IMG/VR virus record: IMGVR_UViG_3300024229_000994
Span: 1 to 58,877 of that record
DNA: 58,877 nt
Direction: 5' to 3' (one strand)
Origin: a virus
Below the pieces are notes generated by a model. It saw only the letters and a list, made by a program, of their open reading frames with translations. It searched no databases and was not told where the DNA came from. Numbering within the stretch: the first letter of the stretch is position 1; each line of letters starts with the position of its first letter. The position numbers and the translations under genes were made by a program. Below are positions 1 through 58,877 of this stretch, piece after piece.

Positions 1-420
1 GTCAAAACTAATAGCGATATAATCCGCAAAGTCTGACATATACCGATAGCAATCAACAATTTCATCATACGTCTTACCTTGCACAGCTCCAATTTTTAAT
101 CCAGGCAGGTCGGGGTATTTAGCTGTAAAGCTTTGAAAACTCTCCATAGTAGCGTAACCATCTTCAAGTACATCAGGCACAATATAAAAGCTTGGCTTTA
201 ATTCTTTTGCATACGTAGCAAACTTATCCGGGTCGAACGCTTCTCCTAATTCAAAAATACTATTATCGAGTAGTACCTGTCTGCCCATTTTAATTGAATT
301 TTTAAAGAAATTATAATATTCAGGATGCGTTTCGAATAAATGAACTAACGCGTAATCGTAATCATTGTATGATCTAGACTCTTCTAGGAATGAGATCGGA
401 CTTTCATGTGATATATACAT
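1..420 (-). CDS. dpdA: DpdA-like guanine transglycosylase (3' end outside window)
   Basis: The frame stays open from an ATG at 420 to the left edge (140 codons, C-terminus missing). The product looks like the TGT/DpdA fold, which exchanges guanine for a 7-deazaguanine base in tRNA or DNA. Visible motifs are DNSIFE at residues 52-57, where TGT enzymes have the D-S-G-x-F/Y active-site segment, PDV at 82-84, and GAVQG at 111-115, close to the GxVQG base-binding loop. FolE2, QueD and QueE elsewhere in the window make the expected substrate, so a DNA-modifying role (DpdA) is inferred rather than tRNA queuosine. A TTGAAA-16-TATAAT promoter lies 6 bases upstream of the ATG. The subfamily cannot be assigned from this fragment. 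Confidence 0.72.
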   Translation of the reverse strand, partial: MYISHESPISFLEESRSYNDYDYALVHLFETHPEYYNFFKNSIKMGRQVLLDNSIFELGEAFDPDKFATYAKELKPSFYIVPDVLEDGYATMESFQSFTAKYPDLPGLKIGAVQGKTYDEIVDCYRYMSDFADYIAISFD

Positions 421-426
421 ACGTAT

Positions 427-454
427 ATTATAACCTATAAAACAGGTATTTCAA
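427..454 (-). promoter_or_regulatory. Sigma70-like promoter of the dpdA-like gene
   Basis: On the minus strand TTGAAA (449-454) and TATAAT (427-432) are separated by 16 bases, and the -10 box ends 6 bases before the ATG at 420. The expected transcript would start at the start codon. Confidence 0.65.
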
Positions 455-462
455 GTTAAATA
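455..462 (+). promoter_or_regulatory. T4-late-type promoter GTTAAATA
   Basis: The octamer GTTAAATA is followed by exactly 5 bases and the ATG at 468. This matches the window-wide late-promoter spacing and abuts the divergent dpdA promoter. Confidence 0.5.
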
Positions 463-467
463 TATGT

Positions 468-1103
468 ATGGCATGTAAAAATTTTAGTACCGATAAGCTG
501 ACTAATAAATTGAAGGAGATTAACCCATCGCTTATTGAAGATAAATCACCGAAAATAAAAACAACAAAAATCACTGAAGCTTTTACGGCTGTAACTTCCG
601 ACATTAAAGGTAAGATTACGAGCGCGGTCGAAAATTTTAAAAATTTCAAAACCGGTCAGCTACCCGAAGTAAAGGTACCAAAAATTGATATTGATGCGTA
701 TTTAGAAAAGATAGACGATCCTGTTAGTAAGAGCCTTAATAAGTTTAGTAGAGTGAGAGAACTTATTAATACTGAAAAACAACAGCTAGAAGCAAATTTA
801 AAAAATCAATTTGACTGTACCGATACTGGTGAAGTATCATCTAGCGAGGTTTCAGTATCCGTAGGTGATATATTTAATAATGTAAAACAGAGTGTTAAAG
901 GTATCACAAATAACCAGCTACGCGATTTTAATAAAAATGCAAATAGTCAGATAGAAGTTGTTAATAGTATTACTGCAGATGTAGTAGAGTCTGGTAAAGC
1001 TGCTGCAGCGAAGGGATTATCAGATGGAGAAAAAGCTAAAACGCAGCTTAAATCTCTAGATACTCTCAATACGCTTGTTGATAACAATAAAGGTAACCTT
1101 TAA
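468..1103 (+). CDS. Hypothetical protein upstream of baseplate gp5-like gene
   Basis: This 211-residue protein was not recognised. It is rich in Lys, Asn, Ser and Asp, has no obvious signal peptide or membrane segment, and is predicted mostly helical with heptad-like stretches around residues 90-125 and 140-200. It sits 13 bases upstream of the gp5-like baseplate gene in the same direction and has a late-type promoter 5 bases before its ATG. A structural or baseplate-associated role is inferred from position only. Confidence 0.6.
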   Translation: MACKNFSTDKLTNKLKEINPSLIEDKSPKIKTTKITEAFTAVTSDIKGKITSAVENFKNFKTGQLPEVKVPKIDIDAYLEKIDDPVSKSLNKFSRVRELINTEKQQLEANLKNQFDCTDTGEVSSSEVSVSVGDIFNNVKQSVKGITNNQLRDFNKNANSQIEVVNSITADVVESGKAAAAKGLSDGEKAKTQLKSLDTLNTLVDNNKGNL

Positions 1104-1116
1104 ATACTACTAGGAC

Positions 1117-3357
1117 ATGAAAAAATATTACGGTAATCATATAGGCATTGTTATACAGAACAATGATCCGGATAAAGCTGGTAAAATAAAGGTATTTGTA
1201 CCTCATATTTCGTCAACTATTTACAACGACTGGGTCAGGGCCAGTAAGAATAAAAGTTTAAAGTTTATTGGTAATAATATTAATGAAGATTTGACGGGAA
1301 TATTGGATGATCTTAAGAGAATAACCCCGTGGTGCGATTGTGCAGCGCCACTCGCCGGGGAGAGTTCGAGTGGTAGATTTAATAATTATAATTTGACCGG
1401 TAGTGTATCAGATAGTAATTTCATTGATACGGTGACCAGTGCTACATCAGCATTAACAGGTGAAGGAGCCGCTCCTAGTAATTTTTATGATGAAGCAATC
1501 AGAATAAACGATGCATTTGCTGATGCAGCAAATAATATAAATAGACCTAACCCGCTCTCATATGAATATAAACCTAACGGGTACTCTAATGAAGCGAAAG
1601 GTGCTTTTTGTATACCGGCGGTCGGAGCGCATGTCTGGGTATTTTTTAGAGAGGGTAATCCTAATTTTCCTGTATATTTTGCTGCTAGTTTCGGTCAATC
1701 AGATTGGCAGGGTATATACGAATCTCAAAATGAACCGGGTATAGATTACCCGGGAAGTTATGAGAATAAAAACCCGAGTATAGCTGAATACAATAACAAC
1801 GTTGAAGCATATAGAAATAAGTATGTTATTAATCAAAAAGGAGGAACGTTAGAGTTTGTAAATAGTGACTTAAATGAAAAGGTAAGATTGACACATTATT
1901 CTGGTTCATTCAAGGAAATGAATAATCAGTCAACTGTTGAGTTAGCTAGTAAGAATAACCAAAAACTTACGCTTAATGATTCATATGATACAGTAAGAGG
2001 TTTTAAGAATGAATATACCGGTAAGAATTTAGATGAAATTGTTTACAGAGACAAATATAAAAAGATAGGTTCGCTTAACACGGAATATTTCGAAAAATGG
2101 AGAGACGTAGTTGCTGGTATACAGGAATTTAAACAGTTGTTCGAGATAAAGAGAACTAATGATAATAGTGTTAAGAATGACGATGGTGTAACTGTCTTAA
2201 AGAGAAATAGTCTCTTACAGGAAAGATCCGGTGATTTTACAACATACCCCGTCACGGATGGTAGTATACAATACGGGGCGTTAACTAATACAAATAGCTT
2301 ACCGACATACTCTATGGTAGCTGATAATGACGGTGATGGTCCACAAGACTGGACAGATAGTCAAAAGGCAGGTCCTATTAATTCAAATCCATCTGCTGCC
2401 AGTTGGCCTGCAGAGAGTGGACGTGAATGGGGCCCAGGCGGTACCGGTAAGAGTATATCAACTCAAGATGGTACATGGGATATTGAAGAAAATAAAGATA
2501 AGCTAAAGGAAATTATTGAAGCTAGCTTGCCAGAACTTACTGAGATAGAAAACGAGCTTGGAGTCGGTGGTAGTGAAGTTATCCAAATAACTAAACATAA
2601 AATGGAAACTATCGGAATGCTAATGAACGATTTCGGAAGTATTCGTTTGGATAACATCGGTAAGTTAGTTAATAATGAGGTTCTAGTAGATTCAAACGCA
2701 GTTTATATGAATAAATCTGATAGCCCGTTAGTAGAGTACGTACATGTACAAGACTTACCGGGTGGTGATTATACATTAAATGTATGTAATAGATTCAATG
2801 TCATGGTAGGAGCAGGTGGGTTAAACCTCAAATCATACGGTGCTACTAATATAACTGGTACTATTACAAATATGGTAGGTGAGCAGGTTAATATAGCTTC
2901 CGAGAATGAAGTTAATATTGACGCAGGTACTATTAATATCAGCGCGGATATACTCAGATTGAGAAACAAGAGACAGCGACAAATATTAATTGAGAATAGT
3001 CTCGGAGTTAATAACAACGTTATTATTGGTGGTGGTCTACACGTGGAGGGAGAAACTTATTTGCAACACGTAACGGCGCCAGTCGAGTATCAGAAGACGG
3101 AGCCGACAATAGTATACAGTAAACTTAAAAACGGTTTAAGTTTCAGCGCGGAAATTGACGGTAATGCAGCAGATGTAGTATTAACAAGCGACAGCAACGA
3201 TAATCTAGTTGCCGGGTATGAACATTCCCATGTATTCCCGAATTTACCGTTGACATTACTAGCATCTAATCAAGCTGTTAGATCTGCTGCGTCAGAGCTT
3301 AATAATGGGAGTGTTAGGTCAGATGCTGACCCACAACACAATGAAGGTAAAGGATAA
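1117..3357 (+). CDS. 5: Baseplate hub / spike protein, gp5-like without lysozyme domain
   Basis: This 746-residue protein resembles the gp5/VgrG spike family. The N-terminus (residues 5-35, with IGIVIQNNDPDKAGKIKV) and a segment near 160-190 ending in HVWVFFREGNPNFPVYF form the usual OB-fold. Residues about 560-660 contain short repeated V/I-N-I-x-A strands (NIASENEVNIDAGTINI) typical of the trimeric beta-helix needle. T4 gp5 carries an internal lysozyme domain; no lysozyme motif is visible here, and the middle part is Asn/Ser/Asp-rich linker. An AGGA ribosome-binding site precedes the ATG, which is unusual in this window. It would form the membrane-piercing tip of the tail. Confidence 0.75.
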   Translation: MKKYYGNHIGIVIQNNDPDKAGKIKVFVPHISSTIYNDWVRASKNKSLKFIGNNINEDLTGILDDLKRITPWCDCAAPLAGESSSGRFNNYNLTGSVSDSNFIDTVTSATSALTGEGAAPSNFYDEAIRINDAFADAANNINRPNPLSYEYKPNGYSNEAKGAFCIPAVGAHVWVFFREGNPNFPVYFAASFGQSDWQGIYESQNEPGIDYPGSYENKNPSIAEYNNNVEAYRNKYVINQKGGTLEFVNSDLNEKVRLTHYSGSFKEMNNQSTVELASKNNQKLTLNDSYDTVRGFKNEYTGKNLDEIVYRDKYKKIGSLNTEYFEKWRDVVAGIQEFKQLFEIKRTNDNSVKNDDGVTVLKRNSLLQERSGDFTTYPVTDGSIQYGALTNTNSLPTYSMVADNDGDGPQDWTDSQKAGPINSNPSAASWPAESGREWGPGGTGKSISTQDGTWDIEENKDKLKEIIEASLPELTEIENELGVGGSEVIQITKHKMETIGMLMNDFGSIRLDNIGKLVNNEVLVDSNAVYMNKSDSPLVEYVHVQDLPGGDYTLNVCNRFNVMVGAGGLNLKSYGATNITGTITNMVGEQVNIASENEVNIDAGTINISADILRLRNKRQRQILIENSLGVNNNVIIGGGLHVEGETYLQHVTAPVEYQKTEPTIVYSKLKNGLSFSAEIDGNAADVVLTSDSNDNLVAGYEHSHVFPNLPLTLLASNQAVRSAASELNNGSVRSDADPQHNEGKG

Positions 3358-3404
3358 AAAACTTAACTTTTACCTGTATTTTATTACCCGACAGGTCATT
3401 TTAT

Positions 3405-3412
3405 AATAAATA
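3405..3412 (+). promoter_or_regulatory. Possible late promoter AATAAATA with a leader
   Basis: AATAAATA lies about 86 bases upstream of the gene at 3499. Unlike most late-type boxes here it would leave a leader of about 80 bases, which includes a 16-codon reading frame at 3452-3502. Confidence 0.35.
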
Positions 3413-3498
3413 GTATTATAGCTGCTCATAATTAAAGTAGATATATCGACGATGAAAAATCAACAACAATTAACCCTTAACCTCTCCTTATATAACAA

Positions 3499-3801
3499 AT
3501 GAATGCTACTGAAAAAACGCGTTTAGATAGAATTGAGGAGAAGATCGATAAGATGGCAGATGCTATCATTGCTCTGGCTCGTGCTGAAGAAAAGATATCT
3601 AATCTCGATGAAACAACTCGAATTATCTTAAAGCGAATGGTAGCTCAAGAAGAACGTTTAAGGGTAGTTGAGCAGCAGCAAGCAGACGCTGAAGGAACAC
3701 TAAAGACAATCAAATCCATTGCTTGGACATTTGTTTCGGCAATTATCACCGCTCTCGGCGGTGCTATTATATGGATGTTAGGGTTTCCAGGTAATGAGTA
3801 A
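3499..3801 (+). CDS. Small coiled-coil protein with C-terminal membrane anchor (XhlA/holin-accessory-like)
   Basis: The 100-residue product has a charged, heptad-rich N-terminal two thirds (residues 1-72) followed by one hydrophobic segment (about 74-94, rich in Ile, Ala, Gly and Trp). This layout matches XhlA/hemolysin-type phage accessory proteins that act with holins at the inner membrane. The sequence shows only coiled coil plus anchor, so the lysis role is a guess. A 16-codon reading frame (3452-3502) overlaps its start codon by ATGA and could couple its translation. Confidence 0.55.
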   Translation: MNATEKTRLDRIEEKIDKMADAIIALARAEEKISNLDETTRIILKRMVAQEERLRVVEQQQADAEGTLKTIKSIAWTFVSAIITALGGAIIWMLGFPGNE

Positions 3802-3818
3802 ACAGTTAAAGCTTCAAG

Positions 3819-4292
3819 CTATTTAGCTCGATTAACTAGCCATTCACGTCTGTGGTTTTTATTCCACAAAAAAACCGCTTTATATCTTCCAATATCGCGG
3901 CCAGCTTTTTCTGATTCTATCCATTTCAATTTATCGATTTCCTGTTGCTCTTGCTTGAGAAATTGATAGTAGCTTGAATTCTGAAAATCATCTGTAGCCA
4001 TTATATCAGTATTTAATCTGCATCGGTACATAAAATATACTATTATCATAATTAAGCTGCAAATACTACCTAAAGTATAATTTGTTAATAATACAGCATT
4101 AAACCCTATTGTATAAATAGTATATATACTAGCACAGAGATATCCAATAAGAGATAGAACAAATAACGAAATACTTATATCTTGCACTTTTTTTGTTTTT
4201 ATAGATTTTACTATTTGCGGGACATAACAAATAGCAAAACATACGGTGTAAACCCAACCAATAACTTCCATTCTATTACTTAGTAGCTCCAA
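3819..4292 (-). CDS. PQ-loop (SemiSWEET-like) membrane protein with extra C-terminal domain
   Basis: Residues 8-92 contain three predicted membrane helices. The first ends in YVPQIVKSIKTK (23-34), the hallmark of PQ-loop/SWEET transporters. One three-helix unit is the size of a bacterial SemiSWEET, which dimerises to move sugars. A hydrophilic tail of about 60 residues follows, ending in a Trp-rich basic stretch (WNKNHRREW); its function is unknown. The gene overlaps the end of the upstream pyrimidine-dimer-glycosylase-like gene by 13 bases. An internal ATG at residue 8 is an alternative start. Transport substrate is not predictable. Confidence 0.65.
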   Translation of the reverse strand: MELLSNRMEVIGWVYTVCFAICYVPQIVKSIKTKKVQDISISLFVLSLIGYLCASIYTIYTIGFNAVLLTNYTLGSICSLIMIIVYFMYRCRLNTDIMATDDFQNSSYYQFLKQEQQEIDKLKWIESEKAGRDIGRYKAVFLWNKNHRREWLVNRAK

Positions 4293-4720
4293 AAATATTC
4301 TATTTCTTTGCCAACTCTTTTAAATTTTTCCTTATAATAATTATTATCTTTCTTTATAAGATTGCTTCTATGAGATAAATGTACACGTGCATCGTTAACG
4401 AATTTCGGATAAACTACAGGTCTTGATTTGTCAAAATGAGCTTCTATCTTTTCAGTGCATGTATCTTTATAGCCTCTACGTTTCCATTCTTTGCAGATAG
4501 ATAGACCGTATAGACATAAAGCATTTGTATAGTCGCCTTTATCATTATACCACATTTTCCTAGCCGGGTGATTCCTCCACCCTTTAACCGGCTCGTTATT
4601 CTTAAGCTTTTTAATGCTATTTAGTAACTGTAGAACCTCAACTCGCTGCTTGCCGAGTCTTCTGTAGTCTAAAGCTTTAGCTGATTCTTTAAATGATGCG
4701 TAAGGTAAAAAGGTCTGCAT
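4280..4720 (-). CDS. Pyrimidine dimer DNA glycosylase-like protein (Pyr_excise / MSMEG_6728-type)
   Basis: The 146-residue product begins MQTFLPYASF, then has LDYRRLGKQRVE (18-29) and GWRNHPARKMW (47-57), the conserved blocks of the family related to T4 endonuclease V. Members are associated with removal of UV-induced pyrimidine dimers, although the catalytic activity of this subgroup is less certain than that of T4 DenV. Its MQTF start resembles the capsid leaders found elsewhere here, but that segment belongs to the enzyme fold, so it is not counted as cargo. A TATAAT box lies 6 bases upstream of the ATG. Confidence 0.7.
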   Translation of the reverse strand: MQTFLPYASFKESAKALDYRRLGKQRVEVLQLLNSIKKLKNNEPVKGWRNHPARKMWYNDKGDYTNALCLYGLSICKEWKRRGYKDTCTEKIEAHFDKSRPVVYPKFVNDARVHLSHRSNLIKKDNNYYKEKFKRVGKEIEYFWSY

Positions 4721-4726
4721 TCATAT

Positions 4727-4732
4727 ATTATA
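4727..4732 (-). promoter_or_regulatory. -10 box TATAAT upstream of glycosylase-like gene
   Basis: TATAAT on the minus strand ends 6 bases before the ATG at 4720. No good -35 box is visible 16-17 bases further upstream. Confidence 0.4.
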
Positions 4733-4743
4733 TGAAAGTTCCT

Positions 4744-5007
4744 TTATATACTGATGTACTGATCAATAAGTTTTTTAAGCTCGTCTTTTGTAATTATACC
4801 AACAGTAGTATTCAGCTCGACTCCATTTTTACATATAACGGTTGTTGGAATTGATCTAACATTAAATTTCTGTGTATTTAAACTATCATCATCTACGTCA
4901 ATGTTTTTAATTTCGAGATCTGAATAATTCGCCGTAACTTCGTCGAATATTTCCTTATAAGCTTTACAGGGACCGCACCATTTTGCAGAGAATTTATAAA
5001 TTTCCAT
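4744..5007 (-). CDS. Thioredoxin / NrdC-like redox protein
   Basis: This 87-residue protein has the thioredoxin active site WCGPC at residues 10-14, a central Asp-rich strand turn and the cis-proline segment SIPTTVI. It is at the short end for a thioredoxin fold. Phage thioredoxins typically reduce the C-terminal cysteines of ribonucleotide reductase, and NrdA/NrdB are encoded 5 kb away. However, this gene has a perfect TATAAATA late-type promoter 6 bases before the ATG rather than an early one, so a role in virion assembly or late redox control is also possible. Confidence 0.85.
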   Translation of the reverse strand: MEIYKFSAKWCGPCKAYKEIFDEVTANYSDLEIKNIDVDDDSLNTQKFNVRSIPTTVICKNGVELNTTVGIITKDELKKLIDQYISI

Positions 5008-5013
5008 ATATGT

Positions 5014-5021
5014 TATTTATA
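5014..5021 (-). promoter_or_regulatory. T4-late-type promoter TATAAATA (thioredoxin)
   Basis: Perfect TATAAATA on the minus strand, 6 bases upstream of the thioredoxin ATG. Confidence 0.65.
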
Positions 5022-5097
5022 TAGAAATTTAACTGAAATCAATGAACGCTAAAAAATACCAACTATCTCCTGTTTAGTTACCTCGATCTTTAACTAT

Positions 5098-8000
5098 TTA
5101 TAACATTGTCTGCAACCATGCACATACTCTCGCACTTGTGAGTGCGACATTTCCATCTTTAACTGTTCTAAAATTAATTACATCGTTTTCATCGAATATT
5201 ATATTTAAATTTGAAACAACCTCTACCTGTGATTTTTTAGAACTAGAGCTTGATAAAGGGTGTGTTATTACACCTTTCGCGCCAGTAGCAACACCATTTT
5301 TATAAACCTCTACTTCGATATCCTCAGTAGTTGTATTTCCCGATGAAATTTCAACATTTAATGATACCTTTAATAGTTTTGATTTAAATGCAATTGGTAT
5401 ACCTTGTTTCGCAGGTGTTTCATCCCCATTTCCAAAGCTCCATTCAAGCCCATCATCTGTAATATCCGCGGCTTCTTCTGACCATATTGGATATACTGAA
5501 CCATAGATATTATCAGCTTGAACATATCCATCAACATCGATACCATCAGATTTAATATTAAGAGTCTCATTATCATAACCAATCTTAACTGTAGAAGCGT
5601 CTTTATTATAAACGTTCTTACCTATAGCAATACAATCTGAATCGGTTTGACATCCTGGGCCGATCTGGAAAGCTTTATAGTTACCTACATTATCACTATC
5701 GAAGTTCAATAAAATATCTCCTATAGTTTCGTTATGTATACCATCAAAACTTCCTTTATACAGTGTCCACCCTGTACCATCGAATGGCGCAAAAGATGTT
5801 AAATCTGCCTGACTAAGTCTATTACCATATATTATAATGGCACTCAAGCCGTCTCCATCTGGATCTGGGTCAAGCACCCACCCATCTTTAAATATTTCTA
5901 AATCTCCTCGCCCGTCAGTAATAAAAACAATATGTTCATTTTGAATGAGATTATGTGGAGTATCCCATGTAGCTTTAAGAGTTTCATCTGTTAAGCGCGC
6001 TGGACTAAAGTTTGTTTTTGAATAATGTGATAAACTAACTTGATTGTTTGGATTTACCGCATTCTCCGCGGCAACTGTACTTAAACTAACCGAACCAGGC
6101 GATAAAGCACTTTGATCTGTTCCAAGCGGTACTTCTTGTGTTGTTTTATAATTACCGCCATATAATTCAATGGAAAATGTATCAGTTGTTACTGCTGAAA
6201 CTTTTCCAAATAACGCGGCTGCGACAATTGGGCCCTCAAAAGAAGTGGAAAACGACATTCTCACATTTTGACCTAAGGAAATACCGTGCCCCGCTAATGT
6301 AACTACTACAGGTTCTGATTTTTTAAGTGGCGTAGTATTTGTGATAAATGGTACCTGTGTTTCAGAACTACGATTACTTGAATTTTGTAAAGCCGATACA
6401 TCAAGAGTGGCTGCAGATAAATTAACAGTGTTCCATATATTTACAGTTCTAGCAACCTTATGCCAAGCCCAGAACGCAGCTTTATTATTGCGTAAAAAGT
6501 TATCTGGAATCGCATAATATTTTTCTTGAACTCTTAGAATATTAAGAGCATCATCATCACTATTATTAATTCTATCAATAACAGTTAGATTATGGAAATG
6601 ATTTGAACCTGAAGCAAACCCACCACTGAATCCACTTTGCTTAAAAAGGTCGTGTCCAATCGTTGCCGGACCTTCGACTACTAAATTGGAGCTTGGGTTA
6701 CTAGGTAGATTTGATTTAATTCTCAGACCATTCCCACCATGATTAGTGTTTATATCAACTCTTTTATTAAATTCAGAATATCCTTCTACGCTTAATTCTT
6801 CAGTAACATTTAAATTGTTAACGAACGTGGTGTTCTCAGCATTTGATGTTAAACCGCTACCAACGATGAATGAATCAGCGTGACTTACTGTATTATTAGA
6901 ACCACCTAAAATGCCTGAACGGGCACCACTAGCAATATTATTTTGACCACTACCTATAAATGAACTATTACCACCAGCTGTATTATCTTGCCCGCTACCT
7001 ATAAATGAACTATCTCCACTAGCAGTATTACGGAAACCACCTACAACTGAACTAGTCATACTAGCAGTATTACGGAAACCAGCGCCTACAAATGAACTAC
7101 TACCACTAGCTGTATTATCTTGACCATTACCTATAAACGAACGAGACCCACTAGCAGTATTACGGACACCACCTAATACTGTTGCGTGATCTCCGCTAGC
7201 GGTATTAGTTTCCGTTCCACCTATAATCTTCCCAAAAGCGGATAACGCTGCTACAGATAAGCTACCATTCATCGTACCACCATTTGCAAATTGCTTAGCA
7301 ACACTACCACCTCCAGAAGACATCTCTATCAATCTCTTGATAGACATCATTTCATTCTGGAATTGTTTTGAAATATCTAGTTTAAGAGAATTAAGCTGTT
7401 TATCATTTATCTTCTCACTTAGTATCTCTTTTACTTCACCTTTATTTAAATTATTTAAATTTTCTAATAATTGTTTATATTTTTTATCCTCTTCATCGGA
7501 AAATATATTAAGCTTTTCATTAATATTAGATAATTCATCAGCAAGTATTTTTTCAACTTCATCTCTTTTTATATCAACTTGTTCGTTAATTTCTGAAATT
7601 GTATTTTTTAGCGATGTTTCAATCTCAGTTTTATTATCAGATATTTTCCCAACAACAGCTGTCAATGTATCAACTTTATAATCTTCGACCTTGTCGTTAA
7701 TTTTTTTAACTTTAAAGTTAATTTTTTCTTCAATACTTTCCGTTTTAGATTGTATTAAATTATTTGTTTTTTCTTGAAGTTTATCAATTTTTCTATTACT
7801 ATCATGTAGGGTGATATCTAACTGATCATTTAAATCCTTTATTTTATTATCTAAATTATTGTTGATATTAACAATATTTTCAGATAAAATCTTAGCTAAT
7901 TCTTCCTTATTTAAATTAGATAATTTATCTACTTTAGAAAGAATTTCTTTATTATTTTCATCAATAGAAAGTGTAATATCATCTATATTACTTTTAATGA

Positions 8001-8580
8001 GATTGTTTACCTTTTTATCGTTACTTGATAAAAAGTCAATATATTGTTCATATAGTTCTTGCCTAATACTTTCAGATTTTTCATTTAAGTATTCTTCAGC
8101 TTGTTTAGCAATTAATTGTTTTTGTTTTTTATATTCTTCTAATTTATTATCATATAGTTTTTGAGCCTTTTCTTGACTCTCTTTAATTATCTTTTCCGAT
8201 ACATCTCTAACCTTATCTTCGTAGATAGTATTGGAAGGTATAACCTTTTTAACCTTCTCTTCAATTATAGTCTTAACTGGAGTTTTTTGAATACTTTTTA
8301 AAAATTGAAGATGATTTTCGTTAAGAAATAATTCACTTTCCCCGCTTTCAACTAATAAAGCCTCGCATTTATACTTTTTATTATTTTTAATTGCTTCAAA
8401 ACTAACAATAGGTAACCCGTCCGATGTACCTACCTTCTCAACGATAATGTTTTTATCGTTGTACATACATTCATATACATCAAAAAATATTTCTTTTTTA
8501 CTTGTAACTTTAAGAACATTTTTATTATCATCTGTAAATTTTGGTGTAATATCGACACCGAACACGGACCATTGACTCAT
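5098..8580 (-). CDS. Long tail fibre-like protein with coiled coil and YadA-head repeats
   Basis: This is the largest gene in the window (1160 residues). Residues 1-100 form a small N-terminal domain, probably the virion attachment end. Residues 110-410 are an almost continuous Lys/Glu/Asn-rich coiled coil. A Gly-rich hinge (about 423-440) leads into eight 15-residue N-T-A-S-G repeats (about 459-577) like the left-handed beta-roll head of trimeric autotransporter adhesins. The remaining 580 residues are beta-rich with no enzymatic motif seen. A trimeric fibre that binds the host surface is the natural reading. A perfect TATAAATA late promoter lies 5 bases upstream of the ATG. Confidence 0.75.
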   Translation of the reverse strand: MSQWSVFGVDITPKFTDDNKNVLKVTSKKEIFFDVYECMYNDKNIIVEKVGTSDGLPIVSFEAIKNNKKYKCEALLVESGESELFLNENHLQFLKSIQKTPVKTIIEEKVKKVIPSNTIYEDKVRDVSEKIIKESQEKAQKLYDNKLEEYKKQKQLIAKQAEEYLNEKSESIRQELYEQYIDFLSSNDKKVNNLIKSNIDDITLSIDENNKEILSKVDKLSNLNKEELAKILSENIVNINNNLDNKIKDLNDQLDITLHDSNRKIDKLQEKTNNLIQSKTESIEEKINFKVKKINDKVEDYKVDTLTAVVGKISDNKTEIETSLKNTISEINEQVDIKRDEVEKILADELSNINEKLNIFSDEEDKKYKQLLENLNNLNKGEVKEILSEKINDKQLNSLKLDISKQFQNEMMSIKRLIEMSSGGGSVAKQFANGGTMNGSLSVAALSAFGKIIGGTETNTASGDHATVLGGVRNTASGSRSFIGNGQDNTASGSSSFVGAGFRNTASMTSSVVGGFRNTASGDSSFIGSGQDNTAGGNSSFIGSGQNNIASGARSGILGGSNNTVSHADSFIVGSGLTSNAENTTFVNNLNVTEELSVEGYSEFNKRVDINTNHGGNGLRIKSNLPSNPSSNLVVEGPATIGHDLFKQSGFSGGFASGSNHFHNLTVIDRINNSDDDALNILRVQEKYYAIPDNFLRNNKAAFWAWHKVARTVNIWNTVNLSAATLDVSALQNSSNRSSETQVPFITNTTPLKKSEPVVVTLAGHGISLGQNVRMSFSTSFEGPIVAAALFGKVSAVTTDTFSIELYGGNYKTTQEVPLGTDQSALSPGSVSLSTVAAENAVNPNNQVSLSHYSKTNFSPARLTDETLKATWDTPHNLIQNEHIVFITDGRGDLEIFKDGWVLDPDPDGDGLSAIIIYGNRLSQADLTSFAPFDGTGWTLYKGSFDGIHNETIGDILLNFDSDNVGNYKAFQIGPGCQTDSDCIAIGKNVYNKDASTVKIGYDNETLNIKSDGIDVDGYVQADNIYGSVYPIWSEEAADITDDGLEWSFGNGDETPAKQGIPIAFKSKLLKVSLNVEISSGNTTTEDIEVEVYKNGVATGAKGVITHPLSSSSSKKSQVEVVSNLNIIFDENDVINFRTVKDGNVALTSARVCAWLQTML
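6850..7206 (-). repeat. Eight 45-bp coding repeats (YadA-like head motif)
   Basis: Within the fibre gene, eight units of 14-15 codons each begin with N-T/I-A/V-S/G and contain S-F-I/V-G-S-G or a variant. They are diverged tandem repeats encoding parallel beta-roll turns. Such repeats favour length change by recombination and may tune fibre length. Confidence 0.8.
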
Positions 8581-8585
8581 ATAGT

Positions 8586-8593
8586 TATTTATA
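8586..8593 (-). promoter_or_regulatory. T4-late-type promoter TATAAATA (tail fibre)
   Basis: Perfect TATAAATA on the minus strand, exactly 5 bases upstream of the fibre ATG at 8580. Confidence 0.7.
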
Positions 8594-8648
8594 TAGGTTT
8601 ATTAATATTTCCAAGAAAGTATTCAATCTCTTTATGTATTATACCCAC

Positions 8649-8672
8649 AAAAAAAGGTACATACGTACCTTT
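8649..8672 (-). terminator. Rho-independent terminator
   Basis: On the minus strand an 8-bp stem (AAAGGTAC / GTACCTTT) with a 4-base loop is followed by a run of seven T. It lies between an orphan late promoter (8727-8734) and the fibre gene promoter. Confidence 0.7.
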
Positions 8673-8721
8673 AAATGCCCACCATCCATCCCCTATTTAG
8701 CGTTTAGTTATGCCCCGGCCT
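8649..8721 (-). ncRNA. Possible late small RNA of about 73 nt
   Basis: A perfect TATAAATA box (8727-8734, minus strand) lies downstream of the terminator at 8755-8786 and upstream of the terminator at 8649-8672. Standard late-promoter geometry predicts a start near 8721 and an RNA of about 73 bases. No convincing gene lies in it; a 16-codon frame starting at 8689 runs through the terminator hairpin and is unlikely to be real. Confidence 0.35.
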
Positions 8722-8726
8722 ATTTT

Positions 8727-8734
8727 TATTTATA
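8727..8734 (-). promoter_or_regulatory. Orphan T4-late-type promoter TATAAATA
   Basis: Perfect octamer with no start codon at the usual distance. It may drive the candidate small RNA or a longer leader for the fibre gene. Confidence 0.5.
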
Positions 8735-8754
8735 CGAACAATAGGGTTTCGATA

Positions 8755-8786
8755 CAAAAAAGCGCGACCCCTTTCGAGATCACGCT
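8755..8786 (-). terminator. Rho-independent terminator of the outer-membrane-protein-like gene
   Basis: On the minus strand an 11-bp stem with G-U pairs closes a GAAA tetraloop (8761-8786) and is followed by six T. It lies 35 bases beyond the stop codon of the gene at 8821-9564. Confidence 0.8.
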
Positions 8787-8820
8787 ATCAGAGATAAACT
8801 CTGGTGGTTCTAATTATTTA

Positions 8821-9564
8821 TTAGAATGAGTAGGCAAGACCTACCGTAACTGATGTATCAAAATCACCATCAGTACCTTCAGACGAAATACCATTAGCGA
8901 TACCAAGATCATTCTTTAGTGCATTAAACTGCACAAATACAGGAATTACATCATTAATAGTTGATGTAATTCTTACATAACCATGAACATATTCAAAGTC
9001 TTCATCATAACCGAAAGACTGACCATATTCACCACCTACAGTAACATCTGCATACTTAGCATCAAATGTCTTTGAAACATTAAATGCTGGTGTAGTGATA
9101 GTACTATCAGTGCTAGTACCAGCTTCGCTACCATCTTCAAAAGCTACGGTAACTGATGTATCGACGAACTCAAACCAATTGAGATCATATGCACCATTGA
9201 GCTCGAAAGTGGTATCAGCATCTTCACCAGTATGTACAACAAGACGTGTATCAATACCACCGAGAGGAGTGTTAAGATAAGTACCTACCGTACCGTGTAG
9301 TTGATAGTCTTCAGTATTAACATACTCTAAACTACCGACAAAAGCAAGCCCTTGAAAGTTACCGAGCTTTGTAGATGCTTTAACATAAGCTGAATCTTGA
9401 GCTCCATATAGACCACCTGAAATACGCTTTTCATAATAGCCTACCTCAGTATCTAGTTTCCAGTTCTTTTCCGTTACTACTTCTTGAGCTTCGCATTTAC
9501 TACACATTGTAAACAATGCAATAGCAGCAACTACTGCTCCGATAATAATATATTTCTTATTCAT
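8821..9564 (-). CDS. Exported outer-membrane beta-barrel-like protein
   Basis: The 247-residue product starts with two lysines and a hydrophobic segment (residues 6-20), then CSKCEAQ, a plausible signal-peptidase I site near residue 26. The mature part alternates polar and hydrophobic residues in repeated strands rich in Thr, Val, Tyr and Gly, and ends in GLAYSF with a terminal Phe, the classic beta-barrel assembly signal of Gram-negative outer-membrane proteins. Phage-encoded porin-like proteins can change the host surface and block superinfection; that role is inferred. It has its own TTGAAC-17-TATAAT promoter, an AAAGG-like ribosome-binding site and a strong terminator, so it is an independent unit. 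Confidence 0.65.
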   Translation of the reverse strand: MNKKYIIIGAVVAAIALFTMCSKCEAQEVVTEKNWKLDTEVGYYEKRISGGLYGAQDSAYVKASTKLGNFQGLAFVGSLEYVNTEDYQLHGTVGTYLNTPLGGIDTRLVVHTGEDADTTFELNGAYDLNWFEFVDTSVTVAFEDGSEAGTSTDSTITTPAFNVSKTFDAKYADVTVGGEYGQSFGYDEDFEYVHGYVRITSTINDVIPVFVQFNALKNDLGIANGISSEGTDGDFDTSVTVGLAYSF

Positions 9565-9572
9565 AGCCTTTA

Positions 9573-9601
9573 ATTATATACTACGATTCACAGGTGTTCA
9601 A
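9573..9601 (-). promoter_or_regulatory. Sigma70-like promoter of the beta-barrel gene
   Basis: TTGAAC and TATAAT are separated by 17 bases. The -10 box ends 8 bases before the ATG at 9564, and an AAAGG motif lies between. Confidence 0.65.
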
Positions 9602-9604
9602 CTA

Positions 9605-10666
9605 TTAAAGATCAAAATCTTCAAAGACTTCTTCATCGATTTCTGTATCCCGTGCGCCTATCTTATAGGAGCTAATCTCAGTTTCTTGCGGAGCTACTTG
9701 AACTTTAGAGCTATCCGTAAAACTATTCAACCAGCCACCGATTGGATTTGTAGGTTGATCAAATATCTTATTATATCCTAATGATCGGAGACGTGAGTTA
9801 GCTAACCATTCAATATACCCGCTTAGCATTTCAGAGTTTAAACCGAGTAATGAGCCTTGCGAGAAGAGATACTCACCCCACTTCTTTTCATTTTCAGCTG
9901 CTAGACCATACATGTCATAAATCTTCTGCTCGTTATCCTTAACTACTTGCTGGAAACCTTCATCTTTATTTTCTTTCCAGTACTTGATAATGTTTTGAGT
10001 AATAGCTGCGTGTAAGTTTTCGTCACGTGCAATCAACCCGATAATCTTAGAGTTACCTTCCATCTTACCTTTGTATCCAAAGAAAAAAGAACAAGCAAAC
10101 GAGGTATAAAATGATAATCCTTCAGTAATCTGCGTTGATAATACCGCGTTAAAAATCTTCTGTTTAATATCGCTTGTATCATCACCGAGTAATGTATTAT
10201 AAGCGCTACTAATCTCTGTAGCTCTCCTCACAATTTCTTTATCTTCTAAGATAGAATCAAAGAATTGAGTTGCATCTTTTGCGATATTTTGCAGTGTATA
10301 CGTATACGAGTAACTATGAATTGTTTCAAATCTTGCCCAAGTAGTCATGCAAATTTCAAGTTCTGGATTCGAAACATAATTTTTAATATTATGAATACTT
10401 CTAGAGAGCATACTATCGGTCATAGTTTGCCATCTAAGATTACTATTAAAGATAAATCTCTCCGTATCGGAAAGATTTTCGTAATCATTACGATCTTTCG
10501 TCAGTGATACCTCTTCAGGTAACCAGTGAAATTCTTCTTGCTTTCTCCACAGGTCGAAAAACTTAGGATATTTAAACCTATCATATCTTTGCAGAGCTAA
10601 ATCCTCTCCAAGAAACATTGGTTGTTTTGTTGTATCTACATTAGTTGTGTTTAAGACAGTTTCCAT
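9605..10666 (-). CDS. nrdB: Ribonucleoside-diphosphate reductase beta subunit, class Ia
   Basis: The 353-residue protein aligns with class Ia NrdB throughout. It supplies the tyrosyl radical that starts reduction of ribonucleotides to deoxyribonucleotides. Di-iron ligands and radical site are intact: Asp in TMTDSM, Glu and His in ETIHS, the radical Tyr three residues later (SYSY), Glu in TEGLSF, and Glu/His in RDENLH. The gene follows nrdA by 20 bases and has an AAGGG ribosome-binding site about 11 bases upstream of its ATG. With nrdA, thyX and thioredoxin it supplies dNTPs for phage replication. Confidence 0.93.
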   Translation of the reverse strand: METVLNTTNVDTTKQPMFLGEDLALQRYDRFKYPKFFDLWRKQEEFHWLPEEVSLTKDRNDYENLSDTERFIFNSNLRWQTMTDSMLSRSIHNIKNYVSNPELEICMTTWARFETIHSYSYTYTLQNIAKDATQFFDSILEDKEIVRRATEISSAYNTLLGDDTSDIKQKIFNAVLSTQITEGLSFYTSFACSFFFGYKGKMEGNSKIIGLIARDENLHAAITQNIIKYWKENKDEGFQQVVKDNEQKIYDMYGLAAENEKKWGEYLFSQGSLLGLNSEMLSGYIEWLANSRLRSLGYNKIFDQPTNPIGGWLNSFTDSSKVQVAPQETEISSYKIGARDTEIDEEVFEDFDL

Positions 10667-10686
10667 AAATTTTTATTCCCTTTATA

Positions 10687-12951
10687 TTATAATGCGCATG
10701 CACCAGATTCACATTCATTATCAATCTGTTCCTCTTCCCCCATGCTCTGTTTATCACCGTCATCAGTATTTAGATAATAACCGGTTCTCCAACCTAACTT
10801 ATATGCTAGAAGAATCTCTTTAATTACTTTTGAATCTGGTAATGCACCATTTTCGTAATGAGCGTAATTATAGTACATATTAGCACTAATACTCATATCA
10901 ATCCATTTTTGTAATGCACCAACAATCTTAATAAGACCTTCATTATCTTCCATTTCATACGCTAACGTATACTTATTTTTAAGAGATGAGTAGTTCGGCA
11001 CAATAACAGGTAGTGTACGAGCTTTTGATTTTTTATAGGTAATGTAGTTTCTAATAGGTTCTATGCCATTCGTAGAGCACTGAATTACCGATGAGCTCTC
11101 ACATGGCATTATAGCAGATACGGTGCTATGGCGCAGGCCATGCTCTTTAATTCTCTCTCTCAGACCTTCCCAGTCCATAGCATGATCACGAGTTACAAAC
11201 TCATCAATTTCCTTCTTATACGTATCGATTGGTAACCATCCCTGGCTATATTTTGTTTTATTAAATTTAGGACATTTACCCTTCTCACTCGCAATATTAC
11301 AAGATGAGCTAAGAAGAAAATACTGAATCTTCTCCATAAGTTCATCCGCTACGTTTGGTGCTTCTGCATCCGTATACTTAACGCCGTGTTTAGCGAGATA
11401 AGCTGCAAAGTTCGTTACCCCAATACCTAGAGATCTTCTATTCTTAGTAAAGTTTTCAGCAGCAGGTAAGAAGTAATCTTGGTAATCAATTAACTGATCT
11501 AGAATACGTACAATAATATCACATACCTTTTCCATCTCTGCATCTGAGTTAACTTCCAGTACATTAATAGCTGATAAGATACAGATACCAATCTCAGCAT
11601 CTTTATCATCTAAATGCTGGAGAGGTTTAGTAGGATGTAATACCTCAACGCATAGATTAGTCATCTTAACATCGTCATTCCACGCTGAACGTTGATTACA
11701 GTGATCAATATTCATGAAGTATATACGACCAGTCTCTACTCTTTCCTTAACGAACAAAGACATTAGCTGTCTTGCTTTAACCGTCTTCTTAAACTTAAGG
11801 CTTGTCTTACGTTCATATAACTCATATAACTCATCAAAATTTTCATGACCGAAAGCATCGTATAATTCTTTAGCTTCGTAGGGAGAAAAAAGAGTTACGT
11901 CCTCGTTCTTTAGAAATCTTTTATAAAAGAGCTCGCTGAACTGAATACAGTAATCAAGTTTACGCACGCGATTGTCGTCTGTACCAGAATTATTCTTGAG
12001 TACCAACATATCTTCAGCTTCATAATGCCAAAACGGAAAGTTGACCGTAGCTGAACCACCGCGGATACCATTCTGATGGCATGACTTAACAGTAGATTCC
12101 ATTAGCTTTAGAAAGGGAATCACCCCGGTATGAACCACCTCACCATTACGGATAGGAGAATTAAGCGGTCGAATTCGACCGATATTTAACCCTATACCAT
12201 ATCTTGAACCGGTTGCATAGCCGGCAGCTGTCGATGACGAGAAGATAGAGGGGAGAGTATCGTCGATATCAATTAAGCAACAAGACGCATATTGTCTAAT
12301 TTGACTACGTACACCTGCCATAAGCGGAGTTGGTATGTTAATTTTAAATTTAGAGAAATAATCGTATGCCTTCTTTACATACTGCATACGTGTTTGACCT
12401 TCATATTGACCGAAGCATACCATCGCAATAATCATATAAGCAAACTGCGGGGTTTCATAAATCTTCTGAGTCGATCGATCTTGAATTAGATACTTATCGC
12501 ATAATTGCCTCATACCGGCGTATGTAAAGTTATTGTCTCTATCATGCTGAATATACTCATCTAATTTATTAATTTCTTTCTCAGTATAGAGCATCAAAAT
12601 GTCTTCATCGTACACATCGTATTCATGCACATTTTTATTAATAAAATCAACAAGCTTAGGTGGATTCTTACCGCCCCAGACGTCTTTACGTAACTGATAG
12701 GATAATAAACGCGACGCGACAAATTGATAATTTGGCGTTGCGAGTGAAATTAAATTAACAGCTGAGTCAATTAATACATTATGAATTTCATCAGTTGTTA
12801 TACCTTCTTTCATTTGAAGCTTGGCGTTAATCTCGATATCAGAAGCTGTAACTCCTTTAATATCTTCAACCGCCCAATTAACAACCTTGTGAATCTTCTC
12901 TACGTCATATGGGACTGATTCACCGTTTCTTTTTACAATATTCATATTCAT
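10687..12951 (-). CDS. nrdA: Ribonucleoside-diphosphate reductase alpha subunit, class Ia
   Basis: The 754-residue catalytic subunit has an N-terminal ATP-cone (IVKRNGESVPYDVEKI, residues 5-20), so dATP feedback may be retained. Active-site cysteines are present in SCCLID and NLCVEV (the N-x-C-x-E motif), and the C-terminus ends CESGACAL, giving the CxxxC pair reduced by thioredoxin. Length matches bacterial and T4 NrdA. It lies just upstream of nrdB. A TATAAT box lies 10 bases before the start, but no matching -35 box was found. Confidence 0.94.
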   Translation of the reverse strand: MNMNIVKRNGESVPYDVEKIHKVVNWAVEDIKGVTASDIEINAKLQMKEGITTDEIHNVLIDSAVNLISLATPNYQFVASRLLSYQLRKDVWGGKNPPKLVDFINKNVHEYDVYDEDILMLYTEKEINKLDEYIQHDRDNNFTYAGMRQLCDKYLIQDRSTQKIYETPQFAYMIIAMVCFGQYEGQTRMQYVKKAYDYFSKFKINIPTPLMAGVRSQIRQYASCCLIDIDDTLPSIFSSSTAAGYATGSRYGIGLNIGRIRPLNSPIRNGEVVHTGVIPFLKLMESTVKSCHQNGIRGGSATVNFPFWHYEAEDMLVLKNNSGTDDNRVRKLDYCIQFSELFYKRFLKNEDVTLFSPYEAKELYDAFGHENFDELYELYERKTSLKFKKTVKARQLMSLFVKERVETGRIYFMNIDHCNQRSAWNDDVKMTNLCVEVLHPTKPLQHLDDKDAEIGICILSAINVLEVNSDAEMEKVCDIIVRILDQLIDYQDYFLPAAENFTKNRRSLGIGVTNFAAYLAKHGVKYTDAEAPNVADELMEKIQYFLLSSSCNIASEKGKCPKFNKTKYSQGWLPIDTYKKEIDEFVTRDHAMDWEGLRERIKEHGLRHSTVSAIMPCESSSVIQCSTNGIEPIRNYITYKKSKARTLPVIVPNYSSLKNKYTLAYEMEDNEGLIKIVGALQKWIDMSISANMYYNYAHYENGALPDSKVIKEILLAYKLGWRTGYYLNTDDGDKQSMGEEEQIDNECESGACAL

Positions 12952-12962
12952 TATTTACAAAA

Positions 12963-13472
12963 TTATACTAGGATTAATAGCTTGAATGCACCGAATTTTT
13001 GGAAATCAAACTTATCTTCGTTAAGATTTAAGAGATGCTGTAATATTTTATTATCATCTCTAATACTATCATTAGTTATTTTTTTAAAGTGTTTAAAATC
13101 AACAGGATATACTCTCTTATTGAGATATGAGTATGCATCTTTACATGACATATTATGTTCATCTAGAATAGTTTCGTAGATATTAATATTCATATTACCG
13201 GCGACTTCTTGATTTAGTAATGTCTTAGCTAATACGGCACCAACTGCATTTAGAGATATAAACAACCCGTATAGCGGTAATACGCTAAATCCATCTTTAT
13301 TTTCGAATATAAAAAGACGCTTTTTTGGATTATATTTTTCGCAAATTTCTAGGCGCTGGTTATCATATTCATTCTTTATAGCGAACCCCAAAAATAAGCA
13401 AGGTAACTTTTCGTCGAACGCGTCAAATGAGTCTGTATTAACTGGCTGTTCTGTTAATGATATATCAATCAT
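12963..13472 (-). CDS. Hypothetical protein
   Basis: This 169-residue soluble protein was not recognised. It has a hydrophobic middle (about 65-95) that looks like a buried helix-strand core rather than a membrane span. It is the second of three small genes (14067 to 12963) read in order before nrdA, with only 2 bases between it and the preceding gene and 11 to nrdA. It may be part of a nucleotide or replication support operon. Confidence 0.6.
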   Translation of the reverse strand: MIDISLTEQPVNTDSFDAFDEKLPCLFLGFAIKNEYDNQRLEICEKYNPKKRLFIFENKDGFSVLPLYGLFISLNAVGAVLAKTLLNQEVAGNMNINIYETILDEHNMSCKDAYSYLNKRVYPVDFKHFKKITNDSIRDDNKILQHLLNLNEDKFDFQKFGAFKLLILV

Positions 13473-13474
13473 GG

Positions 13475-13696
13475 TTACATGCTAATATCGCTAACAATTG
13501 ATCCTGTCTGCATGTTGATTGTTCTAATCTTATCACCCGAATAAGGTGTTTGGATAGTTACAGATACCATATCACCAGCAATTGCCAGATTTGTATAATT
13601 ACCTGGTGGTAATGAGTGAGTACGGTATATACCACCTGAAACGGCATCAAATATCTCAATTTTATCTTTTCTAATCCTTGCTGTTAATGTTTTCAT
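13475..13696 (-). CDS. Small hypothetical beta-rich protein
   Basis: This 73-residue protein has repeated short strands with DAVSGGIYRTHSL and NMQTGSIV segments, suggesting a small beta-barrel or SH3-like fold. No function was recognised. It overlaps the upstream gene's stop by 4 bases. It has a TTGAAA-16-TATAAT promoter 6 bases before the ATG and a GGAG motif between, so it could use either a leaderless or a weak leadered start. Confidence 0.55.
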   Translation of the reverse strand: MKTLTARIRKDKIEIFDAVSGGIYRTHSLPPGNYTNLAIAGDMVSVTIQTPYSGDKIRTINMQTGSIVSDISM

Positions 13697-14061
13697 ACTC
13701 CAATTATATACTGGTTTATAAAATTTTCAACGTCATTATCAGATTTATTATAAGTAAAGCATGTTAATGCCTCGTTAAATGTTGGATGGTCTTTTAAGAT
13801 ACTAACTTTAAGAAATGCAGCTTCTATACTGGTAAGAGTCTCATCATTAGGTAGAGGTGTTTTATCATCAACATTTAAAATCTTTCGAATATCTACAACT
13901 TTATATCCTTTTTTAAGAAAGCTTTTTACTTCTCTGCATATATACATCTCATTTAACTTTTCTTCAGAGCCATATTCATCTATTTTTTTCTGTAAAAAGT
14001 CACCGGAATAAATAGTTTGCTTACCAGTGACAACACAAGTTATCTTTTTTGTCTTTGCCAT
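13693..14061 (-). CDS. Hypothetical protein with N-terminal Cys segment
   Basis: The product (122 residues from the ATG at 14061; 124 from an ATG at 14067) starts with MAKTKKITCVVTGK and has a second Cys in YICREVKSF. It is mostly helical. The 14061 start is preferred because a TTGAAT-17-TATAAT promoter ends 7 bases upstream, the spacing used by other early genes here. No family was recognised. It is followed by two small genes and nrdA on the same strand. Confidence 0.55.
   Translation of the reverse strand: MAKTKKITCVVTGKQTIYSGDFLQKKIDEYGSEEKLNEMYICREVKSFLKKGYKVVDIRKILNVDDKTPLPNDETLTSIEAAFLKVSILKDHPTFNEALTCFTYNKSDNDVENFINQYIIGV
13703..13730 (-). promoter_or_regulatory. Sigma70-like promoter
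   Basis: TTGAAA-16-TATAAT on the minus strand, 6 bases before the ATG at 13696 and inside the end of the preceding gene. Confidence 0.5.
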
Positions 14062-14068
14062 TAACATA

Positions 14069-14097
14069 ATTATAATAAATATTTATATGAAATTCAA
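14069..14097 (-). promoter_or_regulatory. Sigma70-like promoter for the gene at 14061
   Basis: TTGAAT-17-TATAAT on the minus strand, ending 7 bases before the ATG at 14061. It overlaps the opposite-strand late promoter of the gene at 14087. Confidence 0.5.
14074..14081 (+). promoter_or_regulatory. T4-late-type promoter AATAAATA
   Basis: Exactly 5 bases upstream of the ATG at 14087. Confidence 0.6.
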
Positions 14098-14317
14098 TAG
14101 CCTAGTTGATAATATATTAGAAGATTTCCGTGCACCTATAGATGTTCAACGCCCAGGTAAAGTTAAACCACGTGGTAAATTTGGTACAGTTAACCCTCAA
14201 TTAAATGTACCTCATAGTACGAAATCAGTTAGCGGATTTAAAGGTCAACCAGGCGGTAAGATGAATACGCTATTTATTAAGTTACCGAAGCGTAAAAAGA
14301 AATCTACCAAGAAGTAG
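14087..14317 (+). CDS. Small basic protein with capsid-targeting-like leader
   Basis: The 76-residue product begins MKFNSLVDNILEDF, with I-L-E at residues 10-12 matching the T4 gp21 cleavage rule (I/L-x-E). The mature part is Gly/Pro/Lys-rich, unstructured and ends KRKKKSTKK, which suggests DNA contact inside the head. The ATG at 14087 is chosen over an upstream frame extension because the late octamer lies 5 bases before it. It converges with and overlaps the lysozyme-like gene by 14 bases. Confidence 0.65.
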   Translation: MKFNSLVDNILEDFRAPIDVQRPGKVKPRGKFGTVNPQLNVPHSTKSVSGFKGQPGGKMNTLFIKLPKRKKKSTKK

Positions 14318-14855
14318 ATAACCATTTTGCAGCTGCCATTGTAGCTCCTAACGCATCATTCTTCTCTAGAATATTAGACCAAGCTTTCTCATCATAATCT
14401 TGTAATCTTTTTAATGCATCTTTACCAAACGCTTTATGAAATTTAGGTCCAAAATATTGGTGAGAATTTTTGACTAGACTCATAGCAGTTTTAGGTTCAA
14501 CTTGCCAGTAACTTCTAGCAGGGCCACCACCACTCTGCACTCTCGTACGGTAACCAGATTCTACAGCACCTGTTTTTGTTAAGATATCAATAAATTCTTG
14601 CTCTGAATGACCTTCATCACCGGCAAAAATCTTTGCAGCTACCTGTATTGCCATTTTAGCATCTGCGGGTGTTTCAATATCGGCTTTTAGTACTCTTGTA
14701 GCTCGAGCTTCTTTCTGAGGATCGTTACTAGTCTGATAATATTTCGACCAATCTTGTACGAAATCTCCGAATAGAGAGGATGTAGCTAATGCTCCCATCG
14801 CTAAAGCTTTACTCAACTTACCTTCTTCGATATAGTACTCTTTAAACGTCTGCAT
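14304..14855 (-). CDS. Lysozyme/transglycosylase-like protein with capsid-targeting-like leader
   Basis: The 183-residue product starts MQTFKEYYIEEGKL. Residues 1-11 resemble the T4 internal-protein leader (MKTYQEFIAE), with I-E-E at 9-11 as a possible gp21 cleavage site. Residues 88-175 resemble lysozyme-like glycan hydrolases: a GAVESGYRT block with a candidate catalytic Glu at 99, followed by an ARSYWQVEP block at 113-121. The gp5-like spike has no lysozyme domain, so this protein could instead be packaged in the head and delivered during infection. A perfect TATAAATA promoter lies 5 bases upstream. The enzyme assignment is moderate; the leader is clear. Confidence 0.6.
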   Translation of the reverse strand: MQTFKEYYIEEGKLSKALAMGALATSSLFGDFVQDWSKYYQTSNDPQKEARATRVLKADIETPADAKMAIQVAAKIFAGDEGHSEQEFIDILTKTGAVESGYRTRVQSGGGPARSYWQVEPKTAMSLVKNSHQYFGPKFHKAFGKDALKRLQDYDEKAWSNILEKNDALGATMAAAKWLSTSW

Positions 14856-14860
14856 AATAT

Positions 14861-14868
14861 TATTTATA
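14861..14868 (-). promoter_or_regulatory. T4-late-type promoter TATAAATA (lysozyme-like gene)
   Basis: Perfect octamer, exactly 5 bases upstream of the ATG at 14855. Confidence 0.7.
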
Positions 14869-16492
14869 TAAACCTCTCGAGAAAGTACCTGGGTAGTTTA
14901 TTCTTATTACGTATAACAGCATTAAAAATATTTGCATCTAATACATATGTAACGCAATGATCATCTTTACTTCTAATACCTCTACCACACTGCTGTATAA
15001 AATTTGAAAGCATCTTGTTCTCGTACCATTGTTTATCTTGATTGAACATTTTTTTAATTCTATCATCACCTAAAGGTAAATAGGCTGCTTTTACGATAAT
15101 TTGAAATCTTGCTAAATCGCCTTTAAGGTCTACACCGAGTCCAAGAGACGGGCTAACGAGAACAGTAGGGTTCTGAGATTTTTCGTGCATATCGAGAATA
15201 TCTTCATTCTTATTCATTTGATCTCTATATAAAAATCTATTACTATTTGTATTATTCTTAATAAAGCTTGTTATACTATTAGTATGTGTATGTATAATCC
15301 CCTTCTCGTCTTTATGCTTTTCACATATAGCATCAATCTGCTTAACTATAGAAGGTAAAGCCTTCTGGAGATTAGCATGATTTAATTTATTTGTTTGAGA
15401 AATATAAATAGGTGCTTTCGCAGGATCAAAACCGCTATCTGATTCAATGTATTCGTAATCAGCTATACCTAATGTTTTAGCTAAATTTTTATGATCAATA
15501 ATAGTAGCTGACATTAATAAAACCTTATCAGCATATTGAAAGATATATTTGGTTAATGTATTAACTTTAAGAGGTGTAAGCTTTATATTATCTCTATCTA
15601 CTACCTGTACAACATACTCGCATGTTTCCCATGTTTCATCAATTAGAGTTAATGTTCTATGTATATTTTTTAAATACTGTAACTTACCTTTTTCACTCTG
15701 AGTTAGACCTGCTTTCTTCTTCATATTATTATGAAGATCATTCATATGCTCTGTTACCTCTGCACGAATTGTATTAATCCAAGTTCTAACGGTAGATGGT
15801 GAAGTAGATGATAGAGGAAAGATTTTAACCTTAAACACTCGAAGCTTCTTAATATCAATAGTCGCGGAGAATTGCTTAACTATCTCATCTTCTAACTCCG
15901 ATGCTTCATCACAAATAATATAATCTCTATATTTAACGTGATTAGGTAAAGCCAAAAACATATTATAATTCAACGCGCTAAATTTACTTGTTAGTGAATT
16001 ATTACGCGCGTTATAATACGGGCAGATATTTTTGCGCCAGCAATCATCTCTTATATGTCTTGTATGTATACAAGGTGCAGTATCAACATCATAATTAGGA
16101 TCTACCTCACATTGATAATTTGATTTACCTTTAAGTATAGCTGTATCGTCAAATATACTCTTATACTGATCCTGTAATGTTTTAGTGATTGTTAATGCAA
16201 ACGCCCCTGCAGGTAATTCATCTTTACATTCTTGTTCGTATGTATATGAACCTGCTTGATCCATTTTATACGCCTCATATGTATTAATATAATTTTTAAA
16301 TGTTGCAGTTGGATCGCTTGAGACGTTCGCTAATGTTTTTGATACAAAGCTCTTACCAGAACCTGTAGGCGCGCTGCATATAACAAATTTACTACCGCTG
16401 TTAAACGCCTTTTCAATTTGCTGAATAATATTAACCTGCTGATCGTTAGGTTTAAAATTCTCTGGAAAGTTAGCTAAAAAATGGCTTATCAT
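14864..16492 (-). CDS. DinG/XPD-like DNA helicase with Fe-S cysteines
   Basis: The 542-residue superfamily-2 helicase has Walker A APTGSGKS at residues 41-48, DEAS as motif II, an SATI motif III-type segment and a C-terminal QCGRGIR motif VI. Four cysteines between about residues 127 and 158 (NYQC, APC, DDC, NIC) are spaced like the Fe-S cluster of XPD/DinG helicases, which unwind 5' to 3' and resolve forks and R-loops. It would support phage replication or repair. A TTGTTT-16-TATAAT promoter ends 10 bases before the ATG. Confidence 0.85.
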   Translation of the reverse strand: MISHFLANFPENFKPNDQQVNIIQQIEKAFNSGSKFVICSAPTGSGKSFVSKTLANVSSDPTATFKNYINTYEAYKMDQAGSYTYEQECKDELPAGAFALTITKTLQDQYKSIFDDTAILKGKSNYQCEVDPNYDVDTAPCIHTRHIRDDCWRKNICPYYNARNNSLTSKFSALNYNMFLALPNHVKYRDYIICDEASELEDEIVKQFSATIDIKKLRVFKVKIFPLSSTSPSTVRTWINTIRAEVTEHMNDLHNNMKKKAGLTQSEKGKLQYLKNIHRTLTLIDETWETCEYVVQVVDRDNIKLTPLKVNTLTKYIFQYADKVLLMSATIIDHKNLAKTLGIADYEYIESDSGFDPAKAPIYISQTNKLNHANLQKALPSIVKQIDAICEKHKDEKGIIHTHTNSITSFIKNNTNSNRFLYRDQMNKNEDILDMHEKSQNPTVLVSPSLGLGVDLKGDLARFQIIVKAAYLPLGDDRIKKMFNQDKQWYENKMLSNFIQQCGRGIRSKDDHCVTYVLDANIFNAVIRNKNKLPRYFLERFI

Positions 16493-16502
16493 ATATAGCC
16501 AT

Positions 16503-16530
16503 ATTATACATTATACAGCTGATAAAACAA
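16503..16530 (-). promoter_or_regulatory. Sigma70-like promoter of the helicase
   Basis: TTGTTT-16-TATAAT on the minus strand, 10 bases before the helicase ATG and within the end of the upstream gene. Confidence 0.45.
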
Positions 16531-16855
16531 GCATCGAATTATATAGTTTAGATGCTGTTGATGTATTCATCGCCTTTACCTTGTAATATAAACTACTGTC
16601 TTTTAATGTAAAGTCTTCAATATTATAGGAGAAGTTAATATGATCATCGTAAATATTATGAGCATACGGATAAGGTATTTCATATATTTTATGATCACCT
16701 TTTTCGTTTTTTAGAGTAAAATTAAAGTGAAATTCTTTAAATCTAAACAATATTAGCTTACCTTTCTTGAGCGTCTTACCTTCTTTTATATAAAAAACGA
16801 CATCTCTTAATAGGAATTTACTAATACTATCTTCTACACTATCTATATTATTCAT
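16511..16855 (-). CDS. Hypothetical protein
   Basis: This 114-residue protein of alternating charged and aromatic strands was not recognised. It overlaps the upstream DUF2693-like gene by 4 bases, so both are probably co-transcribed with the GroES-like gene. Confidence 0.55.
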   Translation of the reverse strand: MNNIDSVEDSISKFLLRDVVFYIKEGKTLKKGKLILFRFKEFHFNFTLKNEKGDHKIYEIPYPYAHNIYDDHINFSYNIEDFTLKDSSLYYKVKAMNTSTASKLYNSMLVLSAV

Positions 16856-17229
16856 CGTCCCATAAATTGATTTTTCTCTTGTATAGTCATATTATAGATA
16901 TGCTTATTAAAATATTCCCAAAATTCATCACTTGGAATAGTCTTAATTAAATCGCAGCTATCCATGCTAACCATTCTCCAATCCTGCATAAAAATATCCC
17001 ATACTAATAATAGATTTTTACTTTCCGGGTTATATTTTGGTGCGCCTGTAGGTGGCTTGAAGTTAAGAGTTGTACGCCCATTAACACTATTTAAAAGGCT
17101 ATTATCTAGAGAACAGAGCATCGTCCTATAAAGCTGACCTGTTAACTCAGGTCTTCTTTTTGTGAATCTAATCTCGCAGACATTACTCTGTAATATCTGC
17201 TTTAAGCTCTGTAAACCTATTTGCGGCAT
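16852..17229 (-). CDS. DUF2693-like (SH3-type fold) protein
   Basis: The 125-residue protein has an EIRFTKRRPELTG strand pair near the start (about 19-31) and a LLVWDIFMQDWRMVSMDS block (about 74-91). These are the conserved segments of the small phage family DUF2693, which appears in many T4-like marine phages and has no known function. It starts one base after the GroES-like stop and overlaps the next gene by 4 bases. Confidence 0.55.
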   Translation of the reverse strand: MPQIGLQSLKQILQSNVCEIRFTKRRPELTGQLYRTMLCSLDNSLLNSVNGRTTLNFKPPTGAPKYNPESKNLLLVWDIFMQDWRMVSMDSCDLIKTIPSDEFWEYFNKHIYNMTIQEKNQFMGR

Positions 17230-17642
17230 TATTTACTAGGTTGTTCTTTACAAATTCCAAATAAACGCTGCTCGTTTAAGAACATACCCTTTTTAATTCT
17301 ACCGTAACCTTCAACATCCATATTTGCAATCGAAGCTCCTTTATCGTTAGGAAACATAACAATATCTCCTTGCTTTGCATATTTAACTTCCGGGCCCGCT
17401 AAAATAACTTTAGCTTTTCGCCAAGCCTTATTAAGAGCGTTAGTTGGTATATAAATACCTCCTCTTTTAACTGCATCGCCAGATTCATCAGACGCCTCGT
17501 CAATAAACTCTACTAGTAGGATATCATCAAAAAGAAATGAGAGAATATACTCATCTCCCATTCCAAAATCACCTTGACTGTGACCTTCAAGGTCAATTAA
17601 ACTTCTTTTTGTTGCTAAATTATCAATACTTGCTTGTGCCAT
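17229..17642 (-). CDS. 31: GroES-like co-chaperonin (gp31-like)
   Basis: The 137-residue protein shows the GroES layout: a first strand block FDDILLVEFIDE (about 38-49), a mobile-loop-like insert ending GGIYIPT, then KVILAGPEV, GDIVMFPNDKG and a terminal strand with RLFGI. In T4, gp31 replaces host GroES so that GroEL can fold the major capsid protein. An N-terminal extension of about 30 residues is longer than in GroES. A TTTAAATA late-like box lies 9 bases upstream of the ATG. Confidence 0.72.
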   Translation of the reverse strand: MAQASIDNLATKRSLIDLEGHSQGDFGMGDEYILSFLFDDILLVEFIDEASDESGDAVKRGGIYIPTNALNKAWRKAKVILAGPEVKYAKQGDIVMFPNDKGASIANMDVEGYGRIKKGMFLNEQRLFGICKEQPSK

Positions 17643-17661
17643 ATATAAAGTTATTTAAACC

Positions 17662-18324
17662 TTATAAATCACAAATCAACGGGAAAATTTTAGCAATTTC
17701 TTTTGCGCATTCTTGTGCGATTAATCTATGTTCTAATTGAGTTTCAACACCGGATCTAAGTTCGATATAATGTACCCAACTACGAAGAGTACCGTTCATA
17801 TACATTCTACTTACTGTGTTTCCTTCAGGTAGAACGGCTCGGGCCTGCTCTTTCGCAATACCTTTACCGATAGCCCACTCATATGCGTCTTTAGCTGCAT
17901 TGATTACTTTTTGCTGTTCAGCAAACCATTCAATTGTTAGGTCAGGGTTATCAGATTTAATACTATTCTGTCTATTCTTTAGATCTTGTAATCTAGATTC
18001 TCTTAAAATAAATGGATTATCCTTTAAAGGGTCTGCATACCGTTGACTGAATTCTTGAAAGGAGAACGAGCGGTGTCTTAGAATCTGCCGTGCGATATCC
18101 CTTGTTGTATTAATCTCTACACAGGCGGATACCATTTCTAATGGGCTCCAATGTTTATGTTTAATCAGATAATTAATAAGCTTTTCGGCTGTATCTTTAT
18201 TAAACTGATTTGATGGGTTTGAAACGCGCGCGCAGAAAGCAATAAGATCTTGACAGTCATTTAAACCTTTACCATGGAATTCAATTGCAGGTGTTGAATG
18301 TGAAACTAATTTTACGTTATTCAT
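17662..18324 (-). CDS. thyX: FAD-dependent thymidylate synthase
   Basis: The 220-residue protein carries the ThyX signature RHRxxSxQxxSxRY at residues 83-96 (canonical motif has N or Q at the middle position). It makes dTMP from dUMP with methylenetetrahydrofolate and NADPH through FAD, so it needs no separate dihydrofolate reductase. T4 uses the unrelated gptd instead, while many marine T4-like phages carry ThyX. It lies 20 bases upstream of the GroES-like gene and 6 bases after the possible clamp-loader gene. Confidence 0.95.
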   Translation of the reverse strand: MNNVKLVSHSTPAIEFHGKGLNDCQDLIAFCARVSNPSNQFNKDTAEKLINYLIKHKHWSPLEMVSACVEINTTRDIARQILRHRSFSFQEFSQRYADPLKDNPFILRESRLQDLKNRQNSIKSDNPDLTIEWFAEQQKVINAAKDAYEWAIGKGIAKEQARAVLPEGNTVSRMYMNGTLRSWVHYIELRSGVETQLEHRLIAQECAKEIAKIFPLICDL

Positions 18325-18330
18325 AATATT

Positions 18331-18696
18331 TTACTGATTAAGCAATAAGTCTGACATTTCTCTGTTATGCTTGTATTCTCGTTCACTATAAAACTCCGGG
18401 ATGATTTGCTTCTCTTCTTTACTCTTCTTCTCCTTTTTAGTCTTCTTAAGGTAGTTTAGCTTTTTAAACCTCAATCTCGGAAATACTGAATAGATATAAT
18501 CGTACTGCGATAGCTTATCATCGAACAAACTCCAATACTTGTTAGTTGTTTCGTTCACGTATTCATTCATCTCTTTTGAATACATACTCGTCCATCTATT
18601 AATCATAAATAAATTGAATTGCGACTCATCATCACAATTCATATCTATTTTCTTTTTACTAAATAAGAGACTATTTAGATATTGAAATATTGTCAT
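18331..18696 (-). CDS. Possible clamp-loader small subunit (gp62-like)
   Basis: The 121-residue protein has a FNLFMINRWTSM block (about 27-38), an Asn-rich helix (NETTNKYWSLF) and a KLSQYDYIYSVFPRLRFKK block. Together they resemble the F-M-x-N-R-x-L-S and KKRFSKW blocks of the gp62 clamp-loader subunit in marine T4-like phages. The rest is Lys/Glu-rich. If correct, it pairs with gp44 to load the sliding clamp; gp44 and gp45 are not in the window. The match is by eye and the protein is short, so this remains tentative. Confidence 0.45.
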   Translation of the reverse strand: MTIFQYLNSLLFSKKKIDMNCDDESQFNLFMINRWTSMYSKEMNEYVNETTNKYWSLFDDKLSQYDYIYSVFPRLRFKKLNYLKKTKKEKKSKEEKQIIPEFYSEREYKHNREMSDLLLNQ

Positions 18697-18872
18697 AAAT
18701 TAGTAAGCTCTTTCTCTATCATTTCTTTAGCTTTTAATAGCGCTGTATTTCTAGCTACAAAGGAATTAATAGATTTTTCTTCATTATGAGATTTAAATCT
18801 CTGATACTCCCATGCAGTATCGCTTAGCAGCATACGAAGTACTACTTTAATCTTATTTTCAATTTCTACCAT
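18693..18872 (-). CDS. Small hypothetical helical protein (59 aa)
   Basis: A 59-codon gene fills the space between its neighbours: its ATG overlaps the upstream stop codon by one base, and its TGA overlaps the next ATG as ATGA. The product is helical and Lys/Glu-rich (VLRMLLSDTAWEYQRF near the start). Its tight coupling on both sides is the main evidence that it is real. No function recognised. Confidence 0.6.
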   Translation of the reverse strand: MVEIENKIKVVLRMLLSDTAWEYQRFKSHNEEKSINSFVARNTALLKAKEMIEKELTNL

Positions 18873-19462
18873 TAAAGATTAATTTTAGTTGTTGCGATAA
18901 ACATATCGTCGACCATTGCGTAGAATAGATCGATAATATCTTTCATAAACTGCTCAGTTTGCTCATCTGTTAATTCGGTACTATATGCAAAGTTTGGAGC
19001 CTTACGACCAGCATTAACATTGATACCGGTATGTCCAATAGCGACGTTATCTTTAGAATACGTAATACTAACACTGCACTTACCTACCTTCTGTAAAGTA
19101 CCATCACTGCCTTCAAACTCAGCATGTACCATAAGATCATCACCATCTACTTCGATAGGTTTTTTAATATATTTTGATGAGAGAATATTAGCAATTTGAG
19201 TATTGAGTAGCCGCTGAAACGCGACAGCTCCGAGCTTATCCAGATTAGGAATTTCCCAGCAGAAGTTAATAGCATCGTCACTAGCAATATAATCACCTTG
19301 TAAAACATCTTCCTGATCAATCATACCATCAATACTAACATCCATCGGACATCTAAATGCAATAATATTACCAATTGGTAGAGTCTTATTGCGGAAGTAA
19401 TCATATGCGAAACGCTTATGAATTAATGGGCCATCATATACTTTGATATCTTTAATAATCAT
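18872..19462 (-). CDS. DUF366-like protein
   Basis: The 196-residue protein matches the DUF366 family, known mainly from archaea: VYDGPLIHKRFAY near the start (8-20), GNIIAFRCPMDV (31-42), MIDQEDVL (47-54), a FQRLLNTQIANIL helix and a C-terminal IGHTGINVNAG block. The biochemical function of the family is unknown to me. It has a TTGATT-16-TATAAT promoter 6 bases upstream, like the 7-deazaguanine genes, and heads a unit leading to ThyX and the GroES-like gene. A link to base modification is only a hypothesis. Confidence 0.6.
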   Translation of the reverse strand: MIIKDIKVYDGPLIHKRFAYDYFRNKTLPIGNIIAFRCPMDVSIDGMIDQEDVLQGDYIASDDAINFCWEIPNLDKLGAVAFQRLLNTQIANILSSKYIKKPIEVDGDDLMVHAEFEGSDGTLQKVGKCSVSITYSKDNVAIGHTGINVNAGRKAPNFAYSTELTDEQTEQFMKDIIDLFYAMVDDMFIATTKINL

Positions 19463-19468
19463 ACATTA

Positions 19469-19496
19469 ATTATATGATACGGTTTTAATGAATCAA
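19469..19496 (-). promoter_or_regulatory. Sigma70-like promoter of the DUF366-like gene
   Basis: TTGATT-16-TATAAT on the minus strand, 6 bases before the ATG at 19462, in a short non-coding gap. Confidence 0.65.
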
Positions 19497-19512
19497 CTAT
19501 TTATGGTTATAA

Positions 19513-20022
19513 TTACGTTAGAATAGCATAGCTACGTGCATGGTAAATTGGATCACGTACAATTTCCATCTGCTTATGGAATCTATCCCTAATACATTCA
19601 GCTATTTTTAAAGCTGATTTATAATGTATATCATCAACTATATAATTCGAATCTGGATCAAACAACTCTATATGATTGATAATATTACCTCTGTTATCAC
19701 CAACCGGACCATCTACTATAACCAGTTTGTATTCTTTTAAAACACCTTTACTAAAAGCTTCAATATCATACCAACCATCTTTGATAGGGCAGTAAACGTA
19801 ATTAACATCATCGACTATATCTATAAAATTTTTATCATGTTCAATTGATGTTATTTCCCAAAAAGTATTTAGTATCTTTGTACCATAACCTGCTCCAACT
19901 TCTAGTATTCGCGAATCTCTCGAAATGTTTTCGTATATCCATTTATATACAGTCCATGATAAGCTCGAGCCTGTCAGAGATGTTGTATCAATTCCTTTAT
20001 CTTTTAATTCAGCTCTTGTCAT
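19513..20022 (-). CDS. Class I SAM-dependent methyltransferase
   Basis: The 169-residue protein has motif I EVGAGYGT at residues 41-48, an acidic IEHD strand end after it (SAM ribose binding) and a VIVDGP block typical of small class I methyltransferases. Substrate is unknown. It is the last gene of a same-strand unit with a dehydrogenase-like protein and glycosyltransferases, overlapping the former by 14 bases, so sugar or glycan methylation is the likeliest role. Confidence 0.75.
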   Translation of the reverse strand: MTRAELKDKGIDTTSLTGSSLSWTVYKWIYENISRDSRILEVGAGYGTKILNTFWEITSIEHDKNFIDIVDDVNYVYCPIKDGWYDIEAFSKGVLKEYKLVIVDGPVGDNRGNIINHIELFDPDSNYIVDDIHYKSALKIAECIRDRFHKQMEIVRDPIYHARSYAILT

Positions 20023-20749
20023 TAATATTCTTATAGTTTAAAATTAAATCAAAGGCCTTACTTTGGAAAATTCCTCGTAGAAGTTCTGTATTTGGAATGA
20101 CACAGTGCCCGCCAATAAATTTATCTGGCGGTGTTAGTACTGGTCTAACTACATCCTCTTTGCCTAGCTCTTTATACCCATTGTTATACGTTTTATTCCA
20201 ATCAGTTATTATATCGTAATTTAAATTTAATTCCTCAAAATGCTTTTTCATTTCACCGTGAAAAGCTATGCATAACCCATAATATGTTGTACTATATAGT
20301 TTAGCTAGCTCTGTATTAGCTGGACCCTTTATGCTTTCGAATGGTATTTTTAATTCATTATAATGACATTCGCATAATTCCTTACCTTCATTATCTACAT
20401 AACCAATGTATTTTTTAAACGTTTTTAAACCATCATACAAATTTGGATGTACGCCTCGTACTGGTGAGTGTACAACACTGCAACTAACCCTCCCAGCAAT
20501 ACGTTCTGTTATACCGGGAGTGGTTGAAGTATGAATTATACAAAGTTTGGGATTATATTTCTTAATATAATTAACTACTACCGTATCGAAAAAATCTACT
20601 AGAGGTAGGCAAATATTCATTATATCGATATTTTTATCACCGGTAATGAAATTCTTATCTATTATTGTAAGTTTAAATTCACTATAATCGTTATAAACCT
20701 GCTCTAAGGATTTACCTATTTCCCCGTACCCTACTATCGCTATATTCAT
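20009..20749 (-). CDS. Truncated nucleotide-sugar dehydrogenase-like protein
   Basis: The 246-residue protein begins with a Rossmann dinucleotide site GYGEIG (7-12) and ends near GGHCVIPN (213-220), the conserved block of UDP-glucose/GDP-mannose dehydrogenases. Those enzymes are usually over 400 residues. Here the central domain is shortened and the UDP-binding C-terminal domain is missing, although the GGHC cysteine region is kept. It may oxidise a sugar nucleotide or act as a related 6-phosphogluconate-type dehydrogenase. It is translationally coupled to neighbours on both sides. Confidence 0.65.
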   Translation of the reverse strand: MNIAIVGYGEIGKSLEQVYNDYSEFKLTIIDKNFITGDKNIDIMNICLPLVDFFDTVVVNYIKKYNPKLCIIHTSTTPGITERIAGRVSCSVVHSPVRGVHPNLYDGLKTFKKYIGYVDNEGKELCECHYNELKIPFESIKGPANTELAKLYSTTYYGLCIAFHGEMKKHFEELNLNYDIITDWNKTYNNGYKELGKEDVVRPVLTPPDKFIGGHCVIPNTELLRGIFQSKAFDLILNYKNINDKS

Positions 20750-21567
20750 TTTATGTTTAAATATTCAAGTATAGGTTTCAACGTATGGCTATTATACGGT
20801 CTAACTGGCTGACTATCGTAATATCCTCCGGATTCAAGCAAGTTGTTATCAATATTCCAGTATAATCTATCAATTCGTCTAATAGCTCTCTCACCAGACC
20901 AGTCTTCTCTTTCAATACCTATACAACGAGGGTGATCATAACCATATTTTCCACCGTAATTTTCCCATCTACTTATTAATCCTCTTAGTAACGATTCATC
21001 AGAAAATTGATGGAAAGGCTGATTAACTTTTTCCATTGAATCGTGTTCGTGTATATCATACCAACTTTTAAATAATTCTTCATAAGTTAAGTTATTTGGA
21101 TTTACTATTTCTCTCCATACCGAGCCAGTTGCGGTGGTAAATGCCATAGGAAATTTACCGATGTCTGTTCCGCTGTAAGGTGCGTTTCGACTTATACAAA
21201 GTAATTTATCTTCCTCTGCGTACGAAAACCATTTGGTCCATGTTTCGGTTTTATTGAGAATATACATATCAATATCTGCTATTATACAATAGTCATCAGG
21301 ATATTGTGTTGCGAGAAATAAGCGGGTCGCTTTAGATTGTATATCGTCAGTTACGATATTTTTTAAAGGCTTGATTAGAATTATCTCGCCATATTTTTTC
21401 ATTTCCTGTATAACCGGGTCATCTTCATTTCTTTCTGTTATAACAGCACACGTTATTTTTTCAATGCCATACCATTTAGTCCAATTCTGCGCCATACTTG
21501 GCCAAAAGTGGATATAGAGATCTCTTTCATTTGTACATGTTATTATTCTAAAATTTTCTTTATTCAT
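20746..21567 (-). CDS. Glycosyltransferase, GT-A type
   Basis: The 273-residue protein has a GT-A-like N-terminal domain with a DIDMY acidic (DxD) motif for metal-nucleotide sugar binding at about residues 98-102, and a long C-terminal part with several Trp/Tyr-rich segments. It overlaps neighbours by 4 bases on each side. The sugar donor and acceptor are unknown. It is one of four transferases read as a single unit from 24627 to 20746. Confidence 0.6.
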   Translation of the reverse strand: MNKENFRIITCTNERDLYIHFWPSMAQNWTKWYGIEKITCAVITERNEDDPVIQEMKKYGEIILIKPLKNIVTDDIQSKATRLFLATQYPDDYCIIADIDMYILNKTETWTKWFSYAEEDKLLCISRNAPYSGTDIGKFPMAFTTATGSVWREIVNPNNLTYEELFKSWYDIHEHDSMEKVNQPFHQFSDESLLRGLISRWENYGGKYGYDHPRCIGIEREDWSGERAIRRIDRLYWNIDNNLLESGGYYDSQPVRPYNSHTLKPILEYLNIK

Positions 21568-22208
21568 ACAGAGCCTTGAGGTATATTGTTTATAAAATCT
21601 TGACCGACAAAAGTACCACCATTATATATAGGAGGGTGCACCGGAAACATCAATTCTTTATTGTTAGAGTCATGCACAGTACAGCTATCTTTAATTTTAG
21701 GAAACACCTCATCCATTAAAAATCTTTCATCACATCCGTAATAATTTAAATTACTAACTTTATTAATCAGAGGCATAATTTTAAACTTGTTAGCTTTACC
21801 GCCCCACATCCCCGCCTGGATAGGCCATTTATGATTTGGGTGATCGCGCATTATATGGTAATCTTTATCAGCTGAAATCCACTCTTGGACAGCTGCATAC
21901 TCGCGGAAGTTTAACCGCGAATCGATATCCCTGACTAGATATCGATCTACACTCTCATCATCATTAACAAAAAATCTCCAAAATGCGCCGTAGAACAGTC
22001 CTTTATTATTATTTTTTACAAGTCTAATATCAGCGCCATTTTTATGTAACTCTTTACAGTAATCAAGAGTTACAGTAGTATCTACATAAATTCTTACTGA
22101 CCACCCAGGGTATATTTCCGAGGCTAATTTTAAATTCTCTAATGCACCGGTAATATATTTTTCTTCACTACCCCAGAGACTAAATGATATTACATTTGTT
22201 TTTTTCAT
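21564..22208 (-). CDS. Glycosyltransferase-like protein (DxD-containing)
   Basis: The 214-residue protein starts with a strand ISFSLWGSE typical of small sugar transferases, and has a VRDIDSRLN segment (about 93-101) with an acidic D-x-D motif. A conserved HPPIYNGG block lies near the C-terminus. The fold resembles GT-A enzymes of GT32/GT8-like type. Specificity unknown. Start codon overlaps are not seen upstream (8-base gap to the GT10 fusion gene). Confidence 0.6.
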   Translation of the reverse strand: MKKTNVISFSLWGSEEKYITGALENLKLASEIYPGWSVRIYVDTTVTLDYCKELHKNGADIRLVKNNNKGLFYGAFWRFFVNDDESVDRYLVRDIDSRLNFREYAAVQEWISADKDYHIMRDHPNHKWPIQAGMWGGKANKFKIMPLINKVSNLNYYGCDERFLMDEVFPKIKDSCTVHDSNNKELMFPVHPPIYNGGTFVGQDFINNIPQGSV

Positions 22209-22216
22209 TGCTAGTT

Positions 22217-23812
22217 TTAGAATAATGACGAATAGTTATCAAAAATATAATTTTCTGGTATAATAAAATATTTATAACTGTCGAAATTTTTATCAATACT
22301 CTTACTCATTTTTTGATAGTCTTGCTCGGTTAAGTTATCAAGTATTTCTCTAAGTTCTTCAACAGTATTAAACAAAATAATACCATCCTTATCGAAGAAA
22401 TCAGTTATTTTTGATGTACCGTAATATATAGGCACGGTTTTAGTTGCAAAACAATCTATAATTTTTTCCGTGAAGTATGTGTCTTGGATTGAATTTTCTA
22501 TAACGATTGAAAACCTATATTCATCTAGCGCAGATTTTTTATTTGCAAATCGCTTATAGCCACTCCCAAGAACGTCTATTGATGAGTCGTCGATCATACC
22601 CAACTCTTTAATTACTTGATGTCTTAATTGATGACCTGGAGTTTGATTTTTACCGGACGCTATTATAGACATATGTTTTGTCTTTTCAACCTCAGCGCCT
22701 GTTATATACGGGTGTACCCAGCAGCAACCGAACGGATAAAATAAAAACTTTGAACTTATATTAATTAATGCTTCGTCATATGTAAGTATGAAATCAAATT
22801 TTTCGTAATTATTTTCAATATAATTATAGATGTGTGGTATTATAGCTCTAGGCTCCAGTAACCACGCCACTTTTTGTTGATCCGTATTTAAATTATCAAT
22901 AGTAGGAATTGAAGTGTCAGTTAAAAAAATACTCTTACTACCAGAGGTAAGTGTTGGATCCCATTCTATGTTATTTGGACGCTGAAATCGACAACAACTG
23001 CGATCGTAGCTAACAAAATTTTTGTCTATAATATCAATTTTTACCCTTGAATCTTTTTCTGATGATATTTGCCACGACTTAATATAATTGCTCAGCTCTG
23101 CAGATCTCATTTTTTGGATCTTTGTAAATTCTACAAGATTATGATTTTCATTTTTCTGATGAGTACGATCCTCGTGTTGGTTTGATGTACTACTCTCATC
23201 CATATGAGGCAGGTGAAAAAGATACGGCTTATCTGTGTTTATATATACAACCTTCTTACCGAGTTTATGGCTCCGGAGAATAATTTCATTATCTTCATAT
23301 CCCCACCCGGTAAAGTGAGGGTTAAAACCGTTTATATCTTTAAAGCATGCTTTATCCATTAATAAGCACCCACCGACGGCTCTAAGATTTGATACTTCAA
23401 ACATATCATTTTTTTCTAAAAGCTGTAGTTTATACCCCTGCGGGATGATATCATTTAAATCTCTATATGTAAATGTTTCATGCAAGCTAGCTTTTGCGGG
23501 GTAGCTTAGATATAGGGCCGTACCGTTATATCCTATAGCTACTGTGGTTATATCATCCTTTATGGCTTCTATACTCTTACAGAGAGATTCACGCGAAACA
23601 AAAACATCACTATCCAAAAAACATAAGCTATCATAAGTAGCACGTCCAACTCCTTCATTATATAATCTACATTTATTAAATGTTTCATCGGATGATTCCT
23701 GTACAATAATTTCGCAATTAGGTATCATCTGGCGGTAATATCTCTTACAGTATTCTAGATTTTTTTCACGTTCCACCGTATCTGACTTATATGCTATAAT
23801 AAAAGAAATCAT
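22217..23812 (-). CDS. Bifunctional glycosyltransferase: GT-A domain fused to GT10 fucosyltransferase-like domain
   Basis: The 531-residue protein has two enzyme domains. Residues 1-240 form a GT-A domain with FLDSDV (65-70) as metal site and GWGYEDNE (169-176), the motif of GT2/GT7 galactosyl- and N-acetylgalactosaminyltransferases. Residues about 255-531 carry the alpha-1,3-fucosyltransferase (GT10) signature: YRFSIVIENS at 432-441, TEK at 448-450 and TVPIYYG at 459-465. A single chain could therefore add a hexose and then a fucose-like sugar. It overlaps the upstream GT2 gene by 4 bases. Target could be a virion protein, host surface glycan or modified DNA. Confidence 0.8.
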   Translation of the reverse strand: MISFIIAYKSDTVEREKNLEYCKRYYRQMIPNCEIIVQESSDETFNKCRLYNEGVGRATYDSLCFLDSDVFVSRESLCKSIEAIKDDITTVAIGYNGTALYLSYPAKASLHETFTYRDLNDIIPQGYKLQLLEKNDMFEVSNLRAVGGCLLMDKACFKDINGFNPHFTGWGYEDNEIILRSHKLGKKVVYINTDKPYLFHLPHMDESSTSNQHEDRTHQKNENHNLVEFTKIQKMRSAELSNYIKSWQISSEKDSRVKIDIIDKNFVSYDRSCCRFQRPNNIEWDPTLTSGSKSIFLTDTSIPTIDNLNTDQQKVAWLLEPRAIIPHIYNYIENNYEKFDFILTYDEALINISSKFLFYPFGCCWVHPYITGAEVEKTKHMSIIASGKNQTPGHQLRHQVIKELGMIDDSSIDVLGSGYKRFANKKSALDEYRFSIVIENSIQDTYFTEKIIDCFATKTVPIYYGTSKITDFFDKDGIILFNTVEELREILDNLTEQDYQKMSKSIDKNFDSYKYFIIPENYIFDNYSSLF

Positions 23813-24627
23813 ACAGCTTTTAGTTTTTTTAAAAAGGCTATTACCTCTTGATCTGTTACTATAGGCGGGTTATTAGGGGCATGGCCATGCTTCTTAATAT
23901 ATATTTCACCGCCTATCTTAACATTTTTATGAAACGTTTCATTGTTTTTACTAATAGCTGATTTTTCAATCGCATCTTTATGTTCAGATAAAAAATGATG
24001 ACTATTAAATATATCTGCAAAATACCAAAATGGTGGATGGAAACCTTTCTTAATTATTCTATACGTATGATCGACATGCTCCCAAGCATTATAAAAATCT
24101 TCATCTATATAACCAACCTCTTCTATTACACTCCTTGTAAAAAAAGAGAACATACCCGCGACGTGTTGATATAGAGATATTTTTATATCACCGTAATCTA
24201 TAATTTTTCTCGGGGTAGGCTCTGATTCTTGATTAAGCTCGTGTCTGTTATGTATATCAAAATTTTGGCTTTGTCTCCTATTAAACGGAGTACCGGGACC
24301 ATAATTGAAATGTTGAATACCTGTTATATTGGAAGCCTTTATATATTCGGTAAAAACATTATTATCTTTAATAATGATATCATCTTCAATAACAAATATA
24401 TATTCACATCCTCTTTCATATAGATATTTTAGGATTTTATTCTTAGATTTACCAACTCCAATATTTTCACTGTTATTGATAATATGAAACTGTTCGTGTT
24501 GAACATCTAGCATACCGTCGTTAACTATTACCGCTTCATCCACTCTCGATAGATCTACACTAGCAATACAGTCAAGCAAAAAATCATTTCTATTACATGT
24601 AACTATACCTATCCCTATCTTTGACAT
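23809..24627 (-). CDS. Family 2 glycosyltransferase
   Basis: The 272-residue protein starts IGIVTCNRN (residues 5-13), the usual GT2 opening, followed by VIEDDII as the acidic metal-binding motif (about 79-85) and an EHVDHTYR block at about 181-188 where GT2 enzymes hold the catalytic base (ED/H). It is the first gene of the sugar unit and is divergent from the gene at 24656 with only 28 bases between them. Confidence 0.8.
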   Translation of the reverse strand: MSKIGIGIVTCNRNDFLLDCIASVDLSRVDEAVIVNDGMLDVQHEQFHIINNSENIGVGKSKNKILKYLYERGCEYIFVIEDDIIIKDNNVFTEYIKASNITGIQHFNYGPGTPFNRRQSQNFDIHNRHELNQESEPTPRKIIDYGDIKISLYQHVAGMFSFFTRSVIEEVGYIDEDFYNAWEHVDHTYRIIKKGFHPPFWYFADIFNSHHFLSEHKDAIEKSAISKNNETFHKNVKIGGEIYIKKHGHAPNNPPIVTDQEVIAFLKKLKAV

Positions 24628-24641
24628 TATATATAATTTAT

Positions 24642-24649
24642 ATTAAATA
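24642..24649 (+). promoter_or_regulatory. Late-type promoter ATTAAATA
   Basis: Six bases upstream of the ATG at 24656. Confidence 0.45.
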
Positions 24650-24655
24650 ATTAAT

Positions 24656-24955
24656 ATGGCCAGCACAGAAGTAAGTATCAAACAACTCCCTACAGTCTCG
24701 AGCATTGAATCTGGTAATTTTGTTATTGTTCAGACTGAGAACTCTACAAATAAGTTAGACTTTAAAGATTTTGTTATAGGTTTCGAGAATATAACTTTTG
24801 CAAATACTATTGAAGCTAATACGACTGGTATTGAAGCTCTTTCAAGTACATTATACGGTAGTACACCTGATACTAATGCAGGACAATCTACCCACTCGAT
24901 ACCTATAACAATAGGCGGTGTAAATTACGCAATAATGCTGTCAGCTACTAGCTAG
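24656..24955 (+). CDS. Hypothetical, possibly structural protein
   Basis: The 99-residue protein is Ser/Thr/Asn-rich with a VSIKQLPTVSSIESGNFVIV opening seen in many phage tail or virion proteins. No enzyme motif. Its late-type promoter supports a virion role. It converges with the kinase-like gene and overlaps it by 8 bases. Confidence 0.55.
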   Translation: MASTEVSIKQLPTVSSIESGNFVIVQTENSTNKLDFKDFVIGFENITFANTIEANTTGIEALSSTLYGSTPDTNAGQSTHSIPITIGGVNYAIMLSATS

Positions 24956-25745
24956 TAACCTCACCATCAGAACCTAATACCCTCTTAATCTGCTCGCGCT
25001 CGTAAGCTAGCGCTTGCTGGAGATCTTTTGCTTCAATTTGGGAATCGATTAGATTTTGCATTGATTGAGCGTCGGAATCTAAGAACTGACCATCAGAAGG
25101 GTTAATTAATTCATTTAAACTTTCTTCAGTACCACCGATTAGATCACCATCGACATCTAAATATTGCTTAATCATAGCAATTCGAGTTTGGCGATCTCCA
25201 AAAACTTCGATCCAACCAGGAGCATCGTCTTTAGGGAAGAAAGGATTTTTTCCATTATTTTCATGATGCTGCGCACCAATCATCTTAAAGATATTATCAA
25301 TCTCTTTAATATACTCAGGATCAGTTTCACGTACACCGTCGTTCTCGATTTCAACAGGAGCCGCTTTTGTAATAGGTATAAAGAATATAATATCTAAATG
25401 CTTCATACTCTCGCAAACCAATGGTATACATTTATCAATAAATTCCTTATCAATATCACCTACACCCTTTTCAAAACACCAGAGAGAATAGACTAGATTA
25501 TCAATCGGACATCTATCCATAATCACATAATCATCAGACTTAAATGTCTGCATTTCATCGATCATGTGATTTAAAATCTTCCACTGCGTATCTTTTGTCG
25601 CGTTTTTACTATGCGGTAACTTCTCAGATACTAACTTAGCTCTATATGTCGAGCTCTCTGTTCTATGATTCGGCCACTCTTGTACGACGTCGTTAATTAA
25701 TGTAGACTTACCTTGATTACCTGTACCGCTAATTGCAATTCTCAT
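24948..25745 (-). CDS. P-loop nucleoside/nucleotide kinase-like ATPase
   Basis: The 265-residue protein has Walker A GTGNQGKST at residues 7-15 and an MDRCPIDNLVY block (about 80-90), the DR-x-P lid/base-binding motif of deoxynucleoside kinases and the NadR/AAA_28 group. It may phosphorylate a nucleoside or a nicotinamide precursor. The last 70 residues are acidic and helical and lie beyond the kinase fold. It is divergent from the nuclease gene at 25803. Confidence 0.65.
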   Translation of the reverse strand: MRIAISGTGNQGKSTLINDVVQEWPNHRTESSTYRAKLVSEKLPHSKNATKDTQWKILNHMIDEMQTFKSDDYVIMDRCPIDNLVYSLWCFEKGVGDIDKEFIDKCIPLVCESMKHLDIIFFIPITKAAPVEIENDGVRETDPEYIKEIDNIFKMIGAQHHENNGKNPFFPKDDAPGWIEVFGDRQTRIAMIKQYLDVDGDLIGGTEESLNELINPSDGQFLDSDAQSMQNLIDSQIEAKDLQQALAYEREQIKRVLGSDGEVTS

Positions 25746-25767
25746 AATACTATTTTATACTATAAAC

Positions 25768-25795
25768 TTGATTTTTCAAGTACTTAATTTATAAT
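25768..25795 (+). promoter_or_regulatory. Sigma70-like promoter of the PD-(D/E)XK nuclease
   Basis: TTGATT-16-TATAAT followed by 7 bases and the ATG at 25803. Confidence 0.65.
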
Positions 25796-25802
25796 ATATC
25801 GT

Positions 25803-26486
25803 ATGATAGTTTTTAACGAGGAAGAGCATACCTATATAGATACCGAAACAGGCAAGAAGCTTATATCTGCAACTACCTTGATTGGTAAGTATAAGCCGCG
25901 ATTTGATAAGATTGGTAATGCTACACGTGTTGCGAAAAGAGAAGGAGTGACTGTAGATTTCATACTCGAAGAATGGGAAGCAGAAAAGAATAGAGCTTGT
26001 GATTACGGTACACATGTGCATAAGGTAATGGAAGATTTTCTCGGTGAAGGTATTGAAGAGTCAGAATATGAACAGCTATACTCATCATATAAAAAATGGG
26101 AGCATATATTTAAAAAGTTTCCGGCACTCACATGTGAGATGAGACTTAATAATATTGATCTGAATATTGCCGGTACGGCGGATTTAGTATACGAGAATAA
26201 AGACTACTTTTATATCGGAGATTTTAAAACGAATAAAGCTTTTAGATTTTATAGTGAGTATAATGAGTTTTTTAAGAAACCAGTAGACCATCTAGGGGTA
26301 TGTGAATTTAATACATACTCATTGCAGCTCTCACTATATGCATATCTATACGAATTAAGCAGTGGAAAAAAATGCAGCGGTTTAGTTATCTTCTATAAAA
26401 ATAACGACGCTTGGTATCCAATTCGTTTAAACTATATGAAGAAGGAGATTATTGCTCTAATTGAAGATTACAATAATCCCAGTTAA
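25803..26486 (+). CDS. PD-(D/E)XK nuclease (RecB/Cas4-like)
   Basis: The 227-residue protein has the RecB-type nuclease set: His in THVHK (about 71-73), Glu in CEMRL (112), Asp in AGTADLVY (127), and GDFKTNK (139-145) with Asp 140 and Lys 142. Members degrade or trim DNA ends. With an early-type promoter it probably acts in recombination or host DNA breakdown. Its 3' end converges with and overlaps the superoxide dismutase gene by 38 bases. Confidence 0.8.
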   Translation: MIVFNEEEHTYIDTETGKKLISATTLIGKYKPRFDKIGNATRVAKREGVTVDFILEEWEAEKNRACDYGTHVHKVMEDFLGEGIEESEYEQLYSSYKKWEHIFKKFPALTCEMRLNNIDLNIAGTADLVYENKDYFYIGDFKTNKAFRFYSEYNEFFKKPVDHLGVCEFNTYSLQLSLYAYLYELSSGKKCSGLVIFYKNNDAWYPIRLNYMKKEIIALIEDYNNPS

Positions 26487-27069
26487 CAATTTTTAAGAAT
26501 TGCTTGATATACTTTTCTCGATCCGGTCCGTACTTCTTATAATATGCATGCTCCCATACATCAATTCCTAAGATAGGAGTACCTTGATCAAACATAAGCG
26601 GGTTATCTTGTTTGTCTGTCTGTACAATTTTTAATGTATTACCCCTCTTGACGAGCCATACCCACCCTGAACCGAAGTGTGATTTAGCTTGTTCTGTAAA
26701 TTCTTTATAGAAGCTCTCTACTGTTTTATACTTCTTTTCGATAGCATCTTTTATATTGCCTCTAATTGGATGTCTATTAGGCGTCATCATATTCCAGAAA
26801 AGTTGATGATTATAAGCTCCTCCTGCATTATTACGAACAGCGGCTTTTTTATTACCGGCCTTTTTAATTAATTCTTCTAAAGGAGGCTGTGATACACCTA
26901 CAGCATTATTTAATTTTTGTACATAACCCTTATAATGCTTATTATAGTGGAGCTTCATTGTCTCCTCATCAATATAAGGTTCTAACGCATTAAATGCGTA
27001 TGGTAGTTTTACTGGCTTATAACCGCCTACCTCTTCTAGAATTAAATCTGCTAACTTATCATAGTTCAT
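26449..27069 (-). CDS. sodA: Mn-type superoxide dismutase with capsid-targeting-like leader
   Basis: Residues 20-206 are a complete Fe/Mn superoxide dismutase, converting superoxide to hydrogen peroxide and oxygen. All metal ligands are present: His 41, His 88, Asp 170 and His 174 (DVWEHAYY). Gly 84 and Gln 154 match the Mn-type arrangement. Ordinary family members start close to the KLPYAF strand; here about 19 extra residues precede it (MNYDKLADLILEEVGGYKP), with L-I-L-E-E at 9-13, fitting the I/L-x-E cleavage rule of T4 capsid leaders. It is the third gene of a late operon after Nudix and a small basic protein, with ATGA overlaps. Packaging in the head and injection is inferred. Confidence 0.93.
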   Translation of the reverse strand: MNYDKLADLILEEVGGYKPVKLPYAFNALEPYIDEETMKLHYNKHYKGYVQKLNNAVGVSQPPLEELIKKAGNKKAAVRNNAGGAYNHQLFWNMMTPNRHPIRGNIKDAIEKKYKTVESFYKEFTEQAKSHFGSGWVWLVKRGNTLKIVQTDKQDNPLMFDQGTPILGIDVWEHAYYKKYGPDREKYIKQFLKIVNWDYCNLQLEQ

Positions 27070-27266
27070 TTCTTACCACCTTTCATATTTGCACACCAAT
27101 GGTACATCTTACCTTTTTCACCACCGTATTTTTTAGCTTTTTTACGGAGTTCGGTAACCGAACCTTTACAACTAGCTCCGGCTCTCTTAACTCTACCTGG
27201 TTTACTCTTACCCTTCTTTTTACCATCGGCATAGTTTTCTGAAAAAAATTGTATAAATGAATTCAT
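27066..27266 (-). CDS. Small basic Cys-containing protein with leader-like N-terminus
   Basis: The 66-residue protein begins MNSFIQFFSENYADG, similar to the other leaders, although its cleavage site would be F-S-E rather than I/L-x-E. The rest is very Lys/Gly-rich with two cysteines and a C-terminal MKGGKK. It is related in style to the basic proteins at 43375-45130. Coupled by ATGA overlaps to Nudix upstream and superoxide dismutase downstream. A DNA-binding head protein is inferred. Confidence 0.6.
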   Translation of the reverse strand: MNSFIQFFSENYADGKKKGKSKPGRVKRAGASCKGSVTELRKKAKKYGGEKGKMYHWCANMKGGKK

Positions 27267-27652
27267 TTTTTAAGGAAGAGTAAGTCTTTGTAAGCTTTTT
27301 TACTTAGTCTCAAGCTATATACCATATTTATATCAACGAACCTAAAGCCTACATGCTCGTGACTTAATTTTATAAATCTCGATTTAAGTTTACTGTAAAA
27401 AATTACTCTTTTCGGTTTTTTGCTGAGAATACGCACTGGTACCATATCTACTCCGGTCTCTTCTTTAAATTCACGCTTTGCGCCAGTTAATATATCCTCG
27501 CCTACTTTGATATGACCGCCTGGTAATTCATACGTGCCATCTTTATTCTGTAGGAGTAATAATTTACCCATGTAAATTGCTATAGTTTTCGCTGAAATAC
27601 TCGAATCATTCGCTGAACGTTCGCTTTCTTTAGTAAAATTAGGTGGAGACAT
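27263..27652 (-). CDS. Nudix hydrolase
   Basis: The 129-residue protein has a complete Nudix box G-x5-E-x7-R-E-x2-E-E-x-G at residues 46-67. Nudix enzymes cleave nucleoside diphosphates linked to another group, such as oxidised nucleotides, NADH, ADP-ribose or mRNA caps. Its 18-residue N-terminal tail lacks an I/L-x-E site. It heads the late operon containing superoxide dismutase, so a shared oxidative-damage role (for example oxidised dNTP clean-up) is attractive but unproven. Confidence 0.85.
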   Translation of the reverse strand: MSPPNFTKESERSANDSSISAKTIAIYMGKLLLLQNKDGTYELPGGHIKVGEDILTGAKREFKEETGVDMVPVRILSKKPKRVIFYSKLKSRFIKLSHEHVGFRFVDINMVYSLRLSKKAYKDLLFLKK

Positions 27653-27657
27653 ATAAG

Positions 27658-27665
27658 TATTTATA
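27658..27665 (-). promoter_or_regulatory. T4-late-type promoter TATAAATA (Nudix-SOD operon)
   Basis: Perfect octamer 5 bases upstream of the Nudix ATG. It overlaps a perfect octamer on the other strand. Confidence 0.7.
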
Positions 27666-27669
27666 AATA
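27662..27669 (+). promoter_or_regulatory. T4-late-type promoter TATAAATA (holin-like gene)
   Basis: Perfect octamer 8 bases upstream of the ATG at 27678; the two divergent late boxes share four bases. Confidence 0.6.
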
Positions 27670-27677
27670 TTTATGAC

Positions 27678-28160
27678 ATGTTTGGACTTATTACAATGTT
27701 ACTTACAACGCTCGGTGCAACGGGTATGGGCTCGATGCTCAAGATTGTCGGTGGTCTCTTCGCAGGTATATCAGACGCTAAAGACTCTAAAGCTAAAAGA
27801 GAGCTTATTAGAGATATGCAAATGCAAAAAGCAGATCTCGAATTTCAAAAAGCTGTTTTTGGTGAAATGGATAAAGATACATCTGCTTTTACCCGTGGTA
27901 CTCGCAGGCTCATTGCTCTTATCGGGATGTGTAACTTTTTCGTCATCTCAGTCCTCTGCACCCTCTGGCCAGGAGTTGAGCTCGTTACCTTTACCCCTCC
28001 CGAAAACAAAGAGTCGTTCAAAATCCTCTGGGGATTGGTTTCTTTCCCCTCAGGAGCAGACATTACCACCTCAATTACGACAGGGCACATTGCTTTGGTC
28101 TCAATCGCCACTTTGGGAGCGATAATTGGTTTCTACTTTACACCAGGAGGTAAGAGATGA
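27678..28160 (+). CDS. Holin-like three-span membrane protein
   Basis: The 160-residue protein has an N-terminal hydrophobic segment (about 1-30), a charged helix (31-78) and two further membrane spans (about 79-100 and 133-154), with a basic C-terminus. This is the layout of 3-TM phage holins (PF11351 type), which open the inner membrane at lysis. Its second half is visibly richer in G and C than the surrounding genome. A second open frame inside it encodes a lipoprotein-like product. Followed by two more single-span proteins in the same direction. Confidence 0.6.
   Translation: MFGLITMLLTTLGATGMGSMLKIVGGLFAGISDAKDSKAKRELIRDMQMQKADLEFQKAVFGEMDKDTSAFTRGTRRLIALIGMCNFFVISVLCTLWPGVELVTFTPPENKESFKILWGLVSFPSGADITTSITTGHIALVSIATLGAIIGFYFTPGGKR
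27862..28125 (+). CDS. Embedded Rz1-like outer-membrane lipoprotein in another frame
   Basis: Inside the holin-like gene, in a different frame, a GTG at 27862 opens an 87-codon frame. It encodes a lysine-containing N-terminus, a hydrophobic run and a consensus lipobox LSGC with Cys at residue 23, followed by a Ser/Pro-rich short mature chain. This is the exact plan of Rz1-type o-spanins, which are classically nested out of frame in another lysis gene. The frame extends upstream to 27673, but the signal-peptide start fits GTG 27862 best. No clear i-spanin (Rz) partner was identified; the anchored coiled-coil proteins just downstream are candidates. Confidence 0.5.
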   Translation: MKWIKIHLLLPVVLAGSLLLSGCVTFSSSQSSAPSGQELSSLPLPLPKTKSRSKSSGDWFLSPQEQTLPPQLRQGTLLWSQSPLWER

Positions 28161-28441
28161 TAGGTGATATATTGACATTTATTGAAAAAGTTGGTTTACC
28201 TATTACAGCTGCATTAGCTGTTGGTTGGTTTTTATTTATAATTCTTAAGTTTATTTTAGCTCAAGTAAATAGTAGGATTTCAGGTTTAGGTAACTCTTTA
28301 TTATCTTTAGAAAATAAAGTTGATGTAATGAATAATGATATTGTGAAAATTGACGCTCTTTTTTCTAGTGCATTTAATGTTGAACCAAACCTTGATCGCA
28401 TTGCAGCGAGCGAAGGTAAAGAAGATTGTAGAGACGATTAA
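28157..28441 (+). CDS. Single-span membrane protein (lysis/spanin-like candidate)
   Basis: The 94-residue protein has one membrane helix (about 13-34) followed by a heptad-like stretch (VNSRISGLGNSLLSLENKV) and an acidic tail. It overlaps the holin-like gene by 4 bases and is similar in plan to the next gene. N-terminal anchor plus periplasmic coiled coil fits an i-spanin or holin accessory protein, on context only. Confidence 0.5.
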   Translation: MIGDILTFIEKVGLPITAALAVGWFLFIILKFILAQVNSRISGLGNSLLSLENKVDVMNNDIVKIDALFSSAFNVEPNLDRIAASEGKEDCRDD

Positions 28442-28443
28442 TT

Positions 28444-28740
28444 ATGAGTGGTTACGAATTTTCACACTGGGCTGATATTATAACAAAATTTGGATTCCCT
28501 GTTATTGCTTTAATAGGTTTAGGTTCATTTATATGGTATATTTGGAAATGGGTAACTAAACAAGTTAATCCTTCTCTAGATAAAGCTGGAGCTTCTCTAG
28601 GTAAACTTAAAAAACAAATACAAGCTCTAGATAATGATATGATAAGACTGGATATGAAATTAAAAATATTAATTCAAGAACGTCATATTATAGATAAAAA
28701 TAGAAAAGAACTTATATCAGAGAAAGAAAAACCCTACTAA
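28444..28740 (+). CDS. Single-span membrane protein, paralogue of the preceding gene
   Basis: The 98-residue protein shares the I-x-K-x-G-x-P-I/V opening, the single helix (about 15-34) and the coiled-coil region (LGKLKKQIQALDNDMIRLD) with the product of 28157-28441, so the pair probably arose by duplication. It is two bases downstream. Possible i-spanin or holin accessory; no enzymatic motif. Confidence 0.5.
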   Translation: MSGYEFSHWADIITKFGFPVIALIGLGSFIWYIWKWVTKQVNPSLDKAGASLGKLKKQIQALDNDMIRLDMKLKILIQERHIIDKNRKELISEKEKPY

Positions 28741-28784
28741 CCGCAGCTAGTAGGGGACTTAGATACTCCAAGAGACAATCTAAG
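28731..28784. other. Two adjacent hairpins between convergent genes
   Basis: CCCTACTA (28732-28739) pairs with TAGTAGGG (28748-28755) and includes the stop codon of the upstream gene. Seven bases CTTAGAT (28758-28764) pair with ATCTAAG (28778-28784). There is no T-run, so this is not a standard terminator. It may be a transcript-end stabiliser or structured RNA. Confidence 0.45.
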
Positions 28785-28798
28785 GGGTGAAAAAGTAA

Positions 28799-29005
28799 TT
28801 ATTTTTTAGCAGCAGGTTTTCTACCTCTCTTAATAGCTGGCTTCTTCTGCTTAGCTTTAAACTCTGCAAGTTCCGCCTCCGCTTTAGCAGCTAATTCCTT
28901 TGCTTCTTGAACTACTTTGTTAACTTCTTCTAGGTTGTTACGCGTAACTAAAGCACCGGTGATGATACCAGCTACAAAAACAACAATATATGTTAGTATT
29001 TCCAT
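28799..29005 (-). CDS. Small membrane-anchored protein with H1-like basic tail
   Basis: The 68-residue protein has one N-terminal membrane span (about 3-20), an Ala/Glu/Lys coiled-coil helix (25-52) and a Lys/Arg/Pro/Ala tail (AIKRGRKPAAKK) like histone H1 tails. A membrane tether for DNA is possible. A TTAAATA late-like box lies 8 bases before the ATG. Confidence 0.5.
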   Translation of the reverse strand: MEILTYIVVFVAGIITGALVTRNNLEEVNKVVQEAKELAAKAEAELAEFKAKQKKPAIKRGRKPAAKK

Positions 29006-29042
29006 AAGACAATTATTTAATCAAAATATAACCATGTTCAAC

Positions 29043-29050
29043 AATAAATA
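29043..29050 (+). promoter_or_regulatory. T4-late-type promoter AATAAATA
   Basis: Exactly 5 bases upstream of the ATG at 29056. Confidence 0.6.
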
Positions 29051-29055
29051 TTAAT

Positions 29056-29295
29056 ATGGACAACACACAATTAAAAAAACTTTCTAAAATTGAATTAGAG
29101 GAATTAGGTAGAACAAAAGGTATTGAATTGGATAGAAGATCTAATAAAAAAACATTAATAGCTCAGATATCCAGTTTATTGAAAAGGAAACCCTCAACAA
29201 CATCTAAAGCAGCTAGTTCATCTAAACCTGTTAAGTCATCTGCAACCCCAGCATCGCGCGGATTTCGTGTAAGTCCTGGTAAATCTAACGCATAG
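29056..29295 (+). CDS. Small SAP/HeH-like DNA-binding protein
   Basis: Residues 4-42 of this 79-residue protein form a helix-extension-helix pattern (LKKLSKIELEELGRTKGIEL followed by KKTLIAQISSLL) typical of SAP or Rho-N DNA/RNA-binding modules. A Ser/Lys/Ala-rich disordered tail follows. Late promoter suggests a DNA-associated virion or packaging role. Confidence 0.55.
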   Translation: MDNTQLKKLSKIELEELGRTKGIELDRRSNKKTLIAQISSLLKRKPSTTSKAASSSKPVKSSATPASRGFRVSPGKSNA

Positions 29296-29298
29296 TTT

Positions 29299-29306
29299 AT
29301 TAAATA
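29299..29306 (+). promoter_or_regulatory. Late-type promoter ATTAAATA
   Basis: Exactly 5 bases upstream of the ATG at 29312. Confidence 0.5.
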
Positions 29307-29311
29307 ATAAT

Positions 29312-29656
29312 ATGAGCAATCTTTCTTTTAATAACGAACTTCTTTTTGGTGGCGGGTCTGTAACTGACGGCGTTTCAGGTATAGCTGGTACTAATACATC
29401 TAAAATTCTTTATAACGCTAATGATAAGGGTACTGACACTACTGTCGTTACAACATCTGCTACATTAAATGGTACTGAGTATGAAATCGATATATTCGCT
29501 GGTTATAACGGTAGTACTTTAGCTATTATTGATAAAGATCGCTTTTCAACACAATTTGTTTTTGCATCAGGCGCATCAACTCAAACAGAAACAGCTTCTG
29601 GGTTTATTTCAGTAAGCCCTTCATTGCGTAGATTATATACGCTCGGTTACGTTTAA
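29312..29656 (+). CDS. Hypothetical virion-type protein
   Basis: The 114-residue protein is Gly/Ser/Thr-rich and beta-strand-rich, resembling small tail or decoration proteins. No family recognised. It has a late-type promoter and is followed by a bidirectional terminator. Confidence 0.5.
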   Translation: MSNLSFNNELLFGGGSVTDGVSGIAGTNTSKILYNANDKGTDTTVVTTSATLNGTEYEIDIFAGYNGSTLAIIDKDRFSTQFVFASGASTQTETASGFISVSPSLRRLYTLGYV

Positions 29657-29674
29657 AAAATAATTTATAAACAT

Positions 29675-29713
29675 TAAAAAAGCCGTAATTAAATTTAATT
29701 ACGGCTTTTTTTT
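29675..29713. terminator. Bidirectional Rho-independent terminator
   Basis: A perfect A/T-rich inverted repeat with GC ends (29681-29706, AGCCGTAATT arms) is flanked by A-run and T-run, so it can work for the gene ending at 29656 and for queE ending at 29763. Confidence 0.85.
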
Positions 29714-29762
29714 ACTTTTTAGATTTTGAATCGCTCGTCTTCCAGTAATACTCACTCACAAT

Positions 29763-30509
29763 CTAGACTTTAAGGGCCATATCCCAGATTACTAATTGTA
29801 GTCTCGGGCTAAACTTAAGTGTATGTTTTTTACATAACTCAGCTACCATTGCAGATTTAGCAGTGTGCTCTTCCCTACTACCACAGCAAGGCATTAACCA
29901 AACTCTTTCACGGCTAACTAAACCATTATCAATATATTTTTCAAATAGTTCCTTCTCATCATCTTCATTATTAATAACAAATTTAAAGCAAGAACCTAAT
30001 TCATTATGATACTTTAACACATCAGGTTTATACCTACGCTTTTCCGGATCGCCGTTATTACTCATCTTCGGAGATACAGTAAACGTCGCTCTATATATTG
30101 AGGACCATTCCGGTAAAGGCATTAAAGATCCATTTGTTTCGAAGTCAATACGCGGGCAAAAACTGAACCTTTCCATAAAGGATACTAACCATTCTATAAG
30201 TCGCTTCTGTTGCAGCAACGGTTCTCCGCCGGTAATCTTAAGAATTGCACCGTCCTTAAGATTCTTAACGAACCCGTTATTCTCATAGAAATTATTGAGC
30301 TCATCATATGTATATCGGTTCTTCACAGACCATGAAACAAACGAATCGCATCCATGCGGTGAATCTTCGGATGCAAAGCCTTGACATGTAAGGTTACACA
30401 TAGCAAGTCTCATAAAAACAGAAGGTTCACCAATGAATTTACCTTCACCTTCTACAGTATAAAAGACGTGATCATCGCTAAGAGATAGCGTTTTATTTAG
30501 ATTAGACAT
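29763..30509 (-). CDS. queE: 7-carboxy-7-deazaguanine synthase-like radical SAM enzyme
   Basis: The 248-residue protein matches QueE, which converts carboxy-tetrahydropterin to 7-carboxy-7-deazaguanine (CDG). It has a VFYTVEGEGKFIGEPSVFMR opening, a radical-SAM cluster segment, GGEP at 94-97 and a late SPK-type motif (VSPKM). The cluster cysteines are unusual: Cys 38, Cys 42 and Cys 54, i.e. CX3CX11C with a loop before the last GCDS, instead of CX3CX2C. Other QueE enzymes with enlarged cluster loops exist. A TTGATA-16-TATAAT promoter ends 6 bases before the ATG. It supplies the base inserted by the DpdA-like enzyme. Confidence 0.85.
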   Translation of the reverse strand: MSNLNKTLSLSDDHVFYTVEGEGKFIGEPSVFMRLAMCNLTCQGFASEDSPHGCDSFVSWSVKNRYTYDELNNFYENNGFVKNLKDGAILKITGGEPLLQQKRLIEWLVSFMERFSFCPRIDFETNGSLMPLPEWSSIYRATFTVSPKMSNNGDPEKRRYKPDVLKYHNELGSCFKFVINNEDDEKELFEKYIDNGLVSRERVWLMPCCGSREEHTAKSAMVAELCKKHTLKFSPRLQLVIWDMALKV

Positions 30510-30515
30510 ACATTA

Positions 30516-30543
30516 ATTATATATATGTTCCGTCGCGTATCAA
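30516..30543 (-). promoter_or_regulatory. Sigma70-like promoter of queE
   Basis: TTGATA-16-TATAAT on the minus strand, 6 bases before the ATG at 30509. Confidence 0.7.
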
Positions 30544-30578
30544 GCAGTAATATTATATTTATTCAAAAACATACAATT

Positions 30579-30590
30579 TTACACGTGTAA
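30579..30590. promoter_or_regulatory. 12-bp perfect palindrome between queE and phoH
   Basis: TTACACGTGTAA reads the same on both strands and lies between the divergent queE and phoH genes, a position suited to an operator. Confidence 0.3.
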
Positions 30591-30623
30591 TTTATCATGT
30601 ATATACGTATTAAATATATGTAT

Positions 30624-31397
30624 ATGTCAACAAAAACTAGTACTCGAAAGAGTACAAAAGCCGCGAAAAGACAACCCGTAAATAAATCAGAACTTGTTTT
30701 TGATAATAGAGTCGCGATGCCAGGTGATGACTGGGATCTAGATTTTAAAATCAAACAAGATTATGATCTAACTGAGAGGCAACAAGCCTTCTTTAATACA
30801 GCATTACAGCAGCAAACGCGAATGTGTATTGTAGATGGACCAGCTGGTACAGCTAAAACATATATAGCAGTATTAGCAGCATTAAAGTTGCTTCATAATA
30901 GACAGATAGATAATATTGTATATATTAGATCAATTGTGGAGAGTGCCTCCAGAAGTATGGGAGCTCTACCAGGTGAATTGGAAGATAAATTCGCACCATG
31001 GTCTATGCCTCTTATTGATAAGTTAGACGAGATACTAGTAGGTAATACTAGTAACAATCTAATGTCTAAGGGGTATATTAGATGTATACCAGTTAATTTT
31101 ACAAGAGGTCTAACATTTAAGAATGCTTGCGTTATTATTGACGAAGCTCAAAATATGACTAATTCTGAATTAACTACTATTTTAACTCGATTCGGTCAAG
31201 ATAGTAAATATCTAGTCGTCGGTGACACGTATCAAGCAGATATCGGTGAAAAGAGTGGGTTCGCTGGAATATATAAAGCTTTCGATGCGGATATCTGCAG
31301 TGAAAATAATATCAATACCTTTAAATTTGACGGTGACGATATTGTTCGAAGTGAAATCTTAAAGTTTATCGTCGAGAGACTGCACACCATTAAGTAG
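30624..31397 (+). CDS. phoH: PhoH-like P-loop ATPase
   Basis: The protein (257 residues from ATG 30624; 266 from 30597) has a Lys/Thr-rich N-terminal tail and a PhoH ATPase domain with Walker A GPAGTAKT, an IRSIVE block and Walker B VIIDEAQN. PhoH proteins are common in marine phages. Proposed roles include RNA handling and phosphate-stress response, not settled. Start choice is uncertain because ATG codons at 30597, 30618 and 30624 are all in frame; a TTAAATA late-like box lies 7 bases before 30624. It converges with the small gene ending at 31359, overlapping by 39 bases. Confidence 0.85.
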   Translation: MSTKTSTRKSTKAAKRQPVNKSELVFDNRVAMPGDDWDLDFKIKQDYDLTERQQAFFNTALQQQTRMCIVDGPAGTAKTYIAVLAALKLLHNRQIDNIVYIRSIVESASRSMGALPGELEDKFAPWSMPLIDKLDEILVGNTSNNLMSKGYIRCIPVNFTRGLTFKNACVIIDEAQNMTNSELTTILTRFGQDSKYLVVGDTYQADIGEKSGFAGIYKAFDADICSENNINTFKFDGDDIVRSEILKFIVERLHTIK

Positions 31398-31631
31398 CTC
31401 TTTCATCGCTTGCTCAAGCCCGACCGGTTGAATTTCCTGTACCGGTTCGGGCTTTTGCTCATTCTTAATTTCAGTTGGTGGAGTTACTGCATGTTGCATT
31501 TTTGCAAATACATTATTTTCTAACTCGACTGATTTTGGATCTCTCTCTCGTGTTGTAGGTATACCACCGGTAGCTCCATTAGAGTGAATAGGTGCTTTGG
31601 ATATGCCTTGGTATATATCACCTAAATTCAT
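31359..31631 (-). CDS. Small hypothetical protein downstream of queD
   Basis: The 90-residue protein is Pro/Glu/Asn-rich and probably disordered with a C-terminal helix (LEQAMKELLNGVQ). It starts 3 bases after the queD stop, so it is probably co-transcribed with queD, and overlaps phoH at its 3' end. No function recognised. Confidence 0.5.
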   Translation of the reverse strand: MNLGDIYQGISKAPIHSNGATGGIPTTRERDPKSVELENNVFAKMQHAVTPPTEIKNEQKPEPVQEIQPVGLEQAMKELLNGVQSLDDKL

Positions 31632-31633
31632 TA

Positions 31634-32245
31634 TTAATTACCCCATGATGTACCGCCAAATAAATTACCCATACCAGTAGTAACTTTACTATTAAGTGGT
31701 GGAATTTTTGGTTTATCTTGAGGAATTTCAGTAACTGTATTTTCTACAACTGCAGTTACATTTTCTTTCTCTGTATTATCTTGAATCTGTAGCGTAATAT
31801 CACCGAGACTCTCTTCATAAATTGCACTATTCCCTTCATGCTCCCAGACCTCTACTTTGATAACTCTTACACGGTTATTTGTTTGTTCGGTTACAAATTT
31901 ATTTGTTGTTTCATAAACCCATTCAGCAGTTCTTTCAATACCGACGCCTTTCTCAGCAATGCGAAGATCAATCATACCCTTATCAGACATCAACTTAAAT
32001 GTATCCAATTCAGGATCATCAGCAGCTACTACAGTTGTATGATCGAATTGCTTTTCTAAAAGTTTTTTAATTTCTCTACAACCACCGAAATCATAAATCC
32101 AATTCTTATCATCTAATTGATCTGCTGTAAACCATAACTTACATTGCAATCTATAACCATGAATTAACTTGCAATGACTATCTGCTCTCCATTGACGAAA
32201 AGCTGTACTACCCATAGGAATAATCTTCGTTGAAATATATCTCAT
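31634..32245 (-). CDS. queD: 6-carboxytetrahydropterin synthase-like protein, divergent
   Basis: The first 150 residues match the QueD/6-pyruvoyl-tetrahydropterin synthase fold, which makes carboxy-tetrahydropterin for preQ0 synthesis. The active-site Cys 25 is in SHCKLIHGY (23-31), FDHTT at 67-71 holds the catalytic Asp-His pair, and VWEHE holds the substrate Glu. The usual HGH zinc pair reads HGY and the first zinc His of FSAAH is not in its normal place, so metal binding differs from E. coli. About 50 extra disordered residues end the protein. Promoter TTGATT-16-CATAAT ends 6 bases before the ATG. Confidence 0.8.
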   Translation of the reverse strand: MRYISTKIIPMGSTAFRQWRADSHCKLIHGYRLQCKLWFTADQLDDKNWIYDFGGCREIKKLLEKQFDHTTVVAADDPELDTFKLMSDKGMIDLRIAEKGVGIERTAEWVYETTNKFVTEQTNNRVRVIKVEVWEHEGNSAIYEESLGDITLQIQDNTEKENVTAVVENTVTEIPQDKPKIPPLNSKVTTGMGNLFGGTSWGN

Positions 32246-32251
32246 ATTATT

Positions 32252-32279
32252 ATTATGAAGTATATATCATGATAATCAA
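32252..32279 (-). promoter_or_regulatory. Sigma70-like promoter of queD
   Basis: TTGATT-16-CATAAT on the minus strand, 6 bases before the ATG at 32245. Confidence 0.6.
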
Positions 32280-32359
32280 CTTTTTTTATGATAAGAGTTG
32301 ATTTATATTTTTAACCTATTAAAATACCTTTAGGTGGAAGGGAGGAGGAGATCATTCAG

Positions 32360-33835
32360 TTATTTTTTTACCTCTGATGTAGGTGAAGGGTTAGCTTTTG
32401 CTTCAGCTTCTTTAATTTCAGCTTCAGTTGCTGCAACACCTTTTTTGTAGTTAATTAAATATTGCTTTGTTGTTGGTAAATCTTGCAATATTTGAAATTT
32501 CATGTAACCTGACTTTTCATCGGGTCTCATGAGAATATGCTTACCGTCAGTTAAAGGCTTTACATCTGTTTTATTAATAGGGTATTGACCGTCACTATAT
32601 TTAACACCCATTAATTGTTTATTTTCACTGCTCAATGTATATAACTTTTCTTGACCGTTCCATTGAAAATTTACACCTTCTGTAGTTATAGCATTAATAG
32701 GTTGGTTTTCATTATCATATGCATATATAATACCGGTATTACTTTCCGCGGATTTAAATTCATTATCTTTTGCTTGTAACAAGTATGTGAGGTATTTTAT
32801 GTCGCGATCCTTTAGTATATTAGCAACATCTGGTGTTAACGGTTTTAGCGTATACTGAATACCTTTTTCACCGAAACTAGTTCTACCTGTCAATTCGAAT
32901 AATGCGTTATCGATTGTCAGTCTTGAATCTGGAGTTACTACCGGGTCTTCTGCTGGTTCTGGATCTTCTGCTGGTTCTTCAAATTCAATCCTATCACCGG
33001 GGTATATATCCTTGAGGCCCTGTACAATTTTTTTAGCTTTGTCTTCACCGAGAGATTTAATCCAATCACCTTTATATGATTTTTGAAAGTTAAATTCCGG
33101 TTCTTCAGCATCTTCTACGCTCGATCCGGATAATCCCTTCTTAGGGTCATGACCTTTAAAGGTAAACGGTATATCAGGGTATGTTTCTTTAACAGCTTTC
33201 AGGAAACTAGGTACACCTTTTGATATCCATTGCACGCGCCTATCAATTACCTTCTTGCCTGTATCCGGGTCAGTTAATTTCATTTCGGTATCTAATTTTA
33301 AAACATCTTTAAGTATATCCCAAACACGTACAGCTTTTGATTTACCGTCCTTATTACCAGCCATTTGCTCCATATTCTTGAAGCTACCCTTTTCATTTCT
33401 ATCTAACGAGGCTTGAGCTTCATTTATTTTTTTTAAAAAATGTGCTGGTAGTACTGCCTCATTTGCTTCTGAAGCTTCCGGAGCCTCTTCAGAAGCAGCA
33501 GATGCATCTTGACCATATGCATTTATTTTTTTTATAATATCATCACCGAGTTTAATTTTGTTAAATCCACCTTTACCAAAATATCCCATTTTATTAGTAC
33601 TTTTATCAAGTTGTTTATCTAATATTTTTTGTAGAGCATCTCCGATATCCCATTTGCCTCTTGCAACTTCAGCGCCTTTCTTAATAAAGTTAGTGGATTT
33701 TTGAGCTGCACTTGCAACTTTATTTAAGATCCCCCCTTTCTTAACAGGTTTATTTGCATTTGCAGCTAATTGACCTGTATCGGTAGTGTTAGATTCAGGC
33801 GTTGCTTCCTGTATTAATTTTAAAAAATTACTCAT
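32360..33835 (-). CDS. Large capsid-cargo or head-associated protein with leader
   Basis: The 491-residue protein starts MSNFLKLIQEATPESN, with I-Q-E|A at residues 8-11 fitting the gp21-type cleavage rule. The rest is Lys/Glu/Ala-rich, with low-complexity acidic segments near residues 112-126 and 300-315 and a beta-rich C-terminal third. No catalytic motif seen. An AATAAATA late box lies 9 bases upstream. Likely an internal head protein. Confidence 0.6.
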   Translation of the reverse strand: MSNFLKLIQEATPESNTTDTGQLAANANKPVKKGGILNKVASAAQKSTNFIKKGAEVARGKWDIGDALQKILDKQLDKSTNKMGYFGKGGFNKIKLGDDIIKKINAYGQDASAASEEAPEASEANEAVLPAHFLKKINEAQASLDRNEKGSFKNMEQMAGNKDGKSKAVRVWDILKDVLKLDTEMKLTDPDTGKKVIDRRVQWISKGVPSFLKAVKETYPDIPFTFKGHDPKKGLSGSSVEDAEEPEFNFQKSYKGDWIKSLGEDKAKKIVQGLKDIYPGDRIEFEEPAEDPEPAEDPVVTPDSRLTIDNALFELTGRTSFGEKGIQYTLKPLTPDVANILKDRDIKYLTYLLQAKDNEFKSAESNTGIIYAYDNENQPINAITTEGVNFQWNGQEKLYTLSSENKQLMGVKYSDGQYPINKTDVKPLTDGKHILMRPDEKSGYMKFQILQDLPTTKQYLINYKKGVAATEAEIKEAEAKANPSPTSEVKK

Positions 33836-33844
33836 TATTAATAT

Positions 33845-33852
33845 TATTTATT
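33845..33852 (-). promoter_or_regulatory. Late-type promoter AATAAATA
   Basis: Nine bases upstream of the ATG at 33835, directly next to the divergent early-type promoter of folE2. Confidence 0.45.
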
Positions 33853-33878
33853 GATTTTATATTTATATACTATATAAT
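33851..33878 (+). promoter_or_regulatory. Sigma70-like promoter of folE2
   Basis: TTGATT-16-TATAAT, ending 6 bases before the ATG at 33885. Confidence 0.7.
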
Positions 33879-33884
33879 TAGTGT

Positions 33885-34928
33885 ATGTCAGATAAAAGTA
33901 AAAATTATGAATGGTTAGGTGAAGATGATGAACTTACTGGAGAAAAGGACGTTATTGCAAAAGAAATTATGGGTGAAGAGTTTAGTAAAGGCTACTTTCC
34001 TCCTATTAGAGTATATGATGATAATGTCAATGCAGATAAAGAATACATTTCTTCATTACCTGACCTTCAGAACGGCCCTTCTAGTTTAATTCAAGGTGCA
34101 CCTGTACCTATTCAACAAGTAGGTATCCATAACTTTAAACTACCGTTAACTTATAAGAAGAGAGATGGTAAGACTATTGAGTTAGAGACGAGCGTTACTG
34201 GCAGCGTTAGTCTCGAAGCTCATAAGAAGGGCATTAATATGTCTCGTATCATGAGAAGCTTCTATGACCATAAAGATGAAGTATTTAGTATGGGTAAGAT
34301 TAGAGATGTTCTCGAGACATATAGGAATAATCTTAAGAGCTTCGACTCTCGTATTATGCTTAAGATTTCATATCCTATTAAGCAACAGAGTCTACGTAGT
34401 GGTTTAGAAGGCTTCCAGTATTATGACGTAGTATTTGAAGGCGATCTAACTAAAGAAGGTGAATTTAAAAAGTATATTCACTTTGATTTCGTTTATTCAT
34501 CGGCATGCCCTTGTAGTTTTGAATTAAGTGAGCATGCTGAAAAGTATCGTAATAGAGCTACAGTGCCTCATAGTCAACGAAGTGTTGCTCGAGTTAGTGT
34601 GAAGTTTGATGATATGCTCTGGGTCGAGGATCTCCAGGAATTATGCTTAGCTGCTCTTCAAACCGAAACTCAAGTAATGGTCAAGAGAGAAGACGAGCAG
34701 GCGTTTGCTGAAAAGAACGGTGCTTATCTTAAGTTCGTAGAGGATGCAGTTAGACTACTCTTCGAAAAGCTTAATAATGAATCTCGTATTAAAGACTTTA
34801 AGATTGTAGCTTCGCATAACGAAAGCTTGCATAGTCATAATGCTGTATCAGTTATTGTAAAGGGTGTAGAAGGTGGCTTCTCAGCTGGAGTAGCTAGAGA
34901 TGTATTCGAATCAACTGGATTACGGTAG
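33885..34928 (+). CDS. folE2: GTP cyclohydrolase IB
   Basis: The 347-residue protein is a FolE2/GCYH-IB, which turns GTP into dihydroneopterin triphosphate, the first step of both folate and 7-deazaguanine synthesis. Hallmarks are SLEAHKKGINMSR (109-121), SSACPCS with Cys 208 and Cys 210 (metal/active-site Cys) and ESLHSHNA (313-320). It is unrelated in sequence to FolE (IA) and works with several metals. It has an early-type promoter and is followed by a hairpin terminator. With QueD, QueE and the DpdA-like protein it feeds DNA modification. Confidence 0.92.
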   Translation: MSDKSKNYEWLGEDDELTGEKDVIAKEIMGEEFSKGYFPPIRVYDDNVNADKEYISSLPDLQNGPSSLIQGAPVPIQQVGIHNFKLPLTYKKRDGKTIELETSVTGSVSLEAHKKGINMSRIMRSFYDHKDEVFSMGKIRDVLETYRNNLKSFDSRIMLKISYPIKQQSLRSGLEGFQYYDVVFEGDLTKEGEFKKYIHFDFVYSSACPCSFELSEHAEKYRNRATVPHSQRSVARVSVKFDDMLWVEDLQELCLAALQTETQVMVKREDEQAFAEKNGAYLKFVEDAVRLLFEKLNNESRIKDFKIVASHNESLHSHNAVSVIVKGVEGGFSAGVARDVFESTGLR

Positions 34929-34950
34929 TTTAAATATATAACAATATTAC

Positions 34951-34981
34951 AAAACTGTTAGTGAAAGCTAACAGTTTTTTT
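34951..34981. terminator. Rho-independent terminator after folE2
   Basis: CTGTTAG (34955-34961) pairs with CTAACAG (34968-34974), extended by A4/T4, loop of six bases, then a T-run. It could also serve the convergent gene ending at 34986. Confidence 0.8.
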
Positions 34982-34985
34982 ATGT

Positions 34986-35426
34986 TTAATCTAAATTACC
35001 TTCAGCACTTACATCAATTAAACCGCCGAGTTGTTCGATGAAATCCTTACCTACAAGAATTTTATACTCGTTTTCTTCTCTATCACCGATTGAGAATTTA
35101 GTAGCAGGGTAAACTTCGTCGCCGATTTCAATATCAAATTCTACTACCGGTCTCTCTTCAATATTACCAGAACCAATATTGATATCAATAAATTCAACAA
35201 CACGCTTTTTTATCGTCTTACCGTCTACTGTTTCAAAAGTAACATGAGATTTACCTTCATAGCTGTCATCGAGACCACTGTACTGTAAATTTATACCATG
35301 TAAGACATTATAAGCCCCATTGCCGCTATCAACTTTAGCTTCAATGGGACCTAATTCTTTAAATGTTATTGTTTCAATCAACCCTAGTGGTTGAGTCGAT
35401 TCAAAAAATTGTTTAAAAGTAATCAC
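34986..35426 (-). CDS. RimB-like (ATP-dependent zinc protease family) protein with capsid-targeting-like leader
   Basis: The 146-residue protein has the retropepsin-like signature of PF05618/RimB: LGPIEAKVDSGNGAYNVLHG at residues 25-44 with candidate catalytic Asp 33, and a C-terminal YKILVGKDFI block (IG-R-x-F type). The N-terminus MITFKQFFESTQPLGLIE resembles T4 MKTYQEFIAE; possible cuts are F-F-E or L-I-E. Start is a GTG at 35426, supported by a CATAAATA late box exactly 5 bases upstream. Related proteins cleave poly-glutamate tails or act with ATP-grasp enzymes; the target here is unknown. Confidence 0.65.
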   Translation of the reverse strand: MITFKQFFESTQPLGLIETITFKELGPIEAKVDSGNGAYNVLHGINLQYSGLDDSYEGKSHVTFETVDGKTIKKRVVEFIDINIGSGNIEERPVVEFDIEIGDEVYPATKFSIGDREENEYKILVGKDFIEQLGGLIDVSAEGNLD

Positions 35427-35431
35427 ATTAT

Positions 35432-35439
35432 TATTTATG
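35432..35439 (-). promoter_or_regulatory. T4-late-type promoter CATAAATA
   Basis: Exactly 5 bases upstream of the GTG start at 35426, inside the short gap to the upstream gene. Confidence 0.5.
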
Positions 35440-35629
35440 CTTTACCTTCATTCTTTATCTCCTGAATCTGCTTTCTAATGTCTTTACATAGCTTCGAAAT
35501 CTCTAGCAATGACTTACGTGCACGTGTTGCAGCAGCCTTATTACCTTTTTCGAGAAAAAGCTCTACATCAGTAGAGAAGTGTTCGAAGTATACCTTAATA
35601 TCACTATTATTGTCTTTTATATTGCTCAT
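35435..35629 (-). CDS. Histone H1-like (Hc1-type) small protein
   Basis: The product (64 residues from ATG 35629) contains FLEKGNKAAATRARKSLLEI (about 30-49), the core repeat of Hc1-type histone-like proteins in Chlamydiae, Bacteroidetes and several phages, where it reads K-G-N-K-A-A-G-T-R-x-R. It is helical but lacks the long Lys-rich tail of true Hc1. Probable DNA- or nucleoid-binding protein. ATTAAATA lies 7 bases upstream. An in-frame TTG at 35635 is less likely. Confidence 0.65.
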   Translation of the reverse strand: MSNIKDNNSDIKVYFEHFSTDVELFLEKGNKAAATRARKSLLEISKLCKDIRKQIQEIKNEGKA

Positions 35630-35687
35630 ATGCAAATATTTAATTATATAAAAAATGATTTCAAGTTTATTTTTAAGAAATATAAGC

Positions 35688-35693
35688 TATAAT
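35688..35693 (+). promoter_or_regulatory. -10 box TATAAT for the radical SAM gene
   Basis: TATAAT ends 7 bases before the ATG at 35701. No clear -35 box. Confidence 0.4.
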
Positions 35694-35700
35694 ATAAGAT

Positions 35701-36579
35701 ATGGATAGTAAACCTACCAATGAGTTTATTGAATTTAGAAAAAATATCTTTGATACATTCGAAATCGATGCATCGGACATTATGTCTGCATTGCAGATTA
35801 TTGATGTAAACGTTACAGAAATATGTACCCGTAAATGTGTTTTTTGCCCGAGAGTAGATAAAAAAATATACCCTAATAGAAGCTTACATATGTCAATTGA
35901 TACATGTGAAAAGCTCGCTAATGATTTAGCTGAGTTTGAATATAAAAATCAAGTTGTGTTTGCTGGGTTTAGTGAACCTCTAGCCAATAAAAAGATATTT
36001 GAGATTGTAAAAACATTTAGAGACAAGCTACAATATAATAATAATATTTCTATTACAACAAATGGTGATCTATTAAAAGATGATACTCTTAAGAGGCTAT
36101 TTGATAACGGGCTTAATCTATTAAAGATGAGTCTATATGATGGACCGGAGCAAGAAGAGAGATTCTTAGAGCAATTTAATAGATGTAATATTAAACCAGA
36201 TCAATATGTTATTAAGAGATTCTGGTACGGCCCTGAAGAAGAATATGGTATGTCGGGTATTAGTAACCGAGTAGGTATGATGAAATTAAATGATAGGGAA
36301 GTACCTATTAGACCGTGTTATATGTCTTTTAACTCATCATTTATTGATTGGAATGGTGATGTGCTATTATGTACCCATAATTGGCGAAAGGATGTTAAGT
36401 TTGGTAATATACATAAAGCTAGCCTTAAAGATATATGGTTATCAGAAGCAGCTAAAACAATGAGGCAACATCATATAATAAACGGTCGAAAAGGAAAATC
36501 ACCGTGCACTGACTGTGAAGTACATGGTCAAGTATATGGTGAAGATTCATTTAATTTATTTAAAAAATATTATGCATAA
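35701..36579 (+). CDS. Radical SAM / SPASM-type enzyme
   Basis: The 292-residue protein has the radical-SAM cluster motif CX3CX2C (Cys 42, 46, 49), an altered GGEP-like segment (GFSEP) and a C-terminal part with Cys in PCYMSF, LLCTHNW and PCTDCEVHG, which fits an auxiliary Fe-S (SPASM or twitch) domain. Such enzymes modify peptides or oxidise sugar-like substrates. It is paralogous to the product at 38205-39062 and is followed by a glycosyltransferase gene with an 8-base overlap. Substrate may be a sugar or a virion peptide. Confidence 0.85.
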   Translation: MDSKPTNEFIEFRKNIFDTFEIDASDIMSALQIIDVNVTEICTRKCVFCPRVDKKIYPNRSLHMSIDTCEKLANDLAEFEYKNQVVFAGFSEPLANKKIFEIVKTFRDKLQYNNNISITTNGDLLKDDTLKRLFDNGLNLLKMSLYDGPEQEERFLEQFNRCNIKPDQYVIKRFWYGPEEEYGMSGISNRVGMMKLNDREVPIRPCYMSFNSSFIDWNGDVLLCTHNWRKDVKFGNIHKASLKDIWLSEAAKTMRQHHIINGRKGKSPCTDCEVHGQVYGEDSFNLFKKYYA

Positions 36580-37234
36580 AAAAATTAAAATATTTGTAGG
36601 TTTAGACGAGCCCCATAAAATTGCATATGATAAGTGTGTGAAGAGCATACATGATAAGAATGTAAAATATGATATCGATATACATCCTATTAATTATAAT
36701 ACTGTAAAAGAATATAGTAGAAAAAAAGACCCATATGAATCTACACAGTTCGCATTTGCGAGATTCTTCGTACCATATCAAAGTAGATATGAAGGTGTAA
36801 GTATATTTCTAGATGGTGACTTTTTATTCCTTGAATCGATTGATAAGCTTTTAGATCTATACGATCCGAAATATGCTATCATGTGTTGTAAGCACGAATA
36901 TAACCCAACTAACTTACAGAAGATGGGTGGAAAACCACAGACTGCCTGGCCTCGTAAAAATTGGAGTAGCTTAATGATTTTTAATAATGAGCACACAAAA
37001 AATAAAACGTTAAACCCACTCACTATTAACAATCAAACCGGAGCCTTTCTTCACAGGTTTAAATGGTTAGAGGACGAAGAGATTGGTTCACTACCTATAC
37101 AATGGAACTGGTTAGTCGATTGGTATAAAGAACCTAAGGATGGTAAGCCATTAGCTCTGCACTATACCGAAGGCGGTCCATGGCTTAAAGAATATAATCA
37201 ATGCGATTATGCGGATATATGGCTAAATTACTAA
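36572..37234 (+). CDS. Glycosyltransferase, GT8-like
   Basis: The product (220 residues from ATG 36572) opens with KIKIFVGLDEPHKIAYD, like GT8 and related GT-A transferases, and has an FLDGDFLF motif (D-x-D, about 71-78) for metal-sugar nucleotide binding. A longer frame to 36515 exists but would overlap the radical SAM gene by 65 bases; the ATG overlapping its stop by 8 bases is preferred. It converges with the gene at 37231. Confidence 0.7.
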   Translation: MHKKIKIFVGLDEPHKIAYDKCVKSIHDKNVKYDIDIHPINYNTVKEYSRKKDPYESTQFAFARFFVPYQSRYEGVSIFLDGDFLFLESIDKLLDLYDPKYAIMCCKHEYNPTNLQKMGGKPQTAWPRKNWSSLMIFNNEHTKNKTLNPLTINNQTGAFLHRFKWLEDEEIGSLPIQWNWLVDWYKEPKDGKPLALHYTEGGPWLKEYNQCDYADIWLNY

Positions 37235-38208
37235 TAAAAAACTCTACTATTTTTTAGTTCTCTACCAATAATATCAATTGCTTGACTTTTGTTTCTTGTT
37301 ATAAATTTATCATAATATGAACCATTATATTTTTCCATACCATAATTGAAAAGTTCATCTCTATATGTATTATATACAGACATAAAGTCAATATAACTAG
37401 CAGGTGAATTTTGTATATACATACAATCTGTAAGTAGACTCTCTAAAGAGCCTTTTTCTTTACATTTAAACCCAGCTTCTGTCTTTTGGAATCCTAGCTT
37501 CTCACTCGAGAATCCACCGTCGTATAAATGCGTAGTATCCATTCCAAATTTATTGCAAAAATGAGATTTATAATCATTACTACCGCTTATTAAAATTAGA
37601 TCTTTGTAGGGGGTCTCTTTGATCAGAAAATCACAGAAAATATCCAACATCTTTATATCCTCATCTTTATCTATTCTAAATGTGGGTAGTGTTATAAAGT
37701 ATTTCTCTTTTGTAAAATTCTTTATCAGCTTAGCGTCGACGCTGATATCAGCATTTAATTTTATACTATCTTTATTCTTACGCTTTTTTGTATTATTAAT
37801 ATAATGCAGTTCATTATCATTATAATTATCTAGATAATAAAACTTAACAGTGTTATCTAATAAGAAATTACTACCATCGCTTATTCCATTGATATACATA
37901 TCATTGATATTGTCAACCTTTGTAACTCTTTCTATAAACAATTTTTTAATATATGTATCATCGCGATGCATCGGATCTACCTTTCTACCCTTAACTGCTT
38001 TTAATCTCATATCTCTTATAAGCTTATATGAATTATTATTCTCTATATTATTGAAAGTAAACATCTTATTTTCAAAGACATTAGTAAGATCTCCTTTGAT
38101 ATAAAAGGTTTTATTATGATCCTTATAATATTTAGATAACATTATCAACCCGATCATAAAATCAGTATATGTTACTCTCTCTCTTATAGCCTGCGCGAAG
38201 TATATCAT
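37231..38208 (-). CDS. Unrecognised protein of the sugar island (possible GT-B)
   Basis: The 325-residue protein was not assigned. It has an alternating helix-strand pattern, a DLILISGSND block (about 208-217) and a C-terminal QNSPASYIDFMSVY segment. The ISGSND-type block recurs (LLISGNND) in the product of 40196-41086, so the two may be diverged relatives, perhaps GT-B transferases of fucosyltransferase type. It is coupled to the radical SAM gene upstream by ATGA. Confidence 0.5.
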   Translation of the reverse strand: MIYFAQAIRERVTYTDFMIGLIMLSKYYKDHNKTFYIKGDLTNVFENKMFTFNNIENNNSYKLIRDMRLKAVKGRKVDPMHRDDTYIKKLFIERVTKVDNINDMYINGISDGSNFLLDNTVKFYYLDNYNDNELHYINNTKKRKNKDSIKLNADISVDAKLIKNFTKEKYFITLPTFRIDKDEDIKMLDIFCDFLIKETPYKDLILISGSNDYKSHFCNKFGMDTTHLYDGGFSSEKLGFQKTEAGFKCKEKGSLESLLTDCMYIQNSPASYIDFMSVYNTYRDELFNYGMEKYNGSYYDKFITRNKSQAIDIIGRELKNSRVFY

Positions 38209-39062
38209 AGTTTATAGTATTTTGTATATTGTTTACCGACTTTCTCGCCATGTATATTACATCTATTACATACCGGTAAGTCTCGTTTACCTTCTTTCAG
38301 ATGTGATCTGTAATTATTTAAGAAAGTTGATTCCCATATTTCTTTTAAGGTATGAGTATTAATATTTAACTTATTCTTCGATAGTTTAAACCAATCCTCG
38401 CAGCATAAAATCTGATCACCATTCCAGTCGATAAAAAGTTTATAAAAAGGCAAATAGCATTTATTTTTTATATTATCTTTCAGTAAATCAGTATTCATTT
38501 TAACTGCTCCAGCTCTATTTGTAAATCCTGAAAAATTATCTGAATGATAATAACTCTTCCTTAACGTAAATGTATCAGAATTGTAACTCTCGAACATCTT
38601 ATTGAATTTTTCTAGCTGTTCATCACCGTCATATAAACTAACAACAATATGATTAATACCAGCTTCATATATTTTCTCGATGATGCCTTCCTTTATCTTA
38701 TCACCATTAGTATTAATTTCATGTACTCTTAGTTGTGGATTTTCGTCACTAACAATCTTTACGAGTTTATAAAAATCTTTTGTTAGTAAGGGCTCTCCAT
38801 TACCGGACCAGCCTATTCTATTCGTGTAGTTATTGAGCTTGAGCTCAGAGCTCAGCTTTCGGATCGTCTCTTCAGTTATATGTAAATTTTGATTCGGATA
38901 CACCTTAGGGTCACTTCTAGGGCAAAAATGGCAGGTACGGTTACATAGCTCAGTCGGATTAATAGTAATACTCTGCAGAGCTTTCATCGGCGTCATCTCG
39001 ATATCCGTAGCTATTTGCCTTTTTCTCAGATCGATTATATCTTGCTTATTATCTGCTATCAC
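38205..39062 (-). CDS. Radical SAM / SPASM-type enzyme, second copy
   Basis: The 285-residue paralogue of the product at 35701-36579 has CX3CX2C at Cys 40, 44 and 47, a GNGEPLL block and C-terminal cysteines in KCYLPFYK, ILCCEDW and PVCNRCNIHG. The two copies share the PRSDPKVYPNQ-like loop right after the cluster motif, so duplication followed by divergence is clear. It is divergent from the gene at 39096 and likely acts with the neighbouring transferases. Confidence 0.85.
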   Translation of the reverse strand: MIADNKQDIIDLRKRQIATDIEMTPMKALQSITINPTELCNRTCHFCPRSDPKVYPNQNLHITEETIRKLSSELKLNNYTNRIGWSGNGEPLLTKDFYKLVKIVSDENPQLRVHEINTNGDKIKEGIIEKIYEAGINHIVVSLYDGDEQLEKFNKMFESYNSDTFTLRKSYYHSDNFSGFTNRAGAVKMNTDLLKDNIKNKCYLPFYKLFIDWNGDQILCCEDWFKLSKNKLNINTHTLKEIWESTFLNNYRSHLKEGKRDLPVCNRCNIHGEKVGKQYTKYYKL

Positions 39063-39095
39063 TTAAGTAATTATTAATAGTTTTGCAGATATCCA

Positions 39096-39638
39096 ATGAG
39101 ACAAATATATAGTAATTTTTACATCGATACATTTATAAATTTAGATAAATCAATAGAAAATGAACTGAATGATTTAATTACAAATAAAATAGAATATGTT
39201 ATTAATTTAACTGAATATGAACAGCTGAATGTTAATCACCGAATTGCTCTTATAAGTAATGGAATCAAATCATTAGATTTTTTTGATGATCCAGAGCTTC
39301 ATCGAATAAAACGCATACCTCCGCAGAGTAGATCCGGTGAGGAGATTAGCAGTAGAATTACAATACGAGCTCGTATTATAAAGGAAAGAAGTGAATTTTT
39401 ATTAAACCTCAGTGAGATGACAGGTAATATACTTTTTATATGTAACCGTAATAATGTACTATCGCCGTTATTTGTATGTTTAATGATGCACTTACAGTCA
39501 TGTACTGCAAGTCATATAGATAGTATATTAAGAGACAAAGAGGTGGTTACATCTGCTAAATATAAGGCTGATATAAAAAACTATCTTGATAAGTATATAG
39601 ACATAATCTATAATAGTATTAATGAAGTTTCGAAATAA
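39096..39638 (+). CDS. Dual-specificity-phosphatase-like protein with degenerate active site
   Basis: The 180-residue protein resembles the DSP/PTP fold: a strand ILFIC (about 112-116), the loop CNRNNVLSP and a following helix. The catalytic C-x5-R becomes C116-x5-Leu122, so the Arg needed for phosphate binding is absent. It may bind rather than cleave a phosphate, or the resemblance may be misleading. It overlaps the oxygenase gene by 17 bases. Confidence 0.45.
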   Translation: MRQIYSNFYIDTFINLDKSIENELNDLITNKIEYVINLTEYEQLNVNHRIALISNGIKSLDFFDDPELHRIKRIPPQSRSGEEISSRITIRARIIKERSEFLLNLSEMTGNILFICNRNNVLSPLFVCLMMHLQSCTASHIDSILRDKEVVTSAKYKADIKNYLDKYIDIIYNSINEVSK

Positions 39639-40212
39639 ACAGTGCAGCAGCGATCCATTTAATCACTACACATTTACTGATTTTTTTTGTGATAGAGAGC
39701 TAGCTGATATTGATAGTATCAAATTACAGAGTCATTCAGCATCTCTCGACGGAGCGCGCACTACAAACAGTAATAGATTCTTTGTTGATAAGGAAAATAT
39801 GTGGAGTAATTCCGCATTAAATAGAATTGTAGATTTTTTCTTGCGCGATGACATAATTCTTATGTTTGAGCAAGAATCTGGTAAAAGGATAAGAGGTAAT
39901 TATTTACGCGTAGAGTTTATAGAAGATAAAGAAAAATCTTGGCTTGAGCCTCATGTCGATATAAGTGAAAAGATAATGAGCTTTCTAGTTTATCTTAATA
40001 ATACTGATGAATCAGAGAGTATCGGTACTGCTCTATATAATAAAGATAAAGAGTATATTAAAACTGTACCGTATATTAACAATCAGGGGTTTTACTTCTA
40101 CCCGGGAGACGATACATGGCATGGTTTAGAGTCAGTTGATATAAAAAAGCGTAGAAGAGCGGTAATGGTCAATTACTGTACCTTTAAAACGGAATTTAAG
40201 ATTCCTGAATAA
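39622..40212 (+). CDS. 2-oxoglutarate/Fe(II)-dependent oxygenase
   Basis: The 196-residue protein has the prolyl-hydroxylase-type facial triad: His 111 and Asp 113 in EPHVD, His 167 in TWHGLE, and a basic KKRRRAV segment (about 175-181) that would bind 2-oxoglutarate. These enzymes hydroxylate proteins, sugars or nucleobases. Located in the sugar island next to radical SAM enzymes and a sialyltransferase-like gene, it may hydroxylate a glycan or tail protein. It converges with and overlaps the gene ending at 40196 by 17 bases. Confidence 0.8.
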   Translation: MKFRNKQCSSDPFNHYTFTDFFCDRELADIDSIKLQSHSASLDGARTTNSNRFFVDKENMWSNSALNRIVDFFLRDDIILMFEQESGKRIRGNYLRVEFIEDKEKSWLEPHVDISEKIMSFLVYLNNTDESESIGTALYNKDKEYIKTVPYINNQGFYFYPGDDTWHGLESVDIKKRRRAVMVNYCTFKTEFKIPE

Positions 40213-41086
40213 TAATATACTTTGACAAATATTCAGCTAGTATATCAAATTTTTCTACCTTCTCGGTAACAAAGTTTAAATCTTCATATTGACTTAAAAT
40301 TTCTGAATATTTTTTTCTTAATTTAATAAACGGTATAAAGCTTGTACAAGCGCATGTGATTAGATCGTTGTATATTTCTTCGGCTTTTCCTCTAATAATA
40401 TTGTTACCTCTAACGTTAGAAAAATCTGTCTCTGTTTTTAAAATTTCATATAAGCAGCGATGCTTATCGCCGATATACTTCTTAATATCATTATTACCTG
40501 ATATTAATAAGATAGGCTTGTTATAATCTTCTTGTAGACGTGGTATGATTGTATCCCAAAACTCGTAAATTCTATGATTATCGGGGTTATTAATTTTAAT
40601 ATTAATCGTTAAAAAATCCTTGCTGTACTTAACATATTTTTTTTGAATCTTAATTGGTGGTATTGAGTTTAAGTTTAATATTTCAGTATCATATGTACCG
40701 TCATTATAGTCAACTATAATAAATCTATCATCCGTATTCTTAATATCATACATGCACCCGTTAAACATTTTAAATTCATCTATATTTGGAATATTGAATA
40801 AATTATCAAAATATTGATTCTTTAAGAACCGTAAATACTTTAAATCGTAGAGGACCTGAAGGTTTTGCCTTCGAGTAAAATTGTTAAATTGCTTTGTATG
40901 ATCTTCTATATATGGTATAAACAAACACTGATGATTAAACTTCTTCAATATCGGTATATGACTAGGTTTAGTTAAAAATATCAGGGATCTATTATATTGT
41001 TCTGATAATTTTGTTAATATAATTAACCTCATTATATTAAAACATAGACCTGAACTCTTTACTGATATTAAATAATTAGATTTCAA
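40196..41086 (-). CDS. Unrecognised protein of the sugar island, TTG start
   Basis: The 296-residue protein starts at TTG 41086, overlapping the upstream stop by 11 bases; the next ATG in frame is 18 codons further in and would lose the first strand. It has a helix-strand pattern and an ILLISGNND block near residue 196, similar to the product of 37231-38208. A GT-B transferase is possible, not shown. Confidence 0.5.
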   Translation of the reverse strand: MKSNYLISVKSSGLCFNIMRLIILTKLSEQYNRSLIFLTKPSHIPILKKFNHQCLFIPYIEDHTKQFNNFTRRQNLQVLYDLKYLRFLKNQYFDNLFNIPNIDEFKMFNGCMYDIKNTDDRFIIVDYNDGTYDTEILNLNSIPPIKIQKKYVKYSKDFLTINIKINNPDNHRIYEFWDTIIPRLQEDYNKPILLISGNNDIKKYIGDKHRCLYEILKTETDFSNVRGNNIIRGKAEEIYNDLITCACTSFIPFIKLRKKYSEILSQYEDLNFVTEKVEKFDILAEYLSKYIIIQES

Positions 41087-41672
41087 TTATATCACCTCGC
41101 CGTTTCATTTTAGAATACCATAATCTTTCCCAGGTATAAGGGTGCATATTAGAGTCATCTCTGTTATGCCGTGGGTCCCAGTACCATCCTGTTTTGAAGA
41201 AATCAAATCCCGTGGTGTATATTTTTTTACGTGGAAATAATTTACGTATAAAATAGAATGTTTTAAAGCCGAGAGAAAAATTAATTTTATCTATTTGATT
41301 AAAAGGGGACATAACCTCACAGAACATATTTTTAAATCCTTCTATATCAGCCTCTGTATTTAGATATAATATATTATGTTTATAATCAGTAAATTCTTTA
41401 TCAATATACTCTCTACTTTCTAAAAAACTTTCCTGGTAATTTAAAGGTACGTTTAATATAACTTTTGTTTTCTTTAACCTTTCTGTACATAGCTTCCAGT
41501 ATATTGTCGAAATTATATCCGTTTTACTACCGACATACTCTTCAAAGCCATCTGTTACATATCTACCTAACCGTACAACTGTATCAAACTCATCTATTAA
41601 TGCGCCATTTTTTTTATCTAGAACAGCTTCACCGTTACCGACGATTATAATATCATGCTCCGAGTGCATCAA
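41076..41672 (-). CDS. Sialyltransferase-like glycosyltransferase (GT29-type motifs)
   Basis: The 198-residue protein carries motifs of the GT29 sialyltransferases known from animals and some viruses: an L-motif-like block from VGNGEAVL (11-18) to DTVVRLGR (30-37) and GFEEYVGSKTD (42-52), an S-motif-like FSLGFKTF (about 130-137), and a final HPYTWE that fits the VS motif. Animal enzymes are about 300 residues with a signal anchor; this one is the bare catalytic core. Activity with CMP-sialic acid or a related sugar is plausible. The start overlaps the upstream gene's end by 20 bases. Confidence 0.72.
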   Translation of the reverse strand: MMHSEHDIIIVGNGEAVLDKKNGALIDEFDTVVRLGRYVTDGFEEYVGSKTDIISTIYWKLCTERLKKTKVILNVPLNYQESFLESREYIDKEFTDYKHNILYLNTEADIEGFKNMFCEVMSPFNQIDKINFSLGFKTFYFIRKLFPRKKIYTTGFDFFKTGWYWDPRHNRDDSNMHPYTWERLWYSKMKRRGDIIEI

Positions 41673-42369
41673 ATGGAGATGGATTTAAAAGAGTTGGCCA
41701 TTGATTAAAGAGTTTATAAAATTCTAACCCCTTCATATGTTTTCTAAAGTTATCGACATTTTCTATCAGATCGTCCTTTATAAGGTTAGCATCTTTTTCA
41801 AATTCCTCATCATTTGCCTCCTTAATACTCTCATTAATTTCATTAATTGCTTCATCAAGTTTTGTATTTACAAGATTCCAGTATAGCTGCCTAATATCTA
41901 GATTTTCTCGTACATCTGCTTGACTGAAGGTAATTACTCTTTCAGCGCCTAACACTTTTAATTTTTCTAAATCTACAGTATTATTATTAATGACACATCG
42001 TTTAATTTTTTTACTGTCATCTTTACTGAAGCTTTCAATATAACCCTTAGATTGTTCGACTAGCTCGTCAAATTTAATATTTGAAGCATCGTGAGCTTCT
42101 TTATTTATTATAAAGAAATCACTTGAATCGTTAAAAATTTCCTCTTGTTGTATTTTTGACGGTATAGTATTTGTATCGTAAGTAATTATACTTGAATCAG
42201 CTAATTTATCTCTATTAATATTATATTCTAAACTATCTGCAGGGTCAGTAAAGATCAATTGATCATCTTTAATAATAGCCGTACAATCGACGAAATAATA
42301 TTCTTCATTATTGGTATGTAAGCAGAATTTAATATTCCCGCGTATAGCTTTTATTATATCAAATATCAT
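41653..42369 (-). CDS. Hypothetical protein, possible fibre chaperone or tail accessory
   Basis: The 238-residue protein has a beta-rich N-terminal half (residues 1-95) and a helical, Glu/Asn/Asp-rich C-terminal half (about 140-225). It follows a fibre-like gene and has the ACTAAATA late box 5 bases upstream. This size and context recall tail-fibre assembly proteins, but no family signature was recognised. Confidence 0.5.
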   Translation of the reverse strand: MIFDIIKAIRGNIKFCLHTNNEEYYFVDCTAIIKDDQLIFTDPADSLEYNINRDKLADSSIITYDTNTIPSKIQQEEIFNDSSDFFIINKEAHDASNIKFDELVEQSKGYIESFSKDDSKKIKRCVINNNTVDLEKLKVLGAERVITFSQADVRENLDIRQLYWNLVNTKLDEAINEINESIKEANDEEFEKDANLIKDDLIENVDNFRKHMKGLEFYKLFNQWPTLLNPSPFDALGA

Positions 42370-42374
42370 TACGG

Positions 42375-42382
42375 TATTTAGT
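42375..42382 (-). promoter_or_regulatory. Late-type promoter ACTAAATA
   Basis: Exactly 5 bases upstream of the ATG at 42369. Confidence 0.45.
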
Positions 42383-42385
42383 GGT

Positions 42386-43363
42386 TTAGAAAGTAAATGC
42401 CAGTATACGCGTGAGACCGTTAAATGAGTATGTATTGTGGATTCTATTAGTATTGTAGTTAACTTTACCTATGTTAAATACCATGGATGTACTTATACCG
42501 GTTAAATCATCCTTAATATATACTGTATACGCCTTGCTAGGTAGACCAGTAAATATAAAATTTCTATCACCGGTATGACTTATGTTTTTACAAATTGATT
42601 TTATATTAGGTATTGTAACGGTAACCGTCCCATTACTGAATCCTATAGGGTCTAGTTTAACGACTATATAACCAGAATTTGTTTCACTTATATATTTACC
42701 GGTTCTAGAAGTTCTGATGTTTGCCGTGCCATGAATAACCTGCGCGCCTCTCCAATCACTTAGAGCAGCGTCAACCGGCGTCGGTGTATCTGGTAATTGT
42801 TTAGGTATTTGAACGTTATCCTTTAGTTGATAGTTAGCAGTTACATTTCCGTTGTCCCTAGCTATAGCAATATCTACTATTGGATATTCACTAAAAAAAG
42901 CTATAGGTTCATACACAAATACGTTGCCGAGAGTTCCAATTGGAATATTATTAATACTCGCAGTTCGAGATGAAGGAGATATCTCCACTATCGTTAAGTC
43001 ATAATCAAAATTACTGCTATAACTACCTGCAGGCTTATAATTAGTAATATGACCTTTACTAAAACTACCAGTCTTACCTGCCAATCCATTAAAATTGATA
43101 TTTTTCTTTTGACCTGGCGATAAAGTTAAAGTTTGAGTACCGTATTCAGTACCTTGCCGGTTTAAGGTTACTTTAAGTGTTATATTGCCTGTTGGTTGTA
43201 TATTTTGCAGTACTGTCTGTACTGTTCCAGTTGCTTGGTCAGCGCCGTATAGGCCATACGTTGTACCGCGATATCTCACCTGCCCTAGTATGACAGCTTT
43301 CTGGTTTATAACATCTCGTATTGTTCTTATACTGATATCATTGGTTATAGGTACAATAGGCAT
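42386..43363 (-). CDS. Virion structural protein, fibre-like
   Basis: The 325-residue protein is beta-rich with high Asn, Thr, Gly and Ile, no catalytic motif, and repeated short-strand patterns (for example GNITLKVTLNRQGTEYG, about 59-75). It sits in the late, virion-gene strand and has an AATAAATA box 5 bases upstream. Tail fibre, spike or decoration protein. Confidence 0.55.
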   Translation of the reverse strand: MPIVPITNDISIRTIRDVINQKAVILGQVRYRGTTYGLYGADQATGTVQTVLQNIQPTGNITLKVTLNRQGTEYGTQTLTLSPGQKKNINFNGLAGKTGSFSKGHITNYKPAGSYSSNFDYDLTIVEISPSSRTASINNIPIGTLGNVFVYEPIAFFSEYPIVDIAIARDNGNVTANYQLKDNVQIPKQLPDTPTPVDAALSDWRGAQVIHGTANIRTSRTGKYISETNSGYIVVKLDPIGFSNGTVTVTIPNIKSICKNISHTGDRNFIFTGLPSKAYTVYIKDDLTGISTSMVFNIGKVNYNTNRIHNTYSFNGLTRILAFTF

Positions 43364-43368
43364 ACCAA

Positions 43369-43376
43369 TATTTATT
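43369..43376 (-). promoter_or_regulatory. T4-late-type promoter AATAAATA
   Basis: Exactly 5 bases upstream of the ATG at 43363; it overlaps the end of the upstream gene by 2 bases. Confidence 0.55.
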
Positions 43377-43653
43377 ATGATTTACTTTTTTTCTTCCAAC
43401 TGACTCGTTTAGAGCTCTTCTTTTTATACATTTTACCTTTTATCTTCTTGCAAGCAGCTTTAGTAGGTCTACATGCAGGGTAACTACCACCGGATTTTTT
43501 AGATTTTCTACCGCAAGGACCTCCTGTTTTGCAGTTTATCCATCCGCTAAACTTTTTACCAGTTTTAGGATCAGTACCTCCGCGTTTAAACCATTTATGT
43601 AAGCTATCGCTTGCTTCAGTAAGATAATTATCAACTAGATCGTCGAATTTCAT
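43375..43653 (-). CDS. DUF5872-like basic Cys-rich protein with capsid-targeting-like leader
   Basis: The 92-residue protein starts MKFDDLVDNYLTEASDS, with L-T-E|A at residues 11-14. The rest holds a RGGTDPKTGKKFSGWINC block (24-41) and CxxGGPCG / PxCRPT / CKK cysteine spacing as in DUF5872, seen in marine phages and some giant viruses. The C-terminus is a Lys/Ser run. A metal-binding, DNA-compacting head protein is inferred. Coupled by ATGA to the upstream gene. Confidence 0.65.
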   Translation of the reverse strand: MKFDDLVDNYLTEASDSLHKWFKRGGTDPKTGKKFSGWINCKTGGPCGRKSKKSGGSYPACRPTKAACKKIKGKMYKKKSSKRVSWKKKSKS

Positions 43654-43910
43654 TTCTTTTTCCAGATTTTACCTTTACGGCATCTAACAATCGCTCCTGA
43701 TTTATAAGCTGAAGTCTTCTTACCATAAACACTATCAGCTTTTCTCTTACAGCGATCCTGTGCATCTTCGCTACTAACTTTACCGCGAGCTTTTGTCTTT
43801 GATTGCTCTTTCTTTTTGTCTTTTTCTATACGTGTACCGGTGTAAGAAGATTTACCTGCACCGCCTTTTCTAACTTTAGTTTGCTCAAAAAAATTAATGA
43901 ATGTATCCAT
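43650..43910 (-). CDS. Small basic head-type protein with leader-like N-terminus
   Basis: The 86-residue protein begins MDTFINFFEQTKVRKGG (possible F-F-E cut) and is extremely Lys/Arg-rich, with two Cys in DRCKRKADSVYG and VRCRKGKIWKKK. The DRCKRKADSVYG block is also found in small marine-phage proteins of unknown function. It has an AATAAATA promoter 5 bases upstream and is followed by the DUF5872-like gene. Confidence 0.6.
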   Translation of the reverse strand: MDTFINFFEQTKVRKGGAGKSSYTGTRIEKDKKKEQSKTKARGKVSSEDAQDRCKRKADSVYGKKTSAYKSGAIVRCRKGKIWKKK

Positions 43911-43915
43911 ATTAG

Positions 43916-43923
43916 TATTTATT
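43916..43923 (-). promoter_or_regulatory. T4-late-type promoter AATAAATA
   Basis: Exactly 5 bases upstream of the ATG at 43910. Confidence 0.6.
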
Positions 43924-44803
43924 AATTATCTACTAAGATAACATTATATGATGTTGAAACTGGTACCCCGGTTGCAGTATCATATGCTCTTACTTCAATA
44001 TCAGTCTTTTCTAATGCCTGTAAAGGTACCTTGTAATCTTTAATCGAAAAATTATTTAGAAACATTATATCCTTAGTTCTCATAATAGGTCCGTCATTAG
44101 GTTCAGATAACATTAAGAAAGCCTGAACACCGGAATTATAGACACTCGACCCTACAGACCATTGAGTTATATAACCTGTTTTACCAGCTGGTATAGTGTA
44201 TACACTGGTTTGAGATTGACCGAACCCTTCTTTATTAACACTTGTACCTTTTGTACCGATTGATATAACAGTCGTGCTACCAGCATTTATATCGATATGC
44301 CCTTCATTAGTACCAGTTGAACCAGCTGTTTTAACTAAAGCTCTATATATTCTTAAAAATTCGTTTGTCGACGCTGATCCGCTACTCGTACCATTAGTTG
44401 AAATGACCTCCGTTACAGTGTTATAATTCGAATCTAACCCTTGGATCTCAATAGTTCTCGCACCGGTACCGGTAACCGTATCACCAGAATCATCGCTTAT
44501 AGCTGATACGGTAGACGCTACAGTTAAGTATTCGTATATACCGCCAGTTTCCCAGATTGTTTCTATATCAGCTCCAACAGATAGATTAGCGCCAAACTTT
44601 TCGATATAATCTTGCTGCCCCGTTCCGCTACCAATCCCAGTATTTAAAGGGTCAACTTGCTGTACTAAAACGGCTGATTTATTGAAAACTCCTTGACCTA
44701 AACCACCTGTTACCGCAGGGTATCGAGAATCATTTTCAATCTCAACATATTTCATATAGTTGAGAGTGTTCTCCGGGGTTCTTATATCTGTTTTAATACT
44801 CAT
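43922..44803 (-). CDS. Virion structural protein
   Basis: The 293-residue protein is Ser/Thr/Gly-rich and beta-rich with no enzymatic motif (for example TVTGTGARTIEIQGLDSNYN). The VYTIPAGKTGYITQWSVG block near 198-215 resembles virion decoration or neck proteins found in marine phages. It lies 6 bases after a small basic protein in a long late operon. Confidence 0.6.
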   Translation of the reverse strand: MSIKTDIRTPENTLNYMKYVEIENDSRYPAVTGGLGQGVFNKSAVLVQQVDPLNTGIGSGTGQQDYIEKFGANLSVGADIETIWETGGIYEYLTVASTVSAISDDSGDTVTGTGARTIEIQGLDSNYNTVTEVISTNGTSSGSASTNEFLRIYRALVKTAGSTGTNEGHIDINAGSTTVISIGTKGTSVNKEGFGQSQTSVYTIPAGKTGYITQWSVGSSVYNSGVQAFLMLSEPNDGPIMRTKDIMFLNNFSIKDYKVPLQALEKTDIEVRAYDTATGVPVSTSYNVILVDN

Positions 44804-44809
44804 AAAAAA

Positions 44810-45130
44810 TTACCACTTTCTGCAAGACCAGTATCTCGCTTTTGTTTTAGGGCCAGGGTTATCGCAATTATGTCTCGCTCTAAAAGATTTACGAGCTTTC
44901 GGATTACTCTTTCTAATTTTCATCGTTTTTTCACCTTTACGTTTAGCAGATGTACCGCCATGTCCAAAGTTGACTTTTTTTACATTACCAGTTTTAGGGT
45001 CTTTTACGTATACTTTAAATTTTTTAACGTCACCTCTTGTTGGCTTGTTAAGAGTTACTTTTCTACCTCTATATTCAGCATCTTCTTCAAATGCTTCCAT
45101 TAAATAAGTATATAATTTATCGAAGGTCAT
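44810..45130 (-). CDS. Basic Cys/Trp-containing protein with capsid-targeting-like leader
   Basis: The 106-residue protein begins MTFDKLYTYLMEAFEED, with L-M-E|A at residues 10-13. The mature part contains VKKVNFGHGG and KARKSFRARHNCDNPG, ending RYWSCRKW. This C-terminal block is widespread in T4-like marine phages with unknown function. A late-type box is 5 bases upstream. Likely DNA-associated head protein. Confidence 0.65.
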   Translation of the reverse strand: MTFDKLYTYLMEAFEEDAEYRGRKVTLNKPTRGDVKKFKVYVKDPKTGNVKKVNFGHGGTSAKRKGEKTMKIRKSNPKARKSFRARHNCDNPGPKTKARYWSCRKW

Positions 45131-45135
45131 TTAAT

Positions 45136-45143
45136 TATTTAAT
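45136..45143 (-). promoter_or_regulatory. Late-type promoter ATTAAATA
   Basis: Exactly 5 bases before the ATG at 45130; overlaps the plus-strand box of the gene at 45154. Confidence 0.55.
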
Positions 45144-45148
45144 AAATA
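45141..45148 (+). promoter_or_regulatory. T4-late-type promoter AATAAATA
   Basis: Exactly 5 bases before the ATG at 45154. Confidence 0.6.
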
Positions 45149-45153
45149 TTATT

Positions 45154-45693
45154 ATGGATAGTGAAACAAATCTAATATTCGAGCAATATAAACAAGTTAA
45201 TGAGAATATTGGCTTAGGACCGAACGGTATGTCTACCGTAACAATTACAGTAGGATCTAATACTAATCACCCACCGAGACGTCAACCGGGCGGTACAACA
45301 TTTAGTGCATTCAGTGATGAAGAACACGCTGATGTAAAGAAAGAGGAAGAAGCAGTATATATACAAGCAGGTGATGCATCAGATGATGATTGTGGTTGCA
45401 GTGATTGTAATGGCGATCATGACGGTGAAATAGACATGGCGAGGGCTGAATTACTTAAAGCTGCTGAATATGCTACGAAACTATTCAACCATCTTCAAGA
45501 TGTCGATAACTTAGAAGGTTGGACAGCTAGTAAAATTACAAAAGCTTCCGATTATCTATCATCCGTTTACCATGCTTTAGAGTATGATGCTTTAGATGCA
45601 AACGTTGAAGATGAAGAAGTTGATGATGAGCTTGAAATCGACGATTACGATGCTGCAAAGACAGCTAAAGATACAGGTTTCGCAGGAGCTTAA
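45154..45693 (+). CDS. Acidic protein with leader-like N-terminus
   Basis: The product (179 residues from ATG 45154) starts MDSETNLIFEQYKQVNE, with I-F-E|Q at residues 8-11. The interior is acidic, with a Cys-rich DDDCGCSDCNGDHDGE loop (about 80-95) that could bind a metal, a helix and an Asp/Glu-rich C-terminus. The upstream extension to 45091 is rejected because the late box lies 5 bases before 45154. Likely a head or scaffold-associated protein. Confidence 0.6.
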   Translation: MDSETNLIFEQYKQVNENIGLGPNGMSTVTITVGSNTNHPPRRQPGGTTFSAFSDEEHADVKKEEEAVYIQAGDASDDDCGCSDCNGDHDGEIDMARAELLKAAEYATKLFNHLQDVDNLEGWTASKITKASDYLSSVYHALEYDALDANVEDEEVDDELEIDDYDAAKTAKDTGFAGA

Positions 45694-45697
45694 GATA

Positions 45698-47608
45698 TTA
45701 GCTTAATATTTGTTTAATTGTAGCTTTATCTTCAGTAGATAATACCTCAGGGGTAAAATATTCGATAGCTTTATCGATATCTGAAGCAATTAACTCTCTT
45801 GTCATTGTACCTGATATACCTTCTGCTTGTAGAGGTATCTTTACAACTCTAACAAGAGGATATTTATCAATATTCTTATCAAAGTACGAATATCTTTTTA
45901 CATCATCATCCTTATCCCCAGCACCGACAATTATATTAACATCTTTATTTTCATCTGCATATTCATACACGGATCTAACAGGAGTTACATTAGCTATAAC
46001 AACTTCAACGGGTTTATCGAGATATTTCGCGTAGATCTCCCATATTTGCTTTGATTGATCGGCAGTAATACCATCCCTATCCTTCTTTCCAATGAATATT
46101 ACTCCTTTGTCAGCATCTTGTAAGATGTAATCGAAAGAATGGAAATGTCCTTTTGTAGGTGGCTTGTATCCTCCTGGATATAAAGCAACAGTCGGTTGTG
46201 TCTCTTCATCTTCACCCATAATTTTTGTATATAGACTACTGAAAGAGTCGTTTATAGGAGCAGATTTTGAGGAAAATCTACCCTTACCATAAAAATCGCC
46301 ACGGGTAGGAGGGTTAGTTATATAAGACTCTTGATCTTCTTTAGTTGCTGGTGAAGTTGGCTTACCAGTACCGAAATTAGCGCGACTAAACTCGCCTCTA
46401 TCAACTAATTTCGTAATTTGAGCACCGTCATCAGTAACTTTCGAAAGAGCAAACCCTTCTGGAGCTGTCGTTTGCCATTCCCCTGGTGCTTCTTCTAGAT
46501 ATGTACCTAATAAGTCATTCTGCGTGATTTCGTTAAAGATTTTAATAAGGTTGTTCTTAAGATTTGCAATAATTTTAGTAATTTCAAATGCATTCTTGAT
46601 AGAAGGTTTAAGTTTTTTAAGAGCTGATAGAGTATTCTTCATCTGCTCTGTCTTTTTCGCTTTACCTTTCTCGCTCTTTAGTTTTTCGATATCCTTTACA
46701 AACTTACCTGATATCCAATTAACAAACTCTTCAGATGAAATAGCTGTATCTTCTAGAAATCTACCGGCTCTTATTTCTGAGTTAATATATGTCTTTAGTA
46801 AAGCGGTATAATCATCTAGAGAACTAAAATCTACTTTATCAGCTAATTTTAAAACTTGTTTTTTCTTCTTTTGAACGTCTTTAAGCAGTAATTTACTGAA
46901 TGATGACTTAGCATTTTTAGGTTTATTAGCTAATACATTAAAGACAAATACGGTACTTGATGGAGAAAACTCTTCCGGAGAAGACGTATATTTCTTAACC
47001 TTTAAAATACCATTTTGAATCATATATTCAATATGAATAGCTACCCCAATCTTTGCTTTATTGATCTCATCACCGTACGGGCTATTTTCTGTAACAGCAT
47101 ACTTAATTGTATTAGGAGTAAATGTAAGAAATCGATTTTCATTCTTAACTCCGTCAATAGTCTGAGGAGTTTCAATTTGCTTCATCTGCGGATCAAACAT
47201 ATAATCCATTTGATAAATACCTTTAAGGTTTAAAGACGGTAAATACCGTAATGCTAACTTAAGCTTATCAGCTAAACCACCAGTACCGTGATTGTTGATA
47301 ATATCTTGCTCAGTATAGTTAATTTTTGGGTTTTTAGCAAACGCTGACTTACTAGCTACAAAAAATTTATTATTAGTATCGACACCTGCGACAATAGCAG
47401 GTGCACCGTCAAATTTAGTCGAAATTTTATAATCAGACTCATCAACAAAGTAAGAAATAGATGATTCTATTTGATTAATAGCTTCTATTACCCCTTGTTT
47501 GCCTTTATTAAGTATATTCTCTTCTAGATGGTCGATATGCTTTACAGCTCCGTCGATAGCATCGAAGAATTCTAAAATTATGCTGTGATGTTGTTTGAAT
47601 GTTTTCAT
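45698..47608 (-). CDS. Two-domain nucleotidyltransferase-like protein (DUF6267-like plus cytidylyltransferase-like) with leader
   Basis: The 636-residue protein starts MKTFKQHHSIILEFFD, nearly matching T4 MKTYQEF, with I-L-E at residues 11-13. Residues 58-230 match a phage family (DUF6267-like) containing STKFDGAPAI; K65-x-D67-G68 looks like motif I of ATP-dependent ligases and RNA-capping enzymes. Residues about 470-630 form a cytidylyltransferase/NMNAT-like domain with PGGYKPPTKGHF and ISGTMTR, the HxGH- and ISSTxxR-type motifs. A head-packaged enzyme acting on nucleotides or nucleic-acid ends is possible. It follows the nuclease gene by a one-base overlap. Confidence 0.65.
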   Translation of the reverse strand: MKTFKQHHSIILEFFDAIDGAVKHIDHLEENILNKGKQGVIEAINQIESSISYFVDESDYKISTKFDGAPAIVAGVDTNNKFFVASKSAFAKNPKINYTEQDIINNHGTGGLADKLKLALRYLPSLNLKGIYQMDYMFDPQMKQIETPQTIDGVKNENRFLTFTPNTIKYAVTENSPYGDEINKAKIGVAIHIEYMIQNGILKVKKYTSSPEEFSPSSTVFVFNVLANKPKNAKSSFSKLLLKDVQKKKKQVLKLADKVDFSSLDDYTALLKTYINSEIRAGRFLEDTAISSEEFVNWISGKFVKDIEKLKSEKGKAKKTEQMKNTLSALKKLKPSIKNAFEITKIIANLKNNLIKIFNEITQNDLLGTYLEEAPGEWQTTAPEGFALSKVTDDGAQITKLVDRGEFSRANFGTGKPTSPATKEDQESYITNPPTRGDFYGKGRFSSKSAPINDSFSSLYTKIMGEDEETQPTVALYPGGYKPPTKGHFHSFDYILQDADKGVIFIGKKDRDGITADQSKQIWEIYAKYLDKPVEVVIANVTPVRSVYEYADENKDVNIIVGAGDKDDDVKRYSYFDKNIDKYPLVRVVKIPLQAEGISGTMTRELIASDIDKAIEYFTPEVLSTEDKATIKQILS

Positions 47609-48639
47609 TAAATTGTACCTAGAGATGGATCGAGGTCGAGGGTTGTAATTGCCCCAGCTTTGATTATATTTTTATCAATTAGAGTTGATATTTGATCTGT
47701 ACTAAAAATAATATAACGGCTAAAATATTTATTTCTACTTGTATTAACAAAAACAAAATAGTCGACTCCTTCGTGGTTAGCGTAGTTATCGAAGTATATT
47801 TTTGTTAAAGCCTTTCTTACCTCTCTAGAGTCATTGAGATTGATATTATCTAAAATATTGATAATAGTACTATGTGGGTATTCTACCTTCGCAAAAGTTT
47901 TTAACGCGGCGAATATATCTTCACTATTAGCTCCCGGCTCATTAGCTAAATTAGCGATGAGAGTATCGATTCGTTTATCAGATTTATCGTACTGCGTAGC
48001 TAATTGACCTAAAGGTGTTTTATTAAAGTTACTCGCAGCTCTATCTCGCTTACCTAAACGAGCATTAGTACCCTTAGCTTCAAGATATTTACCGTTCCAA
48101 TCTAGATCTCCTTTACTAGCACTCATACTAACATCATCAAAGATAGTAGCTAGAGCAATCTCCCCTCTACCGACTCCTCTACCGCTCTCCGTACCGATGA
48201 GGTTTATTAAATCGCGGACAGTCTCTGGTTTCAACTTAGTTGTCTCAACTACTTTTTCAATTAACATACCAGTATTGCCAATTGTTGAAAGCGCTACCGG
48301 TGTTTCGATATACTGCGCGTACGTTGCAACATCATTATGTTTTGAAAGTATTTGTATAATGAATTTTCTAACATCACCTTCGCTGATAGTTGTTTCTGTT
48401 AAGTTTTGTTTATCGAGGTAATTATATATTTTTTCAGCATACGGTTTAACGCTCAAATGCTTTTTAATAAAATTAACATCCGTTTCCTGGTCTAATAAAT
48501 TTTTACTATCAAGGTCTCTAATAAGCTCAATCAGCTCTTCACCTTGTGGTGTTTCACATAGTTGCTGTCGACGTAGCTTTGGCACTGCCTTACCTGCAGA
48601 TTCCTGAAGATAGATTTGGTCTAATGATTTCCAACTCAT
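47608..48639 (-). CDS. PD-(D/E)XK nuclease-like protein with capsid-targeting-like leader
   Basis: The 343-residue protein starts MSWKSLDQIYLQESAG, with L-Q-E|S at residues 11-14. A restriction-endonuclease-like core is visible: Glu 160 in GRGE, Asp 178 or 180 in GDLDW, and Glu 187 / Lys 189 in YLEAKG. A packaged nuclease could attack host or rival DNA or trim the injected genome end. It overlaps the downstream nucleotidyltransferase by 1 base and the upstream gene by 4. Confidence 0.65.
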   Translation of the reverse strand: MSWKSLDQIYLQESAGKAVPKLRRQQLCETPQGEELIELIRDLDSKNLLDQETDVNFIKKHLSVKPYAEKIYNYLDKQNLTETTISEGDVRKFIIQILSKHNDVATYAQYIETPVALSTIGNTGMLIEKVVETTKLKPETVRDLINLIGTESGRGVGRGEIALATIFDDVSMSASKGDLDWNGKYLEAKGTNARLGKRDRAASNFNKTPLGQLATQYDKSDKRIDTLIANLANEPGANSEDIFAALKTFAKVEYPHSTIINILDNINLNDSREVRKALTKIYFDNYANHEGVDYFVFVNTSRNKYFSRYIIFSTDQISTLIDKNIIKAGAITTLDLDPSLGTI

Positions 48640-48944
48640 AACTCAATATCTATATCTGTAGAATAACTTTTCATTAGTTGAAGGATACTACCCAGTACTT
48701 GCTTGGCATTATCTTCATTAACATCAGCAAGATCATTGATATTATCAATGTCTTCTGGATCCAGATTCATTACCATAGCTTTTTTAAGAAGTCTAACATA
48801 CATTACTTCACTTTCCGGTGAAAGAGCTACTGTTACTTCTTCAGCCGGAGCATCTTCTGCTGGTGTTTCAGCACCTGGAGGTGGTGGAGCTTCATCAGCT
48901 TCATTAATTAAATTAAGATCGTATATTTTTTTAAGAAATTTCAT
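48636..48944 (-). CDS. Acidic Pro-rich protein with capsid-targeting-like leader
   Basis: The 102-residue protein starts MKFLKKIYDLNLINEADEAP, with I-N-E|A at residues 13-16. A Pro/Ala/Glu linker (about 18-38) leads to two or three helices. Starts 2 bases after the upstream stop. Small head or scaffold component is likely. Confidence 0.6.
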   Translation of the reverse strand: MKFLKKIYDLNLINEADEAPPPPGAETPAEDAPAEEVTVALSPESEVMYVRLLKKAMVMNLDPEDIDNINDLADVNEDNAKQVLGSILQLMKSYSTDIDIEL

Positions 48945-48945
48945 A

Positions 48946-49743
48946 TTATTTAGCTGTCTTTAATAGGTCTTTATACCCTTGTTCGAGTTTTTTTGTTACT
49001 GCGTCATATGCTGGTATAGCTTTCGCGACGGCTTTTGCTCTTTTATCTAATGATGCTTTTGCTGCCTGCGCTTTTGTACCTAGTAGCTTACCTGCTAAAC
49101 CTTTAGCGCCTGAACTTGCAGTAGCTGCTAGATCACTGAGACCTTTCTCAACAGTATTCATATCTACTTCTTGATCTTCAATATGTGTTTCTTCATCACT
49201 AAAGAATCCATCTAATGAACGGATACCGCTTTCTTGATCTTCTATTTCGATTTCTTCAATATAACTTTTTGGTTCAACTGGAATAAATTTATCACCTTCA
49301 ATACGTCCATATCTGCCATCTTTATAAAATTCTACAGCATCTCTAAATCTTGTTAAAAAATCACTTCTTGGTCTAAAACCGTTTTCATCTTTAAAATCAT
49401 CAGAATAATCACCAGCTAAATCTGGATCGATTAAGTTTACCGGGCCATCAATTCCGAATCTCTCTATAGCTTTATCTCTTATAGCATCATATTTACGCAA
49501 TACTGCTAAGTGTGCTTGTTTATCTTTCTTTTGTATAGCATCAAAAATATCATCAGTAAGAGCTTCCATTTGATCAGAATATTCACGTGCATCGGGTCTA
49601 TCAAAAGGGCTTTCCGGTTTATCTTCTTTATTATTAAACGGTGAATCTTCGAAACCTTTTTTAAGAAGCTTTTCTATTTGGTCTGCTTTTATATCTCTTT
49701 GCTCAGTTAAGATTTTATTTGCTAATGTAGTAAAGTTATCCAT
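48946..49743 (-). CDS. Head-associated protein with capsid-targeting-like leader
   Basis: The 265-residue protein starts MDNFTTLANKILTEQRDI, with L-T-E|Q at residues 12-15. It is charged and helical, with an Ala/Lys/Gly-rich section near 205-250 and no enzyme motif. It heads a same-strand late run (49743 to 45698) of four genes, all with leaders, so the run may be a cargo or scaffold operon. Confidence 0.6.
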   Translation of the reverse strand: MDNFTTLANKILTEQRDIKADQIEKLLKKGFEDSPFNNKEDKPESPFDRPDAREYSDQMEALTDDIFDAIQKKDKQAHLAVLRKYDAIRDKAIERFGIDGPVNLIDPDLAGDYSDDFKDENGFRPRSDFLTRFRDAVEFYKDGRYGRIEGDKFIPVEPKSYIEEIEIEDQESGIRSLDGFFSDEETHIEDQEVDMNTVEKGLSDLAATASSGAKGLAGKLLGTKAQAAKASLDKRAKAVAKAIPAYDAVTKKLEQGYKDLLKTAK

Positions 49744-49748
49744 ATTAA

Positions 49749-49756
49749 TATTTATT
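49749..49756 (-). promoter_or_regulatory. T4-late-type promoter AATAAATA
   Basis: Exactly 5 bases upstream of the ATG at 49743; overlaps the upstream gene's stop region. Confidence 0.6.
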
Positions 49757-50309
49757 TAATCAAAAGAAATTTAGTTGACAGTCTATTGAAGTAATTACTA
49801 TTAAGCCATTTCAGATCATATTTCTTACTAAAAGCTTTAGCTTTACTAAATGTAAATTCAGCAAAGTCTTTCTTCGGTTTTTGTATATCGTTAAGTAGTA
49901 TGTCACCTTTACCACTTTTGCTTTTTAAGAGATGGTCGAAATAGGGTAGACTATATTTACTGATGTATATTTTAATAGGTAATATACGTTTCATACGATT
50001 TAATGTCGTATTTATTAAATTTATAACATCAAACTCATCATAGAACTTAAGCATGGAGCATTCCGGTAATTGAGTATTGTTAAAAAATAATATATGCTTA
50101 TTTCTATTTGCGCTATTGAGAATAGCTTCAGAAAATCCAAAAATAATGTAATGATACGCGATCTTCTTAACATCTGCGTTATTAATACTCTTATCTAGAA
50201 TACCGAACATATGCAGATCATTTATAATATTATCGCTAATATTATCTGCAAAAATCTCATTACAATTAATGAGACATATATTATACACACCTAAATCTAA
50301 TGATTCCAC
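49752..50309 (-). CDS. Hypothetical protein, GTG start
   Basis: The 185-residue protein starts at GTG 50309, 11 bases after the GIY-YIG-like gene. It has regular helix-strand alternation (an NICLINCNEIFADN strand-turn near the start) but no recognised motif. A TATAAT box lies 5 bases upstream of the GTG, without a clear -35 box. Confidence 0.55.
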   Translation of the reverse strand: MESLDLGVYNICLINCNEIFADNISDNIINDLHMFGILDKSINNADVKKIAYHYIIFGFSEAILNSANRNKHILFFNNTQLPECSMLKFYDEFDVINLINTTLNRMKRILPIKIYISKYSLPYFDHLLKSKSGKGDILLNDIQKPKKDFAEFTFSKAKAFSKKYDLKWLNSNYFNRLSTKFLLIK

Positions 50310-50320
50310 ACGATATTATA

Positions 50321-50731
50321 TCAGTGTTCCAAAAAATTCTTAGGTGGTTTACCTATTCTACAGTTGATTATACCATTATAATAGTCTTCACTTAACAGTA
50401 CATCTTTATCAAACTGCATCTTTGATTCATAATAACCTAGTTCATATTTATTTCTACAGAATCTTAGTATTTTAAATAAAAATCTATCCTTACCGTGTGT
50501 GGCTATATCGATATTGAGCCTATCACTTGAACCTGTATAGGTCTTCCAGTCACTTTCCACATAATCAATACGCTTCCTCTTCTTACCTTTAAGAGGTGCT
50601 CGCTTAATCTTTTTAACCATCTGCTTTCTACCGATATATTTCTTATCGTTTATTAAATTGGTAATTTCGTATATAAATCCGAAAGCGTCCTCTGGTATTG
50701 CTTCATAAACTTTCCAATGACCTGTATCCAT
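50321..50731 (-). CDS. GIY-YIG-like endonuclease (Seg-like)
   Basis: The 136-residue protein has a GFIYEITN strand (18-25) and KYIGRKQ (31-37), which match the GIY and YIG strands followed by the catalytic Arg. A basic stretch and DWKTYTGSSD follow, as in T4 Seg-type and related small endonucleases. Homing or recombination role possible. The conserved C-terminal Glu is not certain. The AGTAAATA late-type box is 5 bases upstream. Confidence 0.65.
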   Translation of the reverse strand: MDTGHWKVYEAIPEDAFGFIYEITNLINDKKYIGRKQMVKKIKRAPLKGKKRKRIDYVESDWKTYTGSSDRLNIDIATHGKDRFLFKILRFCRNKYELGYYESKMQFDKDVLLSEDYYNGIINCRIGKPPKNFLEH

Positions 50732-50736
50732 CTATG

Positions 50737-50744
50737 TATTTACT
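50737..50744 (-). promoter_or_regulatory. Late-type promoter AGTAAATA
   Basis: Exactly 5 bases before the ATG at 50731, at the end of the upstream gene. Confidence 0.45.
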
Positions 50745-51150
50745 TCTTTTTCTTTTTCTTTCTACGCTTGATACTACCTCTTCTAGTCTGGATAGCACCT
50801 AATGCAAAAGGTCTTCTGTAGTCTCCAGGTGCATACCAATCACCTGACTGGGAATGACCAACAGCAGCTGCCGGTCCTAGCGCACCACCACCAACAGTAT
50901 TATCGTCCTCATCATGAATGGTTTTAAGTTTACTATAATATCTAGGATCTTCAGCTAAATGCTGTTTAGCTATAGTAGTTGCAACTGATACATCGTCTGT
51001 ATGTTCGAGTTCGACCTTAATACCCATTTTAAGTTCTTTTTCATCATAATCAATATCTTCAACAGGTTTTAAAAGATCTATAAATCTACGCTCAAATAAG
51101 TTAACAACATTATTTTTAGCTAAATTATCCTTTGTAGTTGTTTTCTGCAT
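50740..51150 (-). CDS. DUF5661-like protein
   Basis: The product (136 residues from ATG 51150) has an ELKMGIKVELEHTDDV block followed by AKQHLAEDPRYYSKL (about 38-75), as in the DUF5661 family found in phages and bacteria. A Gly-rich linker and a strongly basic KRRKKKKKK end follow. The frame extends to 51273 but that would overlap uvsY and its promoter, so ATG 51150 is preferred. Function unknown. Confidence 0.65.
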   Translation of the reverse strand: MQKTTTKDNLAKNNVVNLFERRFIDLLKPVEDIDYDEKELKMGIKVELEHTDDVSVATTIAKQHLAEDPRYYSKLKTIHDEDDNTVGGGALGPAAAVGHSQSGDWYAPGDYRRPFALGAIQTRRGSIKRRKKKKKK

Positions 51151-51165
51151 AATAGTACTTATAAT
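51138..51165 (+). promoter_or_regulatory. Sigma70-like promoter of uvsY
   Basis: TTGTTT-16-TATAAT, ending 6 bases before the GTG at 51172. Confidence 0.55.
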
Positions 51166-51171
51166 CATAAT

Positions 51172-51567
51172 GTGAGTATTATAGATCAATACGTAAAAGA
51201 AATTGAGAAGGATCTGCATGTCGATGAGTTTAATATCAAAGATGTATCGATGAAGACGCCTGGTCGTAAGCATTTTTGGGTCAGTAAGCTAATACAACAT
51301 AAAAAAAATCTTATTAATGTTAAAGCGCAGCGATTTCAATTAAAGAAGGAAATAACTAAACAGATTATCGAAAAATCGCCCGTTAAGGTAACGACTCCTA
51401 TTGCAGAGAAGACTGCATATCAACATGAACAAATGGTCGAGCTGCAAGCCAGGATAGACGAGCAAGAGCTTATAATTGAACTATTAGAAAAAACCGAAAA
51501 AACGTTCAGTTCACTTAGTTTTGATATTAAGAATATTGTCGAGATTATGAAAATGGAAACATTATGA
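51172..51567 (+). CDS. uvsY: Recombination mediator UvsY-like
   Basis: This 131-residue, helical, highly charged protein is the same size as T4 UvsY (137) and sits directly before UvsW with a 4-base overlap, as in many T4-like phages. UvsY loads UvsX recombinase on single-stranded DNA coated with gp32. Sequence similarity is weak by eye (an internal HFWVSKLIQHKKNLINVKAQ block resembles the T4 SKWLNKH-IKKEMLRIEAQ region). GTG start, supported by promoter spacing. Confidence 0.7.
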   Translation: MSIIDQYVKEIEKDLHVDEFNIKDVSMKTPGRKHFWVSKLIQHKKNLINVKAQRFQLKKEITKQIIEKSPVKVTTPIAEKTAYQHEQMVELQARIDEQELIIELLEKTEKTFSSLSFDIKNIVEIMKMETL

Positions 51568-52982
51568 TTACTTTTAGTTTTGACAGAGGTAAAGTTCGTA
51601 TACAAGGCGAGTTATTTTCAGATATACGCGAACATTTTAGTGTTAAAGATGATACTGCACGTTTTCGTAAAGGTAGAGCAAAATATTTTGCAAGTCGTAT
51701 ATACTGCATCACTCCTACCGGTTTATTCGAGCCTGGTTTATTTTATGATATTATGCGCTTTATTAAAGAGACGTACCCTAACGAAGAAGTTAGAATAGAT
51801 AAGTCGATATCGTGTGTAGTTAAACCCGGTCTATTAGACGCTAGAGTATATGATAATCTAACGCATAGTCTTAGAGATTACCAATATGCTGCATGTGAAA
51901 ATGCAATTAAACACGGTAGAGGTATATTAAAAATGGGTACAGGTGCGGGTAAGACTCTAACTATATGTTCAATCCTAATGAGTGCTTTCCTACAGCGTAA
52001 AGATAGTTTTAAATGTTTATTAATTGTACCTGATCTTACATTAGTTAACCAGACATTTACCGATTTTGAGGAATATAATGCTCTATTTAAATTTACAAGA
52101 TGGACTGGTAAGCTTAAACCTGATCTAACAGCGAATGTTATAATTGCTAATTTAGGAGTACTGCAGAGTCAATTCAAGGATAACGAGTGGCTGCAAGATG
52201 TCGATATGTTGATTATTGATGAATGCCATAAATTAAAGAAGAATAATAAAATTAACAAAATGGTGCAGTCTATTAAAACTGTACATAAATTTGGATTAAC
52301 TGGTACGTTGCCTGATAGTAAGCCAGATGAATGGAATATTATTGGTAAAGTAGGTAGTATAATATATGAAAAAGATAGTTATAGTTTGAGAACCGAGCGT
52401 CATCTAACTACCGCTAAAACATCTATACTCAATATAGACTACAATACAAAACCTATACATATTAAAGGTCAGAATCCGTATAAAACGGAATTAGATTTTC
52501 TGTATGAAAATGAATTTCGAAATAATATAATTCATCGGGTATGTACTAACTTTAATAATAATATACTCGTACTTGTAAATCATATTGTACACGGTGAAAA
52601 GTTATATGATATACTGAGCGCTGTAAAAGATAAGCAAGTATATTTCATACGTGGAGATGTTGAAGTTGAAGAAAGAGATAGAATAAAGCAATTAATGGAA
52701 ACAAATACAGATGTAATATGTATTGCAATTAGCGCTATTTTCTCGACAGGTGTCAATATTAAAAATATACATATGATTATTTTCGGTGCCGGTGGTAAAA
52801 GCTCTATTAGAACAATTCAATCTATAGGTAGAGGCTTGAGATTACATGATAATAAAGAAAGACTTACAATTATAGATTTAGCTGATAATTTAAAATACGG
52901 TAAACGTCACGTTGAAAAGAGGATAGAGATTTATAAACAAGAAAAAATACCATTTTCAATTACGGATATAGTTGAAAAGTAA
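51564..52982 (+). CDS. uvsW: UvsW-type DNA/RNA helicase
   Basis: The 472-residue superfamily-2 helicase has an N-terminal DNA-binding part (1-95), Walker A GTGAGKT at 125-131, motif II DECH at 219-222, LTGT motif III and a C-terminal QSIGRGLR motif VI. T4 UvsW reverses forks, drives branch migration and removes R-loops to shut down origin replication late. Length is a little below T4 UvsW (503). It is coupled to uvsY. Confidence 0.9.
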   Translation: MITFSFDRGKVRIQGELFSDIREHFSVKDDTARFRKGRAKYFASRIYCITPTGLFEPGLFYDIMRFIKETYPNEEVRIDKSISCVVKPGLLDARVYDNLTHSLRDYQYAACENAIKHGRGILKMGTGAGKTLTICSILMSAFLQRKDSFKCLLIVPDLTLVNQTFTDFEEYNALFKFTRWTGKLKPDLTANVIIANLGVLQSQFKDNEWLQDVDMLIIDECHKLKKNNKINKMVQSIKTVHKFGLTGTLPDSKPDEWNIIGKVGSIIYEKDSYSLRTERHLTTAKTSILNIDYNTKPIHIKGQNPYKTELDFLYENEFRNNIIHRVCTNFNNNILVLVNHIVHGEKLYDILSAVKDKQVYFIRGDVEVEERDRIKQLMETNTDVICIAISAIFSTGVNIKNIHMIIFGAGGKSSIRTIQSIGRGLRLHDNKERLTIIDLADNLKYGKRHVEKRIEIYKQEKIPFSITDIVEK

Positions 52983-53000
52983 CTACTAGTACTATATAAT
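52972..53000 (+). promoter_or_regulatory. Sigma70-like promoter of gene 55
   Basis: TTGAAA-17-TATAAT; the -10 box ends 10 bases before the ATG at 53011, and the -35 box lies in the end of uvsW. Confidence 0.5.
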
Positions 53001-53010
53001 TAACTTAGTT

Positions 53011-53496
53011 ATGGCGGTAGAAAAAATAAAAAAAGTTGAACCGGTTAAGGTCAAGAAAAAAAGAGGACCTAAACCTAAAATAGACGAATATTATGTTAAC
53101 CCTGCTGACTTTAAGCAGCAAATTCGTGATTATTATAAGTCTGAAGTATGTATTCATGAGCTAGCTAACTCTCTGAAAAAAATTGCGTATGGTTTAGGTA
53201 ATAAGTCTAATTTTATCAATTATACATATAAAGAAGAGATGATCGGCGACGCGTTAGTCAAGATGTATACAGCTCTTAAGAATAAGAAGTTTAACGTAGA
53301 TTCCGAATACAATCCTTTTTCATATTTTACAACTATTGCGTTCCATGCCTTTATTAATAGAATTAAGAAAGAGAAGAAACATCACGAAACCCTTACAAAT
53401 TATAAAGAAATGGTGTATGAGGAAGAGATGGCAGCGGTAACTGATGGTCAGGTGTACGTTAAGCCGAATAGTGATGATCTAGAATATAGCAGTTAA
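53011..53496 (+). CDS. 55: Late-transcription sigma factor (gp55-like)
   Basis: The 161-residue protein matches T4-type gp55: a basic N-terminal tail (to residue 25), then helices with YKEEMIGDALVKMYTAL (about 71-87) and NPFSYFTTIAFHAFINRIKKEKKH (about 98-121), the region that contacts core polymerase and the late promoter. gp55 reads TATAAATA-type promoters, which are abundant in this window. It overlaps gene 47 by one base. Confidence 0.88.
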   Translation: MAVEKIKKVEPVKVKKKRGPKPKIDEYYVNPADFKQQIRDYYKSEVCIHELANSLKKIAYGLGNKSNFINYTYKEEMIGDALVKMYTALKNKKFNVDSEYNPFSYFTTIAFHAFINRIKKEKKHHETLTNYKEMVYEEEMAAVTDGQVYVKPNSDDLEYSS

Positions 53497-54545
53497 TGAA
53501 AAATAGAGTTGCAATATTTTCTGATATTCATCTGGGTGTACATCAAAATAGCGATTTCTGGTTAGGCATTGCTAATAAATGGGTGGATTGGTATATTCAA
53601 GAATTACATAAACAGGATATTAGTGATATAATATTCTGCGGTGATTTCTTCCATTATAGAGATGAGATTAGTGTCAAGACATTAAACTTTGCTAAAGATC
53701 TTTTAGATAAATTTAAAGACTTTAACATTACCATGATTACTGGTAATCATGATGCCTGGTATAAAGATACTTCAGAAATTAACAGCCTTTCAATATTAAA
53801 AGGTAGACGTAATCTAACTATATATGATAAACTTGAGACGGTCACCGTTGATGGTAAGCGTTTAACTTTCTGCCCATGGGGTACTCAGATTAATGATATA
53901 CCTGATAGTGATATAGTATTTGGTCACTTTGAGTTAGAGAACTTTAAGATGAACGGTTTTAAAGTTTGCGATCACGGAGATGACCCGGAAGTTCTTATAT
54001 CAAAAGCTCCGTTAATATTCACAGGTCATTTTCATTTAAGAGATGAGAAGACATTTCAGGATAAAAAGCGAATTGTATATGTAGGTAATCCGTATGAAAT
54101 GGACTTTGGCGATTCGTTGCAAACAAAAGGATTTTATACTTTAAATATAGACGAAATGTCGTACGAGTTTACAGAGAATACAATAACACCTAAACATGTT
54201 AAAGTATTTCTATCAAAACTTATTACTGATCCAGACCCTATAAAATTTTTCAATGATATTATTGCAAATAATATTATTAAACTTATAATTGATAAAAATA
54301 TTAATACTGATCATTTAGATTTATTAATAGCTAAATTGACAAGTTATAAGCCTTGTGAGATTAGAATAGATTATGACGTCAATTATAATAAAGTTAAGTT
54401 TTCTGAAGAAGGTGATTTTGATCTCTCCGGTGTTGATATAATTGAAGCTATAACTGAATTTGTAAATTTACTTGATATTGAAAATAAAAGAGAGGTTGTG
54501 AAATACACAGCTGATCTCTTCGCAAGATCTACCGATAGACCATAA
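53496..54545 (+). CDS. 47: Recombination endonuclease subunit gp47 (Mre11/SbcD-like)
   Basis: The 349-residue metallophosphoesterase has FSDIHLG (8-14), CGDFFHY (about 48-54), TGNHDAW (about 83-89) and TGHFHLRDE, the metal-binding set of Mre11/SbcD. With gp46 it resects DNA ends for recombination-dependent replication. Start and stop overlap neighbours by one base, so gp55-47-46 are translationally linked. Confidence 0.93.
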   Translation: MKNRVAIFSDIHLGVHQNSDFWLGIANKWVDWYIQELHKQDISDIIFCGDFFHYRDEISVKTLNFAKDLLDKFKDFNITMITGNHDAWYKDTSEINSLSILKGRRNLTIYDKLETVTVDGKRLTFCPWGTQINDIPDSDIVFGHFELENFKMNGFKVCDHGDDPEVLISKAPLIFTGHFHLRDEKTFQDKKRIVYVGNPYEMDFGDSLQTKGFYTLNIDEMSYEFTENTITPKHVKVFLSKLITDPDPIKFFNDIIANNIIKLIIDKNINTDHLDLLIAKLTSYKPCEIRIDYDVNYNKVKFSEEGDFDLSGVDIIEAITEFVNLLDIENKREVVKYTADLFARSTDRP

Positions 54546-56350
54546 TGAAATACGTTACATTTAAACAACTTAAAATAAAGAACTTCCTGTCTGTAGGTGA
54601 AGATGAGGTGCGTGTCGAATTTAATAAAGGGTTACATATTGTAACCGGTATAAATCGAGATAAAGAAGATAGACGAAATGGAGTAGGTAAGAGTACAATT
54701 GCCGATGCTTTATATTTTGCTATCTTTGGTAGTACTCTTAGAGAGATTAGAAAACAATTTATACCTAATAATTTAACAGAAGGTAAATCAATTGTTGAAC
54801 TATCATTTGCAATTAATGACCCGCATTACGGTACAAACGATTTTCATATAGTACGTACTTTAGGTCCATCTAAATGTAATATATTTAAGAATGGGGTTGA
54901 TAAGACCAGGGATACGATTGGTAATACTAATAATTATATTGAAACTATCCTATCATCATCACCAGAAGTTTTTCAGAATTGTGTTATAATGACTCTCAAC
55001 AACCATATACCCTTTATGGCAAAAAATAAGGTTGAGAAGAGAAAGTTTATTGAAAAGATATTTAGCTTAGAGATATTCTCAAAAATGTTAACGGAGTTAC
55101 GGTCTGATCAAAGTCTTATTAAGCAAGATTTTGATACTAATATAACCCGACTTGAAGAAACTAATAATTACCTGACTGTGCAAAAATCTCAAAGAGATAG
55201 TTTTAATGTTGATAAAGAAAAGAAAACTGAAACTTTACAAACTAATCTAACAAAGCATAGAGATGATTTAAAAGATGCTAACGATCGATTAGAAGCTATT
55301 GAAAAATTAGATGAAAAGCCATATAAAAATAAGCTGACTGAGCTAATAGCATTAATAGATTCCAAAAAAGATGATAGGAATAATATTAATAACAATATTA
55401 TCGAATTAAAGCTTAATTTAAAGAACTCAGCGGAAACCTATAGACGTATAGGTACAGGTGAAGAAAATTGCCCCGTATGTTTACGCTCTATTGAAGATCA
55501 TGACTTAGAGCTTATTAAAAAAGAGAAAGAAAATCTTAAAAATATTATTAATAACAGTAAGTCAGAGTTAGCTAATCTTACAAATGAATTGACTGCTATT
55601 GATAGTGAAATAGAAAAAGTCGACCAGGCAGTTAGAGTCGTATCTGATAAAATAGCTAATATTGAAAAGCAGAAATATGGTATCGGTCATATTAGAGAAT
55701 CAATAGATTACATTAAGAGATGCGTATCTGAGATGGAAGAGGAGTTAAAATCTACATGTAATGATACGAATACATTCAGCGATATTGTAGTTGAGTTAGA
55801 GACTAAATCATCGACGATTACCGCAGAGCTAAGCAATATTAAAAAGAATATTGATATGCTTGATGTAGTTAAGTTTGTGGTAAGTGAAGAAGGTGTAAAA
55901 AGTTACATTGTTAAAAAGATACTAAGAAATTTTAACTCTAAACTAACTCACTACCTAAAAAAGCTTGATAGTAATAGTATATGCGTTTTTAATGAATATT
56001 TTGAGGAAGAGATTTTAAACGAAAAAGGTAAGATATGTCTCTATAATAACTTCTCCGGGGCAGAGAGAAAGGCTATTGATTTGGCATGTCTCTTCTCTTT
56101 TATGGATATGAGAAAAGCTCAAGGAGATGTACATTATAACTTAAGTTTCTACGATGAATTATTTGATAGTAGTTTGGATGAAAAGGGAGTTGATCTAGTT
56201 TTAGAGATCTTAAATGAAAGGGTTGAGAAGCTAAATGAATGTGTATTTGTTATTAGCCATCGAAAGGAAAGTATAAAAGCGGCGACCGGTGATATTATAT
56301 TCCTAGAAAAGCATAATGGTATCACAAAGCGTGTAAACTTTGTGGATTAG
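54545..56350 (+). CDS. 46: Recombination endonuclease subunit gp46 (Rad50/SbcC-like ATPase)
   Basis: The 601-residue SMC-type ATPase has Walker A GVGKST at 46-51, a long coiled coil with a zinc hook CPVC at 309-312, and a C-terminal SGAERKAIDL signature plus Walker B region (FYDELFDSSLDE). It forms the gp46/47 complex that processes DNA ends. Length is close to T4 gp46 (560). Confidence 0.94.
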   Translation: MKYVTFKQLKIKNFLSVGEDEVRVEFNKGLHIVTGINRDKEDRRNGVGKSTIADALYFAIFGSTLREIRKQFIPNNLTEGKSIVELSFAINDPHYGTNDFHIVRTLGPSKCNIFKNGVDKTRDTIGNTNNYIETILSSSPEVFQNCVIMTLNNHIPFMAKNKVEKRKFIEKIFSLEIFSKMLTELRSDQSLIKQDFDTNITRLEETNNYLTVQKSQRDSFNVDKEKKTETLQTNLTKHRDDLKDANDRLEAIEKLDEKPYKNKLTELIALIDSKKDDRNNINNNIIELKLNLKNSAETYRRIGTGEENCPVCLRSIEDHDLELIKKEKENLKNIINNSKSELANLTNELTAIDSEIEKVDQAVRVVSDKIANIEKQKYGIGHIRESIDYIKRCVSEMEEELKSTCNDTNTFSDIVVELETKSSTITAELSNIKKNIDMLDVVKFVVSEEGVKSYIVKKILRNFNSKLTHYLKKLDSNSICVFNEYFEEEILNEKGKICLYNNFSGAERKAIDLACLFSFMDMRKAQGDVHYNLSFYDELFDSSLDEKGVDLVLEILNERVEKLNECVFVISHRKESIKAATGDIIFLEKHNGITKRVNFVD

Positions 56351-56376
56351 CATAAAAAACTTATTAATTATTAAAT

Positions 56377-57588
56377 ATGTTAATTCAAGGAAACGTACCA
56401 TTTCAGCTTAAGTCACCAGCTCGGCCAAATAGCGGTCAACCTAATGCAACTAGTGTCAAACCGAAACCTGTAGCAGCTCCGGCTGAGGTTGGATTACCTC
56501 GCTTTATGAATTATTATGCTGATTATAGTGGTTGCGGTCACTGGAGGATGATATGGCCGGAGCAAGTTATGAATGCTCATAATAAAGCAGTTGTACACGG
56601 GACGACTGTAATGAATGGTGACCCTAGATATTACGGTGGAGTTAAGGGTGTTAGAATTCAGAGACAAGCAACTCCGCAACAGTTAGAGTTTGTTAAATTT
56701 CTTAGAAACATGGCAGATAAAACTGGTATGCGTCTTATATATGAAATTGATGATATATGTTTTGCGGAAGATATTCCTGATTATAACAAATATAAAGGAG
56801 CATTTACAGATCCAAAGATAAGACAATCAGCTCAGGAAATGATGGCTATGTGTGATGAGATTACCGTTACATGTCCGTTTATGAGAGATTATTATCGCGA
56901 TAAGACAGGTAATCCGAACGTCACAGTTATTCCAAATTTTATGCCTAAATTCTGGATAGGTGGTAAATCTGATCTTAACCGTACGATGGAGAGCTATGAG
57001 AAGAACAAGAAGAAACCTCGTATTTTATATGCCGGTTCAGGTGCGCACTTTGACGTTGATAATAGAGTAAAACAGCGTGATGATTTTCATCATGTAAATG
57101 AAGTTATCGCTAAAACAGTTGATAAGTATCAATGGGTATTCTTAGGTGCTTTTCCATTAACGTTAAAACCTCTTGTCCAAGCTGGTAAGATCGAATTTCA
57201 CCCATGGAAGCGTTTATATGAATACGGTCAAGGCTTATATGATCTAAATGTAAACATGATTGTAGCTCCGTTACAGGATAGTATTTTTAATCGTTCGAAA
57301 TCTGACCTGAAATATATTGAAGCATGCGCGCTTGGATTGCCTATTGCATGTCAAGATATGTGCACATACGAGAACGCTCCTATCAAGTTTAAGACCGGGG
57401 AGGAGATGATTGCTCAGATTGAAAGTACATTGCAAGATAGAAAACGCTATAAAGCTTTATGTAAAAGAGCTAGTCAATATGCTGATACCCGGTGGTTAGA
57501 GGATGATAAAAATATTGATTGCTATACCGAACTCTATCAGTATAGTGTAGGTGACCCTCTAAGAGTTAATCTGAACAGGTATAATTAA
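56377..57588 (+). CDS. GT4-like glycosyltransferase
   Basis: The 403-residue protein resembles GT-B transferases: an N-terminal domain with NYYADYSGCGHWRMIWP (49-65) and a YEIDDICF block, a VIPNFMPKFW segment, a RILYAGSGAH strand opening the second domain, and KSDLKYIEACALGLP with the E-x7-E-type nucleotide-sugar site. The first 40 residues are Pro-rich and disordered. It interrupts the usual run of replication genes between gp46 and gp43. A link to glycosylation of modified DNA or virion proteins is open. Confidence 0.72.
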   Translation: MLIQGNVPFQLKSPARPNSGQPNATSVKPKPVAAPAEVGLPRFMNYYADYSGCGHWRMIWPEQVMNAHNKAVVHGTTVMNGDPRYYGGVKGVRIQRQATPQQLEFVKFLRNMADKTGMRLIYEIDDICFAEDIPDYNKYKGAFTDPKIRQSAQEMMAMCDEITVTCPFMRDYYRDKTGNPNVTVIPNFMPKFWIGGKSDLNRTMESYEKNKKKPRILYAGSGAHFDVDNRVKQRDDFHHVNEVIAKTVDKYQWVFLGAFPLTLKPLVQAGKIEFHPWKRLYEYGQGLYDLNVNMIVAPLQDSIFNRSKSDLKYIEACALGLPIACQDMCTYENAPIKFKTGEEMIAQIESTLQDRKRYKALCKRASQYADTRWLEDDKNIDCYTELYQYSVGDPLRVNLNRYN

Positions 57589-57598
57589 CTTTTTGTTA

Positions 57599-57626
57599 TT
57601 GATAATAACGAAGCATCATATATAAT
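57599..57626 (+). promoter_or_regulatory. Sigma70-like promoter of the DNA polymerase gene
   Basis: TTGATA-16-TATAAT, ending 7 bases before the GTG at 57634. Confidence 0.65.
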
Positions 57627-57633
57627 CATATAT

Positions 57634-58877
57634 GTGAGTTATCGTAATGCAATTTATAATGGACGTGAAGGTACTGTAACTCTCTTCACTTGGGATGAAG
57701 AGGGTAATAGAGTACGATTTGAAACTAGTGTAGAGCCATATCTTTATGTTGAAGGGCCCGGAAAACACGAATCTATATTCGGTACGAAGTTAATTAAGAA
57801 GAAATTCAATAGTCAGTATAACCGCTATAAGTTCTTAAAAGATTCTGGTACAAAGCGAGTATTCGAAAATCTACCAGCACATCAGCAGTTCCTAGTTGAT
57901 ACATATTGGAAGGTAAATGAGGAACCGGAATTTAATAGTAATCCTATTAAGACGATGTTTATTGACATCGAAACCTATTCACCAGATAGTTTTCCAGATA
58001 TTAAAACAGCTAACCATCCCGTAACCGTTATAACTGTTTATGATTCACTTGAAGATAAATTTACTGCATGGGGAATAAAGCCATATAATAATACACAAGA
58101 TGATGTTACGTATATTCACTGTGCAAATGAAAAAGACCTTTTCATGGCTTTCATACAATTCTTGGAAGTAGATTACCCGGATATTTTATCTGGTTGGAAT
58201 TCAGAGTTTTTCGATATCCCGTATATAGTAAACCGTTGTCGTCGTATACTGGGCGATGAATGGGTTAATCGTATGTCACCTGTCGGCAATGTCTATAGTA
58301 GAACGATCAGAGGTCAGTTCGGCGCTGAACAGGTAAAATGGTATATCGAAGGTATTTCACTGATTGACTATCTTGACGTATATAAGAAGTTTACTCAAGG
58401 TCTCCGTGAGAGCTATAAGCTAGACGCTATCGGTGAGCTAGAGTTAGGGCAGAAAAAAGTTGAGTTCGGTAATATGAACCTTGCGACTTTATCTGATGAT
58501 GATTGGCAGACGTTTGTTGATTATAATATTCAAGACGTTAGATTACTTAAACATCTCGAGGTAAAACTGAAGTTTATTGAATTATTACGTATGTTAGCAT
58601 ATACCGGTTTAACTACTTTCGAAGCAGCTATGGGTGCCCTATCTGTAATTAACGGCGCAACAGCTATTAGAGGTAGACGACGCGGTCAACTTATACATAC
58701 CTTTATACGTAACGAAGATACTGGTAAAAACCCGGGAGCATATGTAGGAGTTCCACTTAAAGGCTTTCAGACTGATATTATATCATTTGATGCTAACTCG
58801 CTATATCCGAATGTGATGATATCCTTAAATATGTCACCGGAAACTAAGGTAGGTAAGATCGAAGATAAAACAGATAA
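57634..58877 (+). CDS. 43: DNA polymerase family B, gp43-like (3' end outside window)
   Basis: From GTG 57634 the frame is open to the right edge (414 codons). It matches the first half of T4 gp43: exonuclease motif I FIDIE with Asp 111 and Glu 113, motif II GWNSEFFDIPYI, motif III YNIQDVRLL, and polymerase motif A DANSLYPNV with Ser 389-Pro 392. Proofreading is therefore intact. ATG at 57632 gives an immediate stop, so GTG is the start, in line with the promoter spacing. The polymerase palm and thumb parts lie beyond the window. Confidence 0.93.
   Translation, partial: MSYRNAIYNGREGTVTLFTWDEEGNRVRFETSVEPYLYVEGPGKHESIFGTKLIKKKFNSQYNRYKFLKDSGTKRVFENLPAHQQFLVDTYWKVNEEPEFNSNPIKTMFIDIETYSPDSFPDIKTANHPVTVITVYDSLEDKFTAWGIKPYNNTQDDVTYIHCANEKDLFMAFIQFLEVDYPDILSGWNSEFFDIPYIVNRCRRILGDEWVNRMSPVGNVYSRTIRGQFGAEQVKWYIEGISLIDYLDVYKKFTQGLRESYKLDAIGELELGQKKVEFGNMNLATLSDDDWQTFVDYNIQDVRLLKHLEVKLKFIELLRMLAYTGLTTFEAAMGALSVINGATAIRGRRRGQLIHTFIRNEDTGKNPGAYVGVPLKGFQTDIISFDANSLYPNVMISLNMSPETKVGKIEDKTD

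What the first reader, a model, noticed from the sequence alone, without database searches (positions are those of the whole stretch)
45698..47608. Capsid-leader protein joining a ligase-motif domain to a cytidylyltransferase-like domain
Seen: K-x-D-G motif (STKFDGAPAI, residues 62-71) in the DUF6267-like part, and PTKGHF plus ISGTMTR motifs in the C-terminal part of the same chain; N-terminus MKTFKQ close to T4 MKTYQE. Known: K-x-D-G is motif I of nucleotidyltransferases that form enzyme-NMP intermediates, and HxGH/ISSTxxR enzymes transfer nucleotides (NMNAT, CCT). Inference: an injected enzyme that repairs, caps or tags nucleic acids or restores NAD, possibly countering host NAD-depleting defences.
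Basis: partly seen in the sequence, partly recalled or inferred. Interest (0 to 1): 0.6.

Follow-up and report, generated by a model that had tools for sequence, protein, structure and literature searches.

The report
Phage-head enzyme with two nucleotide-transferring domains
A marine T4-like phage encodes one protein, probably carried inside the virus head, that joins a domain bearing the catalytic motifs of RNA/DNA ligases to a second nucleotide-transferring domain; it suggests an activity for a large family that databases list only as 'unknown function'.

Summary
The ORF is real: 636 aa on the MINUS strand. Residues 23-416 are Pfam DUF6267 (1.4e-79); residues ~469-636 have the HIGH-type nucleotidyltransferase fold (PPAT/NMNAT). 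K65-x-D-G is invariant in 84 diverse relatives, as are ligase-like K87 and E384-G385...K400. A motif I-Ia-IV pattern hits 110/142 DUF6267, 27/33 T4 Rnl1 and 9/9 T4 DNA ligase ORFs, and 0/1422 others. The ten best PDB fold matches of DUF6267 are all ligases, but none is significant (E>=0.23): superfamily membership is likely, not shown. In one relative an intein sits exactly after KFDG. The NTase partner is fused, separate with its own leader, absent, or replaced by another NTase; phage S-PM2 already has such a fusion. The capsid leader is plausible: seven of eight genes of the local cluster have leader-like N-termini, and in cyanophage S-CREM2 five of six genes fitting the experimental T4 leader rule are virion proteins. 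Best reading: a capsid-packaged dual nucleotidyltransferase, a ligase-like adenylyltransferase with a hitch-hiking PPAT/NMNAT-like enzyme. Substrates are unknown. NAD rescue is untested; no NAD-phosphoribosyltransferase partner was found.

The parts
45698..47608 (-). CDS, 636 aa: leader + DUF6267 + linker + HIGH-type nucleotidyltransferase
47570..47608 (-). residues 1-13 MKTFKQHHSIILE, candidate capsid-targeting leader with h-x-E processing site
   Evidence: conserved in the clade; resembles the experimentally defined T4 CTS (PMC9026906); low pLDDT
46361..47542 (-). DUF6267 domain, residues 23-416, candidate covalent nucleotidyltransferase
   Evidence: PF19782 1.4e-79; AlphaFold pTM 0.75
47405..47416 (-). 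motif I K65-F-D-G, candidate nucleotidylated lysine
   Evidence: 84/84 invariant; end of predicted strand 61-65
47348..47365 (-). FFVASK, candidate motif Ia (K87 invariant)
47195..47212 (-). QMDYMF, candidate motif III (Q133 and D135 invariant)
   Evidence: lies on predicted strand 131-138
46445..46459 (-). EGFAL, candidate motif IV (E384, G385 invariant)
   Evidence: aligns with Rnl1 EGYVA in hhalign, not significant
46397..46414 (-). TKLVDR, candidate motif V (K400 invariant)
46523..46903 (-). all-helical insertion (residues 236-362) between the N-terminal motifs and motif IV
   Evidence: predicted structure
46205..46360 (-). linker, residues 417-468, low confidence; partner domains are exchanged here (DNA homology with L011 stops at 46308)
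45701..46204 (-). HIGH-type nucleotidyltransferase domain, residues 469-636
   Evidence: PDB fold hits PPAT E 6e-5, prob 1.0; NMNAT prob 1.0
46145..46174 (-). GGYKPPTKGH, (H/T)xGH nucleotide-binding motif
45797..45817 (-). ISGTMTR, ISSTxxR-type motif
47608..48639 (-). upstream gene overlapping by one base; leader MSWKSLDQIYLQE; GDLDWNGKYLEAK suggests a PD-(D/E)xK nuclease (by eye only)
   Evidence: no family hit
48636..48944 (-). neighbour with leader-like N-terminus MKFLKKIYDLNLINEA
48946..49743 (-). neighbour with leader-like N-terminus MDNFTTLANKILTEQ
44810..45130 (-). neighbour with leader-like N-terminus MTFDKLYTYLMEA (phrog_7595)
43375..43910 (-). two small basic proteins with leader-like N-termini (43375-43653, 43650-43910)

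Best explanation
A capsid-packaged (probably injected) bifunctional nucleotidyltransferase of a T4-like phage. The N-terminal leader targets the chain into the prohead core and is removed by the gp21-type protease. The DUF6267 domain is a divergent covalent nucleotidyltransferase of the ligase/capping superfamily: Lys65 takes an AMP (from ATP or NAD+) and passes it to a phosphate end, most likely of RNA or DNA, for end repair in the first minutes of infection. The C-terminal domain is a separate HIGH-type NTase that adenylylates a small phosphorylated metabolite (NMN- or phosphopantetheine-like). It is an exchangeable partner: elsewhere it is a separate gene with its own leader, so fusion may mainly let two enzymes share one leader. 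Shown here: ORF, domains, motif invariance, HIGH fold, modular fusion. Inferred: packaging of this protein, covalent chemistry, substrates and benefit.
For: DUF6267 1.4e-79. K65/D67/G68/K87/D135/E384/G385/K400 invariant in 84 relatives. Motif I-Ia-IV pattern: DUF6267 110/142, Rnl1 27/33, T4 gp30 9/9, other ORFs 0/1422. The ten best PDB fold neighbours of DUF6267 are all ligases or adenylation domains, and the best viral match outside the family is an RNA ligase, prob 0.60. C-domain = PPAT/NMNAT fold, prob 1.0. Intein (TIGR01445, 34.3 bits against cut-off 24.5) placed exactly after KFDG in L058, as inteins often sit in active sites (general knowledge). Different NTase partners fused to the same module: type A (window), type B (L010-L026), S-PM2 type; unfused neighbours in cyanophages. 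Standalone type-A NTases have T4-like leaders such as MKSFKLFFEQE. Seven of eight genes of the local cluster have leader-like N-termini against 8 of 62 elsewhere, p=4e-5. In S-CREM2 5 of 6 genes fitting the T4 CTS rule are virion proteins, p=0.003. Cytidylyltransferases were found in the virions of S-SM1, S-SZBM1 and S-CREM2 (PMC3037559, PMC9146016, PMC10665884). S77 prohead protease in 4 of 5 large relatives.
Against: No significant fold match of DUF6267 to any ligase (best E 0.23, TM about 0.2); no sequence-profile link. DUF6267 itself was not listed in the one virion proteome checked where the gene is present (S-SZBM1, PMC9146016), though that copy lacks a leader. The window protein's leader does not fit the strict T4 rule (H at position 7, E at 13 not 10). 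The motif pattern was written with DUF6267 and ligases in view. No phosphate-end-processing partner was identified.
Confidence: 0.55

Rival explanations
1. NAD+ rescue: the C-terminal domain is an NMNAT that rebuilds NAD+ early in infection against NAD-depleting defences, and DUF6267 is a helper or unrelated cargo.
For: TxGH plus ISGTxxR motifs and NMNAT among the fold hits; authors of cyanophage virion proteomes propose an NAD role.
Against: The top fold and profile matches are PPAT rather than NMNAT; no NAPRTase/Nampt gene in the window or in five large relatives, two of them ~185 kb; DUF6267 occurs in many phages without this NTase.
Confidence: 0.15
2. DUF6267 is a non-enzymatic internal head protein; KxDG, SK and EGxV are fold-related conserved residues and the resemblance to ligases is superficial.
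For: Fold match insignificant; profile comparison fails; large helical insertion; location beside head-protein genes in cyanophages.
Against: Charged and polar residues in ligase order are absolutely invariant; the pattern occurs in 0 of 1422 unrelated ORFs; intein at KFDG; repeated fusion to enzymes.
Confidence: 0.2
3. An ordinary DNA-replication or RNA-repair enzyme made during infection and not packaged; the leader-like N-terminus is coincidence.
For: Cyanophage copies often lack the leader and sit next to uvsX, gp41 and mazG genes.
Against: Leader conserved across the window's clade and T4-like in 20 of 74 distant members; the whole local cluster is leader-rich; the rule predicts virion presence in S-CREM2.
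Confidence: 0.25

Closest known systems
Pfam DUF6267 (PF19782) / T4-GC_71 / phrog_455
   Same: full-length homologue at 1.4e-79; same invariant residues
   Different: the family has no assigned function; most isolate members are not fused and many lack the leader
Synechococcus phage S-PM2 S-PM2d138 (CFW42325.1, 591 aa)
   Same: the same order DUF6267 then HIGH-type NTase in one chain
   Different: a different NTase type (GRFNPPTTGH, MSASKVR) and no leader; annotated only as hypothetical protein
Cyanophage virion cytidylyltransferases/NMNAT-like proteins (T4-GC_190; S-SM1, S-SZBM1, S-CREM2, S-SCSM1)
   Same: HIGH-type NTase, several with T4-like leaders, found in virions by mass spectrometry
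   Different: separate genes; sequence type distinct from the window's C-domain
T4 RNA ligase 1 (Rnl1) and T4 DNA ligase gp30
   Same: order and spacing of motifs I, Ia, IV, V
   Different: no detectable overall similarity; DUF6267 has a ~125-residue helical insertion before motif IV and an invariant N-terminal HxxHxE
T4 internal proteins (IPI-III, Alt) with capsid-targeting sequence
   Same: short N-terminal leader ending in h-x-E; cargo delivered with the DNA
   Different: here the cargo is a dual nucleotidyltransferase; the leader is 13 residues with H at position 7

Membership tests
Pfam DUF6267 | match above the gathering score over the whole model | tested here: met
   268.6 bits against cut-off 27, profile 2-376 of 376
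Covalent nucleotidyltransferase (ligase/capping) superfamily | motif I K-x-D-G invariant | tested here: met
   84/84
Covalent nucleotidyltransferase (ligase/capping) superfamily | motifs Ia, IV and V in order | tested here: met
   shared pattern only with Rnl1 and gp30, 0/1422 others
Covalent nucleotidyltransferase (ligase/capping) superfamily | adenylation-domain fold of the superfamily | tested here: inconclusive
   top 10 PDB hits all of this superfamily but E>=0.23, prob<=0.35
Covalent nucleotidyltransferase (ligase/capping) superfamily | significant profile similarity to a known member | tested here: not met
   hhalign prob about 1% or less against Rnl1, Rnl2, gp30; no ligase family among the 25 Pfam families most often matched by the 84 members at E<=10. 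Not strictly a defining feature: the superfamily is known for very low sequence similarity
Covalent nucleotidyltransferase (ligase/capping) superfamily | enzyme-NMP intermediate | not testable with these tools
   needs biochemistry
HIGH-type nucleotidyltransferase (PPAT/NMNAT/cytidylyltransferase) | (H/T)xGH and ISSTxxR-type motifs | tested here: met
   PTKGH 484-488, ISGTMTR 598-604
HIGH-type nucleotidyltransferase (PPAT/NMNAT/cytidylyltransferase) | Rossmann-like NTase fold | tested here: met
   5ts2 PPAT E 6.4e-5, prob 1.0; NMNAT1 prob 1.0
NMNAT | NMNAT-specific family score | tested here: not met
   no NCBIfam NMNAT equivalog near its cut-off; PPAT model scores higher
NAD+ reconstitution pathway (NARP1/NARP2) | phosphoribosyltransferase-like partner (Namat or NadV) | tested here: not met
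   PF04095 absent from the window and five large relatives, two ~185 kb, completeness unknown
T4 capsid-targeted internal proteins | CTS: targeting residues 4 and 7, processing residues 8 and 10 | tested here: inconclusive
   window leader keeps F4 but has H7 and E13; other family members fit strictly
T4 capsid-targeted internal proteins | present in virion, leader removed | not testable with these tools
   needs virion mass spectrometry

The most novel reading that the evidence does not exclude
DUF6267 is a new family of virion-packaged ligases that uses NAD+ as AMP donor (the invariant N-terminal HxxHxE contacting the NMN half), and the fused NMNAT-like domain turns the released NMN back into NAD+: a self-recycling NAD+-dependent ligase delivered with the phage genome.
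Probability: 0.07. Interest if true: 0.9.

Novelty: new variant of a known kind. Interest (0 to 1): 0.55.

Why it matters
DUF6267 had at least 596 confirmed IMG/VR hits in one capped scan and matches in 466 isolate records, mostly cyanophages, yet has no assigned function and no paper in the searched library uses the name. Reading it as a ligase-like nucleotidyltransferase delivered in the head gives a concrete, cheap test (auto-adenylylation, K65A) and fits a wider pattern: T4-type leaders seem to mark a set of packaged enzymes in marine phages and could be used to predict injected cargo from sequence.

Tried and rejected
Sequence-profile search of DUF6267 against PDB, Pfam scan of 84 members at E<=10 and hhalign against Rnl1, Rnl2 and gp30, also with the helical insertion removed and with column-shuffled controls: no significant link, although the best local alignment with Rnl1 is motif IV-V. 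Fold search of the full-length model was swamped by the C-domain, hence the second model. NAD-salvage partner sought and not found. Other ligases in relatives: G001 (185 kb) has none of four families tested, G002 has Rnl1- and Rnl2-type ligases, so no simple replacement story. The upstream gene as a conserved nuclease partner was dropped: it belongs to several unrelated families across phages and none has a significant Pfam hit. A tight leader count on part of the S-CREM2 genome was superseded by the whole-genome test.

Full report
OBSERVATION. The plus strand of 45698-47608 is not open; the gene is on the minus strand, 636 aa. Motif positions: STKFDGAPAI 63-72, PTKGHF 484-489, ISGTMTR 598-604. 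The record is a 58,877-base virus record with T4-type genes such as gp43-like polymerase, UvsW-like helicase, SbcC-like exonuclease subunit and PhoH. DUF6267 covers residues 23-416 (1.4e-79).

RELATIVES AND MODULARITY. Close relatives in IMG/VR show four states: same NTase fused (type A, window), a different NTase fused (type B, GRFHPFHKGH), type-A NTase as a separate downstream ORF with its own leader (MKTFREYFEDQE, MKSFKLFFEQE), or DUF6267 alone. Window and L011 share 96.2% identical DNA only from 12 bases upstream of the start codon to residue ~434 (47620-46308); the flanks are 70-91% identical in pieces or unrelated, and the partner domain differs. So the DUF6267 module is exchanged as a unit. 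In cyanophages DUF6267 (T4-GC_71) usually lies directly before T4-GC_190 cytidylyltransferase or near it. S-PM2 (LN828717) has both in one 591-aa chain with a third NTase type. The fusion as such is therefore not new, and it seems to have arisen more than once.

DUF6267 AS A LIGASE-LIKE ENZYME. Over 84 sequences (A4) K65, D67, G68, P70, K87, Q133, D135, E384, G385 and K400 are invariant. In the AlphaFold model (pTM 0.75) K65 ends a strand, D135 is on strand 131-138, E384 precedes strand 385-392 and K400 is on strand 395-402; an all-helical stretch 236-362 separates the two halves. A pattern made from motifs I, Ia and IV, with or without V, matches 109-110 of 142 DUF6267 ORFs, 27 of 33 Rnl1 orthologues, 9 of 9 gp30 orthologues and none of 1422 other ORFs in the sequences held; Rnl2, whose motif I is different, is missed as expected. 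Foldseek against PDB puts ten ligase-superfamily chains in ranks 1-10, but with E>=0.23 and probability <=0.35; the best viral match outside the family is an RNA ligase, probability 0.60. Profile methods find nothing. In L058 the gene is split right after KFDG by an intein (TIGR01445 above cut-off; closest solved relative the NrdJ-1 intein) with a separate ORF between the halves, the arrangement described as 'fractured genes' (Dassa et al. 2009, seen here only as a citation in PMC3653736). I judge superfamily membership about 75% likely; it is not shown.

C-TERMINAL DOMAIN. Fold search gives PPAT (5ts2, E 6.4e-5, prob 1.0) and NMNAT (prob 1.0); sequence models prefer PPAT weakly and none reaches an equivalog cut-off. 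The substrate cannot be named.

CAPSID LEADER. Work on T4 IPIII places targeting at leader residues 4 and 7 and processing at 8 and 10 (PMC9026906). I applied that rule to all 219 S-CREM2 genes: 6 match and 5 of them are among the 52 proteins of the published virion proteome (PMC10665884), including SAM hydrolase, APH-like kinase and cytidylyltransferase (Fisher p 0.003). Cytidylyltransferase is also in the S-SM1 and S-SZBM1 virions (PMC3037559, PMC9146016). Authors caution that co-purification is possible. In the window, 7 of 8 minus-strand genes from 43375 to 49743 have leader-like N-termini against 8 of 62 elsewhere (p 4e-5; the pattern was chosen after looking). The window protein's own leader is a longer variant, conserved in its clade. 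In S-SZBM1 the leaderless DUF6267 is not listed in the virion while its neighbours _139 and _140 are (the number _141 for DUF6267 is inferred from gene order). Large relatives encode the S77 prohead protease.

FUNCTION. Most likely the chain is delivered in the head; the DUF6267 part forms Lys65-NMP and acts on nucleic-acid ends, and the NTase part works on a metabolite. That the NTase elsewhere has its own leader, and lacks one when fused, suggests that fusion shares one leader between two cargoes. NAD rescue is a weaker rival: no Nampt-type partner was found. Every step beyond domains, motifs and modularity is inference.

NOVELTY. The fusion architecture (S-PM2) and virion NTases are on record; the ligase reading of DUF6267, the leader-sharing idea and the DUF6267 module swap were not found in the papers searched (no paper names DUF6267). 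Most papers of subscription journals are not in that library, so an earlier mention cannot be excluded.

Noticed in passing
L058:3-1213: Intein inserted exactly after K-F-D-G of a DUF6267 gene, with N- and C-halves in separate ORFs and a 240-aa ORF between them (fractured-gene arrangement); nearest solved intein is NrdJ-1.
   Followed up: partly
window 46308-47620 against L011:4989-6301: 96.2% identical DNA confined to the DUF6267 module between less similar or unrelated flanks: recent recombination of one domain-sized block.
   Followed up: partly
window 14304-14855 (-) and 32360-33835 (-): Two genes away from the cluster also have T4-like leaders (MQTFKEYYIEEG, MSNFLKLIQEA): candidate packaged proteins of unknown function.
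   Followed up: no
window 29763-34928: GTP cyclohydrolase FolE2 close to QueE-like and QueD-like ORFs (by eye): possible 7-deazaguanine DNA modification pathway.
   Followed up: no
window 26449-27069 (-): Fe/Mn superoxide dismutase encoded by the phage.
   Followed up: no
window 47608-48639 (-): Leader-bearing upstream protein with GDLDWNGKYLEAK, a PD-(D/E)xK-like stretch; no family hit.
   Followed up: partly
L214:7704-10313 (S-CREM2 gp12): The annotated Cas9-like virion protein carries RFASFMAEA near its N-terminus, resembling the T4 leader; its start may be misannotated.
   Followed up: no
L124:4986-6765 and L216:2486-4261: The S-PM2 reference (NC_006820) splits the 591-aa DUF6267-NTase gene into two CDS, whereas LN828717 has one; the records disagree about the reading frame here.
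   Followed up: partly
window 50321-50731 (-): PHROG label 'NAD synthetase' (phrog_447) falls on a SegE-type GIY-YIG endonuclease; the label is probably wrong.
   Followed up: no
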